From a virus: a stretch of DNA of 25,673 bases. Positions 1-25,673 of this stretch are shown in pieces; the stretch's first letter is position 1, and the number at the start of each line of letters is the position of its first letter. The DNA is taken from IMG/VR virus record IMGVR_UViG_3300021139_000132, positions 1 to 25,673 of that record; one strand, given 5' to 3'. A program made the translations under genes and the position numbers. The notes beneath the pieces were generated by a model. The model searched no databases. It was not told the DNA's origin and worked only from the letters and a program-made list of their open reading frames with translations.

Positions 1-30
1 AGCAATGACTAATCTCATTGCTTTTTTTTT
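1..30 (+). terminator. Rho-independent terminator at window edge
   Basis: An 8-bp perfect stem, AGCAATGA (1-8) with TCATTGCT (15-22), closes a 6-nt loop and runs straight into a tract of T residues (22-30). This is a textbook intrinsic terminator. The stem may continue to the left of the window. It ends transcription of whatever gene lies upstream, so the tiny genes that follow probably have their own promoter or are reached by read-through. Confidence 0.85.
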
Positions 31-46
31 GTATTAGGAGAACTAT

Positions 47-217
47 ATGATTACAAACTTATCTAAAGAAGAGCTAACTAGAGTCTTTATTCTTATAGTT
101 GAAGCAGAGCTTCGTATGAATAAAGGCTTGAATGATTTAGCTCATTGCAATATCCTTGAAGCAATGGATGTTCTTGGATTAGACAAAATTAAGGAAATTG
201 ACTATGACTTCTCCTAA
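47..217 (+). CDS. Small hypothetical protein, 56 aa
   Basis: The ATG at 47 is preceded by AGGAG (36-40) at good spacing and opens a 56-aa frame ending in TAA at 215-217. The product is soluble, predominantly helical in appearance and mildly acidic, with two hydrophobic stretches that are too short and too charged to be membrane segments. It overlaps the next start (ATG 204) by 14 nt, which fits translational coupling in an early small-gene cluster. I do not recognise a family. The frame is believed because of its ribosome binding site and its tight fit with the neighbours. Confidence 0.65.
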   Translation: MITNLSKEELTRVFILIVEAELRMNKGLNDLAHCNILEAMDVLGLDKIKEIDYDFS

Positions 218-419
218 AACTTACAAATATATGTGCATTTTATGTACAGATGATGTAGCCGAAGGTAGATGGAAAGCTGGATACAAGATCTGCTTAGAAT
301 GTGGAGAAAAAGGTGCTAGACAACGCCTTTTTACTATTGTTCCTATGCACAAATCAAATTATGTAGCATGTTTTAACAAAGACGATCTGATCGGGATCAA
401 CAATAAACAACTTAGATAG
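204..419 (+). CDS. Zinc-ribbon-like phage hypothetical protein, 71 aa
   Basis: The start is ATG 204, with AAGGA (191-195) upstream. An in-frame TTG at 198 is less likely. Two Cys pairs, CILC near residues 11-14 and CLEC near 30-33, are spaced like a small zinc ribbon. The following segment (GARQR, then VPMHKSNYV) resembles a conserved hypothetical family that I associate with T7-like and other aquatic podoviruses, where the Cys pair is followed by a basic stretch. The role is unknown; a nucleic-acid or protein-binding zinc module would be usual for an early phage gene of this size. It sits between two other tiny genes, overlapping the first and separated by 9 nt from the next. Confidence 0.75.
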   Translation: MTSPKTYKYMCILCTDDVAEGRWKAGYKICLECGEKGARQRLFTIVPMHKSNYVACFNKDDLIGINNKQLR

Positions 420-428
420 GAGTTTCAC

Positions 429-635
429 GTGGAACATAAATCACCAATGAAGAAAGCTATAGAACATATCTTCTTTTCTAATGAACCCATATCGGAAGAC
501 AACTGTACGGTATGCAATCAACGTATCACTGACTTTAAAGACCTAATGTCAGAACGAGAGTACGAAATAAGTGGTATGTGTCAAGCTTGTCAAGACGATA
601 TTTTTAGTGATGTTGACGATGACGAGCGTATCTAA
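429..635 (+). CDS. Small zinc-finger phage protein, 68 aa, GTG start
   Basis: The frame opens with GTG at 429. AGGAG at 418-422 gives a 6-nt spacing, which favours GTG over the later ATG at 447. The product has two Cys pairs, CTVC (about residues 26-29) and CQAC (about 51-54), with an EYEISGMCQACQD context typical of treble-clef or zinc-ribbon proteins annotated as conserved hypothetical in many tailed phages. The C-terminus is strongly acidic. Function is unknown. It is the second consecutive zinc-binding miniature protein here and directly precedes the GC-rich structured intergenic element. Confidence 0.75.
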   Translation: MEHKSPMKKAIEHIFFSNEPISEDNCTVCNQRITDFKDLMSEREYEISGMCQACQDDIFSDVDDDERI

Positions 636-636
636 C

Positions 637-754
637 GCAGCTTCCAGGCAAGCTTCTCGCCAGCATAGCTGGCACTTGCTTGCTAGGTCGCTGCTTGGGT
701 TGTTATCTCGGTCTCGTCCCAGCCCACCTTGGGCGGGGGCTGTGAGCTTCGCCC
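637..754 (+). ncRNA. GC-rich structured intergenic element (candidate RNA)
   Basis: The space between the stop at 635 and the start at 787 is clearly GC-richer than its surroundings and full of complementary segments. A long imperfect hairpin spans 637-694: GCAGC 637-641/690-694, GCAAGC 648-653/678-683 and GCCAGC 659-664/668-673 around an ATA loop, with short internal loops between. A second part offers competing folds: GCCCA 722-726 with TGGGC 730-734, CAGCCC 720-725 with GGGCTG 737-742, or GGGCG 731-735 with CGCCC 750-754. The last is followed by a T-biased stretch. No convincing gene covers it. It could be a structured RNA, an attenuator or processing site, or a DNA-level site. The transcribed strand is inferred from its neighbours. 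Confidence 0.4.
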
Positions 755-786
755 TTATGTGTTATTAGTAACTTTTGGAGATAGAA

Positions 787-954
787 ATGAATAGAAAAGT
801 AGTAATTAAATCATTAGAAGATCTAGATGAATCAGATTTAACCGAAGATTTACAACTAGATGAACCAAATCCTCTTGACAATTCATTTAAGTCAGGGGTT
901 TACGAGTACTTAAATTGGTTCTATGACGGTGAGCAAGACGATTTATTGCTGTAA
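787..954 (+). CDS. Small acidic hypothetical protein, 55 aa
   Basis: ATG 787 is preceded by TGGAG (776-780) at 6-nt spacing, and the frame runs to TAA at 952-954. The product begins with a short basic patch and is then dominated by Asp, Glu and Leu, with an aromatic-rich segment (YEYLNWFYDG) near the C-terminus. Small acidic phage proteins can be DNA mimics or host-protein inhibitors, but nothing here shows that, so no function is assigned. The gene stands alone between the structured element upstream and the hairpin/terminator at 980-1031. Confidence 0.65.
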   Translation: MNRKVVIKSLEDLDESDLTEDLQLDEPNPLDNSFKSGVYEYLNWFYDGEQDDLLL

Positions 955-979
955 CATACGTTCCCCTTTAGCATTTCTT

Positions 980-1007
980 AATACAGTTTTAGGTATAGAG
1001 CTGTATT
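980..1007 (+). other. Inverted repeat before terminator
   Basis: AATACAG (980-986) and CTGTATT (1001-1007) form a perfect 7-bp inverted repeat around a 14-nt AT-rich centre. It lies 2 nt upstream of the terminator hairpin at 1009-1031, in the short non-coding gap before the HExxH-vWA/AAA+ cassette. It could be an operator, part of a tandem terminator, or an RNA hairpin. The sequence does not decide. Confidence 0.4.
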
Positions 1008-1008
1008 G

Positions 1009-1031
1009 AGGCAATGTTGCCTTTGTTCTTT
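1009..1031 (+). terminator. Probable rho-independent terminator
   Basis: AGGCA (1009-1013) pairs with TGCCT (1018-1022) around ATGT, followed by TTGTTCTTT. The stem is short but the T-rich tail is in the right place. It lies 14 nt before the start at 1046, so it would separate the early small genes from the next cassette, or act as a leaky attenuator in front of it. Confidence 0.55.
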
Positions 1032-1045
1032 ATGGAGTAAAACCA

Positions 1046-1495
1046 ATGGACAAAAAACCAAGTGGAGGCTCAAGTATTCTGTACGAAGCAGCTACAGAAA
1101 GCTTAGTCTCTGATACTAGTGCTACCAGTACATTTGAAAAAATGATACAAGAAGCATTTACACATAGCTCTGTGGATACTTTTACACAAGAGATTAAAGA
1201 AACTGAAAGACAAATCAAAAAAGACTTTGAGGTGTCTGCTATGCCTGGTCCTTGGAGATCAGCTAAAAGCGTTATTCAGAGTGCTATGAAGCTCGGAATA
1301 GGGCTTGTAGACGATAACGGAAGCTATCTTGGTAAGACAGCACTTCAGAGCAAAATAAAAGCTCTAAAGCCCGTTAAAACAGAGTTAACAAACGAAGAGT
1401 ATGCAACTAAAGTTTGTAATCTTATAGCCAATGTTCCTGATGATATTGATCAAGAACAAGTTATTAAGTTAGTTAGAGCATTTTTGGAGTTTTAA
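1046..1495 (+). CDS. Hypothetical protein, first gene of vWA/AAA+ cassette
   Basis: This 149-aa protein starts at ATG 1046, with GGAG at 1034-1037. The first ~60 residues are Ser/Thr-rich and polar and look flexible. A more conserved-looking core begins at AMPGPWRSAKSVI (about residues 64-76) and continues through a Gly-rich GLVDDNGSYLGKTAL stretch to a helical C-terminus. There are no membrane segments. I cannot assign a family. It is the first member of a three-gene unit: only 3 nt separate its stop from the vWA gene, which itself overlaps the AAA+ gene, and the unit lies between terminators. An accessory or substrate-linked partner of the vWA/AAA+ pair is a reasonable inference only. Confidence 0.8.
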   Translation: MDKKPSGGSSILYEAATESLVSDTSATSTFEKMIQEAFTHSSVDTFTQEIKETERQIKKDFEVSAMPGPWRSAKSVIQSAMKLGIGLVDDNGSYLGKTALQSKIKALKPVKTELTNEEYATKVCNLIANVPDDIDQEQVIKLVRAFLEF

Positions 1496-1498
1496 TAG

Positions 1499-3295
1499 AT
1501 GCTAACAAAAGGCATTGAAGTCATGAAATATGTACGAGCAAGTGCAGGTAGAGCTGGCTTGTCAGTCGTATTTGAGACCATAAACCAACCTAGGCATGAT
1601 GGTAAAACTATCTTTTTGCCTAGGATAACCAATGAAACAACTGATGAACAGCTAAGAGATCTAATGGCTTCTACAGACCATGAAGTAGCCCATGATCGTT
1701 TTAGTTCTTTTGAAGTTCTTAAAGAAAAAAACGTTGATCCTAAAGGTTTGTTGTTGTTTGTATGGAACTTCTTAGAAGATTCCAGAATCAATAACATTGA
1801 GTCTTTAGAGTATCAAGGTTTTAGAGAAAACTATGATGAATGTGCTGCGGGTCTTATTTCTAAAATCTGTACTAAAGCTAGTAAAGATCCTTCATTCATA
1901 GCAAAACTCACCACAGCTCTCATTTATTGGGATGCTGGATTGTCAGCTCATTCTTTCCCAAAGAGTCAACTGGCAGTTAATTCTTTTATTCCTGATAAAA
2001 CCATAACAAATGTTCTTAATAACTTTTCTGATCGTCTTATTCATTGTCATAAGATTTTGGATAAAAGACTAGGTACTGAATCAACGTACCAACTAGCAAC
2101 TGAAATACTAGCCAAGCTAGGTAAAAGCTGCAAAGAAGAGCTTAAGAAAGAACGGGAAGCTAGAGAAAGCAAAGACGGAGAGAAAACAACAGGTGAGCCT
2201 ACCAAAGGCGAACCATCAGACAAAGAAGGTAAACCTAAGACTAGCGAAGAAAAAAGCAAAGAAGGCAAAAATACCAAAGAAGAAGATGAAGAATACAAAA
2301 TCTTCACAATAAAGCTAAGTGAAGAAGAACTTGAAAAGTATTCTGTCACTATGCCTGAAGAAAGTGAAATGGGTAAAGTTGGTATGAATTTAGAGCCTAC
2401 ACATTCGACTAGAGGTTCTTGGGAATTAACTGATTACGATAAGTTTATTGTGATTAACTATCCTAAAAACTTAGGTGATGCAACGTACTTCCATGTCAAT
2501 TCTAAATTCTTAACCAATTATGAACTTAGAGCTGGTAACAAACTAGAGACTCAAGAAAACTTTGCACAGCAAGTTAGAAAACTGATCCAAATTAGAGCTA
2601 AAGTACAAAGACAGTACGGAGTTAAAAGAGGTAGGCTAGATCAATCTAGATTGTCTCGTATTTGTTTTAATGCTCCTGGTTTTAACGAAAGAGTGTTTAA
2701 GAACAGAATAGAAAACAAAACTCTGGATGCTTGTGTTTCAGTATTGGTTGATATGTCAGGTTCAATGTCAGGTGACAAAGCATTTTATGCGTTGGCATCT
2801 ACATTGCTACTTAATGAAGTATGTACAACTTTAAATCTTCCAGTAGAAATAGTTGGGTTTACTGATGGACGTACTGGTAGATATGAACCAAATCCATTGA
2901 TGTTTGTCTACAAAGGCTTCTCTGATATGGTTGTACCTTCTGAAAAGATCAAGGAATATTTCAGTGCTAGTAGTAACCACATGTTAGGTAATCCTGATGG
3001 TGAGAACATTCTTTGGGCTTTTGATAGATTAGCTAAGAGAAAAGAAAAGAAAAAGCTTTTGATTGTTATGTCCGATGGTAGCCCAGCAGCTTCTAAAGGA
3101 TTTGATGGATTAGAAGAATTTACAAAAAAAGTAATTCAAGAGATAGAAGCTAGTAAAGCAGTAGATATTTACGGTTTAGGTTTATGTAGTAATTCTGTTA
3201 CGTATTATTACAAATCTCATAGCGTTGTAAATGACCCTGAACATATACCTAAGAATTTACTTGAACTCATAGAAAGGAAGATAATCAATGTCTGA
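1499..3295 (+). CDS. CobT-like protein: HExxH N-domain plus vWA domain
   Basis: A 598-aa protein starting at ATG 1499 (TTGGAG at 1485-1489). The N-terminal part contains HEVAH at residues 61-65 followed by FLEDSR near 91-96. That is a zincin-like HExxH with a downstream Glu that could be the third metal ligand. Residues ~214-268 form a Lys/Glu-rich low-complexity linker, as in CobT and other vWA partners of MoxR ATPases. The C-terminal vWA domain has an intact MIDAS motif, DMSGS at 418-422, and a later SDGS with Asp526. Proteins like this are often annotated as cobaltochelatase CobT subunits in phages, yet no porphyrin or cobalamin gene is nearby. With the overlapping AAA+ gene it probably forms an ATP-driven remodelling, chelation or processing machine. 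The substrate is unknown. Confidence 0.85.
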   Translation: MLTKGIEVMKYVRASAGRAGLSVVFETINQPRHDGKTIFLPRITNETTDEQLRDLMASTDHEVAHDRFSSFEVLKEKNVDPKGLLLFVWNFLEDSRINNIESLEYQGFRENYDECAAGLISKICTKASKDPSFIAKLTTALIYWDAGLSAHSFPKSQLAVNSFIPDKTITNVLNNFSDRLIHCHKILDKRLGTESTYQLATEILAKLGKSCKEELKKEREARESKDGEKTTGEPTKGEPSDKEGKPKTSEEKSKEGKNTKEEDEEYKIFTIKLSEEELEKYSVTMPEESEMGKVGMNLEPTHSTRGSWELTDYDKFIVINYPKNLGDATYFHVNSKFLTNYELRAGNKLETQENFAQQVRKLIQIRAKVQRQYGVKRGRLDQSRLSRICFNAPGFNERVFKNRIENKTLDACVSVLVDMSGSMSGDKAFYALASTLLLNEVCTTLNLPVEIVGFTDGRTGRYEPNPLMFVYKGFSDMVVPSEKIKEYFSASSNHMLGNPDGENILWAFDRLAKRKEKKKLLIVMSDGSPAASKGFDGLEEFTKKVIQEIEASKAVDIYGLGLCSNSVTYYYKSHSVVNDPEHIPKNLLELIERKIINV

Positions 3296-4421
3296 AACAG
3301 AAAAACCAAAGGTAGAAGACCTAGTTAAAAAAGCTTTGAAAGAAGCTTTAGACAAACGTAGACCACCAGCGTCTGACGTACCAACAGTAAGAGAAAAAGA
3401 AGGCTTAGAGATGTTGGAAGAAATAGCAGAAGTTATAAGTGTTAGTCTCCCAACTAAAGGTCCAATAAAAGACAATCAAGCTTATTTCTCAGATGTAATA
3501 GGCGACCATCTTATTCCAATCAGTGAAGACTTTGGTGTAACAGTTTTTAAAGACTATGAATGGGATGAGCGTATTGCTTCATTTATTCCTAGTATTGATG
3601 AAGACTATGTTATTGACAGAGAACTAGCAAGTAACATTCTTATGTCTTGGGAATTGGGTGAGAAAGTTCTTTGTTATGGTCCTACAGGTGCAGGTAAATC
3701 TAGTTTAATTGAGCAACTGTGTGCTCTTACAGGCAGACCATTTGTTAGAGTTAACTGTACAGGTGACATGGATTCATCTATGATCTTTGGTCAATTAACA
3801 GCTAAAGATGGTTCTACTATCTGGGTAGATGGTGCAGTTACAGAAGCTGTTAAGTACGGTGCTGTGTTTGCTTGGGATGAGTGGGACGTTACACCACCAG
3901 AGATTTCTATGGGTCTACAGTGGCTTTTAGAAGACGATGGTAAGCTTTTCTTAAAAGAAATGCCTGGTAGTACCAAAGACAAACAAATCATTCCACATGA
4001 GAATTTCAGAATAGTTGCTATTGGTAATACTCAAGGTCAAGGTGATGAATCAGGTGCTCATGCAGGTACTAACGTACAAAACTCAGCAACTCTTGATAGG
4101 TTTGGTACAGCAGTTTACATTGATTACTTACATCCATCTATTGAAGAAAAGATGTTGGTTAACAAATGGAAAGACACTGTAACTAAGAAATCTGCTAAAG
4201 AACTTGTTAAGTTAGCCAATCTAATCAGACAAGGTTACAAATCTAATCAATTTAGTTTGACTGTATCTCCTAGGTCTTTGTTTAGTATTTGCCGTAAGGT
4301 ATCTGCTGGATTTAGCTTAAAGAAAGCTTATACATTGGTTTATCTTAATAAACTCAATGACACACAACGTAAAGTAGCTGACGAGCTATTTAACAAAGTT
4401 TACGGTAGTTCTACCAAGTAA
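3288..4421 (+). CDS. CobS/MoxR-type AAA+ ATPase
   Basis: A 377-aa ATPase. ATG 3288 overlaps the vWA gene by 8 nt and has an AAGGA-type site upstream. Walker A is GPTGAGKSS with Lys137, Walker B ends in Asp197-Glu198 (FAWDEWD), and the sensor-1 Asn is at 247 in AIGNTQGQGD. The GDESGAHAGT stretch followed by LDRF is characteristic of the CobS subfamily of MoxR AAA+ proteins. The first ~85 residues are a charged, probably helical extension. The family forms hexameric rings that act on targets selected by a vWA partner, here the product of the preceding gene. cobS-like genes are known in many aquatic phages, usually without a demonstrated role. Magnesium/cobalt chelatase activity cannot be assumed. 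Confidence 0.92.
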   Translation: MSETEKPKVEDLVKKALKEALDKRRPPASDVPTVREKEGLEMLEEIAEVISVSLPTKGPIKDNQAYFSDVIGDHLIPISEDFGVTVFKDYEWDERIASFIPSIDEDYVIDRELASNILMSWELGEKVLCYGPTGAGKSSLIEQLCALTGRPFVRVNCTGDMDSSMIFGQLTAKDGSTIWVDGAVTEAVKYGAVFAWDEWDVTPPEISMGLQWLLEDDGKLFLKEMPGSTKDKQIIPHENFRIVAIGNTQGQGDESGAHAGTNVQNSATLDRFGTAVYIDYLHPSIEEKMLVNKWKDTVTKKSAKELVKLANLIRQGYKSNQFSLTVSPRSLFSICRKVSAGFSLKKAYTLVYLNKLNDTQRKVADELFNKVYGSSTK

Positions 4422-4434
4422 AGCATAAAACCAT

Positions 4435-4476
4435 ATAGCCTTGCCTAATAAGCAGGGCTATTTATTTTGTGTTTTT
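4435..4476 (+). terminator. Rho-independent terminator after AAA+ gene
   Basis: ATAGCCTTGC (4435-4444) pairs with GCAGGGCTAT (4452-4461) over 10 positions with one T·G wobble, a 7-nt loop and a T-rich tail (TTATTTTGTGTTTTT). It closes the vWA/AAA+ cassette and lies right before the primase start, so the replication block probably needs its own promoter or read-through. Confidence 0.85.
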
Positions 4477-4489
4477 AACAAAGATAACA

Positions 4490-5296
4490 ATGATAGATAG
4501 AAAACTAATCTTAGCAAACGCTCCTAGTAACATTGGAGACCAGGTACACGTTAATCACATAGGCTGCGAAGCAGGTGTAGACAACAAACGTAGACTGTAC
4601 ATCAAGAAAACAGACAAAGGACTAGTAGCCTATTGCCACCACTGTAGCGACAAAGGCTACGCTAAAGATGAGAACAGACTGTCAACGTGGATCAACAAAA
4701 CAGCAGCAACTAAAGTTGTTAAAGAATATTTTTCTGCTGACAGTTTATGCGACATTAATATCACAGGTAGAGCTTGGTTAAACCAATATTATTGTGATGC
4801 TAGTAACAAAAATTGTTTTAATGGCGTTAAGGGTAAAGACTCTGTAGCTTTAACACTGTATGGTCCTGATGAATCTTTGCTAGGTTGGCAGGTACGAAAC
4901 CTGCTACCTAAAGAAGGTACTCCTAAGTACACAACACATTATGTCAGTGAACTAAGCAATGGTGATCCTGCTTGGTTTAACAGGCTAACAACAAAGACTT
5001 TGGTAATTACTGAAGACTATCTTAGTGCTTGGAGAGTGGGGTTTAACACAACACATGCTTCTATGGCGTTACTAAGAACATCTTTGTCAGACAAAGCATT
5101 GTTTGACATAGATAGAAGGCATTACGAAACAATCATTATCTGGTTAGATCCAGATGAAGCAGGAAGGAAAGGAGCAACAAAAGTATATGAAAAATTAAAT
5201 CACTTTTTACCACATGATACAAATATAGTTATATTTGATCTAGACAAAGAACCAAAAGAATGTGCTCCAGCAGAGCTACAAACTATTCTCAACTAA
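4490..5296 (+). CDS. DNA primase (zinc ribbon plus TOPRIM)
   Basis: A 268-aa protein if started at ATG 4490. A GTG at 4469 in the same frame would add 7 residues but sits inside the terminator tail. No strong Shine-Dalgarno is visible. Near the N-terminus are H23/C26 and C49/C52 (YCHHC), consistent with a primase zinc ribbon that reads template. The TOPRIM fold is marked by VITEDYLSA with Glu175 and by WLDPDEAG with Asp220 and Asp222, the metal-binding DxD. It makes RNA primers at the fork. In T7 this activity is fused to the helicase (gp4); here it ends before the separate helicase gene, 9 nt downstream. Confidence 0.88.
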   Translation: MIDRKLILANAPSNIGDQVHVNHIGCEAGVDNKRRLYIKKTDKGLVAYCHHCSDKGYAKDENRLSTWINKTAATKVVKEYFSADSLCDINITGRAWLNQYYCDASNKNCFNGVKGKDSVALTLYGPDESLLGWQVRNLLPKEGTPKYTTHYVSELSNGDPAWFNRLTTKTLVITEDYLSAWRVGFNTTHASMALLRTSLSDKALFDIDRRHYETIIIWLDPDEAGRKGATKVYEKLNHFLPHDTNIVIFDLDKEPKECAPAELQTILN

Positions 5297-5305
5297 AGGA
5301 ATCTA

Positions 5306-6568
5306 ATGGATTACGATGTGCTTTATCTTTGCTCTCAAAGCAAAGAGAACTTAGCCAAATACAGACGATACATCAAACCACATGTAGTCGTTAAAGAAAC
5401 AAACATCATCCTTGACGGGATGGATAAATATCACAAAACATTTCCAACAATCTCTGATTTTAATTGGGACAGTTTTTCTGCATTTCTTATTGCAGACCAA
5501 AGCAAACGACTAACTGACGATGCTATTGTTAAGCTTCGTATGACGCTTACAAAAGCAAAAGCGTTTGTTCCACATCATGCACATGAAGAGGTTATCAAGA
5601 CTCTTATTGAGTTAGATTACTTGGCTCTTATCATGGAAGAGTGTGAGAAAGTTAAAGAAGGTTCTAGTGATCTTGAACATGTTCATATCTTAGCAACTAA
5701 CGCACTTAAAGATGTAGAAAGGTATATAGAAAAAGATGAGCTGTTTGTATCTGCTGACTTATCTGCTATTGCTGATCGTATCAGCTCTAGCGGTTACGAA
5801 TGGAGACTTGAAGTTCTCAATCGTTCACTTGGCCCTCTTCGTACAGGTAACTTTATTATTGTTGCAGCTAGGGTTGAAGTAGGTAAGACAACGTTTTTAG
5901 CTAGTGAGGTTAGTTACCTTGCACAGCAATTACCTAAAGACAGACCAGTTGTTTGGGTCAACAACGAAGAAGAATCATCAGTTGTATTCTTTAGGATTGT
6001 CCAAGCAACACTAGGACAGGAATCAAAAGTAATCATAGCTGACTCAAAGGCAGCTATGGAGAAGTACACCACCCTCATGGGTGGGAACAAAGACAAGATA
6101 CGTGTTACTAAGGACATGAACAACATCAGAGACTTAGAAACACTGTTCAGAGAAGTTAACCCAGGACTCATAGTATTTGACCAGCTAGACAAAGTAGACG
6201 GATTTAAACAAGACGACAGGGAAGACATCAGACTAGGTAAGATTTACAAATGGGCTAGGGAACTAGCTAGATCTTACGGACCAGTCATTGCAGCATCACA
6301 ACTAAGTGCTACAGCAGTAGACATGAAAGACCCACCATTTATAGGCTTAGATGCTCTCAGAGGCTCTAAGACAGATAAACCAGGTGAGGCTGATGTTGTG
6401 ATAACCCTAGGTAAATACAAAGAACCTAAGAGTCCTGAAGAAGAGATGATTAGAACCATAAATGTTCCTAAGAACAAATTACCTGGTGGTGGTACTAAGC
6501 AAATGGAATCAGAAAGACATGGTCAGTATTTAGTAACGATAGATCCAATTAGAGCGAGGTTTGAATGA
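5306..6568 (+). CDS. Replicative DNA helicase (RecA-fold, DnaB/gp4-like)
   Basis: A 420-aa protein from ATG 5306, with AAAGGA just upstream. Residues ~1-150 form a helical N-terminal region that may contact the primase. The motor begins near residue 165. Walker A is AARVEVGKTT with Lys194, fitting the [AG]x4GK[ST] pattern though lacking the usual PGxGKT. Walker B is LIVFDQLDK with Asp292. The following segment, with ASQLS and a later DVVITLGK, matches DnaB/T7 gp4-type ring helicases. It would unwind the fork 5'-3' in concert with the neighbouring primase and polymerase. It is the helicase half of a T7-like gp4 split into two genes. Confidence 0.88.
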   Translation: MDYDVLYLCSQSKENLAKYRRYIKPHVVVKETNIILDGMDKYHKTFPTISDFNWDSFSAFLIADQSKRLTDDAIVKLRMTLTKAKAFVPHHAHEEVIKTLIELDYLALIMEECEKVKEGSSDLEHVHILATNALKDVERYIEKDELFVSADLSAIADRISSSGYEWRLEVLNRSLGPLRTGNFIIVAARVEVGKTTFLASEVSYLAQQLPKDRPVVWVNNEEESSVVFFRIVQATLGQESKVIIADSKAAMEKYTTLMGGNKDKIRVTKDMNNIRDLETLFREVNPGLIVFDQLDKVDGFKQDDREDIRLGKIYKWARELARSYGPVIAASQLSATAVDMKDPPFIGLDALRGSKTDKPGEADVVITLGKYKEPKSPEEEMIRTINVPKNKLPGGGTKQMESERHGQYLVTIDPIRARFE

Positions 6569-6747
6569 TTGAAATAAATATTAGTGAATTGTTTTTATGG
6601 GTATGGTGTGTTGTAGCTACAGTGTTTGCTTTGTATTTTAGACACCATTGCTTAATGCACAAAATGGTAATAATTACTTTATTGCATGACGAAGAGTCTA
6701 GAGAGAAAATAATATCTAACTTTAAAGAATGGAGAAAACAACAATGA
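6565..6747 (+). CDS. Small single-pass membrane protein, 60 aa
   Basis: ATG 6565 overlaps the helicase stop in an ATGA arrangement, so it is probably translated by coupling. Residues ~8-26 (LFLWVWCVVATVFALYF) form one hydrophobic span, followed by a His-containing basic region and an amphipathic charged tail ending in KEWRKQQ. There is no known family. A small inner-membrane protein within a replication operon could anchor something or affect the host envelope, but no function can be read off. Confidence 0.65.
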   Translation: MIEINISELFLWVWCVVATVFALYFRHHCLMHKMVIITLLHDEESREKIISNFKEWRKQQ

Positions 6748-6896
6748 CTGAAGTAGAAATAAAAGTATTAGCAGATCTTTACAACATTAAAGTTGATTCA
6801 AAACTAATTAACTTTGCTATTCAATGTTTTGGTAAAGGGTTTCAAGCTGGTAGAGAGCATCAAGCACAAGTAGATGAAATGAACAATGACGAGTGA
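6744..6896 (+). CDS. Small hypothetical protein, 50 aa
   Basis: ATG 6744 overlaps the previous stop (ATGA), with GGAG at 6731-6734 upstream, and the frame ends at TGA 6894-6896. The product is helical and polar: a leading MTEVEIKVLADLYNI, then an FGKGFQAGREH segment like those in many small phage proteins of unknown role. It overlaps the nucleotidyltransferase-like gene by 11 nt. No family is assigned. Confidence 0.65.
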   Translation: MTEVEIKVLADLYNIKVDSKLINFAIQCFGKGFQAGREHQAQVDEMNNDE

Positions 6897-7407
6897 AACA
6901 AAAATAGACGATTTACTAGACAAAACAACTAAAAAAGGTTTTAAACCTAGTGAACGTTATCGTTTTGGTTGGGTAGATCCCCGAGGATTTTTTACAGGAG
7001 AAGTTATGTCTACACTTACAATTTCACAAGAACAAAAAGAAGCAGAGTTATTTCAGAAGTTGCTTGAGACTAAAGTAATAGAGATGGCTGCTGTAGGGAG
7101 TAGAGTTACTTGCGTTCCTGCTCCCACTGACACTGACGAAGACATACTCATTCTTACAGATGACGCTAGATTGTTTATGGGTGATGCTATTGAAGCAGGA
7201 TTTGCTAACTGTGGATTTTATGTAGGCTGCGATTTTATTTCACTAAGAAAAGGAGAGATCAATCTTATAGTAACTGAAGAAAGTAGTTTCTATAACAAAT
7301 TCATTCTTGCTACTCACGTATGTAAGGCATTAAACTTGCTCGATAAAGAACAGCGAATAACTGTCTTTCAAGCAATTCTTTATGGAAAGGAGTATGGAAA
7401 ACCATGA
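6886..7407 (+). CDS. Phage nucleotidyltransferase-fold protein
   Basis: A 173-aa protein. AVGSRVTCVPAPTDTDEDILIL (about residues 69-90) carries a Gly-Ser pair followed by a Thr-Asp-Thr-Asp cluster, as in the nucleotidyltransferase (pol-beta-like) fold. The C-terminal part, with FYNKFILATHV and then NLLDKEQRI and AILYGK, matches small phage proteins annotated as nucleotidyltransferase. It sits just upstream of DNA polymerase and overlaps it by 4 nt, so a role in nucleic-acid or nucleotide metabolism is plausible but unproven. ATG 6886 is coupled to the preceding gene. A second in-frame ATG at 7006 has a much better ribosome binding site and would give a 133-aa product that keeps the entire NTase core. 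Confidence 0.65.
   Translation: MTSETKIDDLLDKTTKKGFKPSERYRFGWVDPRGFFTGEVMSTLTISQEQKEAELFQKLLETKVIEMAAVGSRVTCVPAPTDTDEDILILTDDARLFMGDAIEAGFANCGFYVGCDFISLRKGEINLIVTEESSFYNKFILATHVCKALNLLDKEQRITVFQAILYGKEYGKP
6996..7008 (+). promoter_or_regulatory. Strong internal ribosome binding site and alternate start
   Basis: AGGAG (6996-7000) stands 5 nt before an ATG at 7006 that is in frame with the nucleotidyltransferase-like gene. It is a better initiation site than the one at 6886. The gene may therefore start here, or make two products that differ by a 40-residue N-terminal extension. Confidence 0.55.
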
Positions 7408-9341
7408 CCATACCTAGATTTATAGGCATAGATGTCGAGACGACAATGAATGCCAACGAGGATATAGGACTAGCTCATCCTATGCACCCGAACAACTACG
7501 TAGTAGCTTTTGGGTACACAGGAGGTACTAGAACACACGTAACTTACAGTAAGGATGATTTTATCAATGCAATGAAGTTGCAAGATAAACAAGACGTTAT
7601 TTGTGGACACAACATATCCTTTGATTTAATGTATTTGTATAAAGAACATGGTGTTCTTAAGAACATATTACAAAGCTACAGGATATGGGACACACAATTA
7701 GCTGAATACATACTAACAGCGCAGCAATCTAAATTCTCAAGCTTAGATGAACTGTGCATCAAGTATGGTTTGCCTATCAAAGATGACAAGATTAAAAAGT
7801 ATTTTGAAGCTGGTTTAGGTTCTGACAAGATACCTGAGAGTGAGCTAACACCTTACTTGGTACAGGACGTAGACAACGTTGTAGCAATAGCAGAGATACA
7901 GTACAAGTTAGCTGTAGAGAGCAACCAACTAAAACTCATAGAGTCTCAGATGGAAGCACTACATGCAACAACAGAGATGATGTTTAACGGTTTACACATA
8001 GACCAGAAACGTCTAGACGACTACACAGTGGAAGTGGTTAATGAGTATGTAGAGTGCAAGCTAGACTTAGAAGAGTTAGCAGGTGCAGACATAGAAGACA
8101 TTAACAGTCCTAAGCAGTGGTCACAGTTGTTCTTTGGTGGAACTAAGAAGATCAAAGTTAAAGAAGAAGTAGGCGTATACAAGAATGGTAAGACCAAGTA
8201 CAAGCTTATGGACAAAACTTTGACTATCAAGCCATTGATAGCTTATGTTCCAGATCCAGAGAAAGTATCTGAGAAAACAGGACAAGTGTCTGTAGATGAT
8301 TCCGTGCTTAACGATATGCTTAAACATACCTTTGACAAAAGAGCTATACAGCTTATCGAAGGATTGTTGAAGTACAGGACATTGTCTAAGCAGCTATCTA
8401 CGTATGTCCAGGGCCTTAGCAAGCATGTTATTAGTAACTTTATACATGGCAAGTTAAACCACACAGCGACAGTCACAGGTAGGTTGTCTTCAACTAATCC
8501 TAACCTTCAGAACATTAGTAATAACCCTATAAAGCAGATCTTTACATCTAGGTTTGCAGGTGGTTATATTGTGGAGGTTGACTTTAATCAGCTAGAAGTT
8601 GTTGCTCTTGCTCACGTGACTAAAGACAAGCAGCTTATCAAGGACATATCAAGTGGAATTGATATTCACAGTGCTTTGTATGAGTCTATGTTTGGTCGTA
8701 AACCAACCAAAGAAGAACGTAAGCCATTCAAATCTAGGACGTTTCAATTGATTTATGGTGCAGGAGCTAAAGCAATCAGCAAACAAGCAGGATGTAGCTT
8801 AGATGAGGCTAAGAAGTTTGTAGATGTGTTCTATACACGTTACCCACAAGTAGCAGCTTGGCACACAGACTTTGCAAGAAGAGTAGAAGTAATGTCTCAT
8901 TATTCTACCGATCCAGCAACAGGTTTAAGAGAGAAAGTTAAATCTTACGTACTACAAACAGAGACTGGAAGAAAGTTTTTGTTTAAAGAGTATCACAGTG
9001 ATAGTTCTTGGTCTTCTAAGACTTACAATTTTAGTCCAACAGAGATGAAGAATTATCCTATTCAAGGATTAGCTACTGGCGATATAGTACCAATGATGTT
9101 GGGAATTATCTTTAGAAAGCTAATAATGAGCAGTGGAGTTTGTATAGTTAACACTATTCATGATTCCATTATGTTTGACGTACATCCAATGCAATTGGAT
9201 TATTTTTTAGAGGAGATAAGAGAGACACTAAAGAACACACACAAGTATTTTGAGAGTATTTTTGGGACACCTCTGGCTCTGAAGCTCAATGCAGGAGCAT
9301 CAGTAGGTGATGATTGGTTTAACATGAAAGAATTAACATGA
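7404..9341 (+). CDS. DNA polymerase, family A, with 3'-5' exonuclease
   Basis: A 645-aa replicative polymerase; AAAGGAG lies at 7386-7392. The proofreading domain has Exo I IDVET (Asp10, Glu12), Exo II GHNISFD, and Exo III YLVQDVDNV. In the polymerase domain, TGRLSSTNPNLQNI precedes motif A (VDFNQLEVV, Asp393). Motif B follows the O-helix pattern RKPFKSRTFQLIYG, with Lys443 and Phe447 at the positions of E. coli Pol I Lys758 and Phe762. Motif C is IHDSIMFD (Asp587). Both catalytic Asp residues are present. Motif A DFNQ instead of DYSQ, and HDS instead of HDE, mark a divergent branch. It is the replicase working with the split primase/helicase; the gene is ATGA-coupled to its neighbours. Confidence 0.95.
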   Translation: MTIPRFIGIDVETTMNANEDIGLAHPMHPNNYVVAFGYTGGTRTHVTYSKDDFINAMKLQDKQDVICGHNISFDLMYLYKEHGVLKNILQSYRIWDTQLAEYILTAQQSKFSSLDELCIKYGLPIKDDKIKKYFEAGLGSDKIPESELTPYLVQDVDNVVAIAEIQYKLAVESNQLKLIESQMEALHATTEMMFNGLHIDQKRLDDYTVEVVNEYVECKLDLEELAGADIEDINSPKQWSQLFFGGTKKIKVKEEVGVYKNGKTKYKLMDKTLTIKPLIAYVPDPEKVSEKTGQVSVDDSVLNDMLKHTFDKRAIQLIEGLLKYRTLSKQLSTYVQGLSKHVISNFIHGKLNHTATVTGRLSSTNPNLQNISNNPIKQIFTSRFAGGYIVEVDFNQLEVVALAHVTKDKQLIKDISSGIDIHSALYESMFGRKPTKEERKPFKSRTFQLIYGAGAKAISKQAGCSLDEAKKFVDVFYTRYPQVAAWHTDFARRVEVMSHYSTDPATGLREKVKSYVLQTETGRKFLFKEYHSDSSWSSKTYNFSPTEMKNYPIQGLATGDIVPMMLGIIFRKLIMSSGVCIVNTIHDSIMFDVHPMQLDYFLEEIRETLKNTHKYFESIFGTPLALKLNAGASVGDDWFNMKELT

Positions 9342-9853
9342 GCATGATGACAGGTACAGTGGAATCAGTATCCACAAAAGATGTAAACACTAAGTTTGGT
9401 ACTAAACCTACTTACTCGATGAAAGTAAATGGAACTTGGGTTAAGTGTGGTTTCAAAGATCCTAAAGTAGAAGTTGGTTATGAAGTTGAGTTTGACGGTG
9501 TTTCTGGTACATATGGCGTAGAGACTAAAGCTGTTAACGTTCTTAGTAAAGGAAGTGGTACACCACCTCCTGCTACTGGAGGAGCTTCTGTAGGCTCTCC
9601 TAAAGCTTCTTATGGTGGTTATAAAGAGAAGGTATTTCCTATTCCTGCTTTGCACGGTGATAGAGCTATTATTCGTCAGAATGCTTTAGCTAGAGCTACT
9701 GATCTTTATATTGCTGCTAGGGGCGGTAAGCCATTTGATCTAGAAGAAGGTAATCTAGACTTTGTTGTTAGGCTTGCTCGTAAGTTTGAAGCTTATACAG
9801 CAGGTGATTTAGATATGGCTGAAGCTATAGCTGAAGCTGGAACACAAGAGTAA
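9338..9853 (+). CDS. Single-stranded DNA-binding-like protein (OB-fold plus helical tail)
   Basis: A 171-aa protein whose ATG overlaps the polymerase stop. Residues ~5-70 alternate short beta-like segments (GTVESVSTKD, YSMKVNGTWVKCGF, YEVEFDGVSG), consistent with an OB fold, then a Gly/Pro/Ser linker (~71-95). A helical C-terminal domain follows, with DRAIIRQNALARATDLY, seen in phage proteins annotated as SSB-like. Unlike T7 gp2.5 the extreme C-terminus is only mildly acidic. It would coat single-stranded DNA during replication. Position right after the polymerase supports this, but the call rests on pattern and context rather than a diagnostic motif. Confidence 0.55.
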   Translation: MSMMTGTVESVSTKDVNTKFGTKPTYSMKVNGTWVKCGFKDPKVEVGYEVEFDGVSGTYGVETKAVNVLSKGSGTPPPATGGASVGSPKASYGGYKEKVFPIPALHGDRAIIRQNALARATDLYIAARGGKPFDLEEGNLDFVVRLARKFEAYTAGDLDMAEAIAEAGTQE

Positions 9854-9858
9854 GTTTA

Positions 9859-9952
9859 TGGGGAGTTGTTAAGCCAGCACTCAAGGATGTCAATGTAGGA
9901 AATTTTCTGGCTTTCTGTCCTACCTAGTTAAAGACCAAATTGAGACTCCCCA
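9859..9952 (+). ncRNA. Candidate structured RNA with pseudoknot
   Basis: A 116-nt gap between genes (9854-9969) holds three helices. The outer stem TGGGGAGT (9859-9866) pairs with ACTCCCCA (9945-9952). Inside it, AAGCCAG (9871-9877) pairs with CTGGCTT (9907-9913), and GTAGGA (9895-9900) pairs with TCCTAC (9918-9923). The two inner helices interleave, which is an H-type pseudoknot topology with connecting segments of 17, 6 and 4 nt, or else two mutually exclusive hairpins. No gene fits here. The downstream 58-aa gene has no visible Shine-Dalgarno, so the element could control its translation or that of the exonuclease, act as a riboswitch-like or processed RNA, or be a replication site. I do not recognise it as a known family. 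Confidence 0.45.
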
Positions 9953-9969
9953 CCTTTATTAAAACAACC

Positions 9970-10146
9970 ATGAAATTAAAAACATACAAAGTATCGTTTA
10001 CCTTAACAATAGTAGATGATAAAAACAATTTACCAAACAGTTGGTTACCTAACACTATCTTTGAACAGATCTTTCCCTCAGAGGGAGAATCTGTTGAAGG
10101 ATTTACATTTACAGAACTAAAGGATGACAATGAAAGCATTGATTGA
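9970..10146 (+). CDS. Small hypothetical protein, 58 aa
   Basis: ATG 9970 opens a 58-aa frame with a beta-like N-terminus (KLKTYKVSFTLTIVDD), a Pro/Asn-rich middle and an acidic tail. There is no Shine-Dalgarno upstream; the preceding sequence is the 3' flank of the pseudoknot-capable element. The 3' end overlaps the start of the exonuclease gene by 17 nt, which argues that it is a real, coupled gene. An in-frame TTG at 9940 falls between the pseudoknot helices and is less likely. No family is recognised. Confidence 0.55.
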   Translation: MKLKTYKVSFTLTIVDDKNNLPNSWLPNTIFEQIFPSEGESVEGFTFTELKDDNESID

Positions 10147-10810
10147 TGGAGACATCATTGTCTACCGCAGTGCAGCATCAACTAAAGACGATGAAGAATC
10201 TTGGATAGCTCAATCAAGAGCTGACCAAATGATGCAAGACATCTTAGCTGATACACAAGCAACATCTTACGAAGTTTATCTGACAGGTTCAGGTAACTTC
10301 AGAAGAGAGATAGCACCCAGCTACAAGGCTAACAGACCTGACGACAGACCAGTACATTGGCAAGCTGTTAGAGAGTTCCTAGTAACACATCACAAAGCTA
10401 AGATTATCAACGGATATGAAGCAGATGATGAGATGGGTATACAACAAGACAAATCAGGTGTATCTACAGTTATATGCAGCATAGACAAAGATCTACTTCA
10501 GATCCCAGGTAAACACTATAACTTTGTAAAGAAAGTGTTTCAAGAAGTAACACCAGATCAAGGTCTTAAGTTTCTTTACCTACAAAGTCTTATTGGAGAT
10601 AGGTCTGACAACATCCTAGGTGTAGCTGGTATAGGACCAGTAAAGGCAGAGCGAGCATTAGCAGAGCTGTTGCCTGAAGAGTGGTACGACAAGTGCCGTG
10701 AACTCTATAACGATGACGAAAGATTTCATCTCAATATGAAGTTGTTATACATTTGGCAAAAGCCTAACGATAGTTGGGAACCTCCTAACAAGGAACTAAT
10801 CAATGATTAA
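10130..10810 (+). CDS. 5'-3' exonuclease (FEN/T7 gp6-like)
   Basis: A 226-aa nuclease. I take ATG 10130, 5 nt after AAGGA (10120-10124), rather than ATG 10124, which overlaps that site; the difference is two residues. The PIN/FEN-like fold is marked by LIDGDIIVYR (Asp6, Asp8), YEADDEMG (Glu97, Asp99, Asp100) and SIDKDLLQ (Asp119, Asp121), then GDRSDNILGVAGIGPVKA (about 156-173). The last carries metal-binding Asp157/Asp160 and the helix-3-turn-helix that grips DNA. It removes RNA primers and digests host DNA in T7-like phages. It lies downstream of the polymerase and SSB-like genes and upstream of endonuclease I. Confidence 0.9.
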   Translation: MKALIDGDIIVYRSAASTKDDEESWIAQSRADQMMQDILADTQATSYEVYLTGSGNFRREIAPSYKANRPDDRPVHWQAVREFLVTHHKAKIINGYEADDEMGIQQDKSGVSTVICSIDKDLLQIPGKHYNFVKKVFQEVTPDQGLKFLYLQSLIGDRSDNILGVAGIGPVKAERALAELLPEEWYDKCRELYNDDERFHLNMKLLYIWQKPNDSWEPPNKELIND

Positions 10811-11078
10811 AGACGTAAACATGCAGCATATGACTATGACAGAGTATGTTGCTATAGCAATACTTACTGAAATAGTTAGTAACCCAGCAATAGACAAAGT
10901 CATTACAGAAAACAAAGTACTACCTTCAACTGTAGTAGAAACATGCTTTCAATGGGCAGATGTATTTATGAAGGTAAGAGCAAAAAGAACTGGGAACGAG
11001 GGGGCGACAGCATCGGCTGGGTCAGACGATACTGGAGCACAGGCGAAGCCAATAACCAGCAGCGGAGCAGAACAATGA
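10803..11078 (+). CDS. Hypothetical protein with Ala/Gly/Ser-rich tail, 91 aa
   Basis: ATG 10803 overlaps the exonuclease end by 8 nt, with AAGGA upstream. Residues ~1-60 form a helical region (MTEYVAIAILTEIVSNPAIDKVI, then TCFQWADVFMKVRAKR). Residues ~63-91 switch abruptly to a low-complexity Ala/Gly/Ser/Thr tail encoded by DNA that is visibly GC-richer than its surroundings. Such tails are common at the ends of small phage proteins. The function is unknown. The next gene starts inside its stop. Confidence 0.65.
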   Translation: MIKDVNMQHMTMTEYVAIAILTEIVSNPAIDKVITENKVLPSTVVETCFQWADVFMKVRAKRTGNEGATASAGSDDTGAQAKPITSSGAEQ

Positions 11079-11302
11079 AGCTAACTAAACTAATGGAATA
11101 TTACTTTGAAGAGTACTTTAAAACAAAGTATATGGATTTTGCTATTACTTGTTGGGAAAGGGGTGATGAGGACTCTACTTGGGAGATGTTGTTTGAGTGG
11201 GCTAACCACAATTACAGATCTGCTGAGTTATTTAGGAACGAAGACAAGATTATTGATATGCTTTTAATAGCTAATGGACAACATAAAACTGGAAAACTAT
11301 GA
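11075..11302 (+). CDS. Hypothetical protein, 75 aa
   Basis: ATG 11075 overlaps the previous stop by 4 nt and has GGAG about 7 nt upstream. The frame is open 44 codons further upstream, but that part is antisense-like composition inside the preceding gene's tail and is left out. The product is rich in aromatic and acidic residues (MEYYFEEYFKTKYMDFAITCW, then WEMLFEWANHNYR), soluble and helical, with no recognisable domain. It overlaps endonuclease I by 4 nt, so it belongs to the same coupled transcript. Confidence 0.7.
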   Translation: MKLTKLMEYYFEEYFKTKYMDFAITCWERGDEDSTWEMLFEWANHNYRSAELFRNEDKIIDMLLIANGQHKTGKL

Positions 11303-11703
11303 GTAAAAGACCAACAAGACATAACGCTAACGCATATAAAAGTGGGTTAGAAAATAGATTCCAAGAAGCTTGTAAGCTACGGGGATGGGAGTTGCCTTAC
11401 GAAATAAGTAAGATCAAGTACGTCATACCTGCTAGTAACCACACCTACACACCTGACTTTACTGTTACTAGTAACGTGTTTATAGAAACAAAAGGATTGT
11501 GGACGGGAGCTGACAGAAAGAAAGCAGTGTTAATTAAAGATCAGCATCCAGACATAATTATTTTATACGTCTTACAACGTAACCAAAAGATTTCTAAAAA
11601 GAGTGCTACTACTTACTTAGATTGGGCAGCTAAGAATGGTTTAGATGCTTGTATCTTTGCTAACACGGAGCATTGGACTAATTTTATTATGAGACACATA
11701 TGA
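11299..11703 (+). CDS. Endonuclease I, Holliday-junction resolvase (T7 gp3-like)
   Basis: A 134-aa nuclease whose catalytic residues match T7 endonuclease I with a constant offset of two. Glu18 lies in KSGLENRF, Asp53 in TPDFTV, Glu63 and Lys65 in FIETKG, against E20, D55, E65 and K67 in T7. The PD-(D/E)xK fold cuts four-way junctions and branched replication intermediates, and in T7 it also helps break down host DNA. Start ATG 11299 overlaps the upstream stop; only a weak GGA precedes it, so coupling is likely. It is the last clearly replication-related gene before the small accessory genes. Confidence 0.93.
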   Translation: MSKRPTRHNANAYKSGLENRFQEACKLRGWELPYEISKIKYVIPASNHTYTPDFTVTSNVFIETKGLWTGADRKKAVLIKDQHPDIIILYVLQRNQKISKKSATTYLDWAAKNGLDACIFANTEHWTNFIMRHI

Positions 11704-12038
11704 AAAAAAGGAAACATAATGCGAATATCAACACTAATATTGTTAGTAACCATCAACATATACTTGTACAACATACAAAACCATTTGAAAATAATTCTAC
11801 AAATACTAGGGGGCCAACCTTAACTAAAGGTATAACTCCTTACGATACAGGTAAAGTAAAGATCGGTATCTATTACGAGCCTAAGCCTAACTACTACAAC
11901 CCCGACCAAGACTGGGTGCAGAAAGCATTGTTGGGTATCGAGACATCATGGACTACCGACTTTGTATTATTTTGTTTGCTGTACTCTGTACTGCTTTACG
12001 CAGTTATGGGGCTAATAACAAGGAGTTTTTATGAATAA
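11700..12038 (+). CDS. Hypothetical protein with C-terminal membrane segment, 112 aa
   Basis: ATG 11700 overlaps the endonuclease stop. The N-terminal half is basic and Asn/His-rich and looks disordered, the middle contains GIYYEPKPNYYNPDQDW, and a single hydrophobic span lies at about residues 87-106 (FVLFCLLYSVLLYAVMGLIT). It is predicted to be tail-anchored in the inner membrane with the polar part in the cytoplasm. No family is recognised. The gene overlaps the next by 8 nt. Confidence 0.6.
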   Translation: MKKRKHNANINTNIVSNHQHILVQHTKPFENNSTNTRGPTLTKGITPYDTGKVKIGIYYEPKPNYYNPDQDWVQKALLGIETSWTTDFVLFCLLYSVLLYAVMGLITRSFYE

Positions 12039-12210
12039 TATAGAACTACATAAAACAACCAAACTGAGATTTATAAAAAGAAAAACAGATATTGGTACAT
12101 TGTTAATACTTCAACAGTGGCATCAAAAGAAATACTGGGAAGGTTATGAATGTGAATGGCGATACGTTGAGGGTGGTGAGTGGCGTGATGTACCAACGGA
12201 GGAAACATGA
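12031..12210 (+). CDS. Small hypothetical protein, Trp-rich, 59 aa
   Basis: ATG 12031 is preceded by AGGAG (12021-12025) at 5-nt spacing, and the frame ends at TGA 12208-12210. A basic N-terminus (TTKLRFIKRKTD) is followed by a Trp-rich segment (QQWHQKKYWEGYECEWRYVE) that resembles small beta-strand phage proteins in which aligned Trp residues form a compact sheet. The function is unknown. The stop overlaps the following start. Confidence 0.7.
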   Translation: MNNIELHKTTKLRFIKRKTDIGTLLILQQWHQKKYWEGYECEWRYVEGGEWRDVPTEET

Positions 12211-12566
12211 CTAAAGAAGAAATAATTGAATTGGCTAGAAAGGCTGGACTTGACCCAGACCTTTGGAATTACACCGATGCTTTTGAAACATTTGCTAGAT
12301 TAGTTGAGGCTAAAAAGCAAAACGATATTGAAACTTTATATGCTTTATATGAACAGGCGTGTAAACAAAGAGATGAGGTAATGGCACAACAAAAAGAAAT
12401 GATGCTTAAACTTAGAGAGGCGAACGAAATAATTTTTAAGAGTTGCGTCAATTTGCCACATTGGAAAAGAACTGCCATGCGTTATTTAAAACGCAACGTA
12501 CCGCAAGCGCACCAACAGGCCGTAGATGAATTTAATGAACATCCAGATGGAAGGGGACAAGAATGA
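12207..12566 (+). CDS. Helical hypothetical protein, 119 aa
   Basis: ATG 12207 follows a strong GGAGG site. The opening MTKEEIIELARKAGLD is a common start in phage and prophage hypothetical genes of Gram-negative hosts. Residues ~28-80 form a long charged helix, probably coiled coil. A C-terminal HWKRTAMRYLKRNV segment is basic and could contact nucleic acid. No assigned function. Overlaps of 4 nt at both ends place it in a coupled run. Confidence 0.75.
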   Translation: MTKEEIIELARKAGLDPDLWNYTDAFETFARLVEAKKQNDIETLYALYEQACKQRDEVMAQQKEMMLKLREANEIIFKSCVNLPHWKRTAMRYLKRNVPQAHQQAVDEFNEHPDGRGQE

Positions 12567-12988
12567 AACATAAACACACAGAATTAATTCACGCATGGGC
12601 AGATGGTGCTGAAATTCAGTATAGACCAGTTCCTGAATATGGAGAATGGAAAGATGAACCGCGGCATTTAATTTGGGATAATCTTGCTGAATACAGAATA
12701 AAACCAGGGCAGGATGGTAGCCTCATCAATGAGGGAACCAAAACCAAGCAAGGTAAGCCTGTGGGTAAGTTTGCAAAGTTTACTGATGGCATATGGCGAG
12801 AAGTTACAGACGGATCTGCTGGAGTGCCTCTTTATACTCACCCTAAAGAATGGGTAGGGTTAACTGAATACGAAATCAAAGGTGTTCTAGGGTTAAGTGA
12901 ATCTTGGGTGGGTGAAGATTGTAGTATTCCAGACATGATTGGATTTGCTAAGGCAATAGAAGCTAAATTAAAGGAAAAGAACACATGA
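12563..12988 (+). CDS. Accessory phage protein with two small modules, 141 aa
   Basis: ATG 12563 follows a GGGG/ACAAG-type site and overlaps the previous stop. The first ~50 residues (LIHAWADGAEIQYR ... WDNLAEYRIKP) match a short module seen repeatedly in phage and prophage accessory genes, with a pattern of Trp and Tyr. The second part contains PLYTHPKEWVGLTEYEI, another short motif often attached to different partners in betaproteobacterial phages. It looks like a mosaic of two mobile mini-domains. Function is not known. Confidence 0.75.
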   Translation: MKHKHTELIHAWADGAEIQYRPVPEYGEWKDEPRHLIWDNLAEYRIKPGQDGSLINEGTKTKQGKPVGKFAKFTDGIWREVTDGSAGVPLYTHPKEWVGLTEYEIKGVLGLSESWVGEDCSIPDMIGFAKAIEAKLKEKNT

Positions 12989-13242
12989 ACAAAGAACAGG
13001 CAATAGAAATACTACAAAACTTTTTAGATAAAAGTAGCCACCACAAGTGGAAAAAGGTTCAAGAAGCTATTGACTATCTAAACGACAAACCAACTAAGCA
13101 GCCTAGGTGGAAACCCCAATACAACTTAACAGATAAAGAAATAGTTGAGCTATGGATAGAGATGGGATCACCTTTAAATAGACCAGAGTTTGAAAGACAT
13201 TTAGTAGCTATACAAGATAAACTAAGGGATAAAAACCTATGA
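12985..13242 (+). CDS. Small hypothetical protein, 85 aa
   Basis: ATG 12985 follows AAGGAA and overlaps the previous stop by 4 nt. The N-terminal half is an amphipathic helix pair (EQAIEILQNFLDKSS, KVQEAIDYLN), followed by a basic Pro/Trp linker and a second helical part with LTDKEIVELWIEMG. Soluble; no recognisable catalytic motif. It is part of the accessory run between the replication genes and the convergent lysis genes. Confidence 0.7.
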   Translation: MNKEQAIEILQNFLDKSSHHKWKKVQEAIDYLNDKPTKQPRWKPQYNLTDKEIVELWIEMGSPLNRPEFERHLVAIQDKLRDKNL

Positions 13243-13352
13243 ACGATGTACTAGAAGCTTTGTTACTAGTAGCAATATTAAGTCTTGCTGCTTTGTGGGT
13301 TACAGCAGTATTCTGTTTTGTTTTATATACACTAGGAGTTTATGATGACTAA
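13239..13352 (+). CDS. Tiny single-pass membrane protein, 37 aa
   Basis: ATG 13239 overlaps the previous stop (ATGA), and the frame ends in TAA at 13350-13352, overlapping the next start. After a short acidic N-terminus almost the whole peptide is hydrophobic (residues ~6-34). It could be a small membrane effector or an accessory lysis peptide, but it is far too short to decide. The tight coupling on both sides is the main reason to believe it. Confidence 0.55.
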   Translation: MNDVLEALLLVAILSLAALWVTAVFCFVLYTLGVYDD

Positions 13353-13560
13353 AGCATTTCCCAGCACACAACCTTTATACAGTCCTGAAAAGGGTAGTAC
13401 TATAGGTAGACAAGAACACAGTGGAATGGATCTTAGAGATTGGTTTGCAGGGTTAGCTATGGAAGGAATTGCTTTTGAATGTCTTAGTCCAGAACAAACA
13501 GCTAAAGCCGCATACCAAATGGCAGATGCAATGATGGAGGCTAGAAATGCCAAGACCTAA
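13342..13560 (+). CDS. Phage hypothetical protein with GMDLRDWFAG motif, 72 aa
   Basis: ATG 13342 (or the adjacent ATG 13345) follows AGGAG at 13334-13338. The segment GMDLRDWFAGLAMEG and a C-terminal helix with AYQMADAMMEAR match a small family widespread in phages and prophages of Gram-negative bacteria. Members start with a variable polar region, then this GM-LRD-FA-QAL-like core. No activity is known to me. It overlaps the last plus-strand gene by 14 nt. Confidence 0.75.
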   Translation: MMTKAFPSTQPLYSPEKGSTIGRQEHSGMDLRDWFAGLAMEGIAFECLSPEQTAKAAYQMADAMMEARNAKT

Positions 13561-13747
13561 AAGTGATATTACAGGTGGTAAAACAATAAGTATCAGGTTA
13601 AACCAGACACAAAAAGAAATGTTTTACGACATAGGTGGTCATGATTGGCTTAGAAAATATTTAGATAGACAAATAAGATCAGAAGAAATACAACTGGGTA
13701 TACCCTCTGATCCTATTAAGTTTAGCTTAAGAAGTAAGGACACCTAA
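13547..13747 (+). CDS. Small putative DNA-binding protein, 66 aa
   Basis: The product begins MPRPKSDITGGKTISIRL: a basic arm, then a beta-strand-like ISIRLN, then helices KEMFYDIGGHDWLRKYLDRQ. This order recalls ribbon-helix-helix-like phage regulators that share an RPK...VRL...EQ...F..LGG..WLR pattern. That makes it a plausible small repressor or DNA-binding protein, though the call is by resemblance only. It is the last plus-strand gene, and its final 21 nt overlap the end of the endolysin gene on the opposite strand. Confidence 0.55.
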   Translation: MPRPKSDITGGKTISIRLNQTQKEMFYDIGGHDWLRKYLDRQIRSEEIQLGIPSDPIKFSLRSKDT

Positions 13748-14335
13748 AGCATGTTGGTAACGAGCCATACGATCATCTAGACCTATGGTTCCACCATTAA
13801 TAGCTTTGGTTAAACCTACAAAATCATTGTTATCTACAAAATGATTTAGATTATGTTTCTTCCAAAACCAAGCAGCAGTCATAGCAGCTCCTTCAGGAGT
13901 AGCTACAGAGTCAGGGTTTGATACAAAATCAAATCCCATCTCATGTGAACACTGCTCATAGGTAACTCTACCAGTTATTTGTAGAAATCCTCTACCTCTA
14001 AATTTCCAACCATCTCCACTGGCTTCATCACCATTGTGCATACGTCCTGCATATGCTCTATTGGCAATCTTTTCTGGATTGTGTGCATACTCATTAGCCA
14101 TATCTGGATGGAAATGTGTAGGCCAAACCTTACACAAGCTCTCTGCTTTGTAATTGAGATTCTCTTCTAAGAATTTAAAACCACCAGACTCATGTCCACA
14201 CTGAGCTATAAAAGCTGCAAGTCTATGTGGAGTAGATAAGTCTGCTTCTACAGCAGCAGAATTAAGAGGACCTGCAAGATGGCTTGCATGATCCATATCT
14301 ATGTTAGCTGCACTAGCGAGTTGATGTATTTCCAT
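13727..14335 (-). CDS. Endolysin, glycoside hydrolase family 19
   Basis: A 202-aa cytoplasmic lysozyme/chitinase-fold enzyme with no signal peptide. ATG at 14335 follows AAAGGA at 8-nt spacing. GH19 hallmarks are IAQCGHESGGF with putative catalytic Glu49, FLEENLNYKAESL just after it, and the GDGWKFRGRGFLQITGR segment (about 108-124) that lines the substrate cleft. It cleaves peptidoglycan glycan strands once the holin permeabilises the membrane. It is the last gene of the minus-strand lysis cassette: its first 23 nt overlap the Rz gene, and its end overlaps the last plus-strand gene tail to tail, with no terminator visible between the converging units. Confidence 0.93.
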   Translation of the reverse strand: MEIHQLASAANIDMDHASHLAGPLNSAAVEADLSTPHRLAAFIAQCGHESGGFKFLEENLNYKAESLCKVWPTHFHPDMANEYAHNPEKIANRAYAGRMHNGDEASGDGWKFRGRGFLQITGRVTYEQCSHEMGFDFVSNPDSVATPEGAAMTAAWFWKKHNLNHFVDNNDFVGLTKAINGGTIGLDDRMARYQHALGVLTS

Positions 14336-14786
14336 TTATAAGTTCCTTTACTTGGTTGTAGGTTGCGATACAGGCGTTGAGTTTACGGATGGCTGTGTCC
14401 CCGTCATCTGTGATGGCGACAATAGATTGAGCAAACGCTGGGTCAAGTTGGGCGGTTGTGGAGTCAGATCCGCTGGTAGAGGGGGCATCTGTGGAGGGAC
14501 ATACTGGGCTTTTAGTTTTGATGTAGAGCTGCAACTTACCAGAAGCAATATCAGCATCACGTTTAGCAATTTGTTTTTGAGCATCTTGTTTAGCCTTTTG
14601 AAGTTGGGTTGATAGAGTGTTTAATTGGTCATTAAGTTTGTGCTCTGTATCTCTAGCTTGAGCATTAGCTTTAGCTATTTGATTAGCTACTTCTTGTTGA
14701 GATTCAGCATAGCCATTGTGGTGTCCTGCAAAATAAGTACCACTAAGAACACACAAAGCAATAACAATTGAAACAATACTATTCAT
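14313..14786 (-). CDS. Rz: i-spanin (Rz-like)
   Basis: A 157-aa protein with an N-terminal uncleaved anchor (residues ~4-21, VSIVIALCVLSGTYFAG) followed by a long charged coiled coil (about 28-82), the architecture of inner-membrane spanins. The start ATG overlaps the holin-candidate stop (ATGA), with no good Shine-Dalgarno, so coupling is likely. It spans the periplasm with the outer-membrane Rz1 lipoprotein nested in its own coding region, and together they fuse the two membranes in the final lysis step. The C-terminal ~70 residues are Ser/Thr-rich and then helical. Confidence 0.85.
   Translation of the reverse strand: MNSIVSIVIALCVLSGTYFAGHHNGYAESQQEVANQIAKANAQARDTEHKLNDQLNTLSTQLQKAKQDAQKQIAKRDADIASGKLQLYIKTKSPVCPSTDAPSTSGSDSTTAQLDPAFAQSIVAITDDGDTAIRKLNACIATYNQVKELINGNTSTR
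14348..14584 (-). CDS. Rz1: o-spanin (Rz1-like lipoprotein) nested in Rz
   Basis: A 78-aa frame wholly inside Rz in a different reading frame. ATG 14584 has AAAGG upstream. It has a lipoprotein signal peptide with lipobox LVSC, lipidated Cys18, and a short Pro-rich mature part (VPPQMPPLPADLTPQPP) as in lambda Rz1. It is the outer-membrane partner of the Rz product. The nested arrangement, lipobox and proline content together make the call strong despite low sequence identity between Rz1 families. Confidence 0.85.
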   Translation of the reverse strand: MLKNKLLNVMLILLLVSCSSTSKLKAQYVPPQMPPLPADLTPQPPNLTQRLLNLLSPSQMTGTQPSVNSTPVSQPTTK

Positions 14787-15250
14787 AGCGGAGGTCTTTC
14801 ATTTGAGTTAGCAAAAGGAGAGGGAGATGTAGGCTTAGGAAAAGAACTAACAGGACTAGCCATAGGGCTAGGTATGTTACTAGGAACACTGGGAGAACCA
14901 AACGTAGTGGGCGTAATAGGTCTAGGAAAAGCATTGCTACCTGGTTGACACATAGCAGAAGAAGACATAGGAGAAAAAGGACTAGAGGTCTTGTTAATCA
15001 TATTGGTAATGACACCAGCTAAAAAAGCTACCATCATTTTTAATATTTCAAAGAACTGTTTGTCAGCAGGGGCCATATCCTGCATAGGTTGTATATTCCA
15101 AACTAAAGAATACAACACAGTAAACATAGAAAAAGAGAACACACAGACCAACATAAACCCAGCAAATGATCTAACAATAGCTTCTAAAGCCCTAACAAAC
15201 CCATCTACTTTAGTTTCTTCTAGACTATTAATTAGATTTTTTAACCACAT
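14783..15250 (-). CDS. Holin candidate, two membrane spans with Pro/Ser-rich tail
   Basis: I take ATG 15250 (AGGA about 8 nt upstream) rather than an in-frame TTG at 15256, giving 155 aa. An amphipathic N-terminus is followed by hydrophobic spans at residues ~29-51 (FAGFMLVCVFSFSMFTVLY) and ~67-85 (FFEILKMMVAFLAGVIT), with an acidic loop between. Residues ~88-155 are a Pro/Ser-rich tail, unusually long for a holin. Position between a small lipoprotein and Rz/Rz1/endolysin argues for the holin that times lysis. Holins share little sequence, so this is a context-based call. It overlaps the upstream lipoprotein gene by 23 nt. Confidence 0.65.
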   Translation of the reverse strand: MWLKNLINSLEETKVDGFVRALEAIVRSFAGFMLVCVFSFSMFTVLYSLVWNIQPMQDMAPADKQFFEILKMMVAFLAGVITNMINKTSSPFSPMSSSAMCQPGSNAFPRPITPTTFGSPSVPSNIPSPMASPVSSFPKPTSPSPFANSNERPPL

Positions 15251-15413
15251 TATCAAAGTTCCTAATTAACATATTTGGACAAGTCTCAGTGACTGTACAA
15301 AGAGGAGGTTTACATTCGTCATCTTCCCAATGTACTGGATCTTGACAATCGTATCTAAACCTATCATGACAACCAGACAGGAGTAAAACAATTGTAAGCA
15401 GCCAGTATTTCAT
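15228..15413 (-). CDS. Small Cys-rich lipoprotein, 61 aa
   Basis: ATG 15413 overlaps the preceding stop, with AAGGA upstream. The signal peptide ends in lipobox LSGC with lipidated Cys15. The mature part, CHDRFRYDCQDPVHWEDDEC and onward, holds four further Cys (23, 34, 39, 45) that could form two disulfides in the periplasm. Small lipoproteins with this HDRFRY-CQDP pattern occur in several tailed phages next to lysis or structural genes. The role is not established to my knowledge; superinfection exclusion or a lysis accessory function are possibilities. It is clearly distinct from the Rz1 lipoprotein, which is nested further downstream. Confidence 0.8.
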   Translation of the reverse strand: MKYWLLTIVLLLSGCHDRFRYDCQDPVHWEDDECKPPLCTVTETCPNMLIRNFDNVVKKSN

Positions 15414-15703
15414 TCTTCTTTTTTATCCTTCTCACGTTCTATTTCTTTTTTAAGTTTTTCTATTTTACGTACATTAGATTCTATTAACATAGATTCTTTT
15501 TTAATATCCATGTACATAAAACCCATAATAGGAAGAGCAATAACAAATATAACTGCTAAAACAATAATAGCAATTACATACCCCCATGACTCATCCGATT
15601 GATTACCCACATTAGACCCATTAGATATGCTGTTACTATTGCCACGGCTACTGTAGATGCTGTTTTGAACCAGATTCTGTCTTGTTTTTGTTTGTGTAAC
15701 CAT
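15410..15703 (-). CDS. Small membrane protein with coiled-coil tail, 97 aa (start uncertain)
   Basis: The frame from ATG 15703 encodes an Asn/Ser-rich N-terminus, one strong membrane span (residues ~42-64, YVIAIIVLAVIFVIALPIMGF) and a Lys/Glu coiled-coil tail. The ATG lacks a Shine-Dalgarno and would overlap the upstream gene by 130 nt, which is unusual here. A GTG at 15610 would shorten the protein to 67 aa and the overlap to 37 nt while keeping the span and the tail. The membrane and coiled-coil part is therefore well supported and the first 31 residues are doubtful. It could be an accessory lysis protein. Confidence 0.6.
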   Translation of the reverse strand: MVTQTKTRQNLVQNSIYSSRGNSNSISNGSNVGNQSDESWGYVIAIIVLAVIFVIALPIMGFMYMDIKKESMLIESNVRKIEKLKKEIEREKDKKEE

Positions 15704-16281
15704 GCTTGTTCAGCTTGTTTTTTAAACATAGCTTGTCTAGCTACAGCTTGTTCGTTCTCAATAGTTCCTATCATTGCATTGATACGGGTGTATAAATCTT
15801 TCAGTTCTGGAGGAACATGGTAGACCATATATTCCCTAAGCTCTACACCCATAGCTTCCATTTGACTCATAGCTAATACCCTTTGTACTGCTTTTTCAGT
15901 TTGATCTCCTGTAGGATCATAAACTGTCTTAGACTTCTCTTCTTCTTCTAGTATGTGGTTCTTTAATGCGTTGTATGCCTTGAAGAATGCTGTGATGTTT
16001 TTACCAATCTCTGAATAGATTTCGTTTGGATCGAACTCTTGTTTTTGTTTCTTTTTTGCAGGTTGCGTTGTTTGTTGAACTGCTTGACTATCATTAGGTG
16101 TTGAAAAAAGTCCTGCAATCCAACCAAAGATTCCTTTAACTTCTTTTCCGATGGCTTGTACTTCATTTGCAGTCTTAACAACATCTTTAACTAAAGCCTG
16201 TCCTTCACGAAACATTTCACAGCCTTGTTTGATGGCTTTGAATGCAACGTTAGCAGCAGCAATAAGAGTGAATGGGTCCAC
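15574..16281 (-). CDS. Hypothetical membrane-anchored protein, 235 aa, GTG start
   Basis: The frame opens with GTG at 16281 without a clear Shine-Dalgarno; an ATG two bases away is out of frame. The N-terminus (DPFTLIAAANVAFKAIKQGC) is amphipathic and Ala-rich, followed by a helical region, a Lys/Gln-rich linker near residues 63-85, more helix, and a C-terminal membrane span at about 206-228. Proteins starting MDPxTLxAxAxxxFxxIKxG recur in aquatic podoviruses between tail and lysis genes. A structural or lysis-accessory role is possible. No enzymatic motif is visible. Confidence 0.75.
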   Translation of the reverse strand: MDPFTLIAAANVAFKAIKQGCEMFREGQALVKDVVKTANEVQAIGKEVKGIFGWIAGLFSTPNDSQAVQQTTQPAKKKQKQEFDPNEIYSEIGKNITAFFKAYNALKNHILEEEEKSKTVYDPTGDQTEKAVQRVLAMSQMEAMGVELREYMVYHVPPELKDLYTRINAMIGTIENEQAVARQAMFKKQAEQAWLHKQKQDRIWFKTASTVAVAIVTAYLMGLMWVINRMSHGGM

Positions 16282-16286
16282 ATTTT

Positions 16287-16298
16287 GTTACTAGTAAC
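16287..16298. repeat. 12-bp perfect palindrome GTTACTAGTAAC, one of three copies
   Basis: GTTACTAGTAAC reads identically on both strands. Here it occupies the 18-nt gap between two minus-strand genes, directly in front of the GTG start at 16281. Exact copies also occur at 11464-11475 (inside endonuclease I) and 25479-25490 (inside the partial gene at the right edge), both where the protein reads Val-Thr-Ser-Asn. Near copies GTTATTAGTAAC lie at 761-772 and 8427-8438. It could be an operator or processing site, or chance aided by AT-rich composition. Confidence 0.35.
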
Positions 16299-16299
16299 T

Positions 16300-16572
16300 T
16301 TACAGAATAACCCAACGACTACCAGAAGGTATTGTTATGGTCACACCAGAACTAATAGAAACAGGACCAGCAGAGTAAGCAGAATAGCCAGACGGAATAG
16401 AGTACGTAGTACCAATTGTCTGGTTATTAACAAAAAGGCCTCCCGATGCACTCAAAATAGGCGCAGTACTACCACTAGGGTAAGTACCAGAAACCGTTAA
16501 ATTACCAGTTATGTTTAAAGAACCAGTAGTCGGTACTAAAGTATCGGTAACTGCATTTTCGTTAATAGCCAT
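16300..16572 (-). CDS. Small tail-fibre-like structural protein, 90 aa
   Basis: A Ser/Thr/Gly-rich beta protein. The N-terminus (MAINENAVTDTLVPTTGSLNI) is followed by a short linker, and the C-terminus (SAGPVSISSGVTITIPSGSRWVIL) ends in a beta-strand repeat with a Trp-containing close. The same ending is common on fibre-associated and virion decoration proteins of environmental phages. It likely sits on the tail or fibre tip. It has no strong Shine-Dalgarno and starts 2 nt after the upstream stop, so it is probably coupled to that gene. Confidence 0.7.
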   Translation of the reverse strand: MAINENAVTDTLVPTTGSLNITGNLTVSGTYPSGSTAPILSASGGLFVNNQTIGTTYSIPSGYSAYSAGPVSISSGVTITIPSGSRWVIL

Positions 16573-16574
16573 GA

Positions 16575-16850
16575 TTAAACGTCCGTTGCGCCTTGGTATT
16601 GGCTCATTGTTTTAAGTACACCATAAATTGCAGGGAGAAGATCACCCTTTCCTGCTATATCAGCTAATCCAATGTAATGAGCATGTTCTTGGACTGTGCT
16701 CATATTAGATTCTCTAGCATTTTTGTCGTAATGGACTGCTACTTGGACTTGGATGTTATCCTTGTTTCCAAAGAAATTAGTCACTCTGGCATAAGCCTGT
16801 GGTGCAGGACTGCCAAATTGTGTTTGTGTGAGGTTGAGTTGTAATGCCAT
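16575..16850 (-). CDS. Conserved small tail-region protein, 91 aa
   Basis: ATG 16850 follows AAGGA closely. The 91-residue protein has alternating beta-like segments (LQLNLTQTQFG, APQAYARVTNFF, IQVQVAVHYD), then a helical end with LLPAIYGVLKTM. Small proteins of this pattern directly downstream of a large fibre gene recur in environmental podoviruses and are presumed virion components or fibre chaperones. There is no catalytic motif. It lies 9 nt after the fibre gene and 2 nt before the next small structural gene. Confidence 0.65.
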   Translation of the reverse strand: MALQLNLTQTQFGSPAPQAYARVTNFFGNKDNIQVQVAVHYDKNARESNMSTVQEHAHYIGLADIAGKGDLLPAIYGVLKTMSQYQGATDV

Positions 16851-16859
16851 GATTTATCC

Positions 16860-19826
16860 TTAATATGTCATTTCTGTGGTTTCTACTTTACAAACCCATC
16901 TAATTGTAGTTGAGGCTTGACCAGTAACTGTAATTGCTAGACCACCATTGGTTGTATCTGCCGTAGCTGAAACTGCCCAAGTAGATGCGCCTGAGTCTTG
17001 TGCTAATAATATGGATGTTACTGTGCTTACTATTGCGGTAGAAGCTGCGTTTGCACCACGTTTAATAGCACCTTGCAAAACCCAAGAAGCAGTATTTCCA
17101 CCTCCAGTAACCCCTGCAATTATTGTTGCTCTAAATGAATATGCTGAGTTGTTGGGTAGTATTACTTGGTTTGTTGTTCCTGCAGAATTTCCATCAGAAG
17201 TTAAAGCTACTGCTCCTGTTGTGGTTGTTGATGTTGCAAGTACTAATAAAGATGCTTGAGAACTACCATTTGAATAAGTTTTTAATGGTGTATAAGATCC
17301 TGGAAAAACTGTATAACCAGTAATTCCTCTATCAGTTCCATAAGCACCACCAACTATGGCTCCAGAATTTCCAGAAGATGAGTTTACTCTTCCACCAAGA
17401 ACAGCTCCGTAAGTATTTGAAACTATATTTGAAACGCCACCACCTATAAACGCAGAAACACCTGTGTTATTAATTGAATTTCCATTAGAATTACCATTGT
17501 ACCAACCACCTCCAACAATAGCAGAACCTACTGCAGTTGCTTGGTTGCCCCAACCTCCAACTACCGATGACCAATCTCCACTAGCCACGTTCCTATTACC
17601 CGCAGTCCCTGCATCACCCCCACCACCTACAAAACTATATGCCCCTGTTGCTTGGTTGTTTCCTCCTCCTACTACTACTCCATGAGGTGTGTAGAAAGAT
17701 AGGGTTGATGTTCCTGAACCTGATGCTACTTGAGAAAGCGTGAGTGTTGTTCCTGATATAGCTGAAACATAAGTATTTGCAGAAATGTAAGTTCCAACAA
17801 TGTATTGCCCAACTTTAATACTTGAATTGGTTGCAGACAATGTAGCCGTTGTAGTGGCATTCATTGTTGTTGACTGTGTTGTTACGGCAGATAATGTTCC
17901 AGTTGTATTTGTATAGCCACCAACAGTAATACCGTAATAAGTGCTTGGAATATTTCCATATCCTGCTAATGAACCCGCCCATACTCCATTATTTACATTA
18001 TTTTGACCACCACCAATAACTGAATAAGTACCAGTCGCACTATTTGATTGACCACCTAAAACAGATACTAATGTTCCACTTGCTCCGTTATAGCCACCAC
18101 CTGAAATTACACTATTTGCTCCACTTGCAACCTGATTAGCATTATTTCTTATAGTCTGCCAATCCACCGCATTAGCACCTCTAGCATTACCTCCTGTAGC
18201 AGTAGAGTCTGTCTTTTGTGCTTGTAGTGCGCCTGTTCCTAAAGGTTGTAGTACAAGAGGTGTATTTGTTCCACCCGCTGCATTAATTGATGGATAAGAA
18301 GCATCCCCCACAATTTGAATGTAAGTTGTAGAAGCATCGCCAAGGGTTGCAGTTCCTGTTGACTCTAAGGTTGTAAACTTTCCTGTTGAAGCAGTTGTAG
18401 CCCCAATAGTTGTTCCATTTATTGTTCCACCAGTAATTGCTACAGATGTAGCATTTTGAGTGGACATTGTTCCTAAACCAGTTATTGCAGTATTTGGAAT
18501 TGTGGTTGATGCAGTCATTGCACCTGTGCCATTTCCATATACATAACCAGTAAGGGTAGTAGCTCCAGTTCCACCGTTACCAGCTGCCACAGTTCCAGTT
18601 ACGTTAGCAGCATTACCAGATATATTTCCGCTAACTTGTGAGCCAGGAAGACTTAATGCACTAAGAGTTGTAAGTGTAGAATTAGTTGTAGCAGTAATAT
18701 TTGCTGCCGTACCAGTAGTGTTCTGGTTAAACGTAGGCCAAGTAAATGTACCTGTACTAAAATTACCTGATGTTGGTGTTCCTAGTAACGGGGTAACTAG
18801 CGTAGGAGAAGTTGATAACACAACGTTACCAGTACCAGTTACAGAATAAGATGTACCCCAAGCACTACCAGTACTGTTGGGTATACCAGCACCAGGATAA
18901 ACCATAGAACTAGTAGCAGACAAAGTACCTGTACTAAAAGATAATCCTGATCCTACAGTTACATTAGAAAAACCACCTGACCCATTGCCATAAAGAATAG
19001 ATGACCCACTAGTTGCAGGAGCATAGTCAGTACCACTAGTAGCTGTTGTAAACCCACTGCCAGTACCCTTAATAAGACCGCTAAGGCTTGTAGATATGGC
19101 TAGAGTACCTGAACTAGTAACTGGAGAGCCAGTGACACTAAAGCCCGTAGGAACAGTTAAAGCAACACTGGTTACAGTACCAGTTCCTGTAGCTGAAAGA
19201 GTACCAGCAGAGAAAGTTACACCACTACCAATGGTTACGTTACTAAAACCACCAGAACCATTGCCGTACAGTATTGATGTACCAGAAGTAGCTGGTGCTT
19301 TACCATTAAATGTATTCCAATCTGTAGAACTTAAGTATCCACTTGTACTGGTTGTAGCTTGGTTAATAGTTATGTTAGGAGCTGTACCACCACTAGATAC
19401 TATAGGAGCTGTACCTGTTACACCAGATACTCCAGAACTAGATAAAACTTGATACTTTACATTACCTGCATTGGTAAGTACTTGCCAACCACTACCATGT
19501 GTATAGCTTAGTTTTTCTTCTACACCTAAAGCTACTTGGATAATGTTATACCCTGTACTGGTATCTACCAACTCAATGTTAACAGTAGCACTAGCCGTAT
19601 CGTTATTAATAACAGATACCATATCTATATCTCGTACTGTACTAGCAGCAGGAGCACTACAGATAATTACGGGAGTAGTACCATTAGAAACACTAAGTTG
19701 AGTAGCACCAGTGTAAGCAGTAGAAGTTTGATCTGAATAGCAAACTACAACTTGAAGAGCATTAGTTGTAGTAGCTCCAGCTAAATATAGCTGTAGAGAT
19801 CTGTTTGTAGTATCAAGTCTTATCAT
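16860..19826 (-). CDS. Large tail fibre / adhesin with YadA-head-like repeats
   Basis: A 988-aa Gly/Ser/Thr/Val-rich protein. Residues ~1-130 look like an N-terminal virion-attachment beta domain. From ~130 to ~550 it consists of short fibre repeats, including a duplicated block carrying SILYGNGSGGFSNVT. Two stretches (about 560-645 and 710-840) carry the repeating Gly-Gly-x-x-Asn-x-Ala-Thr-Gly pattern of trimeric autotransporter heads (VVGGWGNQATA, VIGGGQNNVNNG), separated by a ~65-residue beta insert. The C-terminal ~150 residues may be the receptor-binding tip. It most likely trimerises and recognises the host surface. Three further beta-rich genes flank it, so the fibre probably has several parts. 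Confidence 0.85.
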   Translation of the reverse strand: MIRLDTTNRSLQLYLAGATTTNALQVVVCYSDQTSTAYTGATQLSVSNGTTPVIICSAPAASTVRDIDMVSVINNDTASATVNIELVDTSTGYNIIQVALGVEEKLSYTHGSGWQVLTNAGNVKYQVLSSSGVSGVTGTAPIVSSGGTAPNITINQATTSTSGYLSSTDWNTFNGKAPATSGTSILYGNGSGGFSNVTIGSGVTFSAGTLSATGTGTVTSVALTVPTGFSVTGSPVTSSGTLAISTSLSGLIKGTGSGFTTATSGTDYAPATSGSSILYGNGSGGFSNVTVGSGLSFSTGTLSATSSMVYPGAGIPNSTGSAWGTSYSVTGTGNVVLSTSPTLVTPLLGTPTSGNFSTGTFTWPTFNQNTTGTAANITATTNSTLTTLSALSLPGSQVSGNISGNAANVTGTVAAGNGGTGATTLTGYVYGNGTGAMTASTTIPNTAITGLGTMSTQNATSVAITGGTINGTTIGATTASTGKFTTLESTGTATLGDASTTYIQIVGDASYPSINAAGGTNTPLVLQPLGTGALQAQKTDSTATGGNARGANAVDWQTIRNNANQVASGANSVISGGGYNGASGTLVSVLGGQSNSATGTYSVIGGGQNNVNNGVWAGSLAGYGNIPSTYYGITVGGYTNTTGTLSAVTTQSTTMNATTTATLSATNSSIKVGQYIVGTYISANTYVSAISGTTLTLSQVASGSGTSTLSFYTPHGVVVGGGNNQATGAYSFVGGGGDAGTAGNRNVASGDWSSVVGGWGNQATAVGSAIVGGGWYNGNSNGNSINNTGVSAFIGGGVSNIVSNTYGAVLGGRVNSSSGNSGAIVGGAYGTDRGITGYTVFPGSYTPLKTYSNGSSQASLLVLATSTTTTGAVALTSDGNSAGTTNQVILPNNSAYSFRATIIAGVTGGGNTASWVLQGAIKRGANAASTAIVSTVTSILLAQDSGASTWAVSATADTTNGGLAITVTGQASTTIRWVCKVETTEMTY
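18915..19302 (-). repeat. Duplicated ~110-bp block inside the tail fibre gene
   Basis: Two divergent copies of about 110 bp, at roughly 18915-19023 and 19191-19302, each encode a SILYGNGSGGFSNVT module followed by GSG(V/L)(T/S)FS(A/T)GTLSAT. The spacer between them encodes a related Gly/Ser/Thr-rich stretch. It points to fibre lengthening by internal duplication and could support length variation by recombination. The exact edges are judged by eye. Confidence 0.6.
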
Positions 19827-19828
19827 AT

Positions 19829-20194
19829 TTATCCGTGCCTAGCAGCAAAGGCATACACAGCAGGAGATATACCCCCTGTAGCAGGAGAAGATACCCAATT
19901 AGTACCGTTAGAAGTAAGTACATACCCTGCTGTTCCAGGAGAAGATAATCCAGTACCACCAGAAGATACACCTAAAGGAGTAGTAATACCTACTGTTGTA
20001 AATTGAGCAGCAGCAGGAGTATTAAGACCTATAGCAGTAGCATCTAATGATCCACCAGTAACAGTAATGTTACTAGCATCTTGAGAAGCTATTGTTCCAA
20101 ATACTTTGTTACTAAGTTTTTGAAACCAATCTCTCCAAGCAAAATTCTCCCCTATGGGATTTGGTGGGATGGGTATATTAACATTAGTTGCCAT
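19829..20194 (-). CDS. Fibre-associated structural protein, 121 aa
   Basis: I take ATG 20194. TTG at 20206 in the same frame would add four residues and overlap the ligase gene; neither start has a clear Shine-Dalgarno. The N-terminus (PIPPNPIGENFAWRDWFQKLS) looks like a short virion-attachment peptide. The rest (NITVTGGSLDATAIG, GVSSGGTGLSSPGTAGYVL) is the Gly/Ser/Thr fibre repeat type also present in the 988-aa fibre immediately downstream. It is probably an adaptor or a short fibre linking the large fibre to the tail. Confidence 0.7.
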   Translation of the reverse strand: MATNVNIPIPPNPIGENFAWRDWFQKLSNKVFGTIASQDASNITVTGGSLDATAIGLNTPAAAQFTTVGITTPLGVSSGGTGLSSPGTAGYVLTSNGTNWVSSPATGGISPAVYAFAARHG

Positions 20195-20199
20195 AATAA

Positions 20200-21531
20200 T
20201 TAACAATACTTAACGTCTTTACAGTACCCATTCTTTTGTAAGAGTGGGAGCATTTCTTCTAGCTTTTCACCTATGTCATCTCTAACCATAGGAGAGTTAA
20301 TCATGTGGATCTTTTTCTTGAAGGTTTTATAAGCAGCGTCTTTAGCTTCTTGTACAGTGCTGCCAACCCCAGAAACTGTAAGAACGTAACTACCAGCAGT
20401 TACTAAACAGGGTTCTGTATTCTTACCATCCTTACCAGGTCCATATCCCATCTTAACTTCTGACAGGTGAATGTTCTTAGTAACATCTTCCATTGTCAAA
20501 TCAAAGATTGGATACCCAGTATTCTCTTTCTTTTTAACTGTGCCATAAGGGTAGTCGGGTTGAGACACAACAATCCCACAAGCAATCCCATCTCTAACCT
20601 TGAGTGTATCATTACCATTAAGGGAGTCAAGCATCCACTTGACAGGGTCACCTAGATGCAGAGCTTGTTGGATCTGGAATAAAGGCCAACCTGGTCTAGA
20701 AGTAAACTCTAATGGCCAGGGAATACCCTTGTCATCTATGATGCAGTTAACATCAATGTACCCAGAATAACCAATACCATGTAAGAAATGTTCTAGGGGT
20801 TTAAGTACCTTGTCAGCCAATAAAGACTTCTCTGTGTACCTCATAATAGTACCCTGCTCACCAGTAGCAGGACCATGATCCCCAGACATAAGCTTTTTAA
20901 ACTCCCAGTTCTCTAGGAAATATTTAGAGAATCCACCTAACCCAAACCATCCACCTACAGCCATTTCAGATCCAGCATGGAACTCTTGGAGAACAAATTC
21001 ACCTCCGTAAGCATTGCTCTTCTTCCATTTGTTAAGCATAAAGACCATATCACGCCAGTCTTTAGAGCAGTAACTTAGATCTTTAGCACCGTCACCAATA
21101 GGTTTAGATACATAACGATTGTCTTTGTTAGCAAGTACTAATGCTATAGCCTCATCGTACTTCTTAAACTTTTGCATAGGTATGGTCTGTATACCAGCTC
21201 TTTCAAAAATAGCTGAACCATATTCCCTATCTTGTTCCCATCTAGCACCCTCTACGTTACAGCCATAGATAGGGTATCCCTTACGTCTATAAGGCTCTAG
21301 TCTGTGTATATACCTGCTGTTATCAGTAACAAATATAAGGTCAGCCCAATCCATACTGGGTTCCCAATCTACTACTTTCTTAAAGCAATCCATACCATCA
21401 CCGTTCTCACAGCGAGTACCATCAAAGTTATTACGCATATAGACACGTACATCGTGTCCATAGTCAGCAGACTTGATGGCTAGATCCATAGAGAAGCCAC
21501 AATCAAATTGGTCTATTATTAAGAGTTTCAT
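20200..21531 (-). CDS. ATP-grasp ligase related to PurD
   Basis: A 443-aa enzyme; ATG 21531 overlaps the upstream stop and AAGGA lies further upstream. The ATP-grasp core includes RYVSKPIGDGAKDLS, VLQEFHAGSEMAVGG and GDHGPATGEQGT. The C-terminal part (TAGSYVLTVSGVGSTVQEAKDAAY ... RDDIG) matches the GARS-C domain of phosphoribosylamine-glycine ligase. The metal-binding segment reads PLEFTSRPGW with Glu275, where PurD usually has EFNxR, so Asn is replaced by Thr. The first ~110 residues differ from the canonical PurD N-domain. It would join an amine to a carboxylate using ATP, but the substrate may not be that of purine synthesis. Its place between virion genes suggests modification of a virion or other phage component. 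Confidence 0.8.
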   Translation of the reverse strand: MKLLIIDQFDCGFSMDLAIKSADYGHDVRVYMRNNFDGTRCENGDGMDCFKKVVDWEPSMDWADLIFVTDNSRYIHRLEPYRRKGYPIYGCNVEGARWEQDREYGSAIFERAGIQTIPMQKFKKYDEAIALVLANKDNRYVSKPIGDGAKDLSYCSKDWRDMVFMLNKWKKSNAYGGEFVLQEFHAGSEMAVGGWFGLGGFSKYFLENWEFKKLMSGDHGPATGEQGTIMRYTEKSLLADKVLKPLEHFLHGIGYSGYIDVNCIIDDKGIPWPLEFTSRPGWPLFQIQQALHLGDPVKWMLDSLNGNDTLKVRDGIACGIVVSQPDYPYGTVKKKENTGYPIFDLTMEDVTKNIHLSEVKMGYGPGKDGKNTEPCLVTAGSYVLTVSGVGSTVQEAKDAAYKTFKKKIHMINSPMVRDDIGEKLEEMLPLLQKNGYCKDVKYC

Positions 21532-24500
21532 GGGTTGTATGTTCCTTTAGCCCGTTTGGTATCCCGTCCTTTTTTAGTACGCTCTTGGTACTTCTTAGCA
21601 CGAGCTTCTTGTTCTTTTTCTTTTTCAGTCTTGGCTTTAATGTCTAGCTGTCTAGCAACAAACTTAGTACCACCACCTTCACCTTGAGTAGCATCCATAA
21701 CAGGAGATACTTGTGGTATTTGTTTAACCATGTAACTACCAACATCACTAGCTTTGTCCATAAGAGAATCATCTGGATGATAAATCTCTTTTCCAGTAAA
21801 TACTTTCTTATTTAAAAGTAATTGTCCTAAAGTTAGTAATACAGGATTAAAAGTAAACACAGGCCACAGCAATGCACTTGCATCTTTTTTACCTGATCCT
21901 GCATCCATAGCTGCTTGTATCAAATGGTAAGGACCTGCTCTACGTTGTTCAGCACCCTCACCAAACATAGACTCAGCTAATTTATCCATTAGTGGGTACA
22001 AGACTCCCATAGCTACACCAATAGCTAACATAGAGTCAACACCCTCTCTAAAGTGTTTACGTCCTTCTGAAGTCTTTAAATTACGTGGATCAATATCTTT
22101 TAAAGTATTAACCAAAGACTTGACCATACCATAGTGGTAACGAGAGAACATAGATACATTAGGATTCTTTAGAACCTGAGCTACCATTCTGCTACCAGCT
22201 ACCTCTGAAGGCATACGGTAGTTAGGCATATGTCTTTCAGCTTCAGCTATAGCTTCTTTAAGCTCCATACGATTACCAGTACGTTTCTCGTGCATGTTCA
22301 TAATCTCACGAATATACTGTACGTACATAACATCTCTGGTAAACCACATAGCCTTTTGAGATGCTTCAGAAATACTGTTGTATAGATTACCTGTAGTAGT
22401 ACCTAGCTTCTTAGCTAGTTGGCCCATACTACGTTTCATTTCTTCTGTACCAAACATTTCTTTAGAAGCTTCTTTAACAATAGTATCAAAGTAACCTTTG
22501 TTTCTAGGATCAGCTCCAAGAATAGAACCACCTTCACGCATAATGTCTCTATAGAACTGAGTCTGTTGACCTACATCTCTCCAAGCTTGTCTAGATGTAT
22601 CTGCAAAGGTTCCTAACCTACGTGGGTCTACCCAACCAGTAAAGCCTCTAGCATTCCATAAGTGCATTACCTCATTGAACATGTGGGGTACAGGGTTAAG
22701 CATCATGTTCTTAACAAGAGCATTACTTAACTTCATCCACATAGTGTTATCCCAAACTTTAGCAAAGTCAGAAATAATTGCTGCTGTCTTAGGATCAAAA
22801 TGCCATCCACGCAGCTGAGGTATACGATCAATGTTATTAGGAACAACCCACTCTCTAGGTAAATCTTTAAGAGGTTGGTCTGGACCATGTCCTACTTGTT
22901 TAAACAGTTCAGACTTCTTAAGGTTTTCAACAAACTCTAACTCTCTAGCCATCTTACGAAGACCCATGTTAGCTAAACGAGCAGACGCTTCAGCATCATG
23001 TAGATACCTGTAAGGAGAGTTCTGTTCAATAGCATCTACCTTGCCATCAACCATAGTAGTTTCTTTACCATCTATGTTGATCTTGTCACCACGTTTAAAC
23101 TCTAAGTTATCTGTGTGACCTATTAATCTTTTGGGCATACCATCTTTCCATTCCCAAATCTCAGTACCTTTTTTAATGTCTCTACCTTTAGTTCCAGGTA
23201 TGTCATTAGGTTGTCTGTGAATCTCTACAACTCTACCGTCTTCAAGTTGATATACTTTACGTTCTATAGCAGCGTTAGCTTGGTCAGCTACTTTGTCTCC
23301 CATAGGAGTGTCGTTGCTAAAGAACTTCTTAACAGTCTCTGCCCATCCTGGTTTCTCACCAGGACTAAACAAACGTATACGAGATTGACCTTTAGTAAAC
23401 TCGTCACCTACATCACCACCAAGAGCTTTAATTTTACGTACTAATGCTAAGTTTTCTTCTGAAAGTTTTTCAAGTATTTCACCAAGTTTGCCAGTAACTT
23501 TTTCACCACGTTCTGTAGCATCAAAAGCTTGTTTACGATCTTCTGCTGTAATGCCATCAGTAGTGTTTCTTTCGTACTCTGTAACGTGCTCAGAAGAGTC
23601 TTTAGTTTCAAACGTATTAAATTTATGTAGTGCATCATCTAATTCTCCATTGGTATTAGGAACAGGGATAGAACGTTCATTAAGGTTCTGTTTGTAATCT
23701 TCAAAAAACTTTACAGCATCAGATTCACCATACTTCTCGTAAATGTCTGTAGCATGTTTGTAGAATTCTTCTTCATTAGGAATAGATTTGACATCTACTT
23801 TCTCAGCAGCTTTAGCTACAGTTTCTGTAGTTGATTTAGCAAGCTCATCAGATGAGCTAGTGGGTTTACTTTCCATAGAAGCACGTACAGCACGTGCCTC
23901 ATCAGATATAGCCACACCACTATCTATATCAGGAAGTTTTCCACCAGCAGCTTTATGTGCTTCGTATAAAGCAGTAGCAACACCTTTACGCCTATAAGGT
24001 TCTTTTACAAAAACATCTATAGGGCCACCATCAGGCATATAAGTTAATCTTCCAATTTCTTCTCCAGCTTCATTTTTAGCTACTAAAGATATTGGTTCTC
24101 CATGTTCTGCTCTTACTAAATTTGAAAAAGCATTAGGAGAAGATTCTGTTTCTATAGATGTTTTACTGCCATCTTTTAACGTGGTTGTAGAAGTAAAAGG
24201 TTTACCAGCAGGTTGTTTGTCAGTAACTTCAAAACGTTTGTCACCTACCTTACGTAGGTCACCTGAATGCAATCCAGGTCTTTCATCAGGAGGAGATTCA
24301 AGTACATGGTCCTCTGGTATTTGACCAGAACGTTTAGCTTGATCTACAGCAGCTAGTCTTTCATGGAAGTTACCACGCTCATCAATAAACCCTTCTTCAA
24401 AGTCTGGGTTATCTTTAATGTCATCTTTACGAGCCTGGTCATGCTTAGGACCCATACGCTCAAGTTTACCAGTAGTTTTGTTTCTAATAGCAGTTTCTAC

Positions 24501-25310
24501 TAATGGAGCTTTAGAATCTCTTTCTGCTTTAGTAGCTTCAAGCTTTTGTAAGTATGCTTGTTTTTCTTCTGGTGTAGCACTTTCAGGTGGCTTAGGAATG
24601 TTACTAGTATCACCAGGTTTAGTTTCTGGTTTAACAGGAGCACCTTGTCCCATTAAACGCTCACCTCTAGCAGTAGGCTTAGAGAAACCACCCATAGTAG
24701 CATCTACAGTCATAGCTAATGGATCAAATGGATCACCACCTTGTATAGCACGTTGAGTAGCACCCACTACAGTCATTATTCCACTACCTGCTAAACCTTG
24801 TTTAACAGTGCTAGGTAATCCTGGTCTCATCCAAGGATTAGCCATACCTCCAGCTACTTGACCTGCTAAAGATGCGTATGGATGTTGTTCTTGTTGTGCT
24901 TCTCTAGTAGCAGATATGTTTGTACCAAATACAGTATCAGCAAAGTTTTCTGTAAGTTTAGTTAAACCACCCATAGCTACAGCACCAACTACTCCACCAA
25001 CTACACCTCCAATAGGTTTAGCAAAAGGAGTAATAGGAGGAGTGATAGCAGAACCCATTCTAGCTCCAGCCATAACACCTGGAGTAGCAGCAACAGCTTC
25101 AGCAGCAGAAGCACCAAAAGCTCCTAGAGCACTTGTAGTAGGCGTAGCTTTACCAGGTTCCATACCTGGTCTAGGGTACACACCAAATGCAGCACCACCA
25201 GCACCTTCTACTGGAGCTTTAGATTCACGTGTTGCTTCTTCAAATGTAATGCCACCACTAGGTTTAGTAGATGTATTACCTGAAGCTTCTTCAAAAGAAA
25301 TTCCAGCCAT
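21528..25310 (-). CDS. Large polyvalent internal virion (ejection) protein with GNAT-like domain
   Basis: A 1260-aa protein; ATG 25310 has GGAG at 6-nt spacing. A GI(S/T)FEEA motif occurs twice near the N-terminus (residues 3-9 and 20-26), followed by a Gly/Ala hydrophobic stretch (about 61-118) that could insert into membrane. Residues ~395-465 contain PIDVFVKEPYRRKGVATALYE with the GNAT acetyl-CoA loop (RRKGVA, Gly443). The C-terminal ~450 residues are helical with many aromatic residues (MKLSNALVKNMMLNPVPHMFN), of the type annotated as large polyvalent protein-associated domains, and the protein ends in a basic tail. It is probably packaged in the capsid and delivered with the DNA, as T7 gp15/gp16 are. 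Whether the GNAT is active is unknown. Confidence 0.75.
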   Translation of the reverse strand: MAGISFEEASGNTSTKPSGGITFEEATRESKAPVEGAGGAAFGVYPRPGMEPGKATPTTSALGAFGASAAEAVAATPGVMAGARMGSAITPPITPFAKPIGGVVGGVVGAVAMGGLTKLTENFADTVFGTNISATREAQQEQHPYASLAGQVAGGMANPWMRPGLPSTVKQGLAGSGIMTVVGATQRAIQGGDPFDPLAMTVDATMGGFSKPTARGERLMGQGAPVKPETKPGDTSNIPKPPESATPEEKQAYLQKLEATKAERDSKAPLVETAIRNKTTGKLERMGPKHDQARKDDIKDNPDFEEGFIDERGNFHERLAAVDQAKRSGQIPEDHVLESPPDERPGLHSGDLRKVGDKRFEVTDKQPAGKPFTSTTTLKDGSKTSIETESSPNAFSNLVRAEHGEPISLVAKNEAGEEIGRLTYMPDGGPIDVFVKEPYRRKGVATALYEAHKAAGGKLPDIDSGVAISDEARAVRASMESKPTSSSDELAKSTTETVAKAAEKVDVKSIPNEEEFYKHATDIYEKYGESDAVKFFEDYKQNLNERSIPVPNTNGELDDALHKFNTFETKDSSEHVTEYERNTTDGITAEDRKQAFDATERGEKVTGKLGEILEKLSEENLALVRKIKALGGDVGDEFTKGQSRIRLFSPGEKPGWAETVKKFFSNDTPMGDKVADQANAAIERKVYQLEDGRVVEIHRQPNDIPGTKGRDIKKGTEIWEWKDGMPKRLIGHTDNLEFKRGDKINIDGKETTMVDGKVDAIEQNSPYRYLHDAEASARLANMGLRKMARELEFVENLKKSELFKQVGHGPDQPLKDLPREWVVPNNIDRIPQLRGWHFDPKTAAIISDFAKVWDNTMWMKLSNALVKNMMLNPVPHMFNEVMHLWNARGFTGWVDPRRLGTFADTSRQAWRDVGQQTQFYRDIMREGGSILGADPRNKGYFDTIVKEASKEMFGTEEMKRSMGQLAKKLGTTTGNLYNSISEASQKAMWFTRDVMYVQYIREIMNMHEKRTGNRMELKEAIAEAERHMPNYRMPSEVAGSRMVAQVLKNPNVSMFSRYHYGMVKSLVNTLKDIDPRNLKTSEGRKHFREGVDSMLAIGVAMGVLYPLMDKLAESMFGEGAEQRRAGPYHLIQAAMDAGSGKKDASALLWPVFTFNPVLLTLGQLLLNKKVFTGKEIYHPDDSLMDKASDVGSYMVKQIPQVSPVMDATQGEGGGTKFVARQLDIKAKTEKEKEQEARAKKYQERTKKGRDTKRAKGTYNP

Positions 25311-25313
25311 ACA

Positions 25314-25673
25314 TTACTCCACAAAAGTTTGAGTTTTAGCATCCCATCTAAGCACACCATGATCTTTAACTTTGTAATAATTACCGTCCATTAATTGTTC
25401 TTTCTTAGGAGGTACTGCTGATATAGGGCTTTCTTTAGTACCTAAACCAGTCAACTTAGGAGCAGGTGTATCAACTTTGTTACTAGTAACATCTTTTTTA
25501 ATTTCTTGTTTTTTAGAGTCAGGTTTATCTTGTTCTAGTTTTTCACCTGGACTTAAAGTAACAGACTGCAATTGTTTTTGTAATATGTCATACAAACGAT
25601 CTTTTTCTTTACCTTCTGGTAAAGCTTCAAGAGCATCTAGTTTAGCTTCTACTATTTCTTTTTTCTTTTCTTG
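25314..25673 (-). CDS. C-terminal part of a structural/internal virion protein (5' end outside window)
   Basis: The frame is open without a stop from the right edge of the window to TAA at 25314-25316, giving at least 119 residues. No ATG is visible, so the start is beyond 25673. The visible part is charged and Lys/Glu/Pro-rich, low in complexity (EKKKEIVEAKLDALEALPEG), then ends in a compact NYYKVKDHGVLRWD segment with TQTFVE at the C-terminus. It stops 3 nt before the 1260-aa virion protein and reads in the same direction, so it is probably a virion or scaffolding component from the same operon. No family is assigned. Confidence 0.7.
   Translation of the reverse strand, partial: QEKKKEIVEAKLDALEALPEGKEKDRLYDILQKQLQSVTLSPGEKLEQDKPDSKKQEIKKDVTSNKVDTPAPKLTGLGTKESPISAVPPKKEQLMDGNYYKVKDHGVLRWDAKTQTFVE

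Follow-up and report, generated by a model that had tools for sequence, protein, structure and literature searches.

Covariation supports an undescribed family of pseudoknotted phage RNAs exchanged at a fixed genomic site

The tRNA clusters of phages also encode stable RNAs that are not tRNAs, such as the species 1 and 2 RNAs of T4, and among the large ornate RNAs of lakes and phages GOLLD reaches about 800 nt. Structured RNA is also found within phage messages: the mRNA of T4 gene 32 carries a pseudoknot that serves as a translational operator and is bound by the phage single-stranded DNA-binding protein (SSB) gp32 (PMC535899, PMC3014915), and T4 genes 25 and 38 have split ribosome-binding sites with structured RNA between the two parts (PMC3014915).

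Here we describe an RNA of about 95 nt, named X, that is encoded in a gap of 116 nt (9854-9969) in a virus record of 25,673 bases, the whole of which we refer to as the window. The gp32 operator is the nearest described functional parallel to X; the gene 32 pseudoknots of T4, T2 and RB69 share with it a phage origin, an SSB gene context and an RNA pseudoknot. However, the gene 32 operator measures about 28 nt, against about 95 nt with five helices in X, and it lies in the ssb 5' leader, whereas X lies 3' of ssb genes (of the SSB-like gene in the window) and is also found at sites without ssb; X thus does not have the leader position that defines a T4-type gene 32 operator. The split sites of genes 25 and 38 are like X in being intergenic RNA structures able in principle to bring signals closer together, but they are small, some 20-27 nt, whereas X is built around a conserved core of several helices and in most cases does not part a Shine-Dalgarno from its start codon. 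The species 1 and 2 RNAs resemble X, by description only, in being structured, in lying beside tRNAs and in occurring once per phage, although X is mostly found outside tRNA clusters. GOLLD and the other large ornate RNAs of lakes and phages (PMC2864571, PMC12286853) are structured, non-coding and of phage or freshwater origin like X, but GOLLD is far longer, and X and the module arrays that accompany it match no Rfam model. In the window's gene family X resembles intrinsic terminators in that a T-run mostly comes after its stem P1, and in relatives plain terminators occupy its site; unlike in a terminator, the loop of X is filled by a conserved pseudoknotted domain of about 80 nt, and most other copies lack the T-run.

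Genomic setting and fold of X

Upstream of X in the window are a family A DNA polymerase gene (7404-9341) and a plus-strand gene (9338..9853) belonging to phrog_18140, for which no function is assigned. The initial annotation called the product of the latter SSB-like, which holds in part: its structure model has an N-terminal OB-like beta domain and there is a weak fold match, but no PDB match was obtained below E = 0.03, so that its nature as an SSB is partly supported. The gap itself is non-coding, with stops in most frames. It is followed by a small plus-strand ORF of 58 aa (9970..10146), which is missing from many relatives and whose ATG at 9970 indeed lacks a Shine-Dalgarno, and then by a gene for a 5'-3' exonuclease (10124..10810, plus strand; PF02739, phrog_107). 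No close DNA relative of the window was found among named phages, where the sole partial matches, to a Roseobacter phage and a Manatee Spring phage, cover part of the exonuclease gene. Lake-type contigs among its relatives suggest that the window phage lives in fresh water.

The three exact complementary pairs of 8, 7 and 6 nt that had been reported in the gap are all present: TGGGGAGT (9859-9866) with ACTCCCCA (9945-9952), which belongs to helix P1, AAGCCAG (9871-9877) with CTGGCTT (9907-9913), which is P3, and GTAGGA (9895-9900) with TCCTAC (9918-9923), which is P4. The two shorter pairs interleave in pseudoknot order within the 8-nt pair, as had also been described. When the 116 nt are shuffled with dinucleotides preserved, the same exact 8/7/6-nt arrangement arises in 7 of 20,000 sequences, and the interleaved pattern is seen again in the window at 776-897, in and near a small ORF and possibly by chance, so that the pairs alone are suggestive and do not amount to proof. 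The nested folding energy of the gap is ordinary (z = +0.6); minimum-free-energy folding would thus miss X and is uninformative for a pseudoknot.

X as a whole spans 9857..9957 on the plus strand, where it scores 108.3 bits with covariance model R1, built from an alignment that included the window's own X, and it is the sole copy in the window. Its outer stem P1 surrounds a stack of P2, P5 and P4, and the seven-pair helix P3 links the region just inside P1 to the loop of the P4 hairpin, giving the strand order 5' P1, P3, P2, P5, P4 and then 3' P3, P4, P5, P2, P1. In P1, TGGGGAGTT (9859..9867) pairs with GACTCCCCA (9944..9952), and all seven counted pairs change on both sides among relatives. 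The same is true of all six pairs of P4 (9895..9900 with 9918..9923), whose hairpin loop holds the 3' strand of P3 (9907..9913, partner of 9871..9877). P2 pairs TCAA (9881..9884) with TTGA (9940..9943) and shows compensatory changes from C-G to U-A and from G-C to A-U, while in P5, formed by GTC (9889..9891) and GAC (9933..9935), two of the three pairs change on both sides. P2 and P5 had been overlooked at first, as had a lone co-varying pair of G9868 with C9878 (9868..9878; columns 12-22 of the alignment), which flanks the 5' strand of P3 and is 100% paired among relatives, with GC in 117 and AU in 4. Conserved letters around the core are GGATG, UUUU, UC and CCAAAU, although those in the search patterns (AGGATG, TTTT and others) are conserved partly through the choice of matches. 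Thus GGATG (9885..9889), mostly unpaired and with its last G beginning P5, is invariant in the alignments in part because of the patterns used, and the unpaired UUUU (9903..9906) that precedes the 3' strand of P3 was required by the later patterns. All of these features are on the plus strand. Some copies of X have an extra hairpin between P4 and P5.

Covariation and distribution of the X family

Relatives of X were gathered by gene homology and with patterns that ignored or forbade the pseudoknot letters. Protein scans returned 146 loci with both the SSB-like and the exonuclease genes, comprising 79 distinct intergenic sequences; many of the intergenic sequences carry the X motif, and in the rest there is a plain hairpin terminator, a different sequence or additional ORFs. 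After a DNA core-pattern search, the set comprised 131 distinct X sequences. In a first alignment of 121 sequences, 98.7% of the cells are paired and two-sided changes are seen at 17 of 27 pairs; covariation scores 0.562, compared with 0.200 for shuffled and at most 0.116 for slid alignments. However, the search pattern had fixed the letters of P3, so that this alignment is unable to test that helix and its apparent invariance there is an artefact. Two further scans, each forbidding the usual P3 letter at one position, yielded 36 copies, of which 33 keep a perfect 7-bp P3 with both strands changed together (AAGTCAG/CTGACTT, AAGACAG/CTGTCTT, AGGCAGA/TCTGCCT, AAGCAGA/TCTGCTT and AACAGTA/TACTGTT); the other three belong to a single lineage and have one P3 mismatch. 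Across the combined set, which numbers 81 diverse copies, standard pairs make up 98.5% of the base-pair cells and the score rises to 0.708, compared with 0.239 shuffled and at most 0.123 slid, with 23 of 27 pairs changing on both sides, a type of count that kinship among the sequences inflates here and elsewhere. P3, the crossing helix, is 99.8% paired in this set and changes on both sides at six of its seven pairs. These results strongly support the functional pseudoknot proposed in the initial annotation, by the very check that it had called for, and uncompensated substitution in the arms, which it had named as counter-evidence, is not the pattern observed. As judged from this covariation, the pseudoknot of X is real, has a fixed fold and belongs to an undescribed family of phage RNAs.

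The core-pattern scan found X on at least 119 viral contigs, and it is kept by matching mutations in well over a hundred phages, both related and unrelated. In a bacterial genome collection covering 84,980 species the pattern occurs on two contigs, both of them in MAGs, and a model search through the family of the Rhodoferax MAG found X in one of 401 genomes, which is that MAG itself; on these counts we rejected a host-chromosome RNA. Among 39 long records searched with model R1, 33 have exactly one X and six have none, proportions that are not a frequency because the records were mostly chosen for carrying X. The single copy in all 33 carriers does not fit a MITE, a REP or another multicopy repeat. 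One locus (L232), found by pattern and not matched by R1, provides a useful negative control.

No family of Rfam 15 reaches its gathering score in the window, and a lax Rfam search of the window's X gave 13.4 bits (E 6.5) at best. Across 33 X loci Rfam recognized only tRNA and one Betaproteobacteria-1 RNA, none of them over X. The latter (RF02932; L219:4146-4263, minus strand) lies about 170 nt downstream of X on a phage contig. By blastn with E up to 1, no X was found in 50,697 cultured-phage records or in 72,556 plasmids, using one typical query for each collection, which a divergent copy could escape, and cultured phages holding other RNA modules gave no credible match to X with filters off. 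In the open literature searched, on structured phage RNAs and on its core letters, we found no description of X. X is a new RNA family, where newness refers to the family and not to its mechanism. It combines unusually strong covariation, including that of the pseudoknot helix, with absence from the catalogues searched, and, being small, well delimited and marked by conserved core letters, it can be made, probed and tested directly.

Neighbouring genes and exchange at a fixed site

The genes around X differ among phages. In group A the gene directly before X encodes an ssDNA-binding or OB-like protein from one of several families (the window's, Enc34-type PF10991, DUF669 and one with an RRRR tail), and mostly an exonuclease or DNA polymerase gene comes after X. 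The SSB assignment is partly supported, by Pfam for the Enc34 and DUF669 types and by weak fold matches for the window's and RRRR-tail types, the model of the RRRR-tail family resembling SSB weakly; the DUF669 proteins we take to be ssDNA-binding. In group B, X is found near genes for the small or large terminase subunit or for HNH, RusA-like (by eye), DPS-like or methylase proteins, and a ParB-methylase is also among its neighbours. X ends an array in several group B phages, where another conserved module precedes it; in L203 and L182 the arrays that it closes consist of other RNA modules without ORFs. L250 has X between tRNA-His (ends 1012) and tRNA-Tyr (starts 1120). A heptamer, AGTTGCC, is found 70 nt upstream of X in many loci and frequently makes up the 3' arm of a small hairpin; 27 of the 131 distinct copies have it upstream against 0.7 expected, with kinship ignored.

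X has been repeatedly exchanged with a plain hairpin at a fixed site. On an exonuclease tree of 70 relatives its presence needs 11 changes, at least eight of which are forced by well-supported branches. Two loci with the plain hairpin (L100 and L106) and three with three different X alleles (L102, L103 and L135) have flanks that are almost letter-for-letter identical, and the X of L062 is replaced in its sister L147 by another structured module.

Possible roles of X and the accompanying RNA modules

Our leading guess, for which we would claim somewhat less than an even chance, is that X is an exchangeable phage RNA working in trans. Its single copy, varied neighbours, exchange at a fixed site and near restriction to phages favour a trans-acting RNA made from a longer transcript, as does its placement between tRNAs or as the last unit of RNA arrays that lack ORFs. 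X would be co-transcribed with neighbouring genes, tRNAs or RNA modules and then be set free or shielded as a stable RNA closed off by P1. During infection it may serve as an accessory RNA that acts on a protein or RNP of the host or of the phage, and the neighbouring gene would then matter merely as a source of transcription. A purely trans role does not explain the preference of X for sites behind genes for ssDNA-binding proteins.

The main rival, which we regard as possible though doubtful, is a cis-acting 3'-UTR or intercistronic element, in which P1 and the T-run form a terminator that depends on folding of the X core. The folding would perhaps be set by a ligand or by the upstream ssDNA-binding protein, and X would tune read-through from ssb into the exonuclease or polymerase gene or shield the 3' end of the ssb mRNA; the SSB of T4, gp32, does bind an mRNA pseudoknot (PMC535899, PMC3014915). 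X often begins 1-6 nt past the upstream stop codon, and its exact site is occupied in near-identical X-less relatives by plain intrinsic terminators, with the shared stem GGGGGC/GCTCCC or GCCCCC. A T-run of at least four follows P1 in 83% of the copies in the window's gene family, although the window's own X has only CACCTTTATT where the T-run of an intrinsic terminator would be, and this frequency together with the terminator site favours a cis role within that family. However, in the two remaining context groups only 18% and 33% of the copies have the T-run, X also ends RNA arrays, sits between tRNAs and adjoins terminase genes, and not one neighbouring gene is conserved throughout. The two roles can be compatible, with P1 as both terminator and 3' seal. 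A riboswitch, for which a consistent set of downstream genes would be expected, was rejected because the genes after X vary widely.

It is improbable that X is a self-cleaving ribozyme parting the ssb and exonuclease messages. Small ribozymes have compact pseudoknotted folds with highly conserved unpaired core letters, as X does at its phage intergenic site, but X has no match in Rfam, which includes known self-cleaving ribozymes, no known catalytic core was recognized in it, and no conserved cleavage-like junction is present outside P1. We give an equally low probability to a translation switch, in which P1 would hide or present GGGGAG as a Shine-Dalgarno, or the fold would bring an upstream Shine-Dalgarno near the start codon, split ribosome-binding sites being present in T4 (PMC3014915). 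Some relatives do have start codons 5-20 nt past P1 without a Shine-Dalgarno, and AAGGAG stands immediately before P1 in L192 and L199. However, the letters of P1 are not conserved and are often not Shine-Dalgarno-like, its 5' strand being GTGTTGGG, GTAAGGAC, GTAGAAGC, GTTGGAAT or CACACAG in relatives, and therefore the earlier suggestion that the GGGGAG strand gates or recruits ribosomes finds no support as a general function; in many relatives, moreover, an ordinary Shine-Dalgarno follows X or there is no start nearby. Least probable of all is a DNA-level element that exploits its complementarity as ssDNA, such as an origin of replication or a site of packaging or recombination, for which the one copy per genome, the nearby replication or terminase genes and the repeated exchange could speak, but pairing that includes G-U wobbles, in a pseudoknot of five helices whose loops are conserved, is typical of RNA, X also lies between tRNAs and in RNA-module arrays, and close relatives swap it for a plain hairpin.

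X leads to arrays of other undescribed phage RNA modules, including some in cultured Klebsiella phages that are open to study. Together with modules E, F, G and M, X could represent a set of interchangeable RNA domains, forming an undescribed trans-acting RNA system of phages that is possibly directed against host machinery or defence, a reading we put forward tentatively and well below an even chance. Such domains would be carried singly behind replication genes or strung in arrays beside tRNAs, by freshwater and other phages.

Module E, a second undescribed RNA module, has the form CCAACACGCATGGGGATTG-N30..90-CAGTCCCCAGCCGTGTTGG with a variable loop, and its inner stem varies on both sides (GGAGATTG/CAGTCTCC, GAGGATTG/CAGTCCTC). 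It is found at L203:968-1918 (minus strand) and L182:1020-1290 and in L164, L168, L170, L183, L227, L270 and L157. It frequently stands immediately ahead of X and is in some cases arranged in tandem; the 3' strand of E and the 5' strand of P1 in X overlap. Module F, GTGAATGCGCAGGCTGATGCGC ... GCCGGAGATCAGCACCGGCCACCA, is found at L276:1100-1230, L277:1118-1230 and L279:1208-1295 and in L203 and L182. It is common to these phages and cultured Klebsiella and Salmonella phages and adjoins tRNA genes in some; the copy in phage UPM 2146 is part of a stretch of about 2.3 kb without annotated genes that resembles an RNA array. A lax Rfam search over modules F, E and G in L203 gave nothing credible. 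Module M, GGGGAAAGCRGATGC ... GCAGCGAGTACCCC, replaces X in L147 (3310 region) and is seen beside E or X in other loci (L183, L227 and L231).
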